A stretch of 64,000 nt of DNA from the NCBI RefSeq assembly GCF_947503125.1, contig NZ_CANNCR010000014.1, positions 1 to 64,000 of the forward strand, in the 5' to 3' direction. Positions within the stretch are counted from its first letter, which is position 1; each line of letters starts with the position of its first letter. The notes beneath the pieces are model-generated. The model did no database searches, was not told where the DNA came from, and worked only from the letters and a program-made list of their open reading frames with translations. Made by a program: the position numbers and the translations under genes. Shown piece by piece: positions 1 through 64,000 of this stretch. Source of the DNA: an uncultured Metabacillus sp. Lineage in GTDB: Bacteria; Bacillota; Bacilli; Bacillales; Bacillaceae.

Positions 1-9
1 CGCAAAGGG

Positions 10-77
10 TGGCTCTTTTCTCCGCAATGACTGGCTCAAAACTCCGCATAAGTGGCTCATTTCAACTGCAATAATCA
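10..77. mobile_element. End of an IS21-like insertion sequence
   Basis: Three near-repeats of TGGCTC followed by a CTCCGCA-like block start at 10, 32 and 53, with a period of about 21 bases, and the array stops near ATAATCA at 77. Repeated short motifs at the termini are typical of IS21-family elements. The transposase genes would lie outside the window to the left. The element directly abuts the cut end of a methyltransferase gene, which fits an insertion there. The family assignment is an inference from terminus style only. Confidence 0.5.
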
Positions 78-272
78 ACGACTAGCGATGATCATAAAAA
101 AGCGATTAAAGAAGCAAAAGCGGCAAAATTCTTTACACTTGCTGAGGATTTACAGAGGGAATACTATACGACCATTCCTTTCATGCAACAAACTCTTGAA
201 ATGAATAATTTTCAAGTTACCTTCCATAGATGCAATCGGTTTGTCTGGATTATTGATGCTGTAAAAGTTTAG
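78..272 (+). pseudogene. yrrT: C-terminal fragment of a YrrT-like SAM methyltransferase
   Basis: The frame is open from 75 to the TAG at 270-272 and encodes about 62 residues containing LAEDLQREYYTTIPFMQQ and a FVWIIDAVKV end. This resembles the C-terminus of the roughly 210-residue YrrT methyltransferase that precedes mtnN, mccA and mccB in Bacillus, as I recall that family. The SAM-binding N-terminal two thirds are missing, and the reading frame enters from the IS-like end at 77. The gene should be inactive. The operon context (mccA begins 60 bases later) supports the assignment. The homology is recalled and was not searched. Confidence 0.7.
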
Positions 273-331
273 CATACAAGTAGTTTGATTCTCAGGAAAG
301 TTAAAAATCTATAAAAAAGAGGTGTGACTTG

Positions 332-2396
<2,065 letters not shown>

Positions 2397-2420
2397 CCAA
2401 TAACGAAGGTACATTTTTAC

Positions 2421-2442
2421 GCCGGAAATATCCATTTCCGGC
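2421..2442 (+). terminator. Hairpin after mccB
   Basis: A perfect 9-bp stem, GCCGGAAAT with ATTTCCGGC, encloses a 4-base loop 24 bases after the mccB stop. The following tract, CATTCATTAATTGTTT, is T-rich but not a clean T-run, so termination may be partial. Confidence 0.55.
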
Positions 2443-2527
2443 CATTCATTAATTGTTTAAGTCTAGAAATAAAGCAAGTTTGTTGTCGAATTGAGCGTTA
2501 AATACAAAGAACATTCTGACAAATGAA

Positions 2528-2557
2528 TTGACTTATGTAAGTGTTTTCAAATATAAT
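2528..2557 (+). promoter_or_regulatory. SigA-type promoter in front of the IclR module
   Basis: TTGACT at 2528-2533 and TATAAT at 2552-2557 are separated by 18 bases, close to the vegetative consensus. It points rightward and would give a leader of about 220 bases before the IclR start at 2787. Within the gap 2397-2786 the only other structures I see are the hairpin at 2421 and the palindromes at 2571-2628. Confidence 0.6.
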
Positions 2558-2570
2558 GCAAGTGTAGATG

Positions 2571-2628
2571 ATTATAAAAAACGACGTTTTATAATGTAAA
2601 ACAATAAGGTGTTTCTTACCTTTACATT
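2571..2628. promoter_or_regulatory. Two overlapping inverted repeats, possible operator
   Basis: ATTATAAAA at 2571-2579 is mirrored by TTTTATAAT at 2587-2595 with a 7-base spacer. Overlapping it, AATGTAAA at 2593-2600 is mirrored by TTTACATT at 2621-2628, with an inner GGT/ACC pair. Both lie just downstream of the predicted -10 box, where a repressor or an RNA switch could act. An IclR autoregulatory site is the simplest reading, but this is inference. Confidence 0.4.
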
Positions 2629-2786
2629 AAGAAAGCGTTGCTAAAAAAGCGCATGATAATAGGAGGTGGTCGACGAGTCAACATAATAAAAAAATATTGA
2701 CTAGTATACTCCTTTTAATACTTGATGCAAAAAATGTATACAAGATCATCCGTAGAAGGAACGTATGTTTATAAGGGGGTATACCA

Positions 2787-3554
2787 TTGCCTATTATTCA
2801 ATCTGTCGAACGAGCATTAACAATATTAGACCTATTTAATGAATATGAAACTGAATTAAAAATAACCGATATAAGTGAACGAATAAAACTACATAAGAGT
2901 ACCGTTCATTCTCTGCTAAAGACATTACAGGCACATCATTATATAGAACAAAATCCTGAAAATGGGAAGTACCGTTTAGGAATGAAGCTATTTGAGCGTG
3001 GTCAGTTTGTCATTCAAAGTATGGACCTTCGACCACTTGCGAAGCCCCATCTTGATAAACTTTCAAAAGAAACGCTGCAAACAGTTCATCTTGTTATTCT
3101 TGACGGGAAAGAAGGGGTTTATATTGATAAAGTAGAAGGAGTTACTTCCAGTGCACTTTATTCACGAATTGGCAGAAGAATTCCCATTCATTGCAGTGCG
3201 GTTGGAAAAGCGCTGGTAGCCTTTAAATCAAGTGCAGAAATCGAGGAAATTCTGGATGGATATGAATTTGTCAAGCGGACTGACTATACCATCACAGAAA
3301 AAGAAAGCTTTCTAAAGGAGCTAGAAGGGGTTCGGGAAAAAGGATATTCGCGCGATCAACAAGAAAATGAACCAGGAGTTAATTGCGTAGCTATTCCGAT
3401 CTATGATTATTCTAAAAAGGTAATTGCGGCTATCAGCATTTCCAGTCCTTTTTTGCGCTTTAATGAGAAGGAAATCTCCATGCATATTGAGCTATTAAAA
3501 AGAGAAGCAAAGGAATTGTCAAAAAAATTAGGGTATGGGTGCATGGATAAATAG
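2787..3554 (+). CDS. IclR-family transcriptional regulator
   Basis: The 255-residue protein has the IclR layout. An N-terminal winged helix-turn-helix spans about residues 20-65 (ITDISERIKLHKSTVHSLL), and a C-terminal GAF-like effector domain contains IHCSAVGKAL near 135 and PGVNCVAIPIYD near 195. The TTG start at 2787 is supported by AAGGGGG 7 bases upstream. It heads a co-directional set with a keto-deoxy acid dehydratase and a semialdehyde dehydrogenase, so it probably regulates sugar-acid catabolism with an intermediate as effector. It could be a repressor or an activator; the sequence does not decide. Confidence 0.9.
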   Translation: MPIIQSVERALTILDLFNEYETELKITDISERIKLHKSTVHSLLKTLQAHHYIEQNPENGKYRLGMKLFERGQFVIQSMDLRPLAKPHLDKLSKETLQTVHLVILDGKEGVYIDKVEGVTSSALYSRIGRRIPIHCSAVGKALVAFKSSAEIEEILDGYEFVKRTDYTITEKESFLKELEGVREKGYSRDQQENEPGVNCVAIPIYDYSKKVIAAISISSPFLRFNEKEISMHIELLKREAKELSKKLGYGCMDK

Positions 3555-3618
3555 GATTTTTACTTTATCCATTTATGAAAACTTAGTTTTATATGATAAA
3601 ACAAATGGAGGGGTAAAC

Positions 3619-4518
3619 ATGAGATTGATCCGTTTTAAAAAAGAAGAACAAGTGATTCTGGCAGCAGTAACAAATCAAAATAAGCTTTTCTCACTCCCTT
3701 ACGAAAATGCAGTTGATTTAGTGGAGCATGCTAAAAAGAGAAAATTGTCAGCAGTTGAACTAATTAACGAAATAATTGAAGATAGTCTGCCTTTAAATGA
3801 TAGGATAGAAGATTTACAGCTTCTCGTCCCCATTGAAGCACCAGAGGTTTGGGCATCAGGGGTAACTTATTTAAAAAGCAAGGAAGCCCGCAATTATGAA
3901 GCTACAAACGGCAAGCTTGACGTAACGACCTTCTATGATAAAGTTTATGACGCCAAGAGACCGGAAATCTTTTTTAAATCAACAAAAGAACGAACGATTG
4001 GTCCAAATGGTGAGCTTTTCCTACGAAGTGATTCAAATTGGCAAATTCCAGAACCGGAATTGGGGCTTGTCATTAATTACGATGGCGAAATCATCGGATA
4101 TACAATCGGCAACGACATGAGCTGTCGTGATATTGAAGGTGAAAATCCGCTTTATTTGCCACAAGCAAAAATGTGGTCACGATCCTGTTCTATTGGACCG
4201 GCCATTCTTCTGGCAGAAACTGTAGAAGATCCTTATCAATTTGAGATTTCCTGTAGGATTTTTCGAAATGAAGAACAAGTATTTGAAGGGAAGGCAAATA
4301 CAAATCAGTTAAAACGTAAATTTGATGAACTTGTTAGCTTTTTAAAAAGAGACAATATCATTTTTCCTGGTACGGTTTTGCTTACCGGAACTTGTATTGT
4401 TCCGCCGAATGAATTTAGCTTAGCAGATGGGGATAGGATTGAAATCGAAATATCTGGTATCGGAGTTTTACGTAACCCAGTGAAAAGTCAAGTTTCAAAA
4501 GTAATAACTAGTCATTAG
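3619..4518 (+). CDS. FAH-fold 2-keto-3-deoxy sugar acid dehydratase
   Basis: The 299-residue protein belongs to the fumarylacetoacetate hydrolase fold. The metal-binding acids are visible in WQIPEPELGLVI (two Glu, near residue 155) and in the NDMSCRDIEGENP segment near 175. The overall pattern, including PLYLPQAKMW and LLTGTCIVPP, matches what I know of 2-keto-3-deoxy-D-arabinonate dehydratase, which yields alpha-ketoglutarate semialdehyde. The next gene encodes a dehydrogenase suited to that product. ATG 3619 has GGAGGG 6 bases upstream; a longer in-frame start at 3535 overlaps the IclR gene and lacks a good ribosome site. Substrate stereochemistry cannot be read from sequence. Confidence 0.82.
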   Translation: MRLIRFKKEEQVILAAVTNQNKLFSLPYENAVDLVEHAKKRKLSAVELINEIIEDSLPLNDRIEDLQLLVPIEAPEVWASGVTYLKSKEARNYEATNGKLDVTTFYDKVYDAKRPEIFFKSTKERTIGPNGELFLRSDSNWQIPEPELGLVINYDGEIIGYTIGNDMSCRDIEGENPLYLPQAKMWSRSCSIGPAILLAETVEDPYQFEISCRIFRNEEQVFEGKANTNQLKRKFDELVSFLKRDNIIFPGTVLLTGTCIVPPNEFSLADGDRIEIEISGIGVLRNPVKSQVSKVITSH

Positions 4519-4573
4519 AAGTTGTTTTCCTATTGAAAATATACCACTAAATAAATAGAGGAGGAATAGCAAA

Positions 4574-6043
4574 ATGGCAACGAAGACGGAGGTAAAAACC
4601 TATCTTAATTTTGTGAATGGTCAATGGGTGAAAGCATCCAATTCAGAAGTTGATGCAAGTATTAATCCAGCAGATTGTAATGATGTTGTGGGATATGTAC
4701 AAAAGTCAACACGTGAGGATTTAAATGAAGCAGTTGCAGCAGCAGCTGAGGCACAAAAGAGCTGGAGAAAGCTCTCTGGGGCAGAGAGGGGAAATTACTT
4801 ATTTAAAGTAGCCGATATTCTTGAATCACGTATCGATGAAATTGCTGAAACAATGACCCGTGAAATGGGTAAAACTCTTCCAGAAGCTAAAGGAGAAACC
4901 GCTCGAGGTGTTGCAATTTTGCGTTATTATGCTGGAGAAGGGATGAGAAAGGTTGGCGATGTGATTCCATCCTCAGATGCAGAAGCGCTTATGTTTACAA
5001 CTCGGACCCCGCTTGGTGTAGTTGGAGTGATCACACCTTGGAATTTCCCAGTCGCAATTCCAATTTGGAAAATAGCCCCCGCATTAATTTATGGTAATTC
5101 AGTTGTATTGAAACCAGCACAGGAGACAGCTGTAACTGCTGCGAAGGTGATGGAATGCTTTGAAGTGGCACAACTGCCGAACGGAGTAATCAATATGGTA
5201 ACAGGTTCAGGAACGGTGATTGGTCAAGGGATTGTAGATCATAGAGGCATCAATGGCATCACCTTTACTGGTTCTGACGCTGTTGGTAAGCTTGTTGGCC
5301 AAGGAGCTTTGGCACGCGGAGCTAAATACCAGCTTGAGATGGGTGGTAAAAACCCGGTAATCGTTGCAGATGATGCCGATCTAGATTTAGCAGTAGAAGC
5401 TACCATAAGTGGAGGTCTTCATTCAACTGGACAAAAATGTACCGCAACAAGTCGTGTGATCATCCATCGAGATGTATATGATGTATTTAAAGAAAAGCTT
5501 CTTGCAAAAGTCAAAGAAATAAAGGTCGGAAATGGTTTGGAAGAAGGCGTTTGGATGGGTCCATGTGCCAGCGAAAACCAGCTTAAAACCGTGTTATCTT
5601 ATATCGAAAAAGGGAAGGAAGAAGGTGCCAGGCTGCTTCTTGGCGGAAACCGTTATGTAGATAAGGATGGAGCAAATGGCTTCTTTATTGAACCAACTGT
5701 ATTTGATGAAGTGGATAACCAGATGACAATTGCCCAAGAAGAAATTTTTGGACCTGTTCTTGCCTTAATTAAGGTGGATTCAATGGAAGAAGCAATAAAA
5801 GTCGCGAACGATGTAAAATTTGGTTTAAGCGCATCAATTTTTACAACCAATATTCAAAAAATGCTCCATTTCATTGAAGATATGGATGCCGGTCTTGTGA
5901 GAATTAATGCTGAAAGTGCAGGTGTTGAATTGCAAGCACCATTTGGAGGGATGAAACAATCAAGCTCCCATTCCCGCGAACAAGGGCAGGCAGCGATTGA
6001 ATTTTTCACATCTATAAAAACTGTTTTTGTTAAAGGCTCTTAA
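4574..6043 (+). CDS. Aldehyde dehydrogenase, probable alpha-ketoglutarate semialdehyde dehydrogenase
   Basis: This is an NAD(P)-dependent ALDH of 489 residues with all hallmark motifs: TPWNFP near 155, [11 protein letters not shown] near 230, the general base E255 in LEMGGKNP, the catalytic C289 in GQKCTA and EEIFGPV near 388. The likely role is oxidation of alpha-ketoglutarate semialdehyde to alpha-ketoglutarate, completing a Weimberg-type oxidative sugar route. Within the superfamily it resembles Bacillus YcbD-type enzymes, and succinate semialdehyde is an alternative substrate. GAGGAGG at 4559 gives a clear start. A long hairpin follows the stop. Confidence 0.88.
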
Positions 6044-6049
6044 ATTAGG

Positions 6050-6097
6050 AAAGGCTGTCTCATTGTCGGATAGGAACGACACATTAAGACAGCCTTT
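6050..6097 (+). terminator. Long hairpin after the aldehyde dehydrogenase gene
   Basis: AAAGGCTGTCT at 6050-6060 pairs perfectly with AGACAGCCTTT at 6087-6097, and TGTCG/CGACA pair inside the loop. The T-run is short. The rest of the gap to 6371 shows no gene that I can support. Confidence 0.65.
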
Positions 6098-6371
6098 GCT
6101 AATTCATCATGATTAATTCACTTTTCCATAAAATTGTTTAGCCTGTGAAAAGTTAAGGTCAATTGTTGTATCATGATCAAATGCATGATAATAAACTTTA
6201 CTTGTACTATTAACACTTATAATCAAAAATGTATGCGTTTTTAATGTGATGTCAGTTGGGTTAAGCAATAGAGTAGAAGTTTAATAATTTTGGTTCTGCC
6301 ACATCACAAGTGTAAAAGCTCAATCATTCATTTTAAACACTATATTTCATTCTTAAGTAAATTGATGAAAG

Positions 6372-6674
6372 GTGAAGACAGGGATGGTTGCAGGATGTGC
6401 ACAGGTGGTATTGTTTACGAGCGGCAGAGGTACTCCAACAGGTTCACCTATTGCTCCTGTTATTAAAATCTCTACTAACACCCCAATGTTTCAAAGAATG
6501 GAAGAAAATATGGACTTAGACGCAGGCACCATTATTGAAGGTAAGGAAACCGTTGAGGAGGTTGGAAAAAGGATTTTTAATGAAATCCGTTTAGTCAGTT
6601 CCGGTAAGCTAACAAAATCTGAAATTCTTAAGCAGCATGACTTTGGGATTTGGAGGATTGGCCCTACGTTTTGA
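6372..6674 (+). pseudogene. C-terminal remnant of a UxaA-type altronate/galactarate dehydratase
   Basis: The 100-codon frame encodes QVVLFTSGRGTPTGSPIAPVIK, STNTPMFQRMEENMDLDAGTIIEG and a tail with KQHDFGIWRIGPTF. These are signatures of the C-terminal end of UxaA/GarD sugar-acid dehydratases, which are normally about 380-500 residues. The frame begins with a stop codon only two codons upstream and has no ribosome site, so only about a quarter of the gene survives. Its position after the keto-deoxy acid module suggests that a sugar-acid dehydratase of the same pathway was lost by deletion. Confidence 0.8.
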
Positions 6675-6905
6675 TAAATGATTAAGAAGCAGAGTTGAAA
6701 CAATTTGTAAGTGATTTACAAAACAGTTTGTTTGGTAAAATAGGTTAGTATGTAAGATGGTTCTAATAAGCTCCAAATATTCTTGCTTTATATTAATTGC
6801 AATTTCATTTTGCGTTTCCTATTGGTAACCACATTTTTTTTTGTAAATTGGGACAAAATGAAGATGTATGTTTATGAAAGCATCATGAAATCAGGAGGTA
6901 TTCTC

Positions 6906-7181
6906 ATGACTGATCAAAATGGAAATCGTTCATCAATCGATGGTTCAGTACAAGAGAAAATGGAAGATATATGGGAAAAAACGTGTGGGACATGGGAGAA
7001 CTGTAATGAATCAACAGTTCAGTCATTTTTAGCAGAATGTGAAAAGCATAGTATTGATCCGCAATTTTGCATGAGCTGGATCCAAGAACATCAAAATAGG
7101 ATCCCTAATTGGCAAAATGTTACTGATGTAACTCGCGAATGGGTTGTTCAGCACACATCTACCGGATCACCGATTCAATAA
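6906..7181 (+). CDS. Hypothetical 91-residue protein
   Basis: I do not recognise this protein. It is soluble, Trp- and Glu-rich, with segments WEKTCGTWENC, FLAECEKHSIDPQFCMSWIQEH and VTREWVVQH, and it carries four cysteines. It has no signal peptide or membrane segment. The start at 6906 has AGGAGG at 6893-6898. A longer frame back to 6783 lacks a ribosome site and is hydrophobic, so I exclude that extension. A 53-residue gene follows 31 bases later and may be co-transcribed. Confidence 0.7.
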   Translation: MTDQNGNRSSIDGSVQEKMEDIWEKTCGTWENCNESTVQSFLAECEKHSIDPQFCMSWIQEHQNRIPNWQNVTDVTREWVVQHTSTGSPIQ

Positions 7182-7212
7182 AAGCAGAATAACAATGCTG
7201 GAGGGGTAAGTC

Positions 7213-7374
7213 ATGCAAAAAGAACCTAGTGCAAGACAATTTCAAGATGATTTGGAGCAATACAAAATGCCGGAAGCTGTAAAACAATCAAAAAAGGGAA
7301 CTTATCAGGTAGGGTATGAAGCTTCGTCCGGAAATAGAACATCACCGGACCATGAAGTTGCAAAAAAACTTTAA
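7213..7374 (+). CDS. Small hypothetical protein, 53 residues
   Basis: ATG at 7213 is preceded by GGAGGGG at 7200-7206. The product begins MQKEPSARQFQDDLEQYK and ends DHEVAKKL. It is very hydrophilic, without cysteines or membrane segments, like many small sporulation-associated Bacillus proteins, but I cannot name a family. It probably shares a transcript with the gene ending at 7181. Confidence 0.6.
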   Translation: MQKEPSARQFQDDLEQYKMPEAVKQSKKGTYQVGYEASSGNRTSPDHEVAKKL

Positions 7375-7400
7375 TAATAAGTTGAGATTAATAACTAACG

Positions 7401-7463
7401 AAAGGGTCTTTTCTCCACAACTAAAGAACAAAATGTTCTTCACTTTGGGGACAGATCCCTTTT
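7401..7463. repeat. MITE-like hairpin repeat, copy 1
   Basis: AAAGGGTCTTTTCTCC at the left is imperfectly complementary to TTTGGGGACAGATCCCTTT at the right, with an inner GAAC/GTTC stem. The right end resembles those of repeats at 44143-44235 and 62838-62903 (TTTGG, then GGGACWGTCCC, then TTT). These may be short non-autonomous elements or terminator modules. Confidence 0.45.
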
Positions 7464-7519
7464 ACTGTTGTACTTGATAAAGTAAAACTAAAGACAATCC
7501 GTCCTATGATTGGCGGGAA

Positions 7520-7616
7520 TTTATTCAAAAACTAATTGATTCTTTACAATTAGCAAAAGGTGTTTACATGATGAAAGGAAAGGGAATGGCCAAGGTGTAG
7601 GAATGAGTCAGTGCGG
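7520..7616 (+). pseudogene. Possible decayed SpoIID/LytB-like C-terminus
   Basis: The frame ending at the TAA at 7614-7616 reads KGNGQGVGMSQCGPV, which resembles the G-H-G-V-G-M-S-Q signature of SpoIID/LytB amidase-enhancer proteins. The sequence upstream has stops in every frame and no start. Only a short motif supports this, so it is a tentative remnant. The rest of 7375-7709 holds the hairpin repeat and no other visible gene. Confidence 0.25.
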
Positions 7617-7709
7617 ACCAGTATAATGGGTAAGAATGGAAAGCAGTATAAGGATATTCTTCAGTTTTAATGGTTACTCCATACCACCATCATGAAAGGA
7701 GTGTTTTCA

Positions 7710-7847
7710 ATGGAAGTGTATGAACAAAAGGTTTGTGAAAACTGTGGAAAAGAAACTAAGCATGAAATTACCGAGGATATTATGTCAATTTATTACCATT
7801 GTTTAAATTGCGACCATACTTACGAAATGGTGAAAAATTTCTTTTGA
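7710..7847 (+). CDS. Small zinc-ribbon protein, 45 residues
   Basis: ATG 7710 is preceded by AAAGGAG at 7695-7701. The product carries two knuckles, CENCGK near residue 10 and YYHCLNCDHTYEM near 31, giving four cysteines spaced as in a CxxC-x(n)-CxxC zinc ribbon. It is probably a small metal-binding or nucleic-acid-binding protein. A good terminator follows at 7871, so the transcript ends here. Confidence 0.7.
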   Translation: MEVYEQKVCENCGKETKHEITEDIMSIYYHCLNCDHTYEMVKNFF

Positions 7848-7870
7848 AAATTAAATAGTATCTTTATACA

Positions 7871-7923
7871 AAAGAGGTTGTCTCACAGGGGTCTGCCCGA
7901 ATGTTATTGAGATAACCTTTTTT
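7871..7923 (+). terminator. Rho-independent terminator
   Basis: GGTTGTCTCA (7876-7885) pairs with TGAGATAACC (7908-7917), with one G-T pair, and is followed by a run of seven T. Confidence 0.85.
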
Positions 7924-8010
7924 CATTTGGATATTTCTTTTGTGTTAAAAGGAGGAACAGCAATTGGATTCGTTGAATGTACATATAACATTAAAAAGGA
8001 GGTTTTCAGC

Positions 8011-8841
8011 ATGCCGCATTTATCATTAACAACCTGGAGTCTTCATAGAGAGCTTGGTCCATTAAAGTGGACATACTGGGATGAAAACGAAAGAAGTCAA
8101 AAAACAAGAATAGAAGAACAGCCTGAAAATATGACACTTTTAGAGTTACCGGATGAATTAGCAAAGCAAAATTTCCGTTCATTAGAAATATGCCATTTCC
8201 ATTTTCCAAGCATAGAACCTGAATATTTACATAAGCTTCACGATGCCTTTGTGAAATCGGGTATTACGTTTCATTGTCTGTTAGTTGACTATGGTGATAT
8301 AAGCAATGAAGATTCTCAGAGAAGAAGCTCTGATCTAGAATTTATTAAGAAATGGATTAATGTCGCAGCAAATGTTGGGGCAAAAAGTGTTCGTGTCGTT
8401 GCAGGTGAGGCGAATCCTAAGAACAAAGAAGCGATCCAATTCGCAAAAAATGGGTTTCAACAACTAGTAGAATACGCTAAACCTAAAGGAATAAGAATTG
8501 TAACCGAAAACTTTAAACAACTTGCTTCCACAAAAGAAAATTGTCTGGATCTGCTCGACTCAAATAAAGGGGAGCTTGGTTTAACAGTGGATTTTGGGAA
8601 TTTTTCACCGCAAGAGAAATATCGTTCTATTGAAACCCTTATGCCTTACGCAGAATCTGTCCATGCTAAAGCGAATTATGACAAGTCAGGGCAAATTGAT
8701 GAAGACGAATACAAAAAATCGTTAGACTTGGTAGCATATAGTGGCTACGACGGCCCGATTACATTAGTTTATGATGGTCCAGGGAGTTTATGGGATGGAA
8801 TCAACAGAATTAAGGCTGTTGTTGAACAATATTGTCACTAA
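8011..8841 (+). CDS. Sugar phosphate isomerase/epimerase, AP-endonuclease-2 fold
   Basis: This 276-residue TIM-barrel protein of the xylose-isomerase-like superfamily binds a divalent metal through conserved acids and histidines. RSLEICHFHFPS near residue 60, VRVVAGEANP near 130, TENFKQ near 165, LTVDFGNF near 195 and SVHAKANYD near 220 fit the barrel strands. ATG 8011 has AAAGGAGG about 8 bases upstream. A terminator lies on each side, so it is monocistronic. The substrate is unknown; isomerase, epimerase and dehydratase activities all occur in this fold. Confidence 0.8.
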   Translation: MPHLSLTTWSLHRELGPLKWTYWDENERSQKTRIEEQPENMTLLELPDELAKQNFRSLEICHFHFPSIEPEYLHKLHDAFVKSGITFHCLLVDYGDISNEDSQRRSSDLEFIKKWINVAANVGAKSVRVVAGEANPKNKEAIQFAKNGFQQLVEYAKPKGIRIVTENFKQLASTKENCLDLLDSNKGELGLTVDFGNFSPQEKYRSIETLMPYAESVHAKANYDKSGQIDEDEYKKSLDLVAYSGYDGPITLVYDGPGSLWDGINRIKAVVEQYCH

Positions 8842-8851
8842 GTATAGCAAG

Positions 8852-8892
8852 AGGCACTTCTAAAGGTGGAAACTTTTGAAGTGCCTTTTTTT
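8852..8892 (+). terminator. Rho-independent terminator
   Basis: AGGCACTTC (8852-8860) and GAAGTGCCT (8878-8886) form a perfect 9-bp stem with inner AAAG/CTTT pairing and a run of seven T. Confidence 0.92.
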
Positions 8893-9024
8893 GAACGAAA
8901 AATAGATGAATGTAACGTTTTATAACAGATAAACTACCTTTAACTAAAATGTGCGTAATGAAACATAACATACGTGTAGTTATTGGTGAAATTTTTCTGT
9001 ACTCTTAAAATACAAAACATGATG

Positions 9025-9108
9025 TCATATGGAGCTTGCAGTATATTCACCCTCTTTTCAACTTTCAACCACAGATGAATTTTTCGATCGCTTATCTGCT
9101 CCATATGA
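9025..9108. repeat. 11-bp inverted repeat spanning 84 bases
   Basis: TCATATGGAGC at 9025-9035 is mirrored exactly by GCTCCATATGA at 9098-9108, with 62 bases between. The structure lies in the leader of the HPr-like gene, which starts 33 bases later. It could close a long RNA stem-loop, flank a small excised or inserted piece, or be chance. The rest of 8893-9140 shows nothing recognisable. Confidence 0.4.
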
Positions 9109-9140
9109 ATTTTTATGAAATTTAACTAGGAGGGATTAAA

Positions 9141-9389
9141 TTGATTGCTGCCGTGAATTGTTTACTGAGTAAAAAAATCGATCATAAAAAAATAATTCGG
9201 ATTGTTTCAAGAGCAAACCAATTTGATAGTTATATTTTAATTGAGTTTGGAAAAAAGACTTTGAATGCTAAAAGTTATTTAAGTACAAGCGAGCTTCATG
9301 ATTTTTTAGGAAGCCTTAAATTATATGCAAAAGGACATGATTCCAAAATGGCCATTGAGGCATTACAAACCACTTTGGCAGACCAATAG
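9141..9389 (+). CDS. Degenerate HPr-like protein
   Basis: This 82-residue protein has the HPr length and strand pattern: YILIEFGKKTLNAKSYLS near residues 31-48 corresponds to the region around regulatory Ser46 of HPr, and AKGHDSKMAIEAL near 62 to its C-terminal helix. A histidine at residue 15 exists, but the HxRP active-site motif of true phosphocarriers is absent (KIDHKKI instead). It is therefore unlikely to be a normal PTS phosphocarrier and may be regulatory. The TTG start at 9141 is supported by AGGAGGG at 9128-9134. Confidence 0.65.
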   Translation: MIAAVNCLLSKKIDHKKIIRIVSRANQFDSYILIEFGKKTLNAKSYLSTSELHDFLGSLKLYAKGHDSKMAIEALQTTLADQ

Positions 9390-9416
9390 CTAAATGGTAA
9401 TACGAATGGTTAAGCA

Positions 9417-9446
9417 CTTCTGTCAAAATGGCAGAAGGCTTTTTTT
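9417..9446 (+). terminator. Rho-independent terminator
   Basis: CTTCTGTCA pairs with TGGCAGAAG (one G-T pair) around a short AAA loop, followed by GC and seven T. Confidence 0.88.
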
Positions 9447-9526
9447 ATCTCGAAAAACGAAGTAAGTTTAAAAAAACACCAAATCGAGAAAAATGATTAG
9501 AAGAATAAAATAAAGAGGTGGAAACC

Positions 9527-9922
9527 ATGTCGATCTATTATTCAGTGGAAGTCGGTGATCCGATCCAAAATGTTGTCATCGAAAATACGAATACCTATTT
9601 TAACTCCATATATGATGCATTAACAGATGGGTTGCATAAAGTCGAAAGATTAGAAGAAATTCATGGGAAGGAAATTACTTTCTCTGAAAAAGAACCGATA
9701 ACAAAAGGAACGAAGGAGCATTCCCTGCATATTTGGAGAGGTTATTTAGATGGGGTAACAGAGCCTTTTTATGTTCAGTTGAATATTGAACAAGAGGATA
9801 ATGGTAAAATAATTGCCAACCCTAATATTCCAACTACAAAACTAAACAATGACCAAATGACTTTTATTTCAGAGCTCGAAGGGTTATTAAATAGGGCAAA
9901 TGAAGATGGAGGGTTGTTTTAA
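9527..9922 (+). CDS. Hypothetical 131-residue protein
   Basis: I do not recognise this protein. It is acidic, soluble and rich in Asn and Glu, with segments VEVGDPIQNVVIENTNTYFN, LHIWRGYLDGVTEPFYVQLN and a C-terminal ISELEGLLNRANEDG. There is no signal peptide. ATG at 9527 has GAGGTGG 5 bases upstream; a GTG start at 9518 falls inside that site. A shared hairpin lies between it and the convergent MATE gene. Confidence 0.65.
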   Translation: MSIYYSVEVGDPIQNVVIENTNTYFNSIYDALTDGLHKVERLEEIHGKEITFSEKEPITKGTKEHSLHIWRGYLDGVTEPFYVQLNIEQEDNGKIIANPNIPTTKLNNDQMTFISELEGLLNRANEDGGLF

Positions 9923-9938
9923 TGGCTGCGTATACAAT

Positions 9939-9974
9939 AAAACAAGCTGAGTCGAATATGATTCAGCTTGTTTT
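9939..9974. terminator. Bidirectional terminator between convergent genes
   Basis: AAAACAAGCTGA (9939-9950) and TCAGCTTGTTTT (9963-9974) form a perfect 12-bp stem. Each strand ends in T residues, so it can serve both the 9527 gene and the MATE gene on the minus strand. Confidence 0.8.
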
Positions 9975-10004
9975 GTTTAAAAAATAGTGAAGGATAAGTA
10001 CAGA

Positions 10005-11366
10005 TCAGCTGACACTTTCCCGCATTTCATTACTGGAGGTCTTCAGTTTAATAATACTCCAGTCCTGACGATAAAATCGAATCATGACCGTAACTCCAAA
10101 AAAGGTTAAATAAGTATATAATGAAATCCATGCCCCCACGCTTGAAAGCTCTAGGACAAATGTTAAAACATAGCTAAGCGGTATAAACAATAACCATCCT
10201 AAAATGAGAGATGTTTTTAGTAAGAAGGACGTATCTCCGATTCCTCTTAGACCGCCTGCATAAAAGTTTAGTAACCCATCAAACAGCTGTAAAAAGGAAG
10301 AAATCATGATTAATTTGGATGCAAGCACGTAAACAGAAACATCATCGGTATAAATTTTTGCGATAGGTTCAGCAAGTATATATTGGATAATCCCTAACAT
10401 AAAAAGAAAGATACATCCCAAGATGGCTGTGTTTGTACCAGCTTTTCTGCCTTCTAAAGGTTTTCCTTTCCCGATTTCCTGACCTACAAGAATCGTCGCC
10501 GTTGAACCAAAGGCAAATGCAGGCATAAACCCAAGACTCATCACGCTTAAGGCGACTTCATTTGCAGCTAACGCATTCGTTCCCAGCCGAGTTACAAAAG
10601 CAGTAAATACAAACATCGCCATACTCATTGAAAACTCCTGGATACCTAGCTTACAACTTTCCCAAAATATGAGTTTTGATTCGGACTTATTAAACGGTAC
10701 AATTTTACGGGTAGCAAACCTTGAATGAAGGCGGAAAAAATAGACATAAGCACATAGCAAAAATGTAACAACTTCACCGATTAAAAACGCAAGCCCTGCG
10801 CCATCAAGGCCGATTTCCGGTAGACCAAAATGTCCGTACGTTAACCCGTAAGTAAGAAAAATCATGATCAAGTTTCCGATAACCGAGCTGATCATCGGTG
10901 TTTTTGTGTCGCCAATACCTCGGAAAAAGCCATGAAAGACAAAGATGAAAATCGAAAACATCATCGCAAAAAATCGTATCTGTAAATAGTTTTTTCCTTG
11001 CTCGATCATCTCAGTAGAGCTGCCCATGACTCTAAAAATATCGCCAGGAAATAGCAAGCCAACGACGAAAATGAATAGTGATGCGATCATACAAAGATAA
11101 AAGGCTATGTATGTTCGCTCAATCCCTTTTTTCATATTATTAGAGCCGTAGTTTTGTGCAACTAAATAATTTACTGTATGACCTATGCCTGAAAAAATCG
11201 CCCAAGCATTGTACATGATAATATTCGAAACACCAACAATGGCGATTGCAAGTGCCCCGAGTTGACCAACCATGATAAGGTTAATCGTACCAGTAAGTGT
11301 CATAGAAGCGAAGGAGGCAATAGAAGGAATGGCAAGCAGTAATATTTTTTTCCAGTCTTTTAACAT
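10005..11366 (-). CDS. MATE-family multidrug/cation antiporter
   Basis: This 453-residue integral membrane protein has about 12 hydrophobic segments arranged as two homologous six-helix halves, the MATE plan. The N-terminal half contains SIASFASMTLTGTINLIMVGQLG near residue 15-40 and FRGIGDTKTP near 150; the C-terminal half repeats this as GLRGIGDTSFL near 375. It exports cationic compounds in exchange for H+ or Na+. The start has a GGGGATGC-type site. No regulator gene adjoins it. Substrates cannot be predicted from sequence. Confidence 0.92.
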   Translation of the reverse strand: MLKDWKKILLLAIPSIASFASMTLTGTINLIMVGQLGALAIAIVGVSNIIMYNAWAIFSGIGHTVNYLVAQNYGSNNMKKGIERTYIAFYLCMIASLFIFVVGLLFPGDIFRVMGSSTEMIEQGKNYLQIRFFAMMFSIFIFVFHGFFRGIGDTKTPMISSVIGNLIMIFLTYGLTYGHFGLPEIGLDGAGLAFLIGEVVTFLLCAYVYFFRLHSRFATRKIVPFNKSESKLIFWESCKLGIQEFSMSMAMFVFTAFVTRLGTNALAANEVALSVMSLGFMPAFAFGSTATILVGQEIGKGKPLEGRKAGTNTAILGCIFLFMLGIIQYILAEPIAKIYTDDVSVYVLASKLIMISSFLQLFDGLLNFYAGGLRGIGDTSFLLKTSLILGWLLFIPLSYVLTFVLELSSVGAWISLYTYLTFFGVTVMIRFYRQDWSIIKLKTSSNEMRESVS

Positions 11367-11789
11367 CGTAGCATCCCCTCATTCTGACGAAAACTTAATA
11401 TGGAAAAATGTTTGTAATGGCCCTTATAAAAATTGGCTGAAAGTTTACTGAGTAATCATTATTTTAATAACTATTTTTTTACTTGTCTATCATTATTTTG
11501 TGAACGATAACAAAGTTATTTTGTCGCAGATTTATAGTCAAGAAAAAATCGCTATGAATGGGTGTGGAAATATTGCCTGATTTCATGAGCGATTTCTTTT
11601 TGGCTTGATCAACCAGTAACATGTCCGAAATGACCATGATTTCATATTGATGATAACAGTATGATTAAACATAAGGAAAGCAAAGAATTTATGATAAAAA
11701 ATTGCTATATTAAGACAAAATGTTGATATCGCTATTTTCTTGATTGGAGCAGACAGTAATAGACCATTAACAAAGATTAAGGGGGGAAA
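11367..11789. other. Intergenic region before the first sugar island
   Basis: The gap between the divergent MATE and hydrolase genes must hold both promoters, but I see no clean -35/-10 pair. A loose inverted repeat, AAAAAATCGCTATGAA near 11544 with TTCATGAGCGATTTCTTTT near 11582, could be an old terminator. ATAAC/GTTAT at 11506-11520 is a small palindrome. No coding potential is evident. Confidence 0.5.
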
Positions 11790-13172
11790 ATGTTGAAAAT
11801 CATTTTTATTTCATTAGATACACTTCGTGCAAGAAGGCTGGGCTGCTATGGATATCAGCTTCCGACAAGTCCATATTTGGACAAGATTGCAAGCCAAGGT
11901 GCACTATTTGAGAATGCATACGCATCTGATATCCCAACAGAGGTTGCCCATACAAGTCTTTTTACAGGAAAAGTGGGACTAACTACTGGTGTTGTTTCAC
12001 ATGGTTCACCATCTAGTTATTTAAAAAAAGAAATCGCATGGCTGCCAGATATTCTTAGAAGAGCAGGATTTACCACTGCGGCAGTAGATAATTTATATCA
12101 TTTAAAAGAATGGTTTGCGAGAGGCTATCAGTATTATATGAATACGATCGGAAAAACAAGATGGATTGATGGACAGACGATTAATGATCTTGCAAAGCCT
12201 TGGATTAGGGAACATAAAGATGAGGATTTCTTTCTCTTTCTTCATTACTGGGATCCTCATACACCATACTTACCACCTGAAAAACATATTCCATTATTTT
12301 ATGATGCAGGTAAAGACCCATATGATCCTTCAAATAAAAGTATGGAGCCAGCACTTAATCATCCCGCCTATCCATTTTTTAAGTATCATCATTATGATTT
12401 GCTTGGAAATATTACCGATACCGAATATGTAAGCGCTTTATACGATGCGGAAATTCGATATTTAGATGATTTGCTTGAAGATTTAGATGAATTTTTGTTG
12501 AATCAAGGTATTCTGGATGAGACGATGCTGGTTTTATTCGGGGACCATGGAGAAAGCTTAACAGAGCATGATATTTATTGGGATCATTGCGGACTTTATG
12601 AGTCAACAGTCCACATTCCGTTAATTATTCGCTGGCCTGGTATGATTTCAGAAGGTGTAAGACCAACAGGATTAGTTCAACATGCTGATTTAATGCCGAC
12701 CATTTTAGAAGCGATTGGCCTTGAGTTGCCCGAAGGTCTTGATGGAAAAAGCTTATGGCCGTTAATTGAAGGGAAAAAGTCCGAGCATCACTCTGAGATC
12801 TACTTAAGCGAATGTGCATGGCAGGCAGCAAGAGGCATTCGAACAGCAAGGTATAAATATATTGAAACCTACGATTCAGGACCTTTTACGAGACCTATTT
12901 CTGAGCTTTATGATTTGTCTAACGATCCAAGTGAAGAAAGGAATCTATCCGCTCTTTTGCCAGGGGAGGTTGAGATATATAAACAGAAACTAGCAAATTG
13001 GGTTGACGCGAAGCTTGGAGGTCACGAAGATCCCATGAAGGTGGTGTTACGAGAAGAGGGACTTCCTTTCAAAAGAAGGATAGTAAAAATTCTTTCGGAA
13101 TATGGCCTCACATGGGATGAGTGGAAATTAAATCCTAAACGCGAAAGGATTGATATGAAAGTACAAAGATAA
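11790..13172 (+). CDS. Sulfatase-fold hydrolase with predicted Thr nucleophile
   Basis: This 460-residue alkaline-phosphatase-superfamily enzyme has metal ligand D10 in SLDTLRARR, LHYWDPHTPYLPP near residue 150 and metal ligands D252/H253 in GDHGESLTEHD. In true sulfatases the formylglycine residue lies in C/S-x-P-x-R. Counting back from LFTG60, the equivalent position here is T50 in PTEVAHTSLFTG, with no Cys, Ser or Arg of the motif. Thr nucleophiles are known in phosphodiesterases and phosphotransferases of this superfamily. No signal peptide is present, so it acts in the cytosol. It heads the island with the ABC importer 111 bases downstream; GGGGGG precedes ATG 11790. Confidence 0.85.
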   Translation: MLKIIFISLDTLRARRLGCYGYQLPTSPYLDKIASQGALFENAYASDIPTEVAHTSLFTGKVGLTTGVVSHGSPSSYLKKEIAWLPDILRRAGFTTAAVDNLYHLKEWFARGYQYYMNTIGKTRWIDGQTINDLAKPWIREHKDEDFFLFLHYWDPHTPYLPPEKHIPLFYDAGKDPYDPSNKSMEPALNHPAYPFFKYHHYDLLGNITDTEYVSALYDAEIRYLDDLLEDLDEFLLNQGILDETMLVLFGDHGESLTEHDIYWDHCGLYESTVHIPLIIRWPGMISEGVRPTGLVQHADLMPTILEAIGLELPEGLDGKSLWPLIEGKKSEHHSEIYLSECAWQAARGIRTARYKYIETYDSGPFTRPISELYDLSNDPSEERNLSALLPGEVEIYKQKLANWVDAKLGGHEDPMKVVLREEGLPFKRRIVKILSEYGLTWDEWKLNPKRERIDMKVQR

Positions 13173-13283
13173 TCTCTTTTAATGATAAGGCCATTATGTC
13201 GATTAAAATCAGAATATTAAAATTATTAAAATATCGTTGTTTCATTTTTTCTTATAAAATTTCAGATTAATGGGGGGATCGCA

Positions 13284-14783
13284 GTGAAGAGATTCAAGAA
13301 ATTTTGGTTCGTTTCATTTATTACGGTATTGATTACTTCGTTGTTAACCGGCTGTATTGTGCCAAGCTCTTCTCCTGAAGAAACTGGTCAGTCTAATGAA
13401 GAATTTAAAGGAACAATTAAAATGTATGCAGGAACCTATAGTCCAAACCGAGTATTAAATGCCAATCAAAAGCCTGCGACAGTATTAAAGAAACTAGCTG
13501 AGGAGTATGAGAAGGAAACAGGTGTTAAAATCGAATTTATTAAAGGCTTACCCGCTGATCAAGATTATATGACATGGGTACGAACGAAAGCATCCGGAGG
13601 ACAGCTGCCTGATATCATTTGGACTCAGTGGTATGATGCAAACACAGCATTGGCCAAAGGAACTTTGACCGATTTATCAAAATACTTGGACAAGCCCAAC
13701 CCATACGCAGACAATAAACCATGGAATGAACTTTTAAATAGTCAAATCATTTCTGACACAAAATCAGCAGATGGAAGTACCTATGTCATCAACGGGGATT
13801 ATGTCGGTACAGCTACTTATTACAATGTTGAAGCATTCAAAAAAGCTGGAATTACGGAAATGCCTAGAACCTGGTCAGAGTTTATTGAGGCATGTCAAAA
13901 ATTAAAGGATGCTGGGTATATTCCTTTTGCATGGAATCTTGCATCAACTCCTACAGGTACTGATCGTATTACATGGCTTACCAGATTGTTCTTTACAAAT
14001 TTCTTTGCGGATGAATATAACGATCTTCGATATACAGGGAATGAGGGGATTACCAATCAGGATCAGGTGATTGCGATTAAAAAGGGCGTTTTTGGATCAG
14101 AGAATGAAAAATGGATGGCGATTTGGCCAATTCTAAAAGATTTCTCTCAATATTGGCAGCCTGACTTCACCGGCGGAGATTCAAATGGACAAGGCACCAT
14201 GCTTGCATTTTTAACTGGTGAAGTTGGAATGTATTTCGATGGTTCTTGGGCTTCACAGCAAATCAAATCAGCAAATCCTGATTTTGAATGGTCATCCTTT
14301 AAGAATCCATTTCCAGATACAGCAACATCAAAATTTGCCACTGATTTTGATTCGTCAGCAGCGATCGGAGGACCTAGTGCTTCATTCCAATATGCTGTTC
14401 CATCAAAACAAGCAAACAATTCATTAACACCTGCAAAGGAAAAGGCAATTGTTGATTGGTTAATGTATATCACAACACCTGAGCACAATGAAGAAATCGT
14501 CAATGAATTAGGGGAAAATGTTCCTACAGTTGCAGGAACCAAACCGATTGAAGAGCTAAGCGAACTATCAGATCTTGCAAACAAACCGCTGCAAAGCGTT
14601 TTTGGCGGGATAAACCTCGAAAAGAAGGAATTAGATGCCATTTACCGAGCGTTCCAAAGTTATATTTTGGGGGATATCTCTTTAGAGGAGTTTGCAAAGA
14701 TAGCAGACCAGGAAATGGAAAAGACAGCTGATTCACTCATTCAGCAAAACAACTGGGATTTATCAAAATATCTCGATAAATAG
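13284..14783 (+). CDS. ABC sugar importer, solute-binding lipoprotein
   Basis: This 499-residue extracellular solute-binding protein (SBP family 1) has a lipoprotein signal: a KRFKKF n-region, a hydrophobic core and the lipobox LLTG-C24. The mature part has the usual bilobal pattern, with KASGGQLPDIIWTQWYD near residue 110 and GEVGMYFDGSW near 310. It captures the substrate outside the membrane and delivers it to the two permeases that follow. The GTG start at 13284 has GGGGGG about 6 bases upstream. A strong hairpin lies between this gene and the permeases. Confidence 0.92.
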   Translation: MKRFKKFWFVSFITVLITSLLTGCIVPSSSPEETGQSNEEFKGTIKMYAGTYSPNRVLNANQKPATVLKKLAEEYEKETGVKIEFIKGLPADQDYMTWVRTKASGGQLPDIIWTQWYDANTALAKGTLTDLSKYLDKPNPYADNKPWNELLNSQIISDTKSADGSTYVINGDYVGTATYYNVEAFKKAGITEMPRTWSEFIEACQKLKDAGYIPFAWNLASTPTGTDRITWLTRLFFTNFFADEYNDLRYTGNEGITNQDQVIAIKKGVFGSENEKWMAIWPILKDFSQYWQPDFTGGDSNGQGTMLAFLTGEVGMYFDGSWASQQIKSANPDFEWSSFKNPFPDTATSKFATDFDSSAAIGGPSASFQYAVPSKQANNSLTPAKEKAIVDWLMYITTPEHNEEIVNELGENVPTVAGTKPIEELSELSDLANKPLQSVFGGINLEKKELDAIYRAFQSYILGDISLEEFAKIADQEMEKTADSLIQQNNWDLSKYLDK

Positions 14784-14806
14784 TGAAACAAAGCTGGTTT
14801 AAAAAA

Positions 14807-14860
14807 GGCTTATAAGATAGGTTAGCTTGGAATATCCCTACTGCATAAATCTTATAAGCC
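14807..14860 (+). other. Intra-operon hairpin after the binding-protein gene
   Basis: GGCTTATAAGAT (14807-14818) and ATCTTATAAGCC (14849-14860) form a perfect 12-bp stem, with outer AAAGC/GCTTT pairing. No T-run follows. Such hairpins between binding-protein and permease genes usually protect the upstream mRNA, so that the binding protein is made in excess. Confidence 0.65.
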
Positions 14861-14892
14861 TGCTTTCTGATTAGAAAGGAGAGGTTAAAAAC

Positions 14893-15840
14893 ATGCCCGA
14901 TACAGTCCAGCAAATTGAAAATAGGGGTGTTTTAAAGAGGAAAAAGAAAACAGGAAAATTACGATACAACTGGAAGTCTGGCTACGGAATGCTGATTCCA
15001 TCTTTTATTCTCTTAATTACATTTATGTACTATCCTGCATTGATTGCTATTGGTTTTTCATTTACAAACTGGGATGGGTTTAATCAGCCGCAATTTACAG
15101 GCTTTCAAAACTATATACGATTATTTAAAGATGAGATCTTTTTAATCTCGATGAAAAATGTTGGTATTTGGACAGTGATAAAGGTCATCGTGGAATTATT
15201 GGTTCCGTTACTTGTTGCAGTTATGATTTTCCATTTAAAGAGCAAACGTATGCAATATATTTACAGGGTATTATTTGTGATTCCTGTAGTAGTTCCGGGA
15301 ATTGTCATGTTTATGATCTGGAGTTTTATGTATGATCCAAATGTAGGAGTATTAAATACATTATTGAAAACATTGGGCTTAGAAGGGATGATCCAAAACT
15401 GGCTTGGTGATCCAAATATTGCTTTATATGCATTAATGTTTGTTGGCTTCCCATTTGTTGTGCCATTTAATCTCCTTATCTTTTATGCTGGTCTTCAATC
15501 CATTTCAGAAAGTGTATATGAATCAGCCAAGCTTGATGGAATTACAAGGATTAGGAGATTTTTCCAAATTGAAATTCCATTAGTAATGGGACAAGTTAAA
15601 TTGATTTTAATATTAACAGTTATTCAGCTTCTTCAGAATGTAACGCTGCCATTGGTTATGACAAATGGAGGTCCTGGATATTCATCATACGTGCCTGGCT
15701 TATATATGTATTTCCTTGCTTTCCAAAATGGAGAATTTGGGTTAGGAATGGCAGTATCAATGATTATATTTGTTATTGTTCTCATTTTAACTTGGGTTCA
15801 AATGAAATATATCAACCCTAGCACTGAATACAAAGCATAA
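14893..15840 (+). CDS. ABC sugar importer permease 1 (MalF/UgpA type)
   Basis: This 315-residue CUT1-family permease has six predicted membrane helices after a basic N-terminus. The EAA loop is visible as SESVYESAKLDGITRIRRFF near residue 210 and docks the ATPase. MTNGGPGYSS near 255 is typical of MalF-like subunits. AAAGGAGAGG at 14876 marks the start. It forms the channel with the next gene; no ATPase gene is found in the island. Confidence 0.93.
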   Translation: MPDTVQQIENRGVLKRKKKTGKLRYNWKSGYGMLIPSFILLITFMYYPALIAIGFSFTNWDGFNQPQFTGFQNYIRLFKDEIFLISMKNVGIWTVIKVIVELLVPLLVAVMIFHLKSKRMQYIYRVLFVIPVVVPGIVMFMIWSFMYDPNVGVLNTLLKTLGLEGMIQNWLGDPNIALYALMFVGFPFVVPFNLLIFYAGLQSISESVYESAKLDGITRIRRFFQIEIPLVMGQVKLILILTVIQLLQNVTLPLVMTNGGPGYSSYVPGLYMYFLAFQNGEFGLGMAVSMIIFVIVLILTWVQMKYINPSTEYKA

Positions 15841-15859
15841 TATTTGAAAGGAGAAAAAC

Positions 15860-16687
15860 ATGCTAAAAACAATAAGGCAGGATCTATGGAGTCATCTTTT
15901 CCTCATTTTTTTAGCTTTTATTTCGCTATACCCATTTTTTTATATGATCATCACCTCGTTTAAAACAAATGGTCAATTTTATAGTAATTTCTTTGGCATC
16001 ACATTTCCCCTGCACTTTGAAAATTATGCAACCGCATGGGAAGCAATCGGAGGGTATATTTTCAACTCCGTACTTATAGGGCTGGTTAGCGTAATCATCA
16101 TAATTGCCACTTCCGCCTTAGCAGGATATTCATTCGCCCGCTTACGATATAAAGGGAAAAATTTCCTTTATATGTCTGTTGTTGCTTTATTAATGATCCC
16201 AGGTTTATTAACGTTAATTCCGCTTTTCTTATTAATCAAGAGCTTTGGTTTGTTAGATTCCTATATTGGTCTAATCATTGCTTTTGCAGCAGGCGGCCAA
16301 GCATTTACCATCTTTGTTTTCCGACAATCGTTTGCATCCTTGCCAGAAGAATTATTCGAGGCTGCTCGCATTGACGGATGTGGGGAGCTTCGTGTATTTT
16401 GGCAAATCGTCCTGCCATTATCAAAGCCAATTATTGGAACAATGGCCATCTGGAATTTACTTTCGATCTGGAATGAATATATGATGCCTCTTGTCTTAAT
16501 GAGTAATCCTGATAAATTTCCGATTACGGTTGGACTTATCCAATTTGAAAGCCAATTTGTTTCACAAACTCTTTATGGGCCAATGTTTGCGGGCTATACA
16601 ATTGCATCATTGCCATTATTAATACTGTTCTTATTTACGATGCGCTTGTTTATGAAGGGCTTAACTTCCGGTGCTGTAAAAATATAA
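15860..16687 (+). CDS. ABC sugar importer permease 2 (MalG/UgpE type)
   Basis: This 275-residue inner-membrane permease has six hydrophobic segments and the EAA loop PEELFEAARIDGCGELRVFW near residue 170. It starts 19 bases after permease 1 with AAAGGAG at 15846, so the two are co-translated. A strong terminator follows, closing the importer transcript. The missing ATPase is probably supplied in trans by an MsmX-type protein, as for other Bacillus CUT1 systems. Confidence 0.93.
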   Translation: MLKTIRQDLWSHLFLIFLAFISLYPFFYMIITSFKTNGQFYSNFFGITFPLHFENYATAWEAIGGYIFNSVLIGLVSVIIIIATSALAGYSFARLRYKGKNFLYMSVVALLMIPGLLTLIPLFLLIKSFGLLDSYIGLIIAFAAGGQAFTIFVFRQSFASLPEELFEAARIDGCGELRVFWQIVLPLSKPIIGTMAIWNLLSIWNEYMMPLVLMSNPDKFPITVGLIQFESQFVSQTLYGPMFAGYTIASLPLLILFLFTMRLFMKGLTSGAVKI

Positions 16688-16704
16688 GTACTTTATATCT
16701 AAAA

Positions 16705-16745
16705 AAGGCGCAATCACAAGATCATCTTGCGCCTTATTTTTTTAT
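16705..16745 (+). terminator. Rho-independent terminator of the importer operon
   Basis: AAGGCGCAA (16705-16713) and TTGCGCCTT (16727-16735) form a perfect 9-bp stem followed by a T-run to 16745. Confidence 0.93.
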
Positions 16746-16817
16746 ATTTTATACGCTAAAAGAGGGAACAACCCATTTTGTAATTTTTCATCTTTTGTCA
16801 GGTTTGATGGATCTGAA

Positions 16818-16943
16818 ATGACATGTGGTTCAAGTAAAGTGGGCTTTGAGGATATTAGCCATTTTTATCGCACATTTAAGGAGGTAACAAAAACGTCGCC
16901 TTCAAAGTACCGGAAAAAGTATAGGATCAGAAGGCTGAATTAG
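16818..16943 (+). pseudogene. C-terminal remnant of an AraC-family regulator
   Basis: The frame ending at TAG 16941-16943 encodes VGFEDISHFYRTFKEVTKTS followed by PSKYRKKYRIRRLN, the second helix-turn-helix and end of an AraC/XylS DNA-binding domain. No start or N-terminal part remains. A regulator once stood next to the importer; the intact AraC gene at 22153 may have taken its place. Apart from this remnant, 16746-17155 holds only small hairpins. Confidence 0.75.
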
Positions 16944-17155
16944 TTGTATTTTTTAATTTTGTAACATAAAAGAAAAGGATAAGATCAAAGGTTGAATTCA
17001 AAATGGCCAGATTGACCATTCGTTTTGGCGGGATGGGCTATGATGTATAGGCATGAATGAGCTATCATTTAATTAATTCAACTATGAAAAACGTATTTTT
17101 GTAAAAATAGCTGTTCTATTTTTCATCCAAAAATACGGGGAAGGGAGATGTGGAT

Positions 17156-17524
17156 TTGATTGGAAAACAGACTTGGATTATCCCTGATGGTTTTCTTCAA
17201 CCGAAAAGTATAGGGGATCAAATCAGTCATGAGGCAGTTTGCGTGTTAAATTTAACTGAGCGTCAAGCAGACATTCAACTTACATTCTATTTTGAAGACC
17301 GAGAGCCTATGGACTCTTTTATAACAGAATGCGGGTCAAATAGGACGCATCATATTCGGCTGGATAAGATTAGAGACCAAGAAGGAAATGAAGTTCCTAG
17401 AAATGTTCCTTATGCCATCAAAGTTGATAGCAATGTGCCAATAATTGTTCAGCACAGCAGATTGGATACGTCACAAGCAGAGCTTGCGCTTTTTACGACA
17501 ATGGCTTATCCGCTAGAAATCTAG
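17156..17524 (+). CDS. Sensory-rhodopsin-transducer-like (ASRT/DUF1362) protein
   Basis: The 122-residue protein matches the pattern of Anabaena sensory rhodopsin transducer: an N-terminal GKQTWIIPDGFLQP, ISHEAVCVLN near residue 25, ITFYFEDREP-like strands, THHIRLDKI near 65, and the diagnostic SNVPIIVQHSRLDTSQAELA near 95-115. That family forms a small all-beta tetramer. Outside rhodopsin operons its members occur with sugar-metabolism genes, where a ligand-binding role has been proposed. TTG at 17156 is preferred because AGGGAG at 17142 is then about 8 bases away; GTG 17150 is too close. It leads the oxidoreductase genes. Confidence 0.82.
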   Translation: MIGKQTWIIPDGFLQPKSIGDQISHEAVCVLNLTERQADIQLTFYFEDREPMDSFITECGSNRTHHIRLDKIRDQEGNEVPRNVPYAIKVDSNVPIIVQHSRLDTSQAELALFTTMAYPLEI

Positions 17525-17611
17525 AAGATTAATGTTATATGTTTTTAGTCTAGTATTCATATAGATTTTTTCTTTTGATTAGATAGCAATTCATTTTTTG
17601 GAGGGTGAACA

Positions 17612-18634
17612 ATGACTTTAAAAGTTGCGATTGTAGGAGTTGGGAATATCGGAAGCATACATGCTTCTGTCTACAAAGAAAATCCAAATACTGAAATTGT
17701 AGCAGTTTGTGATATTGTAAAGGCAAAAGCAGATCAAGCTTCAAACAAGTTTGGCGGAAGAGCATTTTACAGTGTGCAGGAAATGTTAAATAGCAATATG
17801 GAACTTGATCTTGTAAGCGTTTGCACTAAAGGGGAGGAAAATGGCGGAGAACACTATTTGCCAACAATAGAATTACTAAAAGCCGGGATTCCTGTACTAG
17901 GGGAAAAGCCGATCTCTAACAATATTGAAGAAGGTAAAGAAATGGTTGAGCTTGCCCGTCAAAATAAAATCCCATACGCGGTTAACTTGAACCATCGCTT
18001 TACACCTGCTGCTGAAAAAGCAAAGGATTGGGTAGAAAATGGGCGTCTTGGCAAGCTTCATATGATCAATATGAGAATGTGGATCAACAATCCGGTCGAA
18101 ACTTCGCCATGGTTCCACATGCGTGCATTGCATCCGCATTCCTTTGATGTCATTCGATACTTTTGCGGTGATGTAAGAAGAGTAGGTGCCTTTATGATGA
18201 AAGGTGAGGGCCGTTCGATATGGTCAAATGCTCAAGTAATCCTTGAATTTGAAAATGGTGCGATCGGAAATTTAGTTGGAAGCTATGACGCAGGTGCAAG
18301 CTATGGTTTAGAGCTATGTGAAGTAGTTGGCTCTAAAGGTAGATTTGTTCTTGAAGATGCTTGTGAACAGCTTACCTTCTATCCGCGAACAAGTATCGAA
18401 ACAGAAAGCTACAGCTATCTTGGAGGAATGAGAGCATTTCCGGAAACCTTTAAATCCCGCATCAATTCATTCGTGGACCAGTTAATTGCGGGTGTTTCAT
18501 ATGATCAGGTCGATGGTTCTGGAGAAGATGCTCTTAAAGCACAATTGATCATTGAAGCGGCAATACGATCATTTGAAACAGGTGAAATTGTTGATGTTAA
18601 AGATATAGAGCTCATTTCAGGAGGGATAAAATGA
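17612..18634 (+). CDS. Gfo/Idh/MocA oxidoreductase, copy 1 of the island
   Basis: This 340-residue NAD(P)-dependent oxidoreductase has an N-terminal Rossmann motif, VAIVGVGNIGSIHASVY at residue 4-20, the conserved Lys of the EKP motif in LGEKPISNN near 99, NLNHRFTP near 126 and HMRALHPHSFDVIRYF near 170, which replaces the more usual GxHxxD pattern. It oxidises or reduces a sugar or polyol hydroxyl. The gene at 21024 is a close paralogue. GGAGGGTG at 17599 gives the start. Its stop overlaps the next gene by four bases (ATGA), indicating translational coupling. Confidence 0.9.
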   Translation: MTLKVAIVGVGNIGSIHASVYKENPNTEIVAVCDIVKAKADQASNKFGGRAFYSVQEMLNSNMELDLVSVCTKGEENGGEHYLPTIELLKAGIPVLGEKPISNNIEEGKEMVELARQNKIPYAVNLNHRFTPAAEKAKDWVENGRLGKLHMINMRMWINNPVETSPWFHMRALHPHSFDVIRYFCGDVRRVGAFMMKGEGRSIWSNAQVILEFENGAIGNLVGSYDAGASYGLELCEVVGSKGRFVLEDACEQLTFYPRTSIETESYSYLGGMRAFPETFKSRINSFVDQLIAGVSYDQVDGSGEDALKAQLIIEAAIRSFETGEIVDVKDIELISGGIK

Positions 18635-19455
18635 TTAAACTTGGCGTTAACTCAGTGTTATTTAAAGATTTTGATTTTGCAACTGCAGCAAGGCAAATTG
18701 CCTTATGCGGCTATGATGGCGTAGAAATTTCAGCAATAAAAGGCATGTGTGAACATTTGGAATTAGACCGTTGGAAGGAACAGGCTGATGACATAAAATC
18801 AATCGCCCTGGAGAACGGCCTTGAATTGTTATCAATGGAGGTTGCTTCACTTAATGAAGAGAGATTACGAAAGGCATTTGAGGCAGGAGCAGAAATCGGG
18901 ATCCCTGTCATCAATGTAGGACCTGGCGGAAAGTCGGGCGTTGAAGGCGATCTCCAGCAGTCTATAGAAACTCTTTACAAATTATCTAAAATAGCAGAGG
19001 GCTATGGTGTAACCCTTTGCGTAAAAGCACATGTCGGAAACGCAATTTTTAATACACCAACTACACTAAGGGCAATGAATGAAATATCCTCCCCGGCATT
19101 TGGCATTGATATGGACCCGAGTCATATTTATCGAGGAAATGAAAATCCCGAGGAAGAATTAGCAAGAGTGATTAAACGAGTAAAGCATATTCACATTCGT
19201 GATTGTAAGGGTCGCACACAAGGCCCTGGTGACATTCGCACCCAAGCTTGTGGAAGAGGGGATATTGATTTATTTGCCTATTGCAAAGCAATGGTTGATG
19301 GGCAGTATTCCGGTCCCGTTTGTTTAGAGGTAATCGGTGCAAATCAACATTCCTTAGCAGATGTTTCCATCGTTGCTGCTGAGAGCTATGGTTACTTAAA
19401 TGCATGCTTAAAAGCTTTAGGTGTCAGAGAGTCAAATTTTGCTCAGAAAGGATAA
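18631..19455 (+). CDS. Sugar phosphate isomerase/epimerase, TIM-barrel (IolE-like)
   Basis: This 274-residue AP-endonuclease-2-fold protein shows YDGVEISAIKGM near residue 28, NVGPGGKSG near 95, VKAHVGNAIFNT near 130, FGIDMDPSHIYRG near 153 and HIHIRDCKGR near 185, which supply the metal-binding Glu, Asp and His residues. It overlaps the preceding oxidoreductase by ATGA, so the two probably act in sequence, for example oxidation followed by isomerisation, beta-elimination or dehydration of the keto sugar. The sulfatase-fold gene starts only 7 bases downstream. Confidence 0.85.
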   Translation: MIKLGVNSVLFKDFDFATAARQIALCGYDGVEISAIKGMCEHLELDRWKEQADDIKSIALENGLELLSMEVASLNEERLRKAFEAGAEIGIPVINVGPGGKSGVEGDLQQSIETLYKLSKIAEGYGVTLCVKAHVGNAIFNTPTTLRAMNEISSPAFGIDMDPSHIYRGNENPEEELARVIKRVKHIHIRDCKGRTQGPGDIRTQACGRGDIDLFAYCKAMVDGQYSGPVCLEVIGANQHSLADVSIVAAESYGYLNACLKALGVRESNFAQKG

Positions 19456-19461
19456 AGTCAA

Positions 19462-20862
19462 ATGAAGAAAAATGCAAATATTATTCTATTTGGAATCGAC
19501 AGCCTAAGAAGAGACCGGATGAGTTCATATGGATATCACCGGCTAACAACACCCCATATTGATAAAGTCGCTGAAGAAGGGATTTTATTTGAAAACCATT
19601 TTAGTCCAAGTATTCCTACCACTCCAGGCTATGCTTCGATGTTAACTGGAATGGACTGCTTTGGCACTGATGTAGTCGCTCTTAGACATAAGGGACCTTT
19701 GGGAGGCCATGTAAAGACTCTGCCAGAATTGCTTGGAGAACACGGATATAATACAACCTGTGTTGGGTTTAGCGGCAATCCATCCTCTAGAGGGTTTCAA
19801 AAATACATTGATTTTGAATCATGGATGCCAGACGAAACTGGTCGTTGCCCAAAGGCGCAAAATTTAAATAATGTGGCCATCCCAGAATTAAAGAGACTTG
19901 CTGAGGATGAAAAACCATTTTTCTTATTTTTACGGCATATGGACCCCCATTCACCATATTTGCCTCCAAAACCGTTTGAACGAATGTTTTATGATGGGAA
20001 TGAATTTGACCCTGAAAATGAATCTCTAAATGAGATGAAGGAATTTAAGCCATTTGCTGATTTCTTAACTTCATGGATTCCTAAAGGTTGTACAGACGCA
20101 GACTATGTTGACGCACAATATGATGGTGCAATTGCCTATATGGATGCTTGTATCCAAAATATTTTTACAACTGTTGAGACACTAGGAATTAAAGAAGAAA
20201 CGTTAATTATTATTACATCTGATCATGGTGAAACTTTAAATGAGCATCAGTGCTGGTATGATCACCACGGTCTTTATGAACATAATTTAGTTGTACCGCT
20301 AATCATGAAATATCCTAAGAGATTGCCTGAAGGGAAAAGAATCACAAGCAACACTTTAATCAAAGATATCATGCCGACAATATTAGATGTAATAGGTATT
20401 GAAACTGATATTCGATTTGACGGCAGAAATCTTATGCCGCTTATAAAAAAAGAAAAGGAGATATTCGTTCAGGAATCTGAATTTTATATAACCGAATGTA
20501 CATGGATGCGCAAGCATGGCTGGCGTACACCTGAATGGAAATTGATCCGCGCGCTTGAACCAGACTTTCATTTTAAACCGGAAATTGAATTGTACAATCT
20601 AATAAAAGATCCAAAGGAAGAAACAAATGTTGCAGATCAAGAGCCTGAAATCGTCCATTTGCTGTTAGGAAGAATGGAAGCTTATATAGCAAAACGTGAA
20701 GCTGAAACTGGCAGAACAAATCCGATGTATACGAATTTGAATTGGCATGGCTTGGAGCACGGATCTTTTAAAACATCTCAGGAAGCATACGATTCTATGT
20801 ATATTGGTTCGATTGGTACAGCACAAAGGCTTCAAGAAAAGGAAAAAGAAGAAAGCGTATAG
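19462..20862 (+). CDS. Second sulfatase-fold hydrolase with predicted Thr nucleophile
   Basis: This 466-residue paralogue of the 11790 enzyme has metal ligand D13 in GIDSLRRDR, MDPHSPYLPPKPF near residue 165, and D254/H255 in SDHGETLNEHQCWYDHHGLYE. The nucleophile position, counted from MLTG63, is T53 in TTPGYASMLTG; as in its paralogue there is no Cys or Ser for formylglycine, and Tyr replaces the motif Arg. It has no signal peptide. It lies 6 bases after the TIM-barrel gene, in the same operon as oxidoreductase copy 1. A phosphodiester or phosphomonoester substrate is as likely as a sulfate ester. Confidence 0.85.
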   Translation: MKKNANIILFGIDSLRRDRMSSYGYHRLTTPHIDKVAEEGILFENHFSPSIPTTPGYASMLTGMDCFGTDVVALRHKGPLGGHVKTLPELLGEHGYNTTCVGFSGNPSSRGFQKYIDFESWMPDETGRCPKAQNLNNVAIPELKRLAEDEKPFFLFLRHMDPHSPYLPPKPFERMFYDGNEFDPENESLNEMKEFKPFADFLTSWIPKGCTDADYVDAQYDGAIAYMDACIQNIFTTVETLGIKEETLIIITSDHGETLNEHQCWYDHHGLYEHNLVVPLIMKYPKRLPEGKRITSNTLIKDIMPTILDVIGIETDIRFDGRNLMPLIKKEKEIFVQESEFYITECTWMRKHGWRTPEWKLIRALEPDFHFKPEIELYNLIKDPKEETNVADQEPEIVHLLLGRMEAYIAKREAETGRTNPMYTNLNWHGLEHGSFKTSQEAYDSMYIGSIGTAQRLQEKEKEESV

Positions 20863-21023
20863 AATAATTAATATGTGAAAATGGGGCTGTTTCAATTCTA
20901 GAGTTTGACTCTCCAAACAAAATATATCGAGCCTAAAACATTAGTGAGTTCTGTATTTTGGTATGTAGGAGGGGCAGATTCTTCCTGATGCAGTCCCTTT
21001 TCTTTCAGGAAAGGATGGTTGTT

Positions 21024-22043
21024 GTGATAAAAGCAGCGGTTGTTGGTGTGAATAATATTGGGAAAATTCATTGCCGCTATTATCATGAACATGCAGATGC
21101 TGAATTAGTTGCTGTGTGTGATTTGAATGAAGCATTAGTAAATGCTGTGGCAATGCAGTATAATATAACCGGTTATACGGATTTAAAAACAATGCTTCAA
21201 AATGAAGAAATCGATGTGATAAGCATCGCCACTGGCGGGAAGGAAAATGGTTCACATCATTATGTACCAGCTATGCTTGCTATGGAAGCTGGGAAAGATG
21301 TTTTAGTTGAAAAACCGCTTTCCAATAACATCGAAGAGGCAAGAGAAATTGTAGAGTATGCCAATAGAAAAAAGGTTCGCTTGGGATGCAACCTAAACCA
21401 CCGATTTGTACCATCAGCTGAATATGCAAAAAAATGGATTGATTCTGGAGAGCTTGGTTCCCTGTTGTTTATTAATATGAAATTGACCATTGGCAATCCA
21501 AATGAATCAAGCCCTTGGATTCATTTACGGGCTCTTCATCCGCATTCAATTGATGTGATCAGGTATTTTGCAGGTGATATTAAACGAGTTCAGGCGTTCA
21601 TGACAAAAGCACCTGGAAGAACAGTATGGTCAACGGCATCGATTAATCTAGAATTTGAATCAGGAGCGGTTGGTCATCTCACCGGGAGTTATGATATGGA
21701 CAATCTTCATCCAATTGAATATTGTGAAGTAGCAGGTAATAGAGGGAGATTAACAATTGATAATGTATTTGAAAACTTAACCCTTTACCCACACAAAAGC
21801 AACGAACTTAAAGTTGTTCGAAATTCAGTATTAAATGGAATGAATGGATTTAACGACACATTCAAAAATAGAATTGGCACGTTTATTCAAGAAGTTAACG
21901 ATTCAGTACCTCCAGAGAAAATTACGGGCTCTGGTATGGATGCATTAGCAGCCCAGGAAGTCATCGAAGCGGCCATTCGTTCACAAATGGAGAATGGAGC
22001 AGTAATTGAGGTACCTAATTATTTGAATAAGCAAAGACTCTAG
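21024..22043 (+). CDS. Gfo/Idh/MocA oxidoreductase, copy 2 of the island
   Basis: This 339-residue NAD(P)-dependent oxidoreductase is collinear with the 17612 gene, sharing NNIGKIH in the Rossmann loop, VEKPLSNNIEEARE near residue 99, NLNHRFVPSAEYAKKW, SPWIHLRALHPHSIDVIRYF and a GSGMDALAAQ end. The GTG start at 21024 is chosen because AGGAAAGG at 21007-21014 is then 9 bases away and the N-terminus matches the paralogue; longer in-frame starts at 20958 or 21015 have poor spacing. The pair may form two steps of one route or handle epimers. Confidence 0.88.
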   Translation: MIKAAVVGVNNIGKIHCRYYHEHADAELVAVCDLNEALVNAVAMQYNITGYTDLKTMLQNEEIDVISIATGGKENGSHHYVPAMLAMEAGKDVLVEKPLSNNIEEAREIVEYANRKKVRLGCNLNHRFVPSAEYAKKWIDSGELGSLLFINMKLTIGNPNESSPWIHLRALHPHSIDVIRYFAGDIKRVQAFMTKAPGRTVWSTASINLEFESGAVGHLTGSYDMDNLHPIEYCEVAGNRGRLTIDNVFENLTLYPHKSNELKVVRNSVLNGMNGFNDTFKNRIGTFIQEVNDSVPPEKITGSGMDALAAQEVIEAAIRSQMENGAVIEVPNYLNKQRL

Positions 22044-22077
22044 GTTCATAAAAAACTATTTTTTATTTGTTCGAATA

Positions 22078-22091
22078 TGTAAGCACTTACA
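22078..22091. promoter_or_regulatory. Palindrome TGTAAGCACTTACA, cre-like
   Basis: TGTAAG and CTTACA are perfect mirror arms around CA. The site matches the CcpA cre consensus except for the central CG, which is CA here. It lies 62 bases before the AraC gene start, so catabolite control or autoregulation is possible. Confidence 0.4.
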
Positions 22092-22152
22092 CGTTGCGAT
22101 TGCTACAACCTTAGAGGTAAATGTTCAATCTAGATCTAGGGGAGGAATCTAA

Positions 22153-23070
22153 ATGACTGCAACAACCTATCAATCAAGTGATTACATGAAAACAAAAGAA
22201 TTTCCGTTCTGGATCCAGCGCTTTTATCATGATTATGATAATATTCCGCCGGCCCATGCACATGAATTTGTTGAATTGGTTTATGTTGTACAAGGAGAAG
22301 CAAGGCACCTATTTGAAGGACAGTCCTATATGATCAAAACGAATGATGTGTTTATCATTAATCCTGGAGAGGTTCACACCTTTTCGATCGAAAAGGGCCA
22401 AAGTTTAGAAATTATTAATTGTTTATTTTTGCCAAGCCTTATTCAGGATTCATGGTTAAAAGAAATGGGTGTATCACAATCGATGGATTATTTTTACATT
22501 CATCCATTTTTAGATAAAAATGAGCGATTTCATCACTTATTAAATTTAACTGGAAGCAATTCTGCGAGGATTCTGTCGTTACTTGAAGGTATGATGCATG
22601 AATATTTAAGGGAAAATCCTTGTTATCCCACATTAATCCGTTTGCAGCTTGTGGAACTATTGATCCAATTATCCCGGATATATAACGAAAGAAAAGGGAT
22701 GGAAAACCATTCTCATAGGAGAAAAAGTGAAAATGATCTCCTCATTCAACGAATATGTGGGTATTTATCAAGAAACTATGATCAAAAAATAACGATTCAA
22801 TCCTTGTGTCATCTATTTAATCTTAGTCCCCGGCATTTAAACAGATTATTTAAACAAGAGACTGATCAAACCGTAGTCGAAATGCTTCATAAAATAAGAA
22901 TCGAAAAGGCAAAGCAGTTTTTGCTAGAAACAGATGATAAAGTAATTAATGTTGCGATTAAAGTTGGGTATGATGATCCCGCTTTCTTTAGCCGTTTATT
23001 TAGAAGGGTTGTAGGTTGCTCACCTGGAAAATATAAAGCGCAAGAACTAAGGGATTACTCGCCAATCTAG
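22153..23070 (+). CDS. AraC-family regulator with cupin sensor domain
   Basis: This 305-residue protein has an N-terminal cupin-like AraC ligand domain (PAHAHEFVELVYVVQGEARH near residue 36-55, INPGEVHTF near 75). The two C-terminal helix-turn-helices follow, with KITIQSLCHLFNLSPRHLNRLFKQ near 215 and VAIKVGYDDPAFFSRLFRRV near 275. GGGGAGG at 22138 marks the start. As the last gene of the island and its only intact regulator, it probably activates the importer and catabolic genes when the imported sugar is present. Confidence 0.92.
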   Translation: MTATTYQSSDYMKTKEFPFWIQRFYHDYDNIPPAHAHEFVELVYVVQGEARHLFEGQSYMIKTNDVFIINPGEVHTFSIEKGQSLEIINCLFLPSLIQDSWLKEMGVSQSMDYFYIHPFLDKNERFHHLLNLTGSNSARILSLLEGMMHEYLRENPCYPTLIRLQLVELLIQLSRIYNERKGMENHSHRRKSENDLLIQRICGYLSRNYDQKITIQSLCHLFNLSPRHLNRLFKQETDQTVVEMLHKIRIEKAKQFLLETDDKVINVAIKVGYDDPAFFSRLFRRVVGCSPGKYKAQELRDYSPI

Positions 23071-23169
23071 TTGATTTACATATGAATTCCCGCTTAGTTT
23101 AGTTAAGAATTGAGACTCTGTTTAAAATCGGTGATGAGCCGATTTTTTTCTAACTCTGATAGTTAGTGA

Positions 23170-23475
23170 TTAACCACGCCGAGTCTTATCTAATTTCCCC
23201 CTTTTTAACAAAGTAACCATTGTGAAAAAAAATAATGGTATAACTAGAAAAACAATAGAAGCAAAGGCATGCCCACAAATACGGCTTCCCCAAATTCAAT
23301 TTCATTCGAAAACATTGTTAGGGTAAGAAGTAATGATATAAAAGCAAGCGGGAAAATAACCATCCGTTTATCCTCTAATTTGAAGAACTTGTGAGCGAGT
23401 CTCTTTAAGAATAAAGAGCATAATCGTTACTTTCATATAGGAACCTACAACTAAGGCAATTCCAATAAAAGCTTA
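23170..23475 (-). pseudogene. Decayed spore germination permease (GerAB-like) C-terminus
   Basis: The minus strand contains, in two frames, GSYMKVTIMLFILK, then FFKLEDKRMVIFPLAFISLL, SNEIEFGE and finally PLFFFTMVTLLKRGKLDKTR before a stop at 23170-23172. This order and hydrophobic pattern resemble the last helices of GerAB-type endospore germination permeases. At least two frameshifts and the missing N-terminal two thirds make it non-functional. The right edge abuts the GMC oxidoreductase remnant, so a deletion joined two unrelated genes here. Confidence 0.6.
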
Positions 23476-23480
23476 GACAA

Positions 23481-23735
23481 ATGTTTACAGCGATGCAGGC
23501 TACAAGAGTAGAAAAAGAATTTGGCGAATTAATTGAGGCGATTCATGATGCCGGAACTTGCAGAATGGGCACAGATCCAGACACCTCGGTAACAAATCCG
23601 TACGGTCAGGTCCATGGCATAACAGGACTATTTGTTGCAGACAACAGCGGAATTCCAACAAGCGGTACAGCGAATCCCACACTGACAACCGTAGCGTTGG
23701 CCATCAGAACAGCAGATTATATGATGCGGAATTGA
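23481..23735 (+). pseudogene. C-terminal remnant of a GMC oxidoreductase
   Basis: The 84-codon frame encodes HDAGTCRMGTDPDTSVTNPYGQ, then GLFVADNSGIPTSGTANPTL and ALAIRTADYMM. These are the C-terminal signatures of FAD-dependent GMC enzymes of the gluconate 2-dehydrogenase large-subunit type, usually 550 residues or longer. The FAD-binding N-terminus is absent and no ribosome site precedes the frame. It is a deletion remnant abutting the GerAB-like remnant at about 23475. The rest of 23071-23881 shows no intact gene. Confidence 0.82.
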
Positions 23736-23881
23736 AGTGGTTTTTTCACAACCAGTGCGCAGCTGATATCAACATGCAGTTTAAAAGTGATTATTAATAA
23801 CATTCTCTTAGATTAGCAATAAAGGAATTTGTTAATTTAACTTAGAATATATATTTTAATTATGAAAAAAGGAGTGCTTAA

Positions 23882-25669
23882 ATGACAACGTACTATTCTA
23901 GAAATGAAGTACCTCTCCAGGAAAAATGGAATCTGAAAGATATATACTCGGACCAGCAGAAGTGGGAAAAGGATTATCAGCAAATAGAGGAAATGGCAAT
24001 AAAGCTTAAAGCATCCGACGGAAAAATAACTGACGGCAACACTTTATATCAATTTCTTAAGCAAAAGGAAGAGTTATCCTATACATTGAATAAACTATAT
24101 GCATTTGCCATGCTTTCAGTTGATGAAGATACTCGAGAAACGAAAGCACAATCATTGTTAGATCGGGCAAAACAACTGAATGTGAAAGTTAGTTCTTCAA
24201 CCTCCTTTTTTATGCCCTTTTTATTAAATCTTGATGAAGAAACGTTAAAGTCATACATAGCAGAAGATGATCGATTAACTTATTTCGAACAAGAACTTTT
24301 AGAATCATTTCGCTACAAAAAACATGTATTAAACAAGGAGCAAGAGGAGATCCTTTCCCAATTAAGTGAAGCACTGTCTGCCCCTGGCCATACATTTGGG
24401 ATGATGAATAATGCTGACATTAAGTTTGGCGAGGTTACGAATGATCATGGAAAACAAGTGGAACTTACAAGAGGCATGTATGCAAAATTAATTGAAGATG
24501 AGGATAGAAACAAGCGAAAAGAAGCTTATAAAGCTTACTATAAGCCATATGTGCAGCTTAGAAATTCGATTGCCTCAACTCTTTCCGCAGCAATAAAAAA
24601 CAATGTAACATTAGCTAAAATTAGACAATATCCATCAGCATTGGAAAAAGCCTTATTTGGTGACAATGTACCAAAAGAGGTGTATGAAAATCTTATTGCG
24701 ACAACGAAAAACAATATTGCACCACTGCATCAGTATTCAAGAATTCGCAAGGAAAAGCTGCAAGTAGAGGAGCTGCGTCAATATGATTTAAGTGTTCCGC
24801 TTGTAAAAGGGATAAAGCAAGTCATTTCATATGAAGAAGCTTATGAAATCATGTGCAAGGCCCTCGCGCCTCTAGGACAGGAATATATTGCGACCTTAAA
24901 GGAATTTAAGAAATCCAGGTATATTGATGTAAGGGAAACCCCAGGGAAACGTTCTGGCGCATACAATCTTGGTATTTATGGTATTCATCCTTATATTTTG
25001 TTAAATCACCGAGATGATTTAGACAGCTTATTTACATTAGTTCATGAATGCGGCCACGGTGTTCACAGCAAGCTGAGCTCCCAACATCAGCCGCAAATTA
25101 CAGCACGCTATAGCATCTTTGTTGCCGAGGTCGCTTCCACTGTCAATGAAGTATTATTAATAAACTATTTGCTGGAAAATGAAACAAATCCTGAAATTCG
25201 TAATCATCTACTTAACCACTTCATTGATCAATTTAAAGGTACATTCTTTACACAAGTGATGTTTTCTGAATTTGAAAAGAAAACACATGAGATGGCGGAA
25301 ACAGGTATGCCATTAAATGTGGAGGTATTTAATCAAACATATGAAACGTTATTCAGGGAATACAACGGAGAAGATATTGTTTTTGATGATGAGGTCAAAT
25401 ATGGCTGGTCAAGGATTCCACACTTTTATCGACCATTTTATGTGTATAAATACGCAACAGGATTTGCTTCAGCGATCCATTTAGGAACGAAGATTCTTGA
25501 AGGAGATCAAACTACACTCAGTTCCTATTTGGAATTTTTAAAAAGCGGCAGCTCGGATTATCCGCTTGAACTGTTGAAAAAGACGGGTGTCGATTTAACA
25601 ACACCATATCCGATCGAAAATACACTTTGCCGCTTTGAAGAATTGGTAAATGAATTTTCATTATTGTAA
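23882..25669 (+). CDS. pepF: Oligoendopeptidase F (M3B metallopeptidase)
   Basis: This 595-residue cytosolic zinc peptidase has the HExxH motif at H388-E389-CG-H392 in LVHECGHGVHS, and the third zinc ligand Glu lies about 25 residues later in FVAEVASTVNE. The long helical N-terminal half, beginning PLQEKWNLKDIY, is typical of PepF. It cleaves peptides of roughly 7-17 residues. AAAAGGAG precedes ATG 23882 and an imperfect hairpin follows, so it is monocistronic. Confidence 0.95.
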   Translation: MTTYYSRNEVPLQEKWNLKDIYSDQQKWEKDYQQIEEMAIKLKASDGKITDGNTLYQFLKQKEELSYTLNKLYAFAMLSVDEDTRETKAQSLLDRAKQLNVKVSSSTSFFMPFLLNLDEETLKSYIAEDDRLTYFEQELLESFRYKKHVLNKEQEEILSQLSEALSAPGHTFGMMNNADIKFGEVTNDHGKQVELTRGMYAKLIEDEDRNKRKEAYKAYYKPYVQLRNSIASTLSAAIKNNVTLAKIRQYPSALEKALFGDNVPKEVYENLIATTKNNIAPLHQYSRIRKEKLQVEELRQYDLSVPLVKGIKQVISYEEAYEIMCKALAPLGQEYIATLKEFKKSRYIDVRETPGKRSGAYNLGIYGIHPYILLNHRDDLDSLFTLVHECGHGVHSKLSSQHQPQITARYSIFVAEVASTVNEVLLINYLLENETNPEIRNHLLNHFIDQFKGTFFTQVMFSEFEKKTHEMAETGMPLNVEVFNQTYETLFREYNGEDIVFDDEVKYGWSRIPHFYRPFYVYKYATGFASAIHLGTKILEGDQTTLSSYLEFLKSGSSDYPLELLKKTGVDLTTPYPIENTLCRFEELVNEFSLL

Positions 25670-25673
25670 GTCA

Positions 25674-25717
25674 AAAAGAAATCTTTATCCTTACGGGTGA
25701 AGATTCTTTTTTTCTTT
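25674..25717 (+). terminator. Probable terminator after pepF
   Basis: AAAGAAATCTTTA pairs imperfectly with TGAAGATTCTTTTT around TCCTTACGGG, and a T-rich tract follows. Confidence 0.65.
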
Positions 25718-25852
25718 AAAATCTTCAACATATCGTTCATAATAATTGATTTACAAGGAAATGATGATAAAAAAGGAACCAAATTCTTAATTTCTTGGAA
25801 ACTCGCTTTATCCTTTTTAAATAAAGATGATCATAAAATGGAGGAACCGGTA

Positions 25853-26368
25853 ATGATTTATATTTATCATGATTTTGGTGGTACTCATATGACAGCACTT
25901 GCTACTGCATACCATTTAAACATTTTAAAACCATCAACAAGAACACTAACAAAAGAAGAAATTTTAGCGGTTCCATTCTTTAATAAATTAACCAAACAAG
26001 ATTCCGGTAAAATTATTTTTCATGGAATAGATGATGAAGGCCATTCAGTCTATACGATTGGAAGAAGATCTTCAAAATTGGTTGTACCAGCATTAAAAGA
26101 TTTATGTCAAATCCTGCAAAATAAATATCCTTTTGATGAGAAAATTATTTTTTCAAACACATCTCCTACCGTTCCTATTGCAATGACAATGGGAGGGTTT
26201 TTTTCAAGGGGGTTAAAAATCGATTTTATCGGTGTCCCGTTACTTGTAAAGGGTGCTCAACAATGTTGTGATAATATTTACCAGTTGGTTAAAGCAACAA
26301 AAAAAATAGCCAAAGAGACAACTGATCAGCAATTTATTACCCTTGAGAATCAAGCCTATAAAGCATAA
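25853..26368 (+). CDS. DUF3189 family protein
   Basis: The 171-residue protein begins MIYIYHDFGGTHMTALATAYH and contains VPFFNKLTKQDSGKI near residue 42, GRRSSKLVVPALKDL near 72 and GGFFSRGLKIDFIGVPLLVKGAQ near 118. I recognise this as the DUF3189 pattern found in Bacillus and Clostridium; the function is unknown. The start at 25853 follows GGAGG by 8 bases, and the longer upstream frame lacks a site and overlaps the pepF terminator. It converges on the D-amino acid transaminase gene. Confidence 0.8.
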   Translation: MIYIYHDFGGTHMTALATAYHLNILKPSTRTLTKEEILAVPFFNKLTKQDSGKIIFHGIDDEGHSVYTIGRRSSKLVVPALKDLCQILQNKYPFDEKIIFSNTSPTVPIAMTMGGFFSRGLKIDFIGVPLLVKGAQQCCDNIYQLVKATKKIAKETTDQQFITLENQAYKA

Positions 26369-26381
26369 AAGTTGATTAAAG

Positions 26382-26411
26382 AAAAAATCCGGTCCTTTAT
26401 GATGAACCGGA
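26382..26411 (-). terminator. Terminator of the D-amino acid transaminase gene
   Basis: Read on the minus strand, TCCGGT and ACCGGA arms enclose a 12-base loop and end in a run of six T. It lies about 10 bases after the minus-strand stop. Confidence 0.85.
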
Positions 26412-26420
26412 AGAGAGATG

Positions 26421-27287
26421 TTATTGTGCTTTTGTAGGTACAGAACAACATTCAGCAACCTTTTCTTTGAAGTATCTTTGCAGCTGTTTTGTTATTGTTC
26501 CAGGAGTGCCGTTACCAATCTTACTCTTATCGATTTCGATGATTGGCATAATTTCTGTTGTTGTTCCAGTTAAAAAAACTTCATCTGCTTGAAGCAATTC
26601 TTCAATAGTAAACGTTTCTTCTTTTATTTCAATATTATTTTGTCTGCATATTTCAAGCATGACTTTACGCGTAATCCCATTTAAAATTAAATTCGTTGCA
26701 GGATGCGTTTTTATGATTCCATCTACTACAATGGAAACATTTGATGAGCTTCCCTCTGTCACAACTCCGTTCCGATGTTGAATCGCTTCAAAGCAGCCTG
26801 CTTCAGAGGCCTTTTGCTTTGCTAGTAAATTAGGAAGTAAATTTAAGCTTTTAATATCACAACGAAGCCAGCGAATATCTTCTACTGAAATAGCTGATAC
26901 ACCTTTCTCCATTGCTGCAGTCGGGCGCTGCATTTCTCGTGTATAAGCAATAAATACTGGAACTGTATCAGCACTTGGGAATAGATGATTTCGTTGTGAA
27001 ACACCCCGCGTAACCTGAAGATAAATAATTCCAGAACTAAGCTGATTAACTCGGATAAGCTCATTGAGCTGTGTTTTTATCTCAATTATGGAGTAAGGGA
27101 GTTTCATTCCAATACTTTCAGCACTTTCCATCAGTCTTTGCAAATGTTCATCTCCCGTAAATAAATGGCCGTTATACACCCTGATGACCTCGTAAACACC
27201 ATCTCCAAATTGGTAGCCGCGATCTTCAATATCAACCTTTATTTTTGCTCGTTCGCTTAATTTCCCGTTATAAATTATTTTTTCCAC
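26421..27287 (-). CDS. dat: D-amino acid transaminase (class IV PLP enzyme)
   Basis: This 288-residue fold-type IV aminotransferase shows IEDRGYQFGDGVYEVIRVYNG at residues 20-40, the PLP lysine K146 in RCDIKSLNLLPN, SSNVSIV near 185 and a GTTTEIMPI end near 245. The family interconverts D-alanine and D-glutamate for peptidoglycan, and length and motifs fit D-AAT better than IlvE. GTG at 27287 is preferred to ATG 27305 because AGGGAG is then 8 bases away and the protein starts MEKIIYNG. The protein ends AECCSVPTKAQ. Confidence 0.88.
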   Translation of the reverse strand: MEKIIYNGKLSERAKIKVDIEDRGYQFGDGVYEVIRVYNGHLFTGDEHLQRLMESAESIGMKLPYSIIEIKTQLNELIRVNQLSSGIIYLQVTRGVSQRNHLFPSADTVPVFIAYTREMQRPTAAMEKGVSAISVEDIRWLRCDIKSLNLLPNLLAKQKASEAGCFEAIQHRNGVVTEGSSSNVSIVVDGIIKTHPATNLILNGITRKVMLEICRQNNIEIKEETFTIEELLQADEVFLTGTTTEIMPIIEIDKSKIGNGTPGTITKQLQRYFKEKVAECCSVPTKAQ

Positions 27288-27566
27288 GTTTCTAACTCCC
27301 TTCATCTAAGTAGTAAGCTATTTTAATGTAGCACGGATTTCATTCAGATGGAATGTGAAACAACAAAATTTCCCTGTTTTTGTTATCTTTGTATAAAGAA
27401 AATGTAAAAAAATATAGGAAGGAAAGTCTGGAAATTGTTGAGGAATTTGTCACAATTTATATAATCGTGCCTTGAAAAAATTTACTATTTATAGAAAAAT
27501 AGATTTTCTACTATAAAAGTCTTGTTACATTTCGCTTATTTTTATTGAAAGCAACAAGCATGACTC

Positions 27567-27608
27567 TTAACAATTCTTTATAAATCCTTAATAAATCCGC
27601 TCTATAAT
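27567..27608 (+). promoter_or_regulatory. Pho-box-like repeats and promoter of phoD
   Basis: TTAACA at 27567, TTATAA at 27578 and TTAATA at 27588 repeat with 10-11 base spacing, the arrangement of PhoP-binding half-sites (consensus TTAACA). TATAAT at 27603-27608 is a good -10 box, with no -35 at the expected place, as in PhoP-activated promoters. The phoD start lies 43 bases downstream. Confidence 0.65.
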
Positions 27609-27650
27609 GTATCTCGAATCAAAGTTTTATTGAGAGAGGGGAAAATAAGG

Positions 27651-29405
27651 ATGACGGAAAGACCTATTGATGAATTGATTAAGAGATTGAATTTGGATAG
27701 TTTGGAAAAGAAGGAGTTTAATCGCCGTAACTTTTTACAAGGGGCAGGAAAAATTGCTGGTCTCTCACTAGGATTAACGATTGCCAATTCGATTGGATTA
27801 GGTGATACAAAAGTTAGTGCTGCTCCAAAATTTAAAAACTATCCTTTTACACTTGGTGTAGCTTCCGGTGACCCGCTTTCAGATAGCGTTGTTTTGTGGA
27901 CAAGACTAGCTCCAGACCCACTTAATGGCGGAGGGATGTCTGACGAATCAGTACGTGTTAAATGGGAAATTGCAAAAGATGAGGATTTTCGTAAAATTGT
28001 AAAAGAAGGAACAGAAATTGCAAGACCAGAACTTGCCCACTCTGTTCATGTCGAAGTTGATGGACTTAATCCGAATAAAGTCTACTATTACCGTTTTAAA
28101 GCAGGAAACGAACTTAGCCCTGTAGGCAGAACGAAAACATTACCAGAAGCTGGTGCTAATGTTAAAAGCATGTCATTTGCATTTGCTTCTTGTCAGCAAT
28201 ATGAGCATGGATACTATACAGCTTATGAGCATATGGCAAAAGAAGATCTCGACCTTGTTTTCCATTTAGGAGACTACATTTATGAGTATGGTCCAAACGA
28301 ATATGTATCTGGAACAGGAAATGTTCGTACTCATAGCGGCCCGGAGATTATTACTCTTGAAGACTATCGAAATCGTCACGCACAATACCGTTCAGATGCA
28401 AATCTTAAAGCTGCCCATGCCGCTTTTCCTTGGGTTGTAACATGGGATGACCATGAAGTTGAAAACAACTACGCTAATATCATTCCTGAAAAAGGCCAGT
28501 CTGTTGAAGCATTTATAAAACGCCGTGCAGCAGCATATCAAGCCTATTACGAGCATATGCCGCTACGCAGATCCTCGTTGCCAAATGGTGCGGATATGCA
28601 ATTATATCGTGAATTCTCATACGGCAATTTAGCATCATTTAATGTATTAGATACACGCCAATACCGTGATGATCAGGCGAATGGAGACGGTAACAAAGCA
28701 CCTTCACCGGAATCTACTGACCCTAATCGTACTCTTCTGGGAAAAGACCAGGAAGATTGGCTGCTGCGCAATCTAGGCGGTTCGAAGTCTCACTGGAATG
28801 TACTTGCACAGCAGATTTTCTTCGCAAAATGGAATTTTGGGACAAGCACTGCGCCAATTTATAGCATGGATTCCTGGGATGGCTATCCGGCTGCACGCCA
28901 GCGAATTGTTGATTACGTAACCAGCAAGAACATGAATAACCTAATCGTCATTACAGGTGATGTTCATGCAAGCTGGGCTTCGAACCTATTATCAGATTTT
29001 AACAATCAAAATTCTAAGAAAATTGGTGCAGAGTTTGTCGGAACTTCCATCACATCTGGCGGAAACGGATCTGATGAAAGAGCAGATACAGATCATATTT
29101 TAGGTGAAAACCCACATATTAAATTTTTCAATAATTATCGCGGTTATGTCCGCTGTACAGTTACACCGGATAAGTGGCAAGCTGATTATAGAGTTATTCC
29201 ATTTGTTACAGAACCTGGTGCCGCTATTTCAACAAGAGCTTCATTTGTTTATGAAAAAGGTGGCTTGGGCTTGAAAAAAGTAGAAGCAAATGAGGTTCCA
29301 TATGGCGTGAAAAAATCTAATGAAGTCGAGGAAGACCGAAATCGTGCACATGGTCGTGCTCATGAAAAGCAAAAGGGTAAAATTAGTGAAAAAGTGATGA
29401 ATTAA
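27651..29405 (+). CDS. phoD: Secreted alkaline phosphatase/phosphodiesterase PhoD
   Basis: This 584-residue enzyme is nearly the same length as Bacillus PhoD. A Tat signal is visible as NRRNFLQ at residues 24-30, followed by a weakly hydrophobic stretch and a VSAAP cleavage region near 59. The metallophosphoesterase core shows FASCQQYEHGYY near 180, HLGDYIYEYG near 205, TWDDHEVENNYA near 265 and GDVHASW near 435. It needs Ca2+ and Fe3+ and hydrolyses phosphodiesters, including teichoic acid, at the cell surface. ATG 27651 is chosen over TTG 27630. The export gene tatA follows. Confidence 0.94.
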   Translation: MTERPIDELIKRLNLDSLEKKEFNRRNFLQGAGKIAGLSLGLTIANSIGLGDTKVSAAPKFKNYPFTLGVASGDPLSDSVVLWTRLAPDPLNGGGMSDESVRVKWEIAKDEDFRKIVKEGTEIARPELAHSVHVEVDGLNPNKVYYYRFKAGNELSPVGRTKTLPEAGANVKSMSFAFASCQQYEHGYYTAYEHMAKEDLDLVFHLGDYIYEYGPNEYVSGTGNVRTHSGPEIITLEDYRNRHAQYRSDANLKAAHAAFPWVVTWDDHEVENNYANIIPEKGQSVEAFIKRRAAAYQAYYEHMPLRRSSLPNGADMQLYREFSYGNLASFNVLDTRQYRDDQANGDGNKAPSPESTDPNRTLLGKDQEDWLLRNLGGSKSHWNVLAQQIFFAKWNFGTSTAPIYSMDSWDGYPAARQRIVDYVTSKNMNNLIVITGDVHASWASNLLSDFNNQNSKKIGAEFVGTSITSGGNGSDERADTDHILGENPHIKFFNNYRGYVRCTVTPDKWQADYRVIPFVTEPGAAISTRASFVYEKGGLGLKKVEANEVPYGVKKSNEVEEDRNRAHGRAHEKQKGKISEKVMN

Positions 29406-29446
29406 TCTATTATAGGAAAGATCATTAATAATTTGGGAGTGTCAGG

Positions 29447-29665
29447 ATGATTTCAAATATTGGAATTCCAGGCTTAATTCTCGTTCTTGTCATCGCGTTG
29501 ATTATTTTCGGTCCTTCTAAGCTTCCTGAAATTGGCCGAGCCTTTGGACGTACTTTAACAGAGTTTAAGAGTGCGACAAAAGGTTTAGTAGCAGATGAAA
29601 AAGATGAGAAAGAAAAGCATGAACAAACTTCAATTGAGAAAAAACAACATAAATCTGTTATTTAA
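29447..29665 (+). CDS. tatA: Twin-arginine translocase subunit TatA
   Basis: This 72-residue protein has one N-terminal membrane helix ([14 protein letters not shown]), the [14 protein letters not shown] hinge and amphipathic helix, and a charged tail. TatA forms the pore that exports folded Tat substrates. In B. subtilis PhoD has its own TatAd-TatCd pair encoded next door. Here tatA follows phoD at 41 bases, but no tatC follows, so the receptor subunit must be encoded elsewhere. The start has GGGAGTG at 29434. Confidence 0.93.
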
Positions 29666-29668
29666 CCA

Positions 29669-29697
29669 AATAGGCGGGAGAATCCCGTCTATTTTTG
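29669..29697 (+). terminator. Rho-independent terminator of phoD-tatA
   Basis: AATAGGCGGGA and TCCCGTCTATT pair around GAA with one G-T pair, followed by a T-run. Confidence 0.9.
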
Positions 29698-29815
29698 TTA
29701 TAAAAAAGAATGAAACTTTTCCTAATTTATAATTGAATTTTTATTCATGATGATGTATAAATAAAGATATATATTTGACATTTGAATTTGAAATCTTTTT
29801 TTAAAGGTGATTATA

Positions 29816-30229
29816 ATGAATTTTTTCATATCAGATAAACTCCCTACATTTGAGCAATTTGCAAACCTTCATGAAGCAAGCGGCTTAATAAAGAGCAAAA
29901 AAGGAAATTATACGAGAGAACAGCTTTATCAAGCAGCGAATAATAGCTGGTATCATATTTCGATTTATGATCAAGATCAGCTTATCGCCTTTGGTCGGAT
30001 GATTTCTGACGGTATTTACCAAGCACTAATCTGTGATGTCATGGTGGATCCTACATATCAAAAACAAGGACTTGGCAAACAGATCGTTGAAGAGCTTATA
30101 ACGAAATGTAAAAACAGTGGGATCCATTCAATTCAGCTTTTTTCTGCAAAAGGCAAACAGCATTTTTATAAAAAATTGGGATTTGAGGAAAGGGAACTAG
30201 ATGCACCGGGAATGTCTCTTATATTATAA
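29816..30229 (+). CDS. GNAT-family N-acetyltransferase
   Basis: This 137-residue protein shows the GNAT fold: LIAFGRMISDG near residue 60, the acetyl-CoA motif A as VMVDPTYQKQGLGKQIVEEL near 80-99, and FYKKLGFEERE near 120. It transfers an acetyl group to an unknown amine. ATG 29816 is chosen because AAGGTG lies 7 bases upstream; GTG 29807 overlaps that site. It is flanked by terminators and stands alone. Confidence 0.88.
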   Translation: MNFFISDKLPTFEQFANLHEASGLIKSKKGNYTREQLYQAANNSWYHISIYDQDQLIAFGRMISDGIYQALICDVMVDPTYQKQGLGKQIVEELITKCKNSGIHSIQLFSAKGKQHFYKKLGFEERELDAPGMSLIL

Positions 30230-30233
30230 ACTG

Positions 30234-30267
30234 CTCAGTGGAATAAAAAATTCTGCTGAGTTTTTTT
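30234..30267 (+). terminator. Rho-independent terminator
   Basis: CTCAGTGGAA and TTCTGCTGAG form a 10-bp stem with one mismatch around TAAAAAA, followed by seven T. Confidence 0.92.
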
Positions 30268-30323
30268 ATATCCCTCAAAACGGTGGTCGATAACATTAAA
30301 AATTATATTTACATATTAATATT

Positions 30324-30484
30324 ACAGGAATTTCTCACCAAACAAACCTGCTTGCATTAAATGCTGCAATTGAAGCAGCCAGAGCGAGCAATTAGCCTCT
30401 ATGGAAGAAATTGCTTCCTCTGCAAAGTCCTTATCTAAAATGGCTGAAGAATTGCAGGATGTGATGAAACAATATAAATACTAG
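30324..30484 (+). pseudogene. Internally deleted chemoreceptor (MCP) remnant
   Basis: One frame encodes GISHQTNLLALNAAIEAARA, the highly conserved signalling tip of methyl-accepting chemotaxis proteins. It runs directly into another frame encoding QLASMEEIASSAKSLSKMAE and ELQDVMKQYKY, a typical receptor C-terminus. Roughly 70 intervening residues and the whole sensor part are missing, and the frames do not match. This is a deletion remnant. Confidence 0.85.
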
Positions 30485-30488
30485 TTAA

Positions 30489-30523
30489 AAAAAGGGTGAC
30501 ACTTTAGGTTGTTGCCCTTTTTT
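30489..30523 (+). terminator. Terminator after the chemoreceptor remnant
   Basis: AAAGGGTGAC and GTTGCCCTTT pair around ACTTTAG, followed by further T residues. Confidence 0.75.
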
Positions 30524-30561
30524 AGATTTGCTATTTAAAGATTATTGTTGATTCGGCAACA

Positions 30562-30695
30562 TGATGTTGGAGAGGATATCCGAGCCTCCTGAGGTTGGCA
30601 ATGGGACAAGAGGGAGCTAAGCAGACAAAAGCGCTGAGGAGAGACCTGGACCACAAGTGGAAAGCGAGCGCATATAACGGAAATCAAACAGGTAG
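30562..30695. repeat. Dispersed intergenic repeat, copy A
   Basis: The segment ends GACCACAAGTGGAAAGCGAG followed by CGC and AACGGAAATCAAACAG. The same ending, somewhat diverged, occurs at 39430-39527. It resembles GC-richer intergenic repeats I know from other Bacillus genomes (an AAAGCGAGCGCCTGGAACGG core). Function is unknown; no ORF fits. Confidence 0.5.
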
Positions 30696-30770
30696 TTTTT
30701 AAAGCTTTTTATTTTTCTATTAAGAATAATACGAACTGTTTGAGGAAATACAAATAATGAGGTGATATCT

Positions 30771-31082
30771 TTGGATCGTTTCGAGCAGGCTTATAATCAG
30801 TATCGAAATCAAACAGATGCAAATGAAGTGATGGAAGAAAACGAAAACAGTAGTAGACCAAACCAAGAAAAAATCGTTGCTGTCAGAAAAAACGATGATG
30901 GCGATTTAATTGCTTTTCAAACAGAATCAGGAAGAGAGCTAGATTATTTAGAAGCTTTAGAAGAAGCGAAAGCAGGAAAACTTGCTCATGTCGATGTCTT
31001 TCATAAATATGGTCGGGATATCTTGCGAAGTGAGCCAGATGGAATTCGCGAAAATAATTTGGATCAGCTGCCTGAGTTTTAA
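30771..31082 (+). CDS. DUF3892 family protein
   Basis: The 103-residue protein ends with the DUF3892 signature: IVAVRKNDDGDLIAFQTESG near residue 36-55, EALEEAKAGKLAHVDVFHKY near 60-80, and GRDILRSEPDG with NNLDQLPEF at the end. The N-terminus is a polar linker with NQTDANEVMEENENSS. No membrane segment is present. The function is unknown. The TTG start at 30771 follows GAGGTG by 6 bases. A good terminator follows. Confidence 0.85.
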   Translation: MDRFEQAYNQYRNQTDANEVMEENENSSRPNQEKIVAVRKNDDGDLIAFQTESGRELDYLEALEEAKAGKLAHVDVFHKYGRDILRSEPDGIRENNLDQLPEF

Positions 31083-31100
31083 CGTTCTAAGCAATTTTTT

Positions 31101-31134
31101 TAGCAATTCATAGCATATGGATTGCTATTTTTTT
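31101..31134 (+). terminator. Rho-independent terminator
   Basis: TAGCAAT (31101-31107) and ATTGCTA (31121-31127) pair around a 13-base loop and are followed by eight T. Confidence 0.88.
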
Positions 31135-31357
31135 ATGTAAAATCATCTATATAGATGAAAAAAGGGTACTTAGCTGTCAGACACCGTCCAAATCTATGGC
31201 CACACTTTTTTGAGGAGTGGAAACTGGTTTCGAGCACTCTTAAATCGGACCGTCCAAGTAAATATAAGCTGTTCTTCATCTTGTACCAGCAAATTTAAAA
31301 ATTTATAATTATTCCAATCTACTTATCTACTTAAAAGCAATTTTTTTGGAGGATGCT

Positions 31358-32251
31358 ATGCACACTATGAGTTTATACCAACGTGATTTAGTATTGAATG
31401 ATTATCATCCTAAGGTTTTTGCATATTATTTTAAAACGTGGGAAAAGCATGATATGGCCTTTCATACTCATAAAGAGGTAGAAATCATGTATGTAATTGA
31501 TGGGACATGTACAGTTGTTGCTGAAAAAAAGTCAGTCGCAATGAAAAAAGGTGACTTTATTTTACTAGATTCCAATATTCCTCATCGGTTAATAGTTGAC
31601 CAACAATCTCCCTGTCGCATGCTGAACATCGAATTTTCGTTTATAAAGAAGACAGGTTGTTTTCCATCAATTAAAGATTTAGCTAACCAAAACAAAAAAT
31701 TCGCTACTTTTTTATCACTGAATCGTCCGTATATTGTGTTGAAGGATACAAATGAAATTTATCATACATTAAAAAATTTAGTTTTAGAATTAGACAAAAA
31801 GGAATCAGATAAAGACATCATGATCCAGCTTCATTTGGCTCAACTTTTCATGCAATTAGCAAGAATTACTGCTGAAGAAATGAAAGAAACGCATACACAT
31901 TACCAAGCAAATGTATACGTAAATAAAACGATCAAATATCTCCATCACAACTACGACTGTGATATTCAAGTAAAAGATGTTGGTCAAGCTGTAAATCTTC
32001 ATCCAGGATACCTTCATCGAATTTTCAAACAACAAACCGGCTCTACCATTATGGAATACTTAACCTCCCTTCGAATGGAAAAAGCAAAAATGCTTTTGGC
32101 AGATACAGAGATACCAGTTACTGAAATTTGTTTTTATATAGGCATTAACAGTCGTCAATATTTTAGTGCTCTTTTCAAAAAGCATACAACTCAAACACCC
32201 CTTGAATACAGAAGAGCTTTCGAACAAAATATTGCGAAATTTAGAAGTTGA
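31358..32251 (+). CDS. AraC-family regulator of the GH4 gene
   Basis: This 297-residue protein has a cupin-type sensor (MAFHTHKEVEIMYVIDGTCT near residue 28-47, FILLDSNIPHRL near 66) and two C-terminal helix-turn-helices (IQVKDVGQAVNLHPGYLHRI near 210, VTEICFYIGINSRQYFSALF near 255). ATG 31358 has GGAGG 5 bases upstream. It sits 113 bases before a GH4 glycosidase gene on the same strand and is its likely activator. The 31135-31357 gap contains no convincing gene. Confidence 0.92.
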   Translation: MHTMSLYQRDLVLNDYHPKVFAYYFKTWEKHDMAFHTHKEVEIMYVIDGTCTVVAEKKSVAMKKGDFILLDSNIPHRLIVDQQSPCRMLNIEFSFIKKTGCFPSIKDLANQNKKFATFLSLNRPYIVLKDTNEIYHTLKNLVLELDKKESDKDIMIQLHLAQLFMQLARITAEEMKETHTHYQANVYVNKTIKYLHHNYDCDIQVKDVGQAVNLHPGYLHRIFKQQTGSTIMEYLTSLRMEKAKMLLADTEIPVTEICFYIGINSRQYFSALFKKHTTQTPLEYRRAFEQNIAKFRS

Positions 32252-32305
32252 TTCATTTAAAAGTTAGGATTTTATACATACCTTTCATTAAATAAGTTAT
32301 TAAAT

Positions 32306-32319
32306 TGAAAACGTTTACT
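32306..32319 (+). promoter_or_regulatory. cre site before the GH4 gene
   Basis: TGAAAACGTTTACT matches the CcpA consensus TGWNANCGNTNWCA at all positions but the last. It lies 45 bases before the GH4 start, a position suited to catabolite repression by CcpA. Confidence 0.65.
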
Positions 32320-32364
32320 ACCTGAAGGTGTTACAATGACATAAAAAAAGGAGAGTTGAATAAA

Positions 32365-33867
32365 ATGTCATTTAAAATCGCATTTATTGGGGCAGGTAGT
32401 ATTGGTTTTACAAGAGGACTTTTACGGGATCTGCTTTCTGTACCAGAATTTCAACACATAGACGTCGCGTTTACAGATATTAATGCTCAAAATTTAGAGA
32501 TGGTTACACAGCTATGTCAACGAGATATCGATGAAAATGGACTAGATATTAACATTTATTCTACATTAAATCGAAGAGAAGCGTTAAGAGATGCAAGATA
32601 TATTTTTTCTGTTGTCCGTATAGGTGGACTTGAAGCTTTTCAGCATGATATTGATATTCCACTCAAATACGGCGTTGATCAATGTGTAGGAGATACACTT
32701 TGTGCAGGAGGGATTATGTACGGACAACGCGGAATTCCTGAAATGCTCTCGATTTGTAAAGATATCCGGGAAGTAGCAGAACCTGATTGTTTGTTGTTGA
32801 ATTATGCAAATCCGATGGCCATGTTGACATGGGCATGTAATAAATATGGCGGTGTAAGAACAATAGGCTTATGTCATGGCGTGCAAGGCGGACATAGACA
32901 AATTGCGAATGCATTTGGTTTAAAAAAGGAAGAGGTTGACATAATTTGTGCAGGAATTAATCATCAGACCTGGTACATTAGCGTGAAGCATAACGGCGAA
33001 GATCTTACCGGGAAAATGTTAGAGGCATTTGAAAACCATCCTGAATTTTCGAAAACTGAAAAGGTAAGAATTGATATGCTAAGAAGGTTTGGCTACTATA
33101 GTACAGAATCAAACGGGCACTTAAGTGAATATGTACCATGGTACCGTAAGCGTCCAGAAGAAATAAATGATTGGATTGATCTTGGAAGCTGGATCAATGG
33201 GGAAACAGGCGGTTATTTACGAGTCTGTACAGAGGGAAGGAACTGGTTTCAAACAGACTTTCCAAATTGGTTAAAAGAACCAGCGATGGAATACAAGCAA
33301 GAAAATCGCGGGGAAGAGCATGGCTCTTATATAGTTGAAGCATTAGAAACCGGACGTGTATACAGAGGCCATTTTAATGTTGTTAATAATGGCGTTATTT
33401 CAAATCTTCCGATTGACGCGATTATCGAAGCACCTGGATATGTGGATCGAAATGGGATCAATATGCCGCATGTAGGTGAGTTACCACTAGGATGTGCAGC
33501 TGTCTGTAATGTTAGCATTTCCGTACAGCGACTTGCCGTTGAGGCAGCAGTAAATGGAGACGATGTTCTTCTTCGTCAAGCAATGATGATGGATCCGCTC
33601 GTTGGTGCTGTTTGCAATCCAAAGGAAATTTGGCAAATGACTGATGAAATGTTAGTTACACAAGAACAATGGCTTCCTCAATATAAGCAAGCAATTGCTG
33701 AAGCAAAAGAAAGACTATCAACAGGGACCCTACTCCCAACAAAAGATTATCATGGTGCAGCCCGCCTTAAGGTAAAATCGGTAGAAGAAATGGCCCAAAA
33801 CAAAGAGGCTGCACGGAAAAACGCCGGGGAATCTGACAAAGCTAAAGAACGCCCTGCGATGAAATAG
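32365..33867 (+). CDS. GH4 family alpha-galactosidase/alpha-glucosidase
   Basis: This 500-residue NAD+- and Mn2+-dependent glycosidase has an N-terminal Rossmann motif, IAFIGAGSIGFTRGLLRDL at residues 4-22, NYANPMAMLTWA near 150, the metal-binding Cys-His in GLCHGVQGG near 171 and GINHQTW near 197. GH4 enzymes cleave through oxidation at C3 and elimination rather than direct hydrolysis. The motifs fit the MelA-like subgroup acting on unphosphorylated alpha-glycosides, but substrate preference is uncertain. No transporter gene is adjacent. ATG 32365 has AAGGAGAG upstream. Confidence 0.88.
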   Translation: MSFKIAFIGAGSIGFTRGLLRDLLSVPEFQHIDVAFTDINAQNLEMVTQLCQRDIDENGLDINIYSTLNRREALRDARYIFSVVRIGGLEAFQHDIDIPLKYGVDQCVGDTLCAGGIMYGQRGIPEMLSICKDIREVAEPDCLLLNYANPMAMLTWACNKYGGVRTIGLCHGVQGGHRQIANAFGLKKEEVDIICAGINHQTWYISVKHNGEDLTGKMLEAFENHPEFSKTEKVRIDMLRRFGYYSTESNGHLSEYVPWYRKRPEEINDWIDLGSWINGETGGYLRVCTEGRNWFQTDFPNWLKEPAMEYKQENRGEEHGSYIVEALETGRVYRGHFNVVNNGVISNLPIDAIIEAPGYVDRNGINMPHVGELPLGCAAVCNVSISVQRLAVEAAVNGDDVLLRQAMMMDPLVGAVCNPKEIWQMTDEMLVTQEQWLPQYKQAIAEAKERLSTGTLLPTKDYHGAARLKVKSVEEMAQNKEAARKNAGESDKAKERPAMK

Positions 33868-33898
33868 CTGAAGAAAAAACATAGCAAAAAAGAAATAT

Positions 33899-33921
33899 TG
33901 GCCCTTAAAGGGGCTTTTTTT
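33899..33921 (+). terminator. Rho-independent terminator
   Basis: GGCCCTT and AAGGGGC-type arms close a very small loop, with one G-T pair, and are followed by seven T. Confidence 0.75.
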
Positions 33922-34014
33922 ATATCAAGAAGCAACCGGTCATTCACAGGTTGCTCTGTACCAATTCATATCATAGACAAGAATGTTTGAAATAACAACT
34001 TATACAGCAGATCG

Positions 34015-34953
34015 TTAAAACATACTCAACTTATATGTTTTAGACAACAATTCTAATAATCTTATCCCTGCAATGCTGTTTCCTTTTTCATCTAGAGCAG
34101 GTCCAAATATTCCTATGCCAAATTTCCCTGGAACAGACCCCATAATTCCGCCTGAAACACCGCTTTTTGCAGGTATTCCGATCTTTATCGCAAATTCTCC
34201 TGAAGCATTATACATTCCACATGTCACCATAAAAGTTTTGCAAATTCGTGCTACATCAATTGGGATGATTTGTCTGCCGCTCTGAGGGTCACGTCCATCC
34301 ATTGCAAACACCAAACCAATACGAGCTAAATTTAAGCAATTCATTTCAATCGAGCATTGTTTTGTGTATAAATCGATCAGCTCCTCAACATTTTCATCAA
34401 TGATCTGATGCTGTTTTAAAAAAAAGCATAAAGCCCGATTCAAATAAGCTGTCTCAAATTCAGAACTGGCTACTTCCTCACACAAATTAATCGTTTTATC
34501 ATTTGCCAACTCGTGAATAAAAGATAAAAGCCGGTGAAATCTATCTGCAACAGATGTCCCTTTGATCATATGGGTCACAACAAGTGCACCAGCATTGATC
34601 ATTGGATTCAATGGCTTTCCTGGTGCCATCGTTTCTAATTTTGCAATTGAATTGAATGGATCTCCTGTTGGTTCCATTCCTACACGTTCAAAAACATACC
34701 CCCGGCCTCTATCCATTAAAACGAGCGCCAGGCTAATGACTTTAGAAACACTTTGAAGAGTAAACTTTTTTTGAACATCACCAGCAGATATACATTCACC
34801 ATCAGGAAAGTGAATCGCAATTGATAAATCATGAGGATTTGCCTTCCCAAGAGCAGGAATGTAGTCTGCAACTTTCCCTTTTGCAGTGCATTCTTTTGCA
34901 CTTATGACCATCGTATTTAATTCTTTATTTGATCGACATGGCATTTTCATCAC
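34015..34953 (-). CDS. glsA: Glutaminase A
   Basis: This beta-lactamase-fold glutaminase of up to 312 residues hydrolyses glutamine to glutamate and ammonia. The nucleophile pair S68-x-x-K71 is visible in [10 protein letters not shown], with [10 protein letters not shown] near 93, [13 protein letters not shown] near 112, [11 protein letters not shown] near 242 and [12 protein letters not shown] near 257. The start is uncertain: GTG 34953, ATG 34950 and ATG 34944 all lie beside a weak AGGTG site. A glutamate dehydrogenase lies 2 kb away, but the two genes are not one operon. Confidence 0.9.
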
Positions 34954-35003
34954 CTGTTATTAGTATGAATCAAAAAAAGTTACTTATGTCTATGAAGGAT
35001 AAT

Positions 35004-35037
35004 AAAAATAGTCCTTCGTTGTGGAACAACAAAAGAC
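35004..35037 (-). terminator. Terminator of ndk
   Basis: On the minus strand GTCTTTTGTTG and CAACGAAGGAC form an 11-bp stem with G-T pairs around TTCCA, ending in a T-rich run. Confidence 0.82.
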
Positions 35038-35059
35038 TTAGTTTTACTGTTAGACTTGA

Positions 35060-35515
35060 TTAACCAGATTTTCGCTCGCCATAATGATTGTCATCTGAAC
35101 GGACATCCAGCAGGTCAAAGAAGTTAGCGATTTCTCTTTCAGCACTTAAGAGTGAATCAGATCCATGGACAACATTTTCCGCTTTTGTATTTGCGAAATC
35201 ACCGCGAATTGTGCCGGGAACTGCTTCTGAAGGACTTGTTTTGCCTATCATCATTCGGGATACTTCAATAATATTTTCCCCTTCCCAAACCATGGAAAAA
35301 ACTGGGCCTGATGTAATAAAATCAACCAGTTCTCCAAAAAACGGCTTTTCTTGATGCTCCATGTAATGCTCTTCTGCTTTTGCACGATCGATCTTCATTA
35401 GTTCGGCGTTTAATAAAGTGAATCCCTTCTGTTCAAAGCGTTTAACAATCTCTCCAATTAAACCGCGCTTGACACCATCAGGTTTTACCATAATAAACGT
35501 ACGCTGTAATGTCAT
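35060..35515 (-). CDS. ndk: Nucleoside diphosphate kinase
   Basis: This 151-residue enzyme transfers the gamma-phosphate of ATP to nucleoside diphosphates through a phospho-histidine. The active His is H117 in NVVHGSDS, preceded by RGDFANTK; the N-terminus [13 protein letters not shown] at 6-18 is diagnostic. AGAGGTG precedes the ATG. Its own terminator follows, so here it is monocistronic. The pairing with neighbours such as glsA appears accidental. Confidence 0.96.
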
Positions 35516-35564
35516 ATTGATATCACCTCTGCAAAATAGTTAGCCATCTTACTAATGGCATTCG

Positions 35565-35576
35565 TACTATATAGTA
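35565..35576. promoter_or_regulatory. 12-bp palindrome TACTATATAGTA
   Basis: The perfect palindrome lies about 50 bases before the ndk start on the minus strand and is flanked by the partial mirror arms GGCAT and ATGCC. Its half-site TACTAT resembles that of YodB-type (DUF24) repressors. It could alternatively be part of the ndk promoter. Confidence 0.4.
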
Positions 35577-35653
35577 TGCCAAATTTTGCAAAAGTTAAAA
35601 CAATGCTACATACATATAAATCAAGTTGCATTCGAATCATAAGAAGCATATTG

Positions 35654-35682
35654 TTGACAGATAATCATAACTATGATAAATT
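35654..35682 (+). promoter_or_regulatory. Promoter with embedded operator for the dioxygenase gene
   Basis: TTGACA at 35654-35659 and TAAATT at 35677-35682 are 17 bases apart, a plausible SigA promoter. Within the spacer, ATCATA at 35664-35669 and TATGAT at 35672-35677 form a 6-2-6 inverted repeat, placed where a MarR- or DUF24-type repressor would block polymerase. Confidence 0.5.
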
Positions 35683-35757
35683 TATTTTGAATTAAAGATA
35701 TTTTAATTAAAAGTAAAATACTAAAGAACCTTGATATATTTTATTGGAGGAATTCAC

Positions 35758-36744
35758 ATGAACGGATTAAAAGGAATCCATCACGTAACAGCAATTACAA
35801 GCAGCGCAGAAAAAAACTATGAATTTTTTACCTATGTATTAGGAATGCGTTTAGTTAAAAAGACAGTCAATCAAGATGATATTCAAACATATCATTTATT
35901 TTTTGCTGATGACAAAGGCAGTGCAGGTACAGATATGACGTTCTTCGACTTCCCTGGTATCCCTAAAGGTGTACACGGGACAAATGAAATTTTCAAAACC
36001 TCATTTCGTGTGCCAAATGACGTAGCAATAGAGTATTGGAAAAAGCGGTTTGATCGTTTAAAAGTGAAGCATACTGGTATAAAAGAACAATTTGGTAAAA
36101 TGACTCTTTCTTTTGTGGATTTCGATGATCAGCAATATCAATTGATTTCAGATGAAAACAATCAAGGTGTTGCGGCAGGTACGCCATGGCAAAAAGGGCC
36201 GATTCCGCTAGAATATGCCATTACAGGATTAGGTCCGATTTTTATTCGTATCGCAAACTTTGACTATTTCAAAGAAATGATGGAAAAGGTGCTTCAATTT
36301 AACGAAATGGCCCAAGAAGGATCATTCCATTTATTTGAAGTAGGGGAAGGTGGAAACGGGGCACAGGTCATCGTCGAAAACAACCCGGTTCTTCCACTAG
36401 CCCAACAAGGCTTTGGTACAGTCCACCATGTAGCCTTTCGAGTGGAAGACCGTAAAGTGTTAGAGGAATGGATCAAACGTATGGAAAGCTTCGGTTTTAA
36501 TACATCCGGCTATGTAAATCGACACTTTTTTGAATCCTTATATGCGAGAGTCGCTCCGCAAATTCTATTCGAATTTGCAACAGACGGCCCAGGATTTATG
36601 GGAGACGAGCCTTATGAAACACTTGGAGAAAAACTATCATTGCCTCCATTTTTAGAAGAAAAACGCGATCAAATTGAACGCTTAGTTCGCCCGATCGATA
36701 CTGTAAGAAGCACTAAAGAATTTGTGAAAGAATATGAGGATTAA
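35758..36744 (+). CDS. Ring-cleaving dioxygenase, VOC superfamily (MhqO-like)
   Basis: The 328-residue protein has two glyoxalase/VOC modules: GIHHVTAITSSAEKNYEFFTYV at residues 5-26 starts the first, and GTVHHVAFRVEDRKVLEEWI near 220 starts the second. Metal-ligand His and Glu residues are visible in GIHHVTA, in TVHHVAF and in QILFEFATDGPGF near 268. Proteins of this layout include Bacillus MhqO/MhqA, linked to quinone and aromatic stress. ATG 35758 has GGAGG 8 bases upstream. The operator-like repeats upstream fit stress-induced control. Confidence 0.82.
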   Translation: MNGLKGIHHVTAITSSAEKNYEFFTYVLGMRLVKKTVNQDDIQTYHLFFADDKGSAGTDMTFFDFPGIPKGVHGTNEIFKTSFRVPNDVAIEYWKKRFDRLKVKHTGIKEQFGKMTLSFVDFDDQQYQLISDENNQGVAAGTPWQKGPIPLEYAITGLGPIFIRIANFDYFKEMMEKVLQFNEMAQEGSFHLFEVGEGGNGAQVIVENNPVLPLAQQGFGTVHHVAFRVEDRKVLEEWIKRMESFGFNTSGYVNRHFFESLYARVAPQILFEFATDGPGFMGDEPYETLGEKLSLPPFLEEKRDQIERLVRPIDTVRSTKEFVKEYED

Positions 36745-36771
36745 TTATTAAATTAAGAAGGAAAAGAGTAT

Positions 36772-36818
36772 AACCATACTAAACTAGTTATGCTAGAGAG
36801 ACTAGATTTAGTATGGTT
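36772..36818. terminator. Bidirectional terminator between convergent genes
   Basis: AACCATACTAAA (36772-36783) and TTTAGTATGGTT (36807-36818) form a perfect 12-bp stem extended by CTAGT/ACTAG. T-rich tails on the plus strand support termination of the dioxygenase gene, and the hairpin also lies just after gdhA on the minus strand. Confidence 0.82.
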
Positions 36819-36848
36819 TTATTTGTTTCATTCTACCTACTATTACTA

Positions 36849-38243
<1,395 letters not shown>

Positions 38244-38333
38244 CTATGTGTCAGTCTCAAAAAACATAAAACGAGGAAAGTCATCCGTTTTTGTTAGATT
38301 TATTGTTATGTTGTATTTTATAATTTAATAAAT

Positions 38334-38357
38334 GATCGAATCAATATTAAGAATCGA
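38334..38357. promoter_or_regulatory. Possible LysR operator between gdhA and the LysR gene
   Basis: ATCGA at 38335-38339 and TCGAT at 38353-38357 form a spaced inverted repeat, and a further GAATCGA follows near 38382. LysR proteins usually bind such interrupted dyads between divergent genes. The evidence is positional and by pattern only. Confidence 0.35.
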
Positions 38358-38401
38358 TAAAGTTAATGCGTTTTTTGCATGAATCGAAAAGGGGTAGCAA
38401 G

Positions 38402-39319
38402 ATGGAAATTAGACAAATACGGTATTTTATGGAAGTGGCGATGCGTGAACATGTAACAGATGCGGCAGATGCCCTACATGTTGCACAGTCCTCAGTGAGC
38501 AGACAAATATTTAATTTAGAGAGTGAATTGGGGGTAGATTTGTTTATCCGGGAAGGACGCAGGGTAAAATTAACCCCGATTGGAAAGATCTTTTTAGAGC
38601 GGATGCAACATGCAATGAATGTCATTGATGATGCGAGAAGAGAGGTAGAAGAGTATCTTGATCCTGAAAAGGGAACAATTCGCATTGCTTATCCGATTAG
38701 TTTGGCTGCGCATACAATGCCAACTGTCATTTATGCTTTTCGGATGCGTTATCCGGATGCAAAATTTCAACTAAAACAAGCTCTCTATCGTGAAATTATT
38801 GATGGGGTTATAAAAGGTGACTTTAATCTTGCATTAATAGGTCCGCTGCCAATGGAAGAAAAAAAAATAGATAGGAAAATACTCTTTACAGAACATATTG
38901 TTGCACTTCTGCCAATTCATCATCCACTAGCAAAACGATCCTCTATAAAGCTTAGGGAACTTAAAGATGATCCCTTTGTGCTTTTGCCGGAAGGATTTGT
39001 GTTTCGTGATATCGTTGTCAATGCCTGCAATGAACTAGGATTTTCTCCGCATGTAGCCTTTGAAGGTGATGATATCGATGCGTTAAAGGGATTGGTTTCA
39101 GCCGGACTTGGGGTAGCACTTATGCCTGAGGTCACATTGGTAGAAGCCATTCCAAGATCAACCGTGAAAATCCCTTTAACTGAGCCAAATGTTACCCGAA
39201 CTGTTGGTGTCATCACACCAATCCACCGTTCATTGCTGCCAACAGAGAAATTATTTTATGATTTTCTCAATGAATTCTTTGTTAGATTAGATCACTTTAA
39301 TAACTTGGAAAATTTTTAA
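38402..39319 (+). CDS. LysR-family regulator, GltC-like
   Basis: This 305-residue LysR protein has an N-terminal winged helix (IRQIRYFMEVAMREHVTDAADALHVAQSSVSRQI, residues 3-36) and a C-terminal periplasmic-binding-like effector domain with a DALKGLVSAGLGVALMPE segment near 225. It reads divergently from gdhA, the classical layout for a LysR protein and its target, so it likely adjusts glutamate synthesis to nitrogen and carbon supply as GltC does for gltAB. ATG 38402 follows GGGGTAGCAAG. It may also control itself. Confidence 0.9.
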   Translation: MEIRQIRYFMEVAMREHVTDAADALHVAQSSVSRQIFNLESELGVDLFIREGRRVKLTPIGKIFLERMQHAMNVIDDARREVEEYLDPEKGTIRIAYPISLAAHTMPTVIYAFRMRYPDAKFQLKQALYREIIDGVIKGDFNLALIGPLPMEEKKIDRKILFTEHIVALLPIHHPLAKRSSIKLRELKDDPFVLLPEGFVFRDIVVNACNELGFSPHVAFEGDDIDALKGLVSAGLGVALMPEVTLVEAIPRSTVKIPLTEPNVTRTVGVITPIHRSLLPTEKLFYDFLNEFFVRLDHFNNLENF

Positions 39320-39429
39320 GTAGTAATGGAAACGAATCGATTCAAATAATAAATAAAATGATTATTTTAGTAGAGTTTATTATAACTCATAAGTTGATTG
39401 GAACGAATATGTGAGAAGGCTTTTAGAAA

Positions 39430-39527
39430 AACGTGTCAAGGGAGGCCCTACATGCACCAGGCACCAAGGAGGCTCCCAGACCACTCGCGAAAAGCGAACA
39501 CCTGGAACAGATATCAACAGTTAAGTA
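39430..39527. repeat. Dispersed intergenic repeat, copy B
   Basis: The segment contains AAGGAGGCTC and ends CACTCGCGAAAAGCGAACAC then CTGGAACAGATATCAACAG, a diverged version of copy A at 30562-30695. It lies in the 39320-39724 gap, which has no gene. Confidence 0.5.
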
Positions 39528-39598
39528 TAACATAGTCTTTATGAATCATCCGTAATCACTATTTCCTATAAACTTACAATTTATGTAAAAAAACAATC

Positions 39599-39646
39599 CT
39601 ACCTTCACATATTTCGGATATCGAAATATGTCTAAACAATAGGTAG
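39599..39646. promoter_or_regulatory. Nested palindrome before the carboxypeptidase gene
   Basis: CATATTTCG (39608-39616) and CGAAATATG (39622-39630) mirror each other around GATAT. Outside them CTACCT (39599-39604) and AGGTAG (39641-39646) also pair. The structure could be an operator or a leader hairpin. It lies about 80 bases before the start at 39725. Confidence 0.45.
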
Positions 39647-39724
39647 CCTACTCTATTACTTCTATCAACGTGAACCAGTAAGATAGAATAGTAACTAAGT
39701 TGTAGCGAAGGGGAGGAATTGTAA

Positions 39725-40786
39725 GTGAGTATGAAAAAGAAAGTTTTGTCTATTTCATTATCTAGTTTAATGGCAATAGGGGGAGTTACAGCTGTTTCAA
39801 TTCCAGCAAACGCAGTAGGCAATGGGCCAAACACGGGGAATGGTTCCATTCAAACATCGAATTTACATACATATGAAAGCATGGTTGATTATTTGAAAAC
39901 ACAGGATTCTAAGCAATCTGCGATGGAGCTTGAAGTCATCGGTAAAACGGTTAAAGGCCGTGATATTTACATGTCCAAATACTTATCAAACCCTGACAAT
40001 CCAACGGTTTTATTTTTAACCCAGCAACATGGCAACGAGCAGCTAACGACTGAAGGGGCGCTTGAATTTATTAAACACTTAGGCACGAACAAACTTAAAG
40101 ATGTCCTGGATCATGTAAATGTGCTCGTAATCCCAATGCTAAATGCTGATGGTGCAATGGGTGATGTTAACTTCTCACTTGATAACTATTTAGCTGACGG
40201 TGACCGTCACTTAACTCGATATAATGCAAATGAAGTTGATTTAAATCGTGAACATGATAAACCTGTCAGCGAAATGGAGGCAGAAGCAAGAGCACTTCAT
40301 GAAAATGTGTTTGCGAAGTATGATATTGATTATATGATTGATTTACATCATCAAGGAACACGCAGTGAAACAGACGGCGAGCTCGTATCAGGCTCAATCC
40401 TCTATCCAACAAATTCGCAGGTGAAACCAGAAGTATTAGAAGGCTCTAAAAAGCTGGGGGCAATAGTATACAACGCCATTGAAGTTACAGGCTGGGGCCA
40501 TATTGGAAAATACAACGGAGGGAATGGCGCCAATATCGGTCGTAATGGAGCAGCAATACGATATGATATCTCAACATTACTTTTTGAGATGCGCGGAATG
40601 TCAGATCATTATATTGAGTCCTATGCACTTGGTCAAAAAAGCAATGGTTATTTAATTAAACAAACGATTACGACTTTAGAGACAGCTGTAAAAGCAATTG
40701 CAGACGGCTCAATTGAAACGGCTGATACAAGCTTCTGGGATACTCTCCCGACGCAAACAAATAGAGCAGAAGAGGAAGACGAATAA
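39725..40786 (+). CDS. Secreted M14-family zinc carboxypeptidase
   Basis: The 353-residue precursor has a Sec signal peptide (MSMKKKVLSISLSS, hydrophobic core, cleavage near ANA31). The zinc ligands H102-x-x-E105 lie in TQQHGNEQL, the third His in IDLHHQGTRSE near 208, and a candidate catalytic Glu in LLFEMRGMSDHY near 285. It trims peptides or peptidoglycan-derived peptides outside the cell. The GTG start at 39725 fits GGGGAGG at 39711-39717 by spacing; ATG 39731 is the alternative. A terminator follows. Confidence 0.88.
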   Translation: MSMKKKVLSISLSSLMAIGGVTAVSIPANAVGNGPNTGNGSIQTSNLHTYESMVDYLKTQDSKQSAMELEVIGKTVKGRDIYMSKYLSNPDNPTVLFLTQQHGNEQLTTEGALEFIKHLGTNKLKDVLDHVNVLVIPMLNADGAMGDVNFSLDNYLADGDRHLTRYNANEVDLNREHDKPVSEMEAEARALHENVFAKYDIDYMIDLHHQGTRSETDGELVSGSILYPTNSQVKPEVLEGSKKLGAIVYNAIEVTGWGHIGKYNGGNGANIGRNGAAIRYDISTLLFEMRGMSDHYIESYALGQKSNGYLIKQTITTLETAVKAIADGSIETADTSFWDTLPTQTNRAEEEDE

Positions 40787-40838
40787 AAGTGAGACTTCCA
40801 TCAGTGGGAGATATACTCCCCGTTAATATGAGATAAAA

Positions 40839-40877
40839 AACTGCATCTCCTTTTTTGTCGGGGATGCGGTTTTTTTA
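40839..40877 (+). terminator. Rho-independent terminator
   Basis: AACTGCATCTCC and GGGGATGCGGTT pair with G-T wobbles around TTTTTTGTC, followed by seven T. Confidence 0.88.
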
Positions 40878-40937
40878 ACGGCTTTTAAGAAATAGTAAGG
40901 AGGTAAACAATTAGCCTGACAAGGAGCTGAGAAAAAA

Positions 40938-41129
40938 ATGGGCGCTGTTGAAAGAAATGGCTACCGATTTGAACCCGAATATAGTGTGATTAATCAAAAC
41001 GGTGCAATTCATGTATTAAATCAAGGAAAGTATATTGAGGAAATAAAATTCACATTTTCTGGAGAGTATCCGGAGTTGGATCAAATAGAACAGCTCATTG
41101 ATAAGTATTGCGAGCAGCGGGGAATTTAA
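40938..41129 (+). CDS. Small protein, YbxH/DUF5370-like
   Basis: The 63-residue protein begins MGAVERNGYRFEPEYSVINQ and ends with IDKYCEQRGI. The pattern resembles the small Bacillus YbxH/DUF5370 proteins, whose function is unknown; this recall is tentative. The annotated ATG has GGAGC about 10 bases upstream. An 18-bp palindrome, with arms GGGGAATTT and AAATTCCCC at 41119-41136, spans the stop codon and may act in transcript end formation. Confidence 0.65.
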   Translation: MGAVERNGYRFEPEYSVINQNGAIHVLNQGKYIEEIKFTFSGEYPELDQIEQLIDKYCEQRGI

Positions 41130-41176
41130 ATTCCCCCATTTAAAAAAGGAGGGATGGCTCCTGAGTTACCCGAAAT

Positions 41177-41209
41177 AAAAAAGAGTGAACAACAATAGAA
41201 TTCACTCTT
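41177..41209 (-). terminator. Terminator of the small minus-strand gene
   Basis: AAGAGTGAA and TTCACTCTT form a perfect 9-bp stem; on the minus strand it is followed by a T-run. Confidence 0.85.
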
Positions 41210-41216
41210 AACAACA

Positions 41217-41393
41217 TTATTGGCTATGGCTCTTTGTTGTCGTACTACTTGGACCTTCAGCATTATTATATGGCTCACCATAGCCCTCAAGATGATCAGC
41301 ATGCTTTATATGATACTCTGATCCCGACCCTTTTTCTTTCTTCATTGAACCCATTTGTGGCATATTTTGATCATTATTTTGCTTAGACAACAT
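41217..41393 (-). CDS. Small hydrophilic hypothetical protein, 58 residues
   Basis: The product is MLSKQNNDQNMPQMGSMKKE followed by a His/Gly/Ser-rich stretch and ending STTTKSHSQ. It has no hydrophobic segment. The composition recalls small spore-associated proteins, but I recognise no family. ATG 41393 follows AGGAGG by 5 bases, a very strong site, and a clean terminator follows, so the gene is probably real despite its size. Confidence 0.65.
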   Translation of the reverse strand: MLSKQNNDQNMPQMGSMKKEKGSGSEYHIKHADHLEGYGEPYNNAEGPSSTTTKSHSQ

Positions 41394-41532
41394 TTTCACC
41401 TCCTAAACAAATATTAGAATGCTTAGATTTAGTTAAATTATACAAGAAGCCATCGATAACTTTCCTTTGCTGATGAAGTAGGACATTTGACTGGTTACGT
41501 AAAGCTAATTACTTGTTCTGTCTGTTTTAGGA

Positions 41533-41560
41533 TGTTATATTTTATATAATATATATAACA
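41533..41560. promoter_or_regulatory. Putative operator of regulator 1
   Basis: TGTTATAT at 41533-41540 is mirrored by ATATAACA at 41553-41560. The same half-site appears before regulator 2 and before the importer genes. It lies 24 bases before the start of regulator 1. Confidence 0.55.
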
Positions 41561-41583
41561 ATCAGAAAAAGGTGAACCTAAAG

Positions 41584-42759
41584 ATGAATACTCCTTTATA
41601 TGAAAAAATATACGAACACATCATAAAACAAATAAAGCAAGGACTTTTAAGGCAAGGTGACCGTGTACCTTCAGAAAAAGACTTAGCTGATGAATTTCAA
41701 GTAAGCAGAATCACCTCAAAAAAAGCGTTAGATTTACTTGCACAAAACAACATCATTGAACGGATTAGAGGAAAAGGCTCATTTGTTGCTAAACAGGAGA
41801 GTGTATTAAGGGAATTACCTTTAACAGAAGAAGAAAGGCATGAAAACAAAAGAACGAGTAAACTAATCGCTTTAATGATCCCGGATTTCGATGATGCCTT
41901 TGGATTAAATCTTGTTAAAACAATTGAAAAAGTTTGCCTGCAAAATAATTGCAGCTTGATTATCCGCCGGACACGAGGACATATAAAAGAAGAGGAGAAT
42001 GCCATCAAAGACCTTGTAAAATTGTGTGTAGACGGAATGATCATCTTTCCTGTTCACGGAGAACATTATAATACAGAATTATTAAGGTTGGTCTTAATGG
42101 ATTTTCCACTAGTATTAGTTGATCGATATTTAAATGGAATTCCAGCTAGTTCAGTTTGTACTAATAATCAGGCAGCATGTGAAGAATTAACAAATTATCT
42201 TTTCACTCTGGGTCATACGAATATCGCCTTTTTGTCACCATCTCCAAGTGGAACATCTACGATTGAAGAAAGACTCCAAGGCTTTCATATTGCTTACACG
42301 AAGCGCGGGTTAAAATTAAATCCGAACTTTCTATTGCTTGATTTGATTAGTTCCTTGCCGCAACACATTGAAGATGGACAGGGGAACTCCAAACTAGAAA
42401 TAGATTTTCTAGCCATTAAACATTTCATAGAAAAACATTCTTCCGTTACGGCCTTTATTGTCAGTGAATATTCATTGGCAGTAACACTTAAGTATGTATT
42501 AGAAAAGCAAGGAAAAAAAATTCCTGAGGATTATTCCATTGTCTGCTTTGATTGTCCTGAAAATCGCTTAGAGGAACCGGCCTTTACCCATATCCGTCAA
42601 CACGAGGAAGAAATGGGGGAGATAGCGGTTCATATGTTAATGAAGCAACTAAAGGGAGAAAAAATCCCTAAGCATACTGTGATCAATTACACTTTAGTTG
42701 TAGGGAAATCGACAACCTCTAAATCATTTGCAGAGAATGTGAAACAATTCATTGAATAG
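41584..42759 (+). CDS. GntR/LacI-type sugar regulator 1 (AraR-like)
   Basis: This 391-residue chimera has an N-terminal GntR winged helix (YEKIYEHIIKQIKQG, then VPSEKDLADEFQVSRITSKK near residue 30-50). A LacI-type sugar-binding domain follows, containing LVLVDRYLNGIPASSVCTNN near 180-200 and VCFDCPENRLEEPAFTHIRQ near 320. This is the AraR architecture: a repressor released by its sugar ligand. It is closely similar to the next gene (42951), so the pair arose by duplication. ATG 41584 has AAGGTG about 9 bases upstream. An operator-like repeat lies just before it. Confidence 0.9.
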   Translation: MNTPLYEKIYEHIIKQIKQGLLRQGDRVPSEKDLADEFQVSRITSKKALDLLAQNNIIERIRGKGSFVAKQESVLRELPLTEEERHENKRTSKLIALMIPDFDDAFGLNLVKTIEKVCLQNNCSLIIRRTRGHIKEEENAIKDLVKLCVDGMIIFPVHGEHYNTELLRLVLMDFPLVLVDRYLNGIPASSVCTNNQAACEELTNYLFTLGHTNIAFLSPSPSGTSTIEERLQGFHIAYTKRGLKLNPNFLLLDLISSLPQHIEDGQGNSKLEIDFLAIKHFIEKHSSVTAFIVSEYSLAVTLKYVLEKQGKKIPEDYSIVCFDCPENRLEEPAFTHIRQHEEEMGEIAVHMLMKQLKGEKIPKHTVINYTLVVGKSTTSKSFAENVKQFIE

Positions 42760-42906
42760 GATTGTTTTTTGTTAAGCTGGAACTAGTATGGCCATTATTA
42801 TTTTTCCGATTTCAGCATAACTTTGAGAAAAGCAAGCTCCAATAGATGTCTGCAGTTATTGTCATCAAATATTTTAAATTTGAATAGTTGTCAAAGCACG
42901 GTTTAG

Positions 42907-42927
42907 TTGTTATATTAAATATAACAA
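42907..42927. promoter_or_regulatory. Perfect operator palindrome before regulator 2
   Basis: Arms TTGTTATATT (42907-42916) and AATATAACAA (42918-42927) are perfect mirrors around a single A. The stop-to-start gap is otherwise ordinary. The symmetric sequence 24 bases before the start strongly suggests an autoregulatory GntR-type operator. Confidence 0.7.
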
Positions 42928-42950
42928 TTTAAACTTTGTAAGGAGCTAAA

Positions 42951-44126
42951 ATGAGCCAATTATATAAGAAAATATACCTTGATATTTTAGAAGAAATTAA
43001 AAATGGAACATTAAAAACCGGTGACAAAATCCCCTCGGAAAATGAACTAGCTGAAAAGTTCAATGTAAGCCGAATTACAACAAAAAAAGCATTAGATATG
43101 TTAGCGCAGAGGAATATTATCGAGCGTTACCGAGGAAAAGGGTCCTTCGTTTCCGAAATGAACCAAGCTATTATTCAATCAACAGTAGAAAAAGAGAATC
43201 ATTTATTACTAGCTGATTCAAGTTCCAAACAGGATTTAGTCGGTTTTATTCTTCCGGGATTTGGCAATGATTACGGCTCAATATTACTTGATTCAATTGA
43301 GAAATATTGCTCAAAACAAAATCTATTGATAGTCATGAAGCAAACATTAGGAAAATCAGAACTGGAAGAAGAAGCGATCAGTTCATTAGTAAGGCTTGGT
43401 GTTAAAGGATTAATCTTTTGTCCTTCTCCGGGAAAGCATTATAACAATGCCTTATTAAGACTTGTAATCGATAATTATCCGCTAGTTTTAGTAGATCGAT
43501 ATTTAACAGGCATACCATCAAGCTCAGTTTGCATTAATAATAAAATGGCTTCTATTGAATTAACAAATTATATGCTAGAACTCGGGCATGAGCATATTGG
43601 CTATCTATCACCTTCAACAGATGGAACATCCTCCCTGGAAGATAGACTGATGGGTTTCCATGTCGCAATGGCTGAAAAGGGTGTAAGAATAAAACCAGAT
43701 ACGGTCTTGTTGAATATTGAGAGTACCAAACACCACCATTCAAATTTAAAATTTGAAAAGCTGAAAGTTGATGAAAAAGATAGAAGTGAGATTCGTCGTT
43801 TAATTGAGAATAACCCTGAAGTCACGGCATTTATAACAAGTGAATATTTAGTCGCTGTTTTACTCTATGAAGTGCTGGTTTCATTAGGTAAGAAGGTACC
43901 TGAAGATTATTCTATCGCATGCTTTGATTCTCCAACCGATATTATCGACAAACCATTTTTCACACATATATGGCAAGACGAAGAAAAAATGGGTTGCCTT
44001 GCAGTTGATATATTAATTAAACATATTCGTGAAAATGATACACCGCCTATTCACTCAGAGGTAGGATTTAAGCTCATACATGGCAGATCTACGCAAAAGA
44101 GAGTAATAAAAACTAAGCAAGTTTAA
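42951..44126 (+). CDS. GntR/LacI-type sugar regulator 2 (AraR-like)
   Basis: This 391-residue paralogue of regulator 1 has an N-terminal GntR helix set (YKKIYLDILEEIKNG, VSRITTKKALDML) and a C-terminal sugar-binding domain with LVLVDRYLTGIPSSSVCINN and ACFDSPTDIIDKPFFTHIWQ. The DNA-recognition helices of the two paralogues are almost identical (VSRITSKKALD against VSRITTKKALD), so they should bind the same operators, while the effector domains differ more. AGGAG at 42941 precedes ATG. The importer operon follows after a 576-base AT-rich leader. Confidence 0.9.
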   Translation: MSQLYKKIYLDILEEIKNGTLKTGDKIPSENELAEKFNVSRITTKKALDMLAQRNIIERYRGKGSFVSEMNQAIIQSTVEKENHLLLADSSSKQDLVGFILPGFGNDYGSILLDSIEKYCSKQNLLIVMKQTLGKSELEEEAISSLVRLGVKGLIFCPSPGKHYNNALLRLVIDNYPLVLVDRYLTGIPSSSVCINNKMASIELTNYMLELGHEHIGYLSPSTDGTSSLEDRLMGFHVAMAEKGVRIKPDTVLLNIESTKHHHSNLKFEKLKVDEKDRSEIRRLIENNPEVTAFITSEYLVAVLLYEVLVSLGKKVPEDYSIACFDSPTDIIDKPFFTHIWQDEEKMGCLAVDILIKHIRENDTPPIHSEVGFKLIHGRSTQKRVIKTKQV

Positions 44127-44142
44127 ATGGGCCAAATAAAAC

Positions 44143-44235
44143 AAAGGGTCAATCCCCCTAAAAAACACAATATATAGAAAAAAATGAAGTTCAGGTTTCT
44201 ATATTTGTGTATGTTTGGAGAGGGACAGTCCCTTT
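44143..44235. repeat. MITE-like hairpin repeat, copy 2
   Basis: AAAGGGTCAATCCCCC at the left faces GGAGAGGGACAGTCCCTTT at the right, and the inner ACACAATATATAGAAA pairs almost perfectly with TTTCTATATTTGTGT. The whole is a roughly 90-base foldback element ending in a T-run. It may also terminate transcription of regulator 2. Confidence 0.55.
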
Positions 44236-44412
44236 TTTATTTTGTCATCTACTACCAAATGAACAGGATACTATTTTGGAGAGAAATATACATATATTTG
44301 TTATATTATAATTATACATATAATTTGTAACCCTAAAATATTTTAAAAAATTAGAAAAATATTATTGACATGTTTTATTTCACATTGATATACTAATCTT
44401 GTAAATATAAAG

Positions 44413-44423
44413 TTGTTATAACA
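44413..44423. promoter_or_regulatory. Putative regulator operator TTGTTATAACA
   Basis: TGTTATAACA is a perfect 10-bp palindrome sharing the TTGTTATA half-site with the repeats at 41533 and 42907. It lies about 280 bases before the importer binding-protein gene. Confidence 0.5.
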
Positions 44424-44557
44424 TTTGATATATTTGTAGATTTTATATGAATAATTGATATGAAAATATACATGATTAGGCACTAAATCTTTCATAACAT
44501 TTTAAAACAGATTACATCTCGAGCACAATCATGGTGCGAAAATATTTTACAACTTGT

Positions 44558-44571
44558 TGTAAGCGTATTCA
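44558..44571 (+). promoter_or_regulatory. cre-like site before the importer operon
   Basis: TGTAAGCGTATTCA matches the cre consensus TGWNANCGNTNWCA with one mismatch. It lies 132 bases before the solute-binding protein start, which suggests CcpA control. Confidence 0.5.
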
Positions 44572-44702
44572 TACAAAGGGGTAAAATCATACCTTAACAG
44601 GTTTGATTTACATATATAAAGTTTTTAAATAAGGGGGATGGCTATCAGTTATTTATTTAGAAAGTGATAAAAAATTTTCAAACTAAGGGGAGGTAAGGTC
44701 TT

Positions 44703-46019
44703 ATGAAATGTAGGGGTAAAAAGGTTGGTATTTTCACATTAGCGATTTTTCTCATATTAAGTATCGTATTGTCTGCTTGTTCTTCAAAGGAATCAGGTTC
44801 TTCAGACGGAGGCGGAGATGGAAAAGGACAGACACAAATCACTTTCTGGCATGGAGCCACTGACATTGGTTTACAAGCACTGAAGAAAATGGTAGCAGCA
44901 TTTGAAGAAAAACATCCTGATATTAAAGTAAAAATGGTCTATACCGAGGCTAGTGAAGGAGCAGACCAAAAGCTGTTAACTGCTGTTGCTGGTGGAAACC
45001 CGCCTGATGTTGCGCTTTTTGACAGATTTAAAATTGGTTCATGGGCTGCACAAGAAGCTTTGACTGATCTTACAGATATGGCTGAAGCTGACGGTATAAC
45101 GGAGGACCTTTATTATCCATATGCTTGGAAGGAAGCAAATTACAAGGATCGATTATATGGTCTGCCATATACAACAGATTCACGTATGCTTTACTATAAT
45201 AAAGATCACTTTAAGGAAGCTGGCTTAGATCCAGAAAATCCTCCTAAAACTATTGAAGAATTGGAAGCAGCTGCAGAAAAGTTAACGAAAAAAGAAGGCA
45301 AGCGCTTTAAACAAATTGGTTTTATCCCATGGTATGGTCAAGGCTGGCTATATGGTTGGGGATGGAGCTTTGGTGGAGATTTCTATAATGAAGAAACTGG
45401 TGAAGTAACTGCAAACGATCCGAAGGTAGTTGAAGCATTAACATGGATGGCGAAGGTAGCTCAAAAATTTGGTGTAGAGGATATTGCAGGGTTTGAAAGT
45501 TCTGCAGGTTCTGGAGCAATGGATCCATTCATTTCAGGACAAATCAGTATGAAAGTTGATGGAAACTGGACGATTTCGGCGATTGAAAAATACAAGCCTG
45601 ACTTAAATTATGGTGTAACTCCAATCCCAACACCAACTGGAACTGACTTTACAACTTGGTCTGGCGGACATGCGGTTGTTATACCGAAAGGTGCAAAAAA
45701 TGAGGAAGCAGCTTGGGAATTCGTTAAGTTCTTTGGTACGGAAGAAGGACAAGAGGTATACTTCTCTGAACTTCCTGGTGACCTTTCTGTTATCCCGGCA
45801 GTTAATGAGAAATTAGGCCGTGGAGAGAATGAAAAATTAAAGCCGTTTATTGATATCTTACCGAATTCACATAGTAGACCGGTAATCCCTGAAGGTCAAT
45901 TATTGTGGAATGAAATTGTCGATGCAAGAGAAAAAACAGTAAGAGGAAATGGAACTGCACAAGAAAACCTTGATAAAGCGACAGAAACAGTAAATAAAGC
46001 CCTCGAGAAGTATAAATAA
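44703..46019 (+). CDS. ABC sugar importer 2, solute-binding lipoprotein
   Basis: This 438-residue SBP family 1 protein has a lipoprotein signal ending in the lipobox VLSA-C26. The mature protein contains TFWHGATDIGLQALKKMVAAFE near residue 48, VAGGNPPDVALFDRF near 98, YGLPYTTDSRMLYYNKDHF near 155 and GGHAVVIPKGAKNEEAAWEF near 320, typical of CUT1 binding proteins. It is the first gene of a seven-gene co-directional run. GGGGAGG at 44688 gives the start. Confidence 0.93.
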   Translation: MKCRGKKVGIFTLAIFLILSIVLSACSSKESGSSDGGGDGKGQTQITFWHGATDIGLQALKKMVAAFEEKHPDIKVKMVYTEASEGADQKLLTAVAGGNPPDVALFDRFKIGSWAAQEALTDLTDMAEADGITEDLYYPYAWKEANYKDRLYGLPYTTDSRMLYYNKDHFKEAGLDPENPPKTIEELEAAAEKLTKKEGKRFKQIGFIPWYGQGWLYGWGWSFGGDFYNEETGEVTANDPKVVEALTWMAKVAQKFGVEDIAGFESSAGSGAMDPFISGQISMKVDGNWTISAIEKYKPDLNYGVTPIPTPTGTDFTTWSGGHAVVIPKGAKNEEAAWEFVKFFGTEEGQEVYFSELPGDLSVIPAVNEKLGRGENEKLKPFIDILPNSHSRPVIPEGQLLWNEIVDAREKTVRGNGTAQENLDKATETVNKALEKYK

Positions 46020-46093
46020 ATGTTTCGGGGTGACTCGGGCGAGAGCTATTTTGAGTCACCCTCCTTACTTAACTAGTTGAAAGGGGGATCTAT

Positions 46094-47032
46094 ATGGCGG
46101 AAGTAACGAAACAAACTCGCCTTCAGGAACCTGTTGTTGTGAAGAAAAAGAAATTATCGAACAATTCAAATCTTCACGGATGGCTTTTTGCTTCACCTTG
46201 GATTATCGGTTTTACAGTGTTTTTTGCTTTTCCGCTTATTGCTTCAATCTATTTCAGTTTTACAACGTATAGCATCCTGCAACCTGGGGAATTCGTTGGT
46301 TTTAAAAATTACCAAGATCTTTTCAAGGATGATTTATTCTGGAAATCAATTTATAATACCGTTTATTTCACAGTATTATTCGTTCCATTAAGTATTATAT
46401 TCGGTGTCGCGTTAGCAATGATGTTGAATATGAAAATAAAAGGAATGGCTATTTATCGGACAATTTTCTTTTTACCGACACTCGTACCGCATGTAGCTTT
46501 AGCGGTTTTGTGGATGTGGCTATTAAATCCTGGTTTTGGTCTTATAAACGGGATGCTTGATATGATTGGTATTCAAGGACCAAACTGGCTTGGAAGTGAA
46601 TTATGGTCAAAACCTTCCCTCATTTTAATGTCACTTTGGGGAATTGGTCAATCGGTGATTATTTATCTTGCTGGACTAGGCGATATTCCAGAGGAACTCT
46701 ATGAGGCAGCTGAGGTTGATGGTGCAAATTGGTGGCAGAAAACTAGAAACGTAACATTGCCATTACTGACTCCAGTTATTTTCTTTAACTTGGTCATGGG
46801 TGCAATCGGGGCATTCCAACAGTTTACCTTGCCGTACACAATGACCCAGGGGCAAGGAACTCCAGCCAATTCATTAACGTTTTATGTCATGCATCTTTAT
46901 GATAATGCATTTAAATTTTTCCAAATGGGATATGCTTCAGCAATGGCATGGATCCTTTTCGTCATTGTTATGGCCCTAACCGCTGTAATCTTTATTACTT
47001 CTAACCGTTGGGTTCATTACCAAGGGAAGTAG
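46094..47032 (+). CDS. ABC sugar importer 2, permease 1
   Basis: This 312-residue CUT1 permease has six hydrophobic segments (WLFASPWIIGFTVFFAFPLI is the first) and the EAA loop PEELYEAAEVDGANWWQKTR near residue 200. It pairs with the next gene to form the channel. AAAGGGGG at 46080 marks the start, 74 bases after the binding-protein gene. No ATPase is encoded nearby. Confidence 0.93.
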   Translation: MAEVTKQTRLQEPVVVKKKKLSNNSNLHGWLFASPWIIGFTVFFAFPLIASIYFSFTTYSILQPGEFVGFKNYQDLFKDDLFWKSIYNTVYFTVLFVPLSIIFGVALAMMLNMKIKGMAIYRTIFFLPTLVPHVALAVLWMWLLNPGFGLINGMLDMIGIQGPNWLGSELWSKPSLILMSLWGIGQSVIIYLAGLGDIPEELYEAAEVDGANWWQKTRNVTLPLLTPVIFFNLVMGAIGAFQQFTLPYTMTQGQGTPANSLTFYVMHLYDNAFKFFQMGYASAMAWILFVIVMALTAVIFITSNRWVHYQGK

Positions 47033-47048
47033 AAAGGAGTCAGATGAA

Positions 47049-47882
47049 ATGAGTGCAAAAGGGAAGATTAAATTTCAGAAAACCTTGTCACATTTATGCT
47101 TAATTATCGCATCGTGCTTCTTTATTATTCCATTTATCTGGATGGTATCAACATCCTTGAAACCTATTACTCAAGTATTTTCTTACCCGCCGGAATGGAT
47201 TCCGAAACCGTTTCAGTGGTCAAATTATTTGGATGCAATGGAATATATCCCGTTTTTTACTTATTTAAACAATACGGTTGTGATTACGCTAGTAAGTACA
47301 CTTGGTGTTGTTCTAACATGTCCCCTGGTAGCTTACAGCTTTGCGAAGTTGGAATGGAAGGGACGTAATGTGTTTTTTTTCATTACCATTGCGGTCATGA
47401 TGATTCCTGGTCAGGTAACGATGATTCCATTATTTTTGATCTTTAACAAAATGGGATGGGTCGGAACACCGCTTCCTTTAATTGTACCTGCCTTTTTCGG
47501 CGTACCCTTTTACATCTTTTTATTACGTCAATTCTTCTTAGGGCTGCCGAATGATTTAAGGGATGCGGCTAAAATTGACGGAGCTAGCGAATTTCGAATT
47601 TATTGGCAAATTATGCTTCCATTGGCAAATCCTGCCGTTCTAGCAGTAGGGTTATTCCAATTCATGGGCAGCTGGACAGATTTTATCGGTCCATTACTCT
47701 ACTTAACAGATGAAACCCAATATACATTGTCATTAGGACTTCAGCAATTCCAAACGCAAATGGGTACTGAGTGGGGATTAATGATGGCTGTATCAACAAT
47801 GATGACACTACCAATTATTATCTTGTTTTTCTTTCTACAAAAAACGTTTATTCAAGGAATCACGTTTAGTGGAATTAAATAG
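47049..47882 (+). CDS. ABC sugar importer 2, permease 2
   Basis: This 277-residue MalG-like permease has six membrane segments and the EAA loop PNDLRDAAKIDGASEFRIYW near residue 173. It starts 16 bases after permease 1 with AAAGGAG at 47034. The segments VSTSLKPITQVFSYPPEWIP near 36 and MMIPGQVTMIPLFLIFNKMG near 117 are usual for the family. The TIM-barrel gene follows after 39 bases, so import and catabolism appear co-transcribed. Confidence 0.93.
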   Translation: MSAKGKIKFQKTLSHLCLIIASCFFIIPFIWMVSTSLKPITQVFSYPPEWIPKPFQWSNYLDAMEYIPFFTYLNNTVVITLVSTLGVVLTCPLVAYSFAKLEWKGRNVFFFITIAVMMIPGQVTMIPLFLIFNKMGWVGTPLPLIVPAFFGVPFYIFLLRQFFLGLPNDLRDAAKIDGASEFRIYWQIMLPLANPAVLAVGLFQFMGSWTDFIGPLLYLTDETQYTLSLGLQQFQTQMGTEWGLMMAVSTMMTLPIIILFFFLQKTFIQGITFSGIK

Positions 47883-47921
47883 TTTTATAAAAATATATGA
47901 TTATAGCAGGAGGTTGTTGGC

Positions 47922-48800
47922 ATGACGAAGAAAATAGGTATGAGAATTCCACCAAAAATTGGTGCTGACGGAATTGAATCCGTAGCAAAGTGGGCTTCTA
48001 GCATTGGCATTGATGTCATTGATGTTCCTTATTATAACGAAGAAGTGAAAGCGGTCCTTGAGGCAAACGGACTTGAAGTAGGTTCGATTGATGGTGTTGG
48101 AGCTGTTGGACAAACGAAGCTTTTAAGTAAAGATGAGGCTGCACGGACAGAAGCTGTGGAAGCGCTTAAAAACCAAATAACAGAAATCTCTCGTCTAGGC
48201 GGGAAAGTGATGTTTATATGTCTTGTTCCTGAGGATATCACGATGTCACGCAAAGATGCTTTTGAAATTTGGAAAGAAACGTTTCCTAGTATTGTCGAAC
48301 ATGCAGAACAAGAAGGGATTTATCTTGCATTAGAAGGTTGGCCGGGACCAGCGCCATACTATCCAACTTTGGGCAGTACACCTGAAATGTTAAGAGCCAT
48401 GTTTGATGCGATCCCTTCGAGACATTTTGGGATTAACTATGACCCATCACATTTAGTTAGACTTGGGATTGATTATCTAAGAGTCATGAGTGATTTTGGC
48501 GACAGAATTAATTACTGTCATGGCAAAGACACCGAAATTTTATTTGATGAGCAATATGAATGCGGTAACATTGCTGCCACCTTTGGCGTTCACTATGATT
48601 TTTCAGAAGGGCCTTGGAGATATACAATTCCGGGACAAGGGGATGTTAATTGGGCGAAAGTAGCTGTTCGTTTGGAAAAGATCGGTTATGAAGGACCAAT
48701 TAGTATTGAATTGGAAGATCATCGTTATTGGGGCTCTATGGAGAAGGAACAGCAAGGAATTATAAAAGCTAAAGAACATCTTGAAATTTACTTTAAATAA
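47922..48800 (+). CDS. Sugar phosphate isomerase/epimerase, TIM-barrel, of island 2
   Basis: This 292-residue AP-endonuclease-2-fold protein has candidate metal ligands in LALEGWPGPAPYYP near residue 135, FGINYDPSHLVRLG near 168, NYCHGKDTEIL near 197 and ISIELEDHRYWG near 265. The HxKDTE and EDHRYW segments resemble isomerases and keto-sugar lyases of this fold. It sits between the importer and three oxidoreductases. It may act on the 3-keto sugar they produce, but this is inferred from context. AGGAGG precedes ATG 47922. Confidence 0.86.
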   Translation: MTKKIGMRIPPKIGADGIESVAKWASSIGIDVIDVPYYNEEVKAVLEANGLEVGSIDGVGAVGQTKLLSKDEAARTEAVEALKNQITEISRLGGKVMFICLVPEDITMSRKDAFEIWKETFPSIVEHAEQEGIYLALEGWPGPAPYYPTLGSTPEMLRAMFDAIPSRHFGINYDPSHLVRLGIDYLRVMSDFGDRINYCHGKDTEILFDEQYECGNIAATFGVHYDFSEGPWRYTIPGQGDVNWAKVAVRLEKIGYEGPISIELEDHRYWGSMEKEQQGIIKAKEHLEIYFK

Positions 48801-48822
48801 AGAAATCTAGGAGGAAATGAAA

Positions 48823-49929
48823 ATGACAAGAACAGTAAAGGTAGCCATTATCGGGTGTGGAGGAATCGCAAACGGTAAGCATATGCCAAGCTTATCAAAA
48901 TTAAAACATGTTCAACTAGTAGCATTCTGTGACATTTTAGTAGAAAGAGCAGAAAAAGCGGCGGCTGAATACGGTACACCAGATGCAAAGGTATATGACG
49001 ATTACCGCGATCTTCTTCAAGATAAAACAATTGAGGTAGTGCATGTCCTTACGCCAAATGATTCCCATGCAGAAATTTCAGTAGCGGCGCTTGATTCAGG
49101 GAAGCATGTAATGTGTGAAAAGCCAATGGCAAAAACATCTGCTGAAGCAAAAGCAATGCTAGAGGCTGCAAAACGTTCTGGTAAAAAGCTGACAATCGGT
49201 TATAACAATCGCTTCCGTCCAGATAGCCAGCATTTACATAAAGTATGTGAACGCGGAGATTTAGGTGAAATTTATTATGCGAAGGCACATGCGATTCGCC
49301 GCCGTGCAGTTCCGACATGGGGCGTATTCTTAGATGAAGAAAAACAAGGCGGTGGACCATTGATTGATATTGGTACACATGCACTTGATTTAACCTTGTG
49401 GATGATGAATAACTATAAGCCTAAATCTGTTATGGGTTCGACATACCATAAATTAAGCCAAAAGAAAAATGCAGCAAATGCATGGGGACCGTGGGATCCT
49501 GAAAAGTTTACTGTTGAAGATTCTGCATTTGGCTTTATCACAATGGAAAATGGCGCAACGATTGTGTTGGAATCAAGCTGGGCATTAAATTCTTTGGATG
49601 TGGATGAAGCAAAATGCTCACTTAGCGGAACAGAGGGTGGCGCTGATATGAAGGATGGACTGAGAATCAATGGTGAAAGCTTCGGTAAGCTTTACACGAC
49701 AAAAGTTGATCTTGGACCAGGCGGAGTGGCCTTTTACGATGGAAAGGCAGAATCAGATGCAGATTTAGAAGCCCGCCTTTGGATTGATAATATCATTCAT
49801 GACACAGAGCCTGTCGTAAAACCTGAACAAGCTTTTGTTGTTACACAAATCTTAGAAGCAATCTATGAATCTGCTAAAACAGGTAAAGCTGTTTATTTTG
49901 AAGAACAATCCTCTTTCGTTACAAATTAA
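48823..49929 (+). CDS. Gfo/Idh/MocA oxidoreductase 1 of island 2
   Basis: This 368-residue enzyme shows the Rossmann motif VAIIGCGGIANGKHMPSL near residue 6-23, the EKP lysine in MCEKPMAKTSAEAKAML near 95, GYNNRFRPDSQHLH near 125 and the catalytic IDIGTHALDLTLWMM near 180. Such enzymes oxidise or reduce C1-C3 positions of sugars with NAD(P). ATG 48823 is preferred because AGGAGG at 48809-48814 is 8 bases away, while ATG 48817 is only 2 away. It is the first of three consecutive family members. Confidence 0.9.
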   Translation: MTRTVKVAIIGCGGIANGKHMPSLSKLKHVQLVAFCDILVERAEKAAAEYGTPDAKVYDDYRDLLQDKTIEVVHVLTPNDSHAEISVAALDSGKHVMCEKPMAKTSAEAKAMLEAAKRSGKKLTIGYNNRFRPDSQHLHKVCERGDLGEIYYAKAHAIRRRAVPTWGVFLDEEKQGGGPLIDIGTHALDLTLWMMNNYKPKSVMGSTYHKLSQKKNAANAWGPWDPEKFTVEDSAFGFITMENGATIVLESSWALNSLDVDEAKCSLSGTEGGADMKDGLRINGESFGKLYTTKVDLGPGGVAFYDGKAESDADLEARLWIDNIIHDTEPVVKPEQAFVVTQILEAIYESAKTGKAVYFEEQSSFVTN

Positions 49930-49989
49930 TAAAAGTTTGTTTCGCTTCCAATCTGCATGTCGGAAAAGAATGTTAACGGGGTGATCGAG

Positions 49990-50964
49990 ATGTTAAGAAT
50001 AAGGTTAGGTATTATTGGCACAGGCGGCATTTCTCACTTGCATGTGAAACAATTAGGTGAAATCGAACATGCTGATATTGTTGCAGTAGCTGATCCGAAT
50101 GAGAACAATCGGAAGACGTTAATTGAGAAATTTCACCTTGAAGGTGTTAAAGAGTTTGATAGCCATCAAGACATGCTTGAGGATATCCCGATGGATGCGG
50201 TGTTAATTTGCTCACCGCATACCCTTCATTATCAGCATGTAGTTGATAGCATCAACCATGGTTGTCATGTTCTGATTGAAAAGCCGATGGCCTGTTCATT
50301 AAAAGAAGCAGAAGAGCTTATCGAGTTAGCGAAGGAAGCAAACAAGCTGCTCCAAGTATCCTACCAAAGACATTTTGAACCGGCTTTCCTTTATATACGC
50401 GAAGCAATTGCTAACGGCAAAATTGGCAAGCTTACATCAATCACTGCTTCTTTATATCAAGATTGGAAACATTTAACAAAGGGGACTTGGCGGCAAAATC
50501 CTTCGTTATCAGGTGGAGGTATGCTGATGGATTCAGGCAGTCATATTGTTGATGTTCTTTTATGGACGACAGGCTTAAAGGCTCTTGAAGTTGAAGCAAA
50601 AATGGAGCTGCATCAAACACCTGTCGAGCAGGATTCATTTACCGCAATCCGCTTTGAAAATAATGTAGTTGCCGGACTGAATATTATCGGAAATGCCCCA
50701 TGCTGGCATGAAACCTATGTTTTTTGTGGGGAAAATGGAGCAATTTTCTATGATAATGGGAAGATTACGCTCAGGCTTTTAGGTCAAGAAGCGATTGAAC
50801 CTGAGCTCCCAATGCAAACAACTAATTCGGATAAAAGCTTTATTGAGGCCATTTTAGGTAATCAAGAAGTAATGGTCCCAGGGGAATTTGCAAAAGAAGT
50901 CGTAACATTAACTGAAAGAATTTATCAAGCGGCAGGCTATCAACCGATCAATACTGTTAGCTGA
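49990..50964 (+). CDS. Gfo/Idh/MocA oxidoreductase 2 of island 2
   Basis: This 324-residue enzyme has LGIIGTGGISHLHVKQL near residue 6, the catalytic Lys in IEKPMACSLKEAEELIE near 97, SYQRHFEPAFLYIREA near 124 and MDSGSHIVDVLLWTTG near 179. The annotated start ATG 49990 has GGGGTG at 49978; a longer frame from 49957 lacks spacing. It is clearly diverged from its neighbours, which argues for a distinct step rather than a recent duplication. Confidence 0.88.
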   Translation: MLRIRLGIIGTGGISHLHVKQLGEIEHADIVAVADPNENNRKTLIEKFHLEGVKEFDSHQDMLEDIPMDAVLICSPHTLHYQHVVDSINHGCHVLIEKPMACSLKEAEELIELAKEANKLLQVSYQRHFEPAFLYIREAIANGKIGKLTSITASLYQDWKHLTKGTWRQNPSLSGGGMLMDSGSHIVDVLLWTTGLKALEVEAKMELHQTPVEQDSFTAIRFENNVVAGLNIIGNAPCWHETYVFCGENGAIFYDNGKITLRLLGQEAIEPELPMQTTNSDKSFIEAILGNQEVMVPGEFAKEVVTLTERIYQAAGYQPINTVS

Positions 50965-50988
50965 CCGAATAGAAAGCAGGGAAAGTAG

Positions 50989-52086
50989 ATGTCTAATACA
51001 ATCAATATCGGTATTATTGGCAGCGGTGGAATTGCCGCTGCCCATGCAAGAGCCTATAAGCAAATGCCGGATGTAAGAATTGTCGCTGTAGCCGATGTCA
51101 TTCCGGGCAAGGCAGAGCAATTTATTGAACAGCTTGAATTAATAGAAGCAAAGGGATTTGATGATCACTTAGAGCTATTAAAAATGGATATTGATGGAGT
51201 CAGTATTTGTACACCAAATGTTGCCCATCACAACACAAGCATTGATTCTCTGTTTGCTGGGAAAAACGTGCTTGTTGAAAAGCCAATGGCTGTTACCTTA
51301 GATCAAGCAATTGAGATGGTTGAAGCTTCACAAAAGTCGAATAAGATCCTTTCAGTTGGTTTTCAACCAAGGTATGATCCGAATATGCAGGCAGTAAAAG
51401 AGATTGTTCAATCTGGCCAATTAGGGAATGTTTATTATGTTCAAACCGGAGGGGGACGCCGACGCGGGATGCCAGGTGGAACATTTATTAATAAACGATT
51501 AGCAGGAGCAGGAGCTATGGCGGATATCGGTTGCTATTCACTGGATCTTGCCTTAAATGCGCTTGGCTATCCTAAGCCACTTACTGTATCAGCTTATACG
51601 TCTAACCATTTTGGAACAAATCCGCTCTATCATCCTGAAGCGAATAAGTTTGAGGTAGAAGATTTTGGAGTGGCGATGGTCCGATTAGAAGGCGGCATCG
51701 TGTTGAATTTCAAAATATCATGGGCAATGCATATGGACTCTCTTGGACCTACGATCTTCCTTGGAACTGACGCCGGCTTAAAACTAACTCCTGCAGGCAG
51801 CGGTCCTTGGAGCGGTGTATGGGATGGGGGAATCGGTTCAATCAGCCTATTCCATGATATAAAAGGCCATCATGCTGAATCAACGATTCCTGTACAAAAT
51901 CATCAGCTAAATATTTTCTATGAAAAAGTTCGCGACTTTGTTGTGGCAATAAAGGAAGGAAAACCTGCGCCAATCCCTGGGGAACAAATTGTCATTAACC
52001 AAGCGATTATCGATGGCATCTTACGCTCATCTGAACAAGGCAGTGAGGTAAAAATTGAGATTCCTGAGTTTAGTATAAGTTCTTAA
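50989..52086 (+). CDS. Gfo/Idh/MocA oxidoreductase 3 of island 2
   Basis: This 365-residue enzyme has IGIIGSGGIAAAHARAYKQM near residue 5, VEKPMAVTLDQAIEMVE near 92, GFQPRYDPNMQAVKEIV near 119 and ADIGCYSLDLALNALGYPKP near 178, in which Cys-Tyr replaces the usual Thr-His. That change at the catalytic GTH position separates it from the other two and may mark altered chemistry. It starts 24 bases after oxidoreductase 2, and a terminator follows the gene, closing the operon. Confidence 0.88.
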   Translation: MSNTINIGIIGSGGIAAAHARAYKQMPDVRIVAVADVIPGKAEQFIEQLELIEAKGFDDHLELLKMDIDGVSICTPNVAHHNTSIDSLFAGKNVLVEKPMAVTLDQAIEMVEASQKSNKILSVGFQPRYDPNMQAVKEIVQSGQLGNVYYVQTGGGRRRGMPGGTFINKRLAGAGAMADIGCYSLDLALNALGYPKPLTVSAYTSNHFGTNPLYHPEANKFEVEDFGVAMVRLEGGIVLNFKISWAMHMDSLGPTIFLGTDAGLKLTPAGSGPWSGVWDGGIGSISLFHDIKGHHAESTIPVQNHQLNIFYEKVRDFVVAIKEGKPAPIPGEQIVINQAIIDGILRSSEQGSEVKIEIPEFSISS

Positions 52087-52147
52087 AAAGAAAGCAGGAA
52101 TTAATATTTCGTCCAGAAAATAAGTCAGGATGTTTAAAATCTTATTG

Positions 52148-52173
52148 AGGCTGTTTTACTAGCAGCCTTTTTC
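52148..52173 (+). terminator. Rho-independent terminator of island 2
   Basis: AGGCTG and CAGCCT close a short loop, followed by a T-rich tract. Confidence 0.85.
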
Positions 52174-52210
52174 TTCGTTCACGAAAATATAAAATTCTTG
52201 AACTGTAGAT

Positions 52211-52405
52211 AAGCGCTTTGACATCCAGCTCCGAAGCATAGGATGTGCAAGTGCAGTCAGTGCGACAGGACGTCGCGTTTTTGACTGCCAGCGCCTAGCC
52301 CCTCTAGGGTCTAGCCAAATTGGAATTGAAGGCAAAAAACGCCTTCTATTCCAATTCGTCTTATTTGCCCTAGGCTGATCGAGGCGCTTTCGCTTTTGTT
52401 CGTTT
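52211..52405. repeat. Bacillus-type intergenic repeat with hairpins
   Basis: The segment includes GCGCCTAGCCCCTCTAGGGT and ends with GGCGCTTTCGCTTTTGTTCG. In its middle, AATTGGAAT (52318-52326) and ATTCCAATT (52348-52356) enclose a further AAGGC/GCCTT stem. I recognise this general sequence as a dispersed intergenic repeat of Bacillus genomes. It ends just before the next gene and contains no ORF. Confidence 0.6.
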
Positions 52406-52429
52406 TATGATATATAGGAGGGAGGCAAT

Positions 52430-53464
52430 ATGAAAAGAGATAACTCCGGGATTAATACTGAAACCCTTATACAAATAATAGAAGAAGCTTACCCAATTGG
52501 GAAAATAAATGGGGTTCATTTCATTCCAAAAGGAGAGGGAGGGTATGGTTACCATATTAAAGCTAAGAGCGGGAAAAGCTTTTTTGCAAAAGTTGAAAAA
52601 ATGGATGATAGTAATTATCTTTCATTTGCATTATCAGTTGTTTCTACTCTTTGCCATCAATATGGTAAGAAGTATGTAGTAGCGCCAATCCCCACATGCA
52701 GCGGGAAAGAGTTGTTAAAAATAAACGATAATGCCATTTCGCTCTTCCCATACATTAACGGTAGCTCCATTTATGATCAAAAAAATTTTAACTTTTATTT
52801 AGAACCGATTTCTAGGCTGATGGCAGATTTACATTCAATAGACTGTAGAGTATTTGAACAAATCCCAATAGAACAATTTGAAAATCCTTTTGAGGGAACA
52901 ATTCGCAAGCTTTTACAAATATCAGCACATCATGATCTTAGGGAAAATGATTATAAGGAAAAAACAGCTTTATTATTTAAGAACGAAAGAGATGATTTAC
53001 TAAAAGTCCTACAGAAAATGAAAACAATGCAAATGAAATTTTCTGCATTACCAGTAGAGCTTGTGATGACGCATGGTGATGCTAATTTTGCAAATATATT
53101 ACGTGATAACGATGAGAAATTATTTATCATTGATTGGGGAGAAATCAAAATAGCGCCTGTAGAACGAGACCTTATGAACTTTATTGAAGTTGATGGAGAA
53201 CCAGTTGATTTTAAACGCTTTTTAACAAGTTATCTTATGCAACGTCCCAATACAATCATAGATGAGGAAATATTCGAATTTTATTTTTATCGCTGGTGTC
53301 TGCAGGAGATTGCAGATTATGGAAGTCGTATATTGCTTTTGAACAATTCAGAGGAAGATATGAAGGAAAGTTGGAAAGAGCTCCAACCATATTTGCCAAT
53401 TTCACATCAATTGATTCAGAGTCGGGTGGCAGAAATAAAAAGAATCATTAGGATGTATTTTTAA
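52430..53464 (+). CDS. Phosphotransferase of the APH/choline-kinase fold
   Basis: This 344-residue kinase-like protein has the Brenner motif THGDANFANIL near residue 206 (catalytic Asp and metal Asn) and FIIDWGEIKIAP near 225 (metal Asp). The GYGYHIKAKSGKSFFAKVEK segment near 38-57 forms the ATP lobe. Relatives phosphorylate small alcohols or aminoglycosides, and resistance should not be assumed. GGAGGGAGG precedes ATG 52430. A shared terminator follows. Confidence 0.85.
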   Translation: MKRDNSGINTETLIQIIEEAYPIGKINGVHFIPKGEGGYGYHIKAKSGKSFFAKVEKMDDSNYLSFALSVVSTLCHQYGKKYVVAPIPTCSGKELLKINDNAISLFPYINGSSIYDQKNFNFYLEPISRLMADLHSIDCRVFEQIPIEQFENPFEGTIRKLLQISAHHDLRENDYKEKTALLFKNERDDLLKVLQKMKTMQMKFSALPVELVMTHGDANFANILRDNDEKLFIIDWGEIKIAPVERDLMNFIEVDGEPVDFKRFLTSYLMQRPNTIIDEEIFEFYFYRWCLQEIADYGSRILLLNNSEEDMKESWKELQPYLPISHQLIQSRVAEIKRIIRMYF

Positions 53465-53476
53465 TTGTTTAAATAG

Positions 53477-53509
53477 AAAAACGCACATAGAAACCTCATG
53501 TGCGTTTTT
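53477..53509. terminator. Bidirectional terminator
   Basis: AAAAACGCACAT and ATGTGCGTTTTT form a perfect 12-bp stem between convergent genes. Confidence 0.92.
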
Positions 53510-53518
53510 CAATATGCA

Positions 53519-53737
53519 TTATCGTTTTTTCTTTTTTACCTGTTCTAAACTAAGTTTATTTTTATTTACAATTTCTAATTGAAGCTGTACAAAAAATTTG
53601 TTTTCATCTATCTGCGTAACATTTACGACTTTACCTTTTCGGCCTTTAATTTTTAATTCCTCACCATCAGTTGGAACACGTCTAAGAAGCTGACTTAATA
53701 AAAGATTTTTGTTTTCAAAAAAATAAACAGCAAACAT
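53519..53737 (-). CDS. Small hypothetical basic protein, 72 residues
   Basis: The product starts MFAVYFFENKNLLLSQLLRR and continues with a beta-rich KGRKGKVVNVTQIDENKF and a lysine-rich tail VKKKKR. The middle looks like a small SH3/KOW-type barrel, but no family is certain. The ATG has GGTGAGG about 6 bases upstream. The gene ends 10 bases after the shared terminator on the minus strand. Confidence 0.6.
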   Translation of the reverse strand: MFAVYFFENKNLLLSQLLRRVPTDGEELKIKGRKGKVVNVTQIDENKFFVQLQLEIVNKNKLSLEQVKKKKR

Positions 53738-53788
53738 GTTTTCCTCACCTATTTCTTTTGATATAGATTAATTAAAACTTATGTTTTT

Positions 53789-53820
53789 AAAAAAGAAGAG
53801 CACCCATCAAGAGTGCCTTC
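53789..53820 (-). terminator. Terminator of the small membrane gene
   Basis: On the minus strand GCACTC and GGGTGC pair, with one G-T pair, around TTGAT, and a T-run follows. Confidence 0.72.
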
Positions 53821-53831
53821 CTAAAACGTAT

Positions 53832-54017
53832 TTACTTACTAAATAAACCTTTTACGCCATGATAAAGTAAGACGAGTGAGAAGACTAAAACAGTTAGTAT
53901 GCCGAGAATATTAGTAAATGGTGAAACGCTTTCAAGGAATGAGCCAGCTAAAGGAACTTTAATAAGTGCAAAACCTGATAAAATCGTAGCAAGGAATAAG
54001 AAAATCCGATTATCCAT
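53832..54017 (-). CDS. Small two-helix membrane protein, 61 residues
   Basis: The protein MDNRIFLFLATILSGFALIK followed by VPLAGSFLESVSPF and TNILGILTVLVFSLVLLYHG has two hydrophobic helices and a short basic end, KGLFSK. ATG 54017 is preceded by AGGAGG. The function is unknown. Confidence 0.7.
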   Translation of the reverse strand: MDNRIFLFLATILSGFALIKVPLAGSFLESVSPFTNILGILTVLVFSLVLLYHGVKGLFSK

Positions 54018-54232
54018 TGGTTTCTCCTCCTTCCTATGAGATTGATACATTATATGTCACGAGTATGACAAATATGTCGTTAAAGTAAATATAGGAAAAA
54101 TATTAAATTGAAGGATAGTCCAGAAAATACCATCTTTAAAAATCACAATTTTCTCCAAAGACGTGGGAAGATCATTTTTTTATTGAATCAGCTTGTTAAA
54201 CCTGTTAGTATAATATCAAAATAATATTTTTA

Positions 54233-54263
54233 CCTTTAATACGGTCCAGAGAGGCCGAAAAGG
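54233..54263 (+). promoter_or_regulatory. PyrR-binding RNA hairpin, site 1
   Basis: The RNA can fold with CCTTT/AAAGG outer and CGG/CCG inner stems around the loop TCCAGAGAGG, the conserved PyrR-binding loop of pyr operon leaders. AAAAGGG at 54258-54264 is exactly complementary to CCCTTTT at 54310-54316 in the terminator. Binding of PyrR-UMP would therefore block the antiterminator and allow termination. Confidence 0.85.
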
Positions 54264-54306
54264 GTGGCAAGTGAAAACTAATTTATGGATTCATGTATGT
54301 CTTATT

Positions 54307-54342
54307 ATGCCCTTTTGTCCTCTGTGACCAAAGGGCATTTTT
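54307..54342 (+). terminator. PyrR-controlled attenuator
   Basis: ATGCCCTTT (54307-54315) and AAAGGGCAT (54330-54338) form a perfect 9-bp stem followed by five T. Its 5' arm overlaps the predicted pairing partner of the PyrR hairpin, as in known pyr attenuators. Confidence 0.88.
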
Positions 54343-54360
54343 AAGTTTATTAATAAGTAC

Positions 54361-54396
54361 CTCTTTTAATCAGAGTCCCGTGAGGCTTGAAAAGAG
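54361..54396 (+). promoter_or_regulatory. PyrR-binding RNA hairpin, site 2
   Basis: CTCTTTT and AAAAGAG close a stem carrying the loop AGTCCCGTGAGGCT, the other classical PyrR loop sequence. A small GAATGGA/TCCATTC hairpin follows at 54396-54420 without a T-run. The site may act on translation or be a relic of a second attenuator. Confidence 0.8.
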
Positions 54397-54471
54397 AATG
54401 GATGAATTCAAACTCCATTCCTTCAAAGTAAAAAGAGATATGACAAGATCACAACGGAGGGTGGAACTACA

Positions 54472-55686
54472 ATGAATTATCGTAAAAAAACAGTCGTTGC
54501 ATCTGTAGCAGGTTTAACATTGGAAGGCATGGACATCATGTTTATCTCATTTGCGATGTCAATGATTATATCCGAATTTAACATTGATTTAGCTACTGGC
54601 GGTCTTATTTCTTCCATAACAAATATTGGAATGCTAATTGGTGGTGTATTATTCGGAATTTTAGCTGATAAATTTGGGAGAGTACGAATTTTCACTTATA
54701 CTATTATTTTGTTTGCAATTGGAACAGCCTTAACTGGACTAGCTACAAATATTGAACAGGTTTACTTATATCGATTCATTGCCGGCTTAGGTGCTGGTGG
54801 AGAATATGGCATCGGGATGGCGCTTGTTGCAGAGGCGTGGCCAAAGAATAAACAAGGAAGAGTTTCTTCATATGTAAGTGTCGGTGCACAATATGGCGTT
54901 ATTCTTGCAGCCTTGCTTAGTGCGATGATTCTTCCTTTATTCGGTTGGCGAGCATTATTCTTTGTTGGTGTCCTACCCGTCATTTTTGCTTATCTTGTAC
55001 GCAAAAACTTAGATGAATCACCGGAATGGGTAGCTGCTCAAAAAGAAAAGAAAGTTGAAAGCAAAAAAGAGAAAGGTAAACTGCTGCAGTTATTTGAAAC
55101 ACCAAGAATTGCTTTTACAACATTATCTTTAGCGATTATGGCAACTGTGCAGATCGCAGGTTACAATGGATTGATGATCTGGCTGCCATCCATGCTGCAA
55201 CAATCACAAGGATTGTCGGTTTCCGGTTCAGCGCTTTGGACAATCAGTACAGCTGTTGGAATGATTATCGGAATGCTGACCTTTGGACAATTTATGGATC
55301 GATTTGGTGCAAAACGGTCATACGGAATATTTCTTCTTGCTTCAGCATCAGCAGTATTTTTATATTCGTTTGCTGAAGGAAGTGCAGGTGTCTTAATCGG
55401 CGGTGCGATCGTTGGCTTCTTCTCTAACGGAATGTTTGCTGGATATGGTGCATTAATCAGCAGTTTTTATCCTGTTAAAATTCGCAGCACCGCAACGAAT
55501 ACAATTTTTAATTTTGGTAGAGCCGTTGGCGGCCTTTCGCCAATTCTTGTCGGATATATTTTGCAAAGCTATGATATGACAATCGCCATGACTTATTTAG
55601 CAGCATTATACTGCGTATCCTTTATTGTAATGCTAAGTCTTAAAGAAAAGAACAAGCATGCTTCTTTAGAAAAACGTTCAGCTTAA
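54472..55686 (+). CDS. MFS transporter under PyrR control, candidate pyrimidine-related transporter
   Basis: This 404-residue major facilitator protein has 12 predicted helices. The loop 2-3 motif reads ILADKFGRVRIF near residue 63, and RFIAGLGAGGEYGIGMALVAEAWP near 105 resembles the aromatic-acid/H+ symporter and sialate-type branches. The substrate cannot be read from the protein, but the PyrR leader upstream indicates repression when UMP is high, so a pyrimidine precursor such as orotate, or uracil or a nucleoside, is the leading candidate. GGAGGGTGG precedes ATG 54472. A perfect terminator follows, so it is monocistronic. Confidence 0.88.
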   Translation: MNYRKKTVVASVAGLTLEGMDIMFISFAMSMIISEFNIDLATGGLISSITNIGMLIGGVLFGILADKFGRVRIFTYTIILFAIGTALTGLATNIEQVYLYRFIAGLGAGGEYGIGMALVAEAWPKNKQGRVSSYVSVGAQYGVILAALLSAMILPLFGWRALFFVGVLPVIFAYLVRKNLDESPEWVAAQKEKKVESKKEKGKLLQLFETPRIAFTTLSLAIMATVQIAGYNGLMIWLPSMLQQSQGLSVSGSALWTISTAVGMIIGMLTFGQFMDRFGAKRSYGIFLLASASAVFLYSFAEGSAGVLIGGAIVGFFSNGMFAGYGALISSFYPVKIRSTATNTIFNFGRAVGGLSPILVGYILQSYDMTIAMTYLAALYCVSFIVMLSLKEKNKHASLEKRSA

Positions 55687-55696
55687 TACATTTAGT

Positions 55697-55732
55697 AAAA
55701 AGTGTTACCGTAAAAATGGTAACACTTTTTTT
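55697..55732 (+). terminator. Rho-independent terminator
   Basis: AAAAAGTGTTACC and GGTAACACTTTTT form a perfect 13-bp stem, followed by further T residues. Confidence 0.95.
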
Positions 55733-56002
55733 CTGACGAACAAAGAATAGCTGTAGAATGTACTAATTAGCTATGTTTCTAGTAAATAAGTTAGAGAATT
55801 TTGACCCAACAATTGTTCATATGGTAATATATAGAAAAATAGTAAAGGATTTATGTGGGGACCATTGTTTCTATCATTACATACCTCAATGGTTTAGACA
55901 AAGAATCGAATTTTGCTTAAATGATGATTTACAGCCATAATTTAAGAAATTCAACTGAATCAGTAAAAAATATAAATACATAGCTTTTATATGGAGGTAA
56001 AA

Positions 56003-56416
56003 ATGGAACCGAGAATTACAGTGATTACGTTAGGTGTAGATGATTTGAAAAGGTCGTTAACATTTTATCGTGACGGACTAGGTTTGCCGACAAAAGGAAT
56101 CGAAGGCGAAGAATTTGAGCACGGTGCTGTTGCCTTTTTCGATCTGCAGTCGGGTTTAAAGCTTGCAATATGGAATCGAAAGGATATTTCTCATGAAGCA
56201 AAAATACCTTTGACAGCTCCAAGCGCGACCGAATTTACAATTGGTCACAATGTAGACAGTAAAGAAGAAGTCGATTTGGTCATGGAGCAAGCTAAACAAG
56301 CTGGTGCTGTCATCACAGATCCTGCACATGAAACCTTTTGGGGTGGCTATTCCGGACATTTTCAAGATCCTGATGGTCATTTATGGGAAGTAGTTTGGAA
56401 CCCGCATTGGACATAA
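56003..56416 (+). CDS. VOC-family (glyoxalase-like) protein
   Basis: This 137-residue single VOC module begins RITVITLGVDDLKRSLTFYR and ends with FQDPDGHLWEVVWNPHW, where Glu is the conserved metal ligand. Many such proteins act on small thiol or antibiotic substrates; the function here is unknown. ATG 56003 has GGAGGT 4 bases upstream, and ATG 55991 is the weaker alternative. The region 55733-56002 otherwise shows only a doubtful 39-codon frame. Confidence 0.82.
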   Translation: MEPRITVITLGVDDLKRSLTFYRDGLGLPTKGIEGEEFEHGAVAFFDLQSGLKLAIWNRKDISHEAKIPLTAPSATEFTIGHNVDSKEEVDLVMEQAKQAGAVITDPAHETFWGGYSGHFQDPDGHLWEVVWNPHWT

Positions 56417-56453
56417 AGGTTCGTGTTTACGATTTAATAATGGAGTGGTTTAG

Positions 56454-56960
56454 GTGAAAATCATTTATCTTGTAAGACATTGTGAAGCTAATGGGCAGGA
56501 AGCCGATGCAGACCTTACAGTCCGCGGTTTTAATCAAGCAATTGAACTATCTAACTTTTTCTCTGATTTCACGGTTGAGCGGATTATTTCGAGTCCATAT
56601 AAGCGTGCGATGAAAACTGTTCAGCCGCTTGCTAAGCGATTAAAGATAGAAATTGAGAGTAATAGTAATTTGTCAGAACGTATTTTAAGCACGAGTAATC
56701 TTCCAGATTGGTATGATTTATATTTCTATTCGATGTGGGATTGGGATGCATGGAAGGATGCAGGCGGAGGAAAACAAGCGTATTCTTTTTTACCTTTTGT
56801 ATTTGCAGCTTACTTTGTAACCGTTGGATGTATTTATTCATCGAAGCTGCACTTTTTCGGAATCCTGTTTGGCCCAGTCTGGCTTCCGATGTTGAGTTTG
56901 ATACCAGGCTTAGTGATTGGATTTATTATAATGAAATATTTAGTGAAAAAGAAAACTTAA
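56454..56960 (+). pseudogene. Chimeric ORF: histidine phosphatase N-terminus fused to a membrane-protein C-terminus
   Basis: Residues 1 to about 88 are a histidine phosphatase: LVRHCEANG with catalytic R8-H9, ADLTVRGFNQA near 25 and ERIISSPYKRAMKTVQPLA near 42-60. After SNLPDW the sequence changes to WDWDAWKDAGGGKQAYSFLP and then three hydrophobic helices ending IGFIIMKYLVKKKT. The second half of the phosphatase, with its catalytic His and C-terminal strands, is absent. An in-frame deletion appears to have joined two genes. A ribosome site and ATG remain, so a protein may be made, but phosphatase activity is unlikely. Confidence 0.72.
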
Positions 56961-57035
56961 TTGAATTTTAAGCATTTGTCTGTCACACCCTGATCACTTT
57001 AAGGATTAGAAGATTGGCAGTTTGTTTTATAAACA

Positions 57036-57066
57036 CAAAAAAAGGTGGGAATGTTGTTTCTCACCT
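57036..57066 (-). terminator. Terminator of the membrane protein gene
   Basis: On the minus strand AGGTGAGAA and TTCCCACCT pair with one G-T pair and are followed by a run of T. Confidence 0.86.
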
Positions 57067-57067
57067 A

Positions 57068-57616
57068 TTATTTTTGTTCTTTTAGTTCAGCAAATCTGTT
57101 TCTTGTACCAAGGTAATGAGCAATAAGATACATGATATATTGAATAATAAATGAATAAAAGTAGTTCCATTTTACAGGGTCATATATTCCAATTCCCTTT
57201 ACAATTGGTAAAGCAATCAAAGAAAATACTGCAAAAGCAAAGGCCTTAAGGAATGGATTAATCTTTGGCTTAATTTGCAAAATAAACATCACCGTGATAG
57301 GCAAAATAGCAAAACTAAAGGGGGTGTAGGTTGGCACAATCGGAATAACTTCATAATCATACTTCCATAATCCAAAAAACGTCCCCACATAGTCCAAAGT
57401 TGAAGAGGCTAATGCAACAAAGAGTCCAGCATAATGAAGTCTATCAGCACTTTTTCGTTTTCTAAATTTAAACCAAAGGATATAAGGCACAATGATCAGT
57501 ATAACACCTAACCACCAATGGTAGGTAAATAATGTTTTATCAATCCAAGCCTGGATGGTTTCTTCATTTAAATTCATATTTTTTTTATAAAACTCAGAAA
57601 ATGTATCAAATATCAT
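57068..57616 (-). CDS. Membrane protein, CBO0543-like family
   Basis: This 182-residue protein has about five hydrophobic segments. WWLGVILIIVPYILWFKFRKR near residue 33, STLDYVGTFFGLWKYDYEVI near 70, PTYTPFSFAILPITVMF near 95 and a C-terminal IQYIMYLIAHYLGTRNRF fit what I know of CBO0543-type membrane proteins of spore-formers. The function is unknown. ATG 57616 has GAGGT about 7 bases upstream; ATG 57643 would add nine residues without a site. Confidence 0.72.
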   Translation of the reverse strand: MIFDTFSEFYKKNMNLNEETIQAWIDKTLFTYHWWLGVILIIVPYILWFKFRKRKSADRLHYAGLFVALASSTLDYVGTFFGLWKYDYEVIPIVPTYTPFSFAILPITVMFILQIKPKINPFLKAFAFAVFSLIALPIVKGIGIYDPVKWNYFYSFIIQYIMYLIAHYLGTRNRFAELKEQK

Positions 57617-57922
57617 ATGAGTACCTCGTACTTGTTTTACCATTAAAATGAACTTTAAATAGCAATAATATTCATTTATTGAAAAAATACCGGTTTAATT
57701 AAAAGGAAAAAGTTATTATACAGATCTTTAAGAAACTGAATGATGATACTGTTTTTAAACAAAAATGATAAAACAAGTTTTTTTAAAGGGGGACGCATAG
57801 ATTTTTTTCCAGAATAATACAAGGTATATCTTTCATAAAGTTTGATAAAGGCAAAACATATGGGTAAGGTGAATGATATTAATTAAGATCTAAAAACTAG
57901 CTTCCAAAAAGGGGCTGATAGT

Positions 57923-58102
57923 TTGTATAGAAATAAACATAAACACGTAATCATGTTATTGAGTTTTTTGTTACTTATCATTTTTATCGTTAATATAGTT
58001 CTTTACGTTAAAATTCACATCGTATATACTTCAGGAATCGGACCATTTTTTCTAATTGGATTTATCATTTTGGCTATTGTGATTCTATATTTAAAAGGGT
58101 AA
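57923..58102 (+). CDS. Small two-helix membrane protein, 59 residues
   Basis: A TTG start at 57923 is preceded by AAAAAGGGGCTG. The product starts with a basic MYRNKHKHV, then a hydrophobic helix (IMLLSFLLLIIFIVNIVLYV), a short turn with IHIVYTSGIGPF, and a second helix ending in LKG. I recognise no family. Confidence 0.5.
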   Translation: MYRNKHKHVIMLLSFLLLIIFIVNIVLYVKIHIVYTSGIGPFFLIGFIILAIVILYLKG

Positions 58103-58130
58103 GTCGCTTCAAAAAATGAAAACTACGGCG

Positions 58131-58301
58131 TCATCTTAAATAATAAACATGGTGTATCCCATGTTGACCAGGTACTGTAAAAGATGGCTGCCACCAAATA
58201 TATGGAACAAGATGAGGATGATAACCAGAAGGGTAAAGATAATGGGCCATTTCATACCCAGGAAGACTCGGGATTTGTCCTGTAATGACTGTGTAACGCA
58301 A
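58131..58301 (-). CDS. Small Tyr/Pro/His-rich protein, possibly spore-associated
   Basis: On the minus strand, TTG at 58301 follows AAAGGAG by 9 bases and opens a 56-codon frame with GQIPSLPGYEMAHYLYPSGY, HPHLVPYIWWQPSF and HGIHHVYYLR. Such Tyr/Pro/His-rich composition is common in spore coat proteins. CATACATT at 58341-58348 (minus) resembles a SigE-type -10. An overlapping frame on the same strand is hydrophobic and starts poorly. The call rests on composition and signals, not homology. Confidence 0.42.
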   Translation of the reverse strand: MRYTVITGQIPSLPGYEMAHYLYPSGYHPHLVPYIWWQPSFTVPGQHGIHHVYYLR

Positions 58302-58711
58302 GTGTAACAGCTCCTTTTGTTAATGTTCTAGTTGATTTATAATGTATGTTATATAGAGTTCTGACGATACTATGTATTTTTATACATTAATTGTTCCACC
58401 ATCTGATGTCAGAATTTGAGTGGGTAACTTTATTTGAAAAGCTAAAAATTTATATAATGAAAAATATGACTAGGATACAACTCTTTTTATTAAGTGTTTC
58501 ATCATCAGTTATTCTTTATTTATACCAACTATTCTTAGAAGATGCTCTGAAACCAGTAACAAATAAACAATAAAATGGAAAAATGACAACTAACTAAAAA
58601 AAACGTTCGACAACGACACCAATTTACAAATTTTTCACCTTTTTCACGGTATAGTAAATCTTGTCATATTAATGTTTTGTTTTCTAGTATGGTAGGGGGA
58701 AAGTAATTGAA

Positions 58712-58909
58712 ATGACTAGATTGTTAATGGAAAAAGAGATTGATGAAACAGTTGCTTATGTTGTAGATCGATTTTTAACAGCAGGAATAAAAGAGGATCA
58801 ATTACTAGCAATAACACGTACAATGACATCTGATTTTGGCGTGAATTCCGAAGAAAAAGCTGAAAAACTAGTTAAGAATTACCTAACATCACTGGGATTG
58901 AATGAATAG
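58712..58909 (+). CDS. Small helical hypothetical protein, 65 residues
   Basis: The product reads MTRLLMEKEIDETVAYVVDR, then FLTAGIKEDQLLAITRTMTS and a final VKNYLTSLGLNE, an acidic all-helical protein without cysteine or membrane segments. GGGGGA lies about 11 bases before the ATG, at the long end of usual spacing. I recognise no family. The 58302-58711 gap otherwise shows no supported gene. Confidence 0.6.
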   Translation: MTRLLMEKEIDETVAYVVDRFLTAGIKEDQLLAITRTMTSDFGVNSEEKAEKLVKNYLTSLGLNE

Positions 58910-59049
58910 TAGTTTGAATTTCATCTTTTTATTTGGACAGGTCAGCTTGCCTGTTCTTTTTTATATCTAATTGTTAAGGAGTACAAGAGTAAAAGATTCA
59001 TGAAAAAGGTAAATCAATGGAAAGTAAAACTTCGATAAAGGAGATCCAT

Positions 59050-59502
59050 ATGAAAATCAGAAAACTAAATAGAGATGATAAAGCACCAATGAATTTGCTT
59101 TTAATGGCTGACCCTTCTCAAAACTTTGTTAACGAGTATGCGAATAGAGGAGAATGCTATATAGCTGAAAAGGAAAATCATTTGATTGGGGTTTATGTGC
59201 TTCTTCCGACAAGACAAGAAACCGTCGAATTGGTAAACATCGCGGTTTTAGAAGAAGAGCAGGGAAAAGGGATTGGGAAACGATTAGTACTCCATGCAAT
59301 ACAAACATCCAAACAGAAAGGGTTCAAAACAATTGAAGTTGGTACTGGAAATTCAAGCATTGATCAACTTGCTCTTTATCAAAAGTGTGGGTTTAGAATA
59401 ATTGGTATTGATAGAGATTTTTTCGTTAGACATTATCAAGAAGAAATATTCGAGAACGGTATCCAATGCAGGGATATGATCAGGCTTTCTCAAGATTTAT
59501 GA
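59050..59502 (+). CDS. GNAT-family N-acetyltransferase
   Basis: This 150-residue GNAT has motif A as NIAVLEEEQGKGIGKRLVLH near residue 70-90, IEVGTGNSSIDQLALYQKCG near 105-124 and FFVRHYQEEIFENGIQCRDM near the end, typical of small acetyltransferases in Bacillus. ATG 59050 has AAAGGAG about 7 bases upstream; the ORF could extend to 59017 but lacks a site there. The substrate is unknown. Confidence 0.88.
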   Translation: MKIRKLNRDDKAPMNLLLMADPSQNFVNEYANRGECYIAEKENHLIGVYVLLPTRQETVELVNIAVLEEEQGKGIGKRLVLHAIQTSKQKGFKTIEVGTGNSSIDQLALYQKCGFRIIGIDRDFFVRHYQEEIFENGIQCRDMIRLSQDL

Positions 59503-59531
59503 ACCAATCAAATGGATAAAAAAGGGTAAGT

Positions 59532-59545
59532 TGGGAAATTTCCCA
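59532..59545. other. 14-bp perfect palindrome TGGGAAATTTCCCA
   Basis: The palindrome lies 30 bases after the acetyltransferase gene and 207 before the YjgB gene, and lacks a T-run. It could be an operator or a weak hairpin. Nothing else is evident in 59503-59751. Confidence 0.35.
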
Positions 59546-59751
59546 TAAATAGGACATTTGGTTTTTTATTTAGTAAAAGAGACCTAACTTTTATTTTTTT
59601 TGCGACTTTTTCCGAAAAGAGATCGTTTTATATATGATTTGAAACAAACGAAAGGAGTGGTGATTCAAGTTTAAGTGATTTTGTTATCATCAGAGATAAC
59701 TGTCTTCTAGGGAATTACATGAATAATTAATTGTAGAAAGGATGGATAATC

Positions 59752-60285
59752 TTGAAAAAAAGTAATCTTTTAATTCGAGGCTTTTCAATTTTAACATTGG
59801 TTTTCCTTTTATTTAGTGGGGCTGCTTTTGCTTCTGCTGCTTCAGAACCCTCTGAGACTTCCCCAGATCTGTTGATTCGGAAAATCATGGGGTTAGCCTA
59901 TGAATCCCAGCAAACGATCAGCAGCGGCTCATTTTCTGTTGGGGATTCATTGAAAAAGGTTGAAAAAGAATGGGGTCCAGCAGAGGATTTAAGTACTGTT
60001 GCAGCCAATTATTGGAGCAAGAATATTCGGTTTCTTTATGACGGTTCAACAGGCAGAAAAACAATTACAGCCATCGATGATTTCGATCCACAGCTGACAA
60101 CCATTCATTTAGCTGATGTTAAGGAATTGCTTGGGGAGCCTGTTAGCGAAAAAGAGCAAGAAGGAATGTATTATGTCACATACAGTGATAACGAAAACTA
60201 TAAAGTGACCTTTGTATTTGAAAGTGCTTGGGTTAACCCTAATCCGAAACTTTCATTATATACGCTTGAATCTGTAGAGAAATAA
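59752..60285 (+). CDS. YjgB-family secreted protein (DUF4309)
   Basis: This 177-residue precursor has a Sec signal peptide (KKSNLLIRGFSILTLVFLLF, cleavage near ASAAS). The mature part has the DUF4309 pattern: SSGSFSVGDSLKKVEKEWGP near residue 62-82, FDPQLTTIHLADVKELLGEP near 112-131 and YVTYSDNENYKVTFVFE near 142. It probably acts at the cell surface; the function is unknown. The TTG start follows AAAGGA by about 10 bases. Confidence 0.86.
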   Translation: MKKSNLLIRGFSILTLVFLLFSGAAFASAASEPSETSPDLLIRKIMGLAYESQQTISSGSFSVGDSLKKVEKEWGPAEDLSTVAANYWSKNIRFLYDGSTGRKTITAIDDFDPQLTTIHLADVKELLGEPVSEKEQEGMYYVTYSDNENYKVTFVFESAWVNPNPKLSLYTLESVEK

Positions 60286-60440
60286 TAATATCCAATGAGG
60301 AATCGTCTTAATCTTTGCTTGGGTTATGGCGGTTCTTTATTTTAATAAAAGCTAATTTAAGCTTTTATGATTCAGCGTGAAAAAAAAGGATTTTGCTTAA
60401 TAATCAAGAAAGAATCTTTAAAAAGGAGAGTGATTTTTAG

Positions 60441-61121
60441 ATGATCAAAGCAGCACTATTTGATTTAGACGGAACGTTATTAAATAGAGATGAATCGGTA
60501 AATCTATTCATTAATCGGCAATATGAAAGATTACATAAACAGGTTGGCCACATACCTAAAGAGAAGTATGTTTCACGATTTATCGAAATCGAGAAACGCG
60601 GTTATGTCTGGAAGGATGAGGTATATAAACAATTAGTAAATGAATTTAAGATTGAAAAAATCACTTGGAAAGAATTACTTAATTATTACATAGTTGAATT
60701 CAAGAATAACTGTGTACCCTTCCCGCATCTGAATGACATGCTGGAAAACTTGAAAAATAGTAATCTGCAATTAGGAATGATTACAAATGGCTTTGGACAA
60801 TTTCAAATGGATAATATCTTGGCATTAGGTATTGAAAAATATTTTGATGTTATGTTAATTTCCGAGTGGGAGGGAATGAAAAAGCCAGATCCACTTCTAT
60901 TTAAAAAGGCATTAGATCAACTTTCTGTTCCACCACACGAAGCCATTTTTGTTGGTGATCATCCTGAAAACGATGTAAGGGGTGCTCAAAATGTTGGAAT
61001 CAAAGGAATTTGGAAAAAAGATGTGCAATGGAATCATGTCGATACAGATTTAATTGTAGATGATTTAAATGAATTGCCAGCAATTATTAAACAGTTAAAT
61101 TTCTCTCCAACTAAAATCTAA
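60441..61121 (+). CDS. HAD-family hydrolase
   Basis: This 226-residue haloacid-dehalogenase-type phosphatase has motif I FDLDGTLLN at residues 7-15 (nucleophile Asp), a helical cap domain around 20-90, motif II ITNGFG near 115, motif III Lys in KKPDP near 147 and motif IV VGDHPENDVRGA near 173. It is a Mg2+-dependent phosphatase of the phosphoglycolate phosphatase/YfnB type with unknown substrate. AAAAGGAG precedes ATG 60441. Confidence 0.9.
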   Translation: MIKAALFDLDGTLLNRDESVNLFINRQYERLHKQVGHIPKEKYVSRFIEIEKRGYVWKDEVYKQLVNEFKIEKITWKELLNYYIVEFKNNCVPFPHLNDMLENLKNSNLQLGMITNGFGQFQMDNILALGIEKYFDVMLISEWEGMKKPDPLLFKKALDQLSVPPHEAIFVGDHPENDVRGAQNVGIKGIWKKDVQWNHVDTDLIVDDLNELPAIIKQLNFSPTKI

Positions 61122-61301
61122 CAAGATCTCAAAGGACTTTTATGCCACTTTTTGTTACTTTGTCTCCATTTTGTAACAAGATCATCCTGTTTCTTTTAAC
61201 CTATTTTTTGAAAAAAAGGGAAATTATGAAACCTCCTCCTATCAGAAACGTAATAAAAAGAGTGATAGAAAAGAAGCAAAGATTTTAGGGGAGGTATTCT
61301 T

Positions 61302-62825
61302 TTGAAAAAATCATTTCGAAAAAAATGTCTGATACTGGGGCTGACGATTTCTTTAAGCATCCCCACTATGGCAATGGGAAAGGAATCAGTTTCTGGATTG
61401 AGCTCAACCAACCAATCAATGGATTTGATTGAAGAAACAGAAGCTTTTGCGGTATCGAAATCTATTAATCTACTAGGCATACCAAGGTTTGTTACTAAAG
61501 AGCAAAGTAAGTCCGTTAATAAAGGGCTTAATATTGCCAAAGATAAACAAAACGATCGTTTTGTACATAATGCCGTTCAATTTGTGACGGCTATGGAAGC
61601 AGGTAAGTATGGACAAGCCTTAAAATTCTCTTCACATGCCTTAAAGAAATCAATTTCTGAACAATGGTTGGAGATCTACTGGAACACAGTTTTACAACAG
61701 CTGCACCCGCAATTAGGAGCATTCACTGGTATCGGTGGAGCAGAGGTGATAGAGTCAAATAAAGTCCACACAAATGTAGAGGTTGTGCTTCAATTTGAAA
61801 GAGGGGCGTATCCGTTTACAATTAGAGTGGACAAAACCGGAAAGATCAATGATTTCTTATTAAACAGTTTTTTCGGACCGTCAGCAGCAGAGCCTGCTTA
61901 CAGCAATCCCGATTTGTTTACTGAAAAGGAGGTTGTGATCGGAAAAGGTGAATTTGCACTGCCTGGTATACTGTCTATCCCTAAAGGAAAGGGAACATTT
62001 CCAGTAGTCGTTCTTGTTCAAGGATCTGGGGCAAGTGACAAGGATGAAACAGCCTATGCCTTAAAACCATTCCGTGATTTGGCTCATGGGCTAGCGTCAA
62101 ACGGTATTGCGGTTTTGCGTTATAATAAACGAACATTCGAGCATTCAGTAAAAACAACGGCGGATCAATATCACACGGTTGATAAAGAGACTACAAATGA
62201 TGCTCTTCTAGCAACACGTTTGCTTGAAAAAGAGAAGAAGATCGATGATGATCAAATCTATATTCTTGGTCATAGTCAAGGCGGTATGATGGTGCCGCAA
62301 ATGATCAACCAAGACAAAAGAGATAATATTGCTGGTGCAATCGTCATGGGCGGACCAGCAAGAACCATTCAGGATGTCATCCTTGATCAATTTGATTATC
62401 TTCTTTCAATTGGCCAATTGACACCACAGGATGCTGCGTTTTTTAAGGAACAATTTGCGATGCTAAATGATCCAAACTTTTCAGGCGAAAATCCGCCAGC
62501 GGAATTCCAGCTTGGACATTCAGTGTTTTGGGATTCGATTAATGATATTAAAGCTGCAGAGATGGCAAAACGGCAAAATGATCCATTGTTAATTATTCAA
62601 GGCGAGCGCGATTACCAGGTTGTTTCAGATGTTGAAATACCAATTTGGAAAAAAGAACTTTCAGATCGAACCAATGTTGAATACAGGTTATATCCAAAGC
62701 TTAATCACTTCTTTACAGAAGGAGAAGGGGAAATGAGCACACCGATGGAATACTTTACACCAGCTAACATACCAGAATATGTTGTAAATGACATTGCAGC
62801 CTGGGTAAAGTCTAAACCTGATTAA
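61302..62825 (+). CDS. Secreted alpha/beta hydrolase with DUF3887 domain
   Basis: This 507-residue protein begins with a basic signal peptide (KKSFRKKCLILGLTISLS, cleavage near AMG). A DUF3887-type domain spans about residues 85-190 (FVTAMEAGKYGQALKFSSHA), then an alpha/beta hydrolase with LVQGSGASDKDE near 240 (oxyanion region) and nucleophile S325 in GHSQGGMM; the last His is probably in YPKLNHFF near 467. It likely hydrolyses esters or peptides at the cell surface. The TTG start follows GGGGAGG. A hairpin repeat lies after the stop. Confidence 0.88.
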   Translation: MKKSFRKKCLILGLTISLSIPTMAMGKESVSGLSSTNQSMDLIEETEAFAVSKSINLLGIPRFVTKEQSKSVNKGLNIAKDKQNDRFVHNAVQFVTAMEAGKYGQALKFSSHALKKSISEQWLEIYWNTVLQQLHPQLGAFTGIGGAEVIESNKVHTNVEVVLQFERGAYPFTIRVDKTGKINDFLLNSFFGPSAAEPAYSNPDLFTEKEVVIGKGEFALPGILSIPKGKGTFPVVVLVQGSGASDKDETAYALKPFRDLAHGLASNGIAVLRYNKRTFEHSVKTTADQYHTVDKETTNDALLATRLLEKEKKIDDDQIYILGHSQGGMMVPQMINQDKRDNIAGAIVMGGPARTIQDVILDQFDYLLSIGQLTPQDAAFFKEQFAMLNDPNFSGENPPAEFQLGHSVFWDSINDIKAAEMAKRQNDPLLIIQGERDYQVVSDVEIPIWKKELSDRTNVEYRLYPKLNHFFTEGEGEMSTPMEYFTPANIPEYVVNDIAAWVKSKPD

Positions 62826-62837
62826 AGAAACGTTAAT

Positions 62838-62903
62838 GGGACAAATCCTCCAAATAACACAAAGATATGGAGCTTACTATTGTGTTTGGGGGACTGTCCC
62901 TTT
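62838..62903. repeat. MITE-like hairpin repeat, copy 3
   Basis: GGGACAAATCCTCCAAATAA with ACACAA at the left faces TTGTGTTTGGGGGACTGTCC with CTTT at the right, forming an imperfect foldback. The ends match those of copies 1 and 2. It lies between two convergent genes and may terminate both. Confidence 0.5.
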
Positions 62904-62905
62904 AA

Positions 62906-63766
62906 TTATTCTTGTATGGATTTCTGACGAATTCCTTCTATATAAGCGCTTACTTTTTCATCAAAGTCCGGATAGCGGAACCCAAGAGTTTGGGCGACAA
63001 AGTGAGAAGTTTCTCTAAATAGATTAAAACTCGTATAAAGTGCATGCCACATTTTTTGATAAGAACCCATTTCATATGTCGCTATTAAAGTATTCCATAT
63101 GTCTTCAGAGACGTATTTATGTAAGAACTTATCTGATTTGCCAATACTAAGTGAAAATTTAGTTTCAATTCCAACCTTCCATCGTAACATCGTGAGTAAA
63201 TTCGGGCGAAATGGCCCGTTTATCATATCGGCAGCAAAGAGGAATTCTTTTCTGGCAAGACCCTTTGCAATATAGGTAGAAGTCATCCAAAATTCATTAC
63301 AGCAGTCAATGAACGATTGTTCGCTGGGCTTTTGAATATGATACATTCTGTCCGTTGGAATTACGGTTTCTTTTATTAACCTATCTTTGTCTAAAAGCAC
63401 TTCAACAAGTCCATCACTGTTTTTAAAATAATCTTTATACTCGTTTAGTGGAATAAGCGTGAGATCGATTTTTGTGCCATCTTTAAAAATCATGATATAC
63501 GAGAACCAATTTCCTAATTCAGGCGGGAATAATTCCATTGCTTCTGGTTTTTGCATCATAATCCTTTCACCAAAATAGTTTAACCAATCATCATTTTTTT
63601 TAAAAAAGTTTATATCTGTAACAAAATAACTAAAATCATAATCCTGAAATTCGTCGCTCGGAATATTTGCATTTGTTCGTGAGCCTTCTAGAGTAAAGAT
63701 TCTAATTTTTTCACATTGAAGGGCAAAATTCATTCCCAGGTTCATCATTTCTTCCTTACTTCTCAT
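62906..63766 (-). CDS. aadK: Aminoglycoside 6-adenylyltransferase (ANT(6)/AadK type)
   Basis: This 286-residue nucleotidyltransferase shows LEGSRTNANIPSDEFQDYDF near residue 28-47, the motif with the metal-binding Asp pair, followed by MQKPEAMELFPPELG near 72, GTKIDLTLIP near 99 and the C-terminal QTLGFRYPDFDEKVSAYI near 262. The family adenylates streptomycin at position 6. ATG 63766 has GAGGTG about 6 bases upstream. It stands alone, like the chromosomal aadK of Bacillus, so it is likely intrinsic. Activity towards streptomycin is inferred. Confidence 0.88.
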   Translation of the reverse strand: MRSKEEMMNLGMNFALQCEKIRIFTLEGSRTNANIPSDEFQDYDFSYFVTDINFFKKNDDWLNYFGERIMMQKPEAMELFPPELGNWFSYIMIFKDGTKIDLTLIPLNEYKDYFKNSDGLVEVLLDKDRLIKETVIPTDRMYHIQKPSEQSFIDCCNEFWMTSTYIAKGLARKEFLFAADMINGPFRPNLLTMLRWKVGIETKFSLSIGKSDKFLHKYVSEDIWNTLIATYEMGSYQKMWHALYTSFNLFRETSHFVAQTLGFRYPDFDEKVSAYIEGIRQKSIQE

Positions 63767-64000
63767 ATGTTTCACCTCACAAGCTTATTAGAACCATTAT
63801 AAAAGATGTTAGTTCGAATTGGTCTTATTTTAGCATGAGAATATTAACAAAACTCATGAAAAAAATCGTTTAATCTAAAAAAATATGAAACTATTTAACT
63901 TGTCATGCGTATGAAGTAGATGAAATGAAGCTAAAGATTGATTAGGATGAAAAATGGGTAATAAAGATCATAGAATACTTCACGTATTTACCTGTCAGAT

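Follow-up and report, generated by a model that had tools for sequence, protein, structure and literature searches.

In Bacillus subtilis, PyrR carrying UMP holds the anti-antiterminator of the pyr leaders, so that the terminator forms, according to the accessible part of PMC7430163. The leader described here resembles these attenuators (RF00515) in the layout of antiterminator and terminator and in passing the Rfam cut-off, but its target is a lone MFS gene, and a second PyrR hairpin lies behind the terminator. PyrR-dependent repression of pyr genes at the level of translation was reportedly found in Mycobacterium smegmatis by Fields and Switzer in 2007. In this actinobacterium translation is presumably the only level at which PyrR acts. 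The likeness to the present case is that PyrR acts on translation; the difference is that here a translational level would be added to attenuation, in Bacilli, with a transporter as the target.

A single RNA-binding sensor that works at both levels is known from TRAP, which regulates transcription attenuation and ribosome access in the trp operon and trpP of B. subtilis, as the accessible part of PMC4347634 describes. The likeness extends to a transporter gene among the targets, but the protein and the RNA signal are different, and no common descent is implied.

Orotate uptake is ascribed to OroP of Lactococcus lactis (TC 2.A.7.21.4) in the accessible part of PMC12802215, and to the C4-dicarboxylate transporter DctA of enterobacteria in that of PMC13328217. 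For OroP, PMC12802215 reports sensitivity to 5-fluoroorotate at about 20-50 ug/ml. The MFS protein described here is proposed to take up the same compound, and is set apart from both by these descriptions. The available text of PMC4342826 lists an MFS gene in Bacillus methanolicus that is preceded by a SAM riboswitch together with a PyrR motif; the available portions of PMC10886434 and PMC10609543 make no mention of an MFS gene. In the accessible text of the open-licence literature we found neither an MFS orotate transporter nor PyrR control of translation in Bacilli; the tables of RegPrecise or PMC3766115 may list the gene under PyrR. The sensor and the RNA motif are already known, and what is new is the proposed two-level arrangement on a carrier that previously had no assigned substrate.

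Organisation of the locus

The features of the locus are listed in Table 1. They lie in a window of 64 kb, by which we mean the whole stretch of DNA that was analysed.

Table 1. Positions in the window of the leader elements and the transporter gene.
Feature	Position	Strand	Comment
Candidate -10 box TATAAT of the leader promoter	54209..54214	+	Putative; read from sequence
P1, putative PyrR-binding hairpin / anti-antiterminator	54233..54263	+	Hexaloop CAGAGA 54247-54252; within the RF00515 match
Intrinsic terminator	54307..54342	+	5' arm and loop alternatively pair with P1 as antiterminator; from sequence and MFE fold
P2, predicted second PyrR-binding hairpin	54361..54396	+	Hexaloop CCGUGA 54378-54383; no terminator behind it
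Decoy GAATGGA (anti-anti-RBS)	54396..54402	+	G common to the P2 stem; pairs with 54414-54420
Anti-RBS element TCCATTCCTTC	54414..54424	+	Alternative partners: decoy or RBS
Shine-Dalgarno region GGAGGGTGGA	54456..54465	+	From sequence; complementary to 54414-54424
MFS transporter gene	54472..55686	+	404 aa; proposed orotate importer

The initial annotation had placed the MFS gene behind a PyrR leader with two sites, and this observation is confirmed by an RF00515 match and by the conservation of the second hairpin. In a covariance scan, P1 and the terminator together (54229-54344) score 57.3 bits, above the gathering cut-off of 54, and in an Rfam scan this is the only match in the window above any gathering score. 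The P1 hairpin has a lower stem CCUUU/AAAGG, an internal bulge on the 5' side and an upper stem CGGUC/GGCCG. The terminator arms, AUGCCCUUU and AAAGGGCAU, are followed by a T run. As had been stated, CCCUUUU (54310-54316) in the 5' arm of the terminator can pair without a mismatch with the 3' strand of P1, AAAAGGG (54258-54264). The long antiterminator is the minimum-energy fold of 54229-54350 (-35.1 kcal/mol), and comparison of the leader fold with the terminator sequence indicates that antiterminator and terminator are mutually exclusive, as in a PyrR attenuator. No good -35 box could be read from the sequence at normal spacing from the candidate -10 box.

The only three Pfam matches of the encoded protein are to MFS families, with MFS_1 at 183 bits (cut-off 33.4), and it does not belong to NCS2, the family of PyrP, which is encoded by a separate gene in the same genome. 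The best curated model is TIGR00895, that of the aromatic acid/H+ symporters, yet the score of 286.8 bits is below its cut-off of 418.55, and the protein is classed only as MFS, with this subfamily as the nearest. Distant matches in the PDB are the carriers GlcP, SV2 and SLC22. Five residues (Q140, Q227, W256, D276 and Y380) show conservation of at least 97% across 101 members of the family; three paralogues of approximately 30% identity have other residues at these positions.

Conservation of the leader in Bacillales

The best 80 of 110 relatives of the MFS protein were kept, with 77-95% identity. They come from Bacillus-like genera, Lysinibacillus, Sporosarcina, Kurthia, Virgibacillus, Oceanobacillus and Paenibacillus. 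A survey of PyrR leaders before homologous MFS genes, proposed in the initial annotation as a check, bears out the association: a full RF00515 match above the cut-off precedes the MFS gene in 64 of the 80 loci (18, 16, 15 and 15 per batch of 20), and matches in these loci are always upstream of this gene and nowhere else.

A narrow loop motif is found within 600 nt upstream at least twice in 64 of the 80, once in 15 and not at all in one. This motif missed loop variants, and a wider pattern was then used for the survey of second sites. It identified a second site in the window and in 78 of the 78 loci examined; two further loci were dropped from the folding survey, L025 for an insert and L037 for the lack of a start codon at the match. 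In all, 79 of the 80 relatives have the second site no more than 160 nt from the start, L037 (at -81) among them; in L025 it is at -421, with two Bacillaceae-1 RNA matches between site and gene. In the window's own clade, a comparison of 411 flanking ORFs from the 80 loci gave no conserved neighbour, the largest cluster covering 11 loci. Since the flanking genes change freely, leader and MFS gene form the unit.

The second hairpin

P2 consists of a stem CUCUUUU/AAAAGAG and a loop GUC-CCGUGA-GGC. It scores 32.2 bits against RF00515 (E 0.03), below the cut-off, the terminator half of the model being absent. It is the fifth-best match in the genome of 5.4 Mb, after P1 and three pyr-operon leaders on contig C1 (59.2, 57.5 and 51.3 bits, before pyrR, pyrP and pyrB). 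The sixth match, at 31.9 bits on contig C42, is level with it, and the case for P2 therefore rests on conservation and not on the score. The CCGUGA loop also occurs elsewhere, in leaders from other genomes that match RF00515 (L224, L225, L227, L234). The description of two classical PyrR loops around the attenuator thus holds in part: P1 has the classical loop and belongs to the attenuator, while P2 has a variant loop and lies past the terminator. Located there, and before or on the RBS, P2 looks like a translational operator. P2 was also considered as a second attenuator and rejected, the GAATGGA/TCCATTC hairpin behind it being followed by CTTCAAAGTAAAAAG, with no U run.

P2 occurs in two designs. 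The first is found in 25 loci, from Neobacillus, Heyndrickxia and their kin. Here the loop motif starts 29-32 nt upstream of the start codon, GAAAGGAGA or a close variant forms the end of the hairpin, and the 3' arm of P2 is the Shine-Dalgarno sequence, of which on average 5.96 of 7 bases are within the stem. The second comprises 54 sequences including the window, in which the P2 loop lies 85-135 nt upstream and a GAATGGA that pairs with TCCATTC comes after it, with few variants. The TCCATTC strand is also complementary to the RBS, that is to GGAGGGTGGA in the window's type and to GAATGGATTA around the start codon in the Lysinibacillus and Paenibacillus types.

The duplex of the window's anti-RBS with its own RBS is calculated at -13.0 kcal/mol. 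Over 53 loci (L062, which has no CATTC element, was dropped from the anti-RBS and switch tests) the mean is -14.1 kcal/mol compared with -8.6 for shuffled sequences, the own duplex being lower in 53 of 53. When the anti-RBS was swapped between loci the value was -12.9 kcal/mol, and the own mean was reached in 0 of 10000 permutations; neither the permutation nor the swap test removes relatedness by common descent. Of the 40-nt windows from within the gene, a median of 3.7% over the 53 loci pair with the anti-RBS no worse than the RBS does; this background is at most 5% in 41 of the loci and higher in 12.

Folding calculations predict that these elements act as a switch. In the window, blocking the 5' arm of P2 puts the anti-RBS on the decoy (0.97) and hardly on the RBS (0.02), and forcing P2 to form gives 0.00 on the decoy and 0.84 on the RBS. 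With P2 forced in the 53 loci, RBS pairing goes up in 33 and down in 1, and decoy pairing is lost in 33 and gained in 2; in many loci of this group the RBS is predicted to be hidden regardless of P2. Access to the Shine-Dalgarno sequence is a cruder measure, to which the decoy/RBS test was added afterwards: with P2 forced it falls in 25 of the 54 sequences of the window group, rises in none and changes by at most 0.05 in 29, and it falls in 25 of the 25 Neobacillus-like loci, as expected from their design. By the folding method P2 has no stem in L023 and just five pairs in L022. The prediction for the window group is thus a decoy/anti-RBS switch that hides the RBS once P2 is kept closed.

Distant homologues

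Of the 398 genomes of the class that were searched, 45 have a match at E up to 1e-60, and many of these are 42-59% identical. The loci read were 20 of those places and 70 from one family, 90 in all, with two places counted twice (L150 and L151 duplicate L132 and L130). The nearest named relatives of the 70-locus family are found, on plasmids, in Limosilactobacillus and Latilactobacillus. Homologues with the hairpin described next, most of which belong to this family, have an identity of about 43-51%.

Of the 90 loci, 64 have a hairpin with the hexaloop CN(G/C)NGA and no fewer than 4 pairs within 75 nt of the start, and the family accounts for 60 of these, out of its 70 loci; the background is 73 in 4825 windows of 75 nt across the 70 loci, true sites included. 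Its lower stem touches GGAGG. In 54 distinct hairpins, 92.3% of the cells are paired, a percentage that is biased by the choice of hairpins for pairing; the variety of pairs is free of this bias, and 76 cells are changed on both sides, compared with 18.9 on shuffling. Covariation is 0.410 compared with 0.146 when shuffled (0 of 500) and 0.034-0.099 when slid. The loop and the A-rich 5' bulge resemble those of canonical hairpins from the same lineages. The closing C-G pair of the canonical loop, however, has often given way to other bases, and PyrR is therefore only presumed to bind the distant hairpins.

The canonical motif is found within 600 nt upstream at only one of the 70 family loci (L205), so that the hairpin in this family is nearly always alone. 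Among the 40 loci scanned with RF00515, which did not include L144-L148 and L150-L179, just L205 has a match above the cut-off before the transporter (57.8 bits); in L207 a match of 58.3 bits is before pyrF on the other strand. Two loci of another family, L143 (genome G210) and L140 (G371), have a weak full leader at 48.8 and 46.0 bits, below the cut-off, plus the hairpin before the start, that of L140 being present by eye (L236). The PyrR hairpin was not seen at L131 and L133-L136, although all five genomes have PyrR; the start codon was not found in L131, L134-L137 and L140, which makes misses of the hairpin there weak evidence.

The PyrR gene of the window's genome scores 272 bits against NF003549 (cut-off 138), and PyrR is found by the same model in all 70 genomes of the distant family. 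It is broken by an internal stop in only four of them (G451, G489, G520 and G547), all of one genus, where the best piece scores 99-132 bits and 138 is passed only when pieces are added. G510 also has a stop, but scores 236 bits. The loci of the four genomes with broken PyrR (L184, L181, L180 and L188) are all without the hairpin. This joint loss supports a connection between hairpin and PyrR, although it represents one event in one genus, with two of the four genomes 85% complete. Among the other family loci without the hairpin, visual inspection shows near variants in L170 and L187 but none in L202, L215, L217 and L218.

Gene neighbourhood and substrate

Neighbours were identified by probing flanks of at most 1.5-4 kb with the Pyr proteins of the window's genome. 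PyrF and/or PyrE adjoins the homologue in 30 of the 90 loci, of which 27 belong to the 70-locus family and 3 to the other 20, and both do so in 28. Co-directional rows are pyrF-pyrE-MFS in L138 and L148, and pyrD-pyrF-pyrE-MFS in L218. Such neighbours are seen in four different genome families (f54, f70, f71 and f73).

The Pyr content was determined in sets of 58 and 20 genomes chosen from those with homologues. PyrB is above the cut-off in 46 of the 58, and PyrE in 55. PyrC is absent from all 12 genomes without PyrB and present in 8 of 8 controls. Nine of the 12 keep PyrE, and in seven of these the transporter is beside pyrF-pyrE (L184, L156, L168, L154, L164, L188 and L139); in the remaining two it is either not adjacent (G210) or at a locus outside the set read (G482). 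G547 and G293 have no match to PyrB, PyrC or the PyrD family, and have pyrF-pyrE beside the transporter. G451 has no PyrB or PyrC and a partial PyrD-family match (60.9 bits, where the Pfam cut-off is 27 and others score 263-336), and keeps the transporter cluster. Judging by their gene content, the cells of G547, G293 and G451 seem able to use orotate without making it. PyrD is kept without PyrB and PyrC in G455, G469, G492, G493 and G210, and is within approximately 2 kb of the transporter in G455, G492 and G493. The retention of PyrD with PyrE in the first four of these would also fit dihydroorotate.

Not all homologues follow this pattern. PyrE was not found, at the threshold applied, in G476, G485 and G501, which nevertheless have homologues and the hairpin; some members must therefore have another role. 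The full leader of L205 is in one of these genomes, G476, and shows that PyrR control alone does not mean orotate.

Basal homologues have a different set of neighbours. L141 and L142 have a PyrK-like protein, PyrD, a regulator with a weak AdeR match and a cyclic amidase (in the L141 cluster PyrD and the amidase alone were scanned); L144 has a regulator, a carbamoylase, a PyrK-like protein and PyrD; L146 has a carbamoylase, a dihydroorotase (TIGR00857) and a PyrD match; and L145 has a PyrD match only. The curated name for PyrD of L141 and L144 is dihydroorotate dehydrogenase. That for the carbamoylases of L144 and L146 is allantoate amidohydrolase, above the cut-off, and that for the amidases of L141 and L142 is allantoinase, although these also pass the dihydroorotase model TIGR00857. 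Given PyrD, we take these clusters to serve reductive orotate degradation; those with allantoin-pathway names could serve another ring compound, by an allantoin-like route.

The window's genome has PyrB, C, D, E and F, as well as PyrP. With this full set and no conserved neighbour in the window's clade, the substrate is carried over from homologues that are about 40-51% identical. In a tree built by a quick method, with long branches flagged by the program, the Bacillales clade that includes the window (14 rows) is sister to a clade of 80 rows, which holds all the pyrF/pyrE-linked members except L148. L148, and then a six-row group of L141-L147, branch before both clades, with supports of 81 to 100. 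(The duplicates L150 and L151 are omitted, as is L140, whose translation from the end of the match is too short.) By this order, the window's clade is flanked on either side by orotate-linked members. The idea from which the analysis started, that the gene encodes a transporter of pyrimidines or orotate, thus gains support from the leaders, from the pyrF-pyrE(-pyrD) neighbours and from the genomes that have only the orotate-using end of the pathway.

Proposed mechanism and alternatives

On the basis of these comparisons, we hypothesise, with a probability of about two in three, that the gene encodes an orotate importer whose transcription and translation are both controlled by PyrR. The protein would be coupled to protons, might import dihydroorotate too, and would feed PyrE and PyrF. 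At P1, UMP-bound PyrR would hold the anti-antiterminator and so allow the terminator to form, as in classical attenuation. On transcripts that read through, PyrR on P2 would reduce translation. In the window group, closing P2 would cost the anti-RBS its decoy, so that it folds onto the Shine-Dalgarno region; in the Neobacillus-like group the 3' arm of P2 is itself the Shine-Dalgarno sequence. In vivo, both steps would be expected to lower expression when UMP is plentiful. It is also probable that in Bacilli PyrR represses translation in addition to its role in attenuation, with a conserved hairpin on, or in control of, the RBS of a widespread MFS orotate importer. This hairpin is nearly always alone in one large family and behind a classical attenuator in Bacillales, where one sensor would gate one mRNA twice.

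The substrate could be another pyrimidine precursor or base (dihydroorotate, uracil, uridine or carbamoyl-aspartate) and not mainly orotate, with PyrR control unchanged. We consider this unlikely but a serious possibility, since PyrD kept with PyrE, but without PyrB and PyrC, fits dihydroorotate, the PyrE-less genomes have both homologue and hairpin, and the basal amidase and carbamoylase clusters fit other ring compounds or ureides. Against it, only orotate can enter the pathway in G547 and G293, the resemblance to aromatic acid/H+ symporters suits a planar carboxylate, and uracil is already served by PyrP in the window's genome. The same resemblance is what would be expected if the protein were an aromatic-acid or drug carrier that is under PyrR by chance, and exporters of excess pyrimidine intermediates exist in principle. 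Either is very unlikely: pyrF/pyrE neighbours recur in separate genome families, and repression by PyrR at plentiful UMP, as described for B. subtilis in the accessible part of PMC7430163, is the wrong direction for an exporter of excess.

As for P2, it is rather doubtful that it is a spare or decayed second copy of the attenuator, or merely raises PyrR occupancy, with no action on translation. P2 does resemble P1, with which it forms a tandem pair, and it scores below the RF00515 cut-off; holding it shut hardly alters the predicted Shine-Dalgarno access in 29 of the 54 sequences of the window group. However, the hairpin after P2 has no U run in the window, P2 and the Shine-Dalgarno sequence have bases in common in 25 loci, the anti-RBS is a better fit to the RBS of its own locus than to that of another, and the distant family keeps the Shine-Dalgarno hairpin almost entirely without the canonical motif upstream.

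If the proposal of a doubly controlled orotate importer is correct, an MFS class joins the orotate importers and PyrR gains a second mode in Bacilli. It would also show how bacteria without orotate synthesis live on orotate, and would suggest a substrate for a large group of carriers, which in the named records examined are called only 'MFS transporter'. This is the annotation of records from Limosilactobacillus fermentum, L. reuteri and Latilactobacillus curvatus, in which the hairpin can be seen by eye. It is worth adding that the double leader is present on a plasmid of Niallia taxi.

PyrR and the transporter in genomes lacking pathway genes

Profile and probe searches of three homologue-bearing genomes (G476, G485 and G501) gave no match to PyrB, PyrC, the PyrD family or PyrE. 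All three retain PyrR, together with transporter homologues (at loci L205, L219 and L206, respectively) that carry a CNGNGA-type hairpin against the Shine-Dalgarno sequence, a putative PyrR-binding site. G476 has four transporter homologues, one of which is preceded by a full RF00515 leader.

In one genus the PyrR gene itself is decayed (G451, G489, G520 and G547), and the hairpin was not found before the transporter at the corresponding loci (L184, L181, L180 and L188). PyrB and PyrC are also missing from two of these genomes, G451 and G547.

At five further loci (L141, L142 and L144-L146) the transporter lies amid genes for PyrD, PyrK-like proteins, and cyclic amidases or carbamoylases, with an AdeR-like regulator. 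These clusters are possibly orotate degradation operons.

Irregular leaders in Bacillales relatives

In two Bacillales relatives, RF01690 (Bacillaceae-1 RNA) elements sit within the transporter leader, at different positions relative to the PyrR hairpins P1 (attenuator) and P2 (between terminator and gene).

RF01690 elements in transporter leaders
Locus	Coordinates	Elements	Position
L025	2745-2920	2	between P2 and gene
L061	2700-2767	1	between P1 and P2

In a third, L037, the match starts at residue 2, around 1231; the preceding codon is GGA, and a normal start codon is absent from the expected position.

Other genes in the window

The first 77 residues of the ORF at 56454-56960 match half of the histidine phosphatase family and the remainder is membrane-like; judged by sequence, it looks like a deletion fusion. 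At 47922-52086 there is what we take to be a sugar-phosphate-isomerase-like gene and, in a row, three Gfo/Idh/MocA-like oxidoreductases, these names coming from inspection of the sequence.
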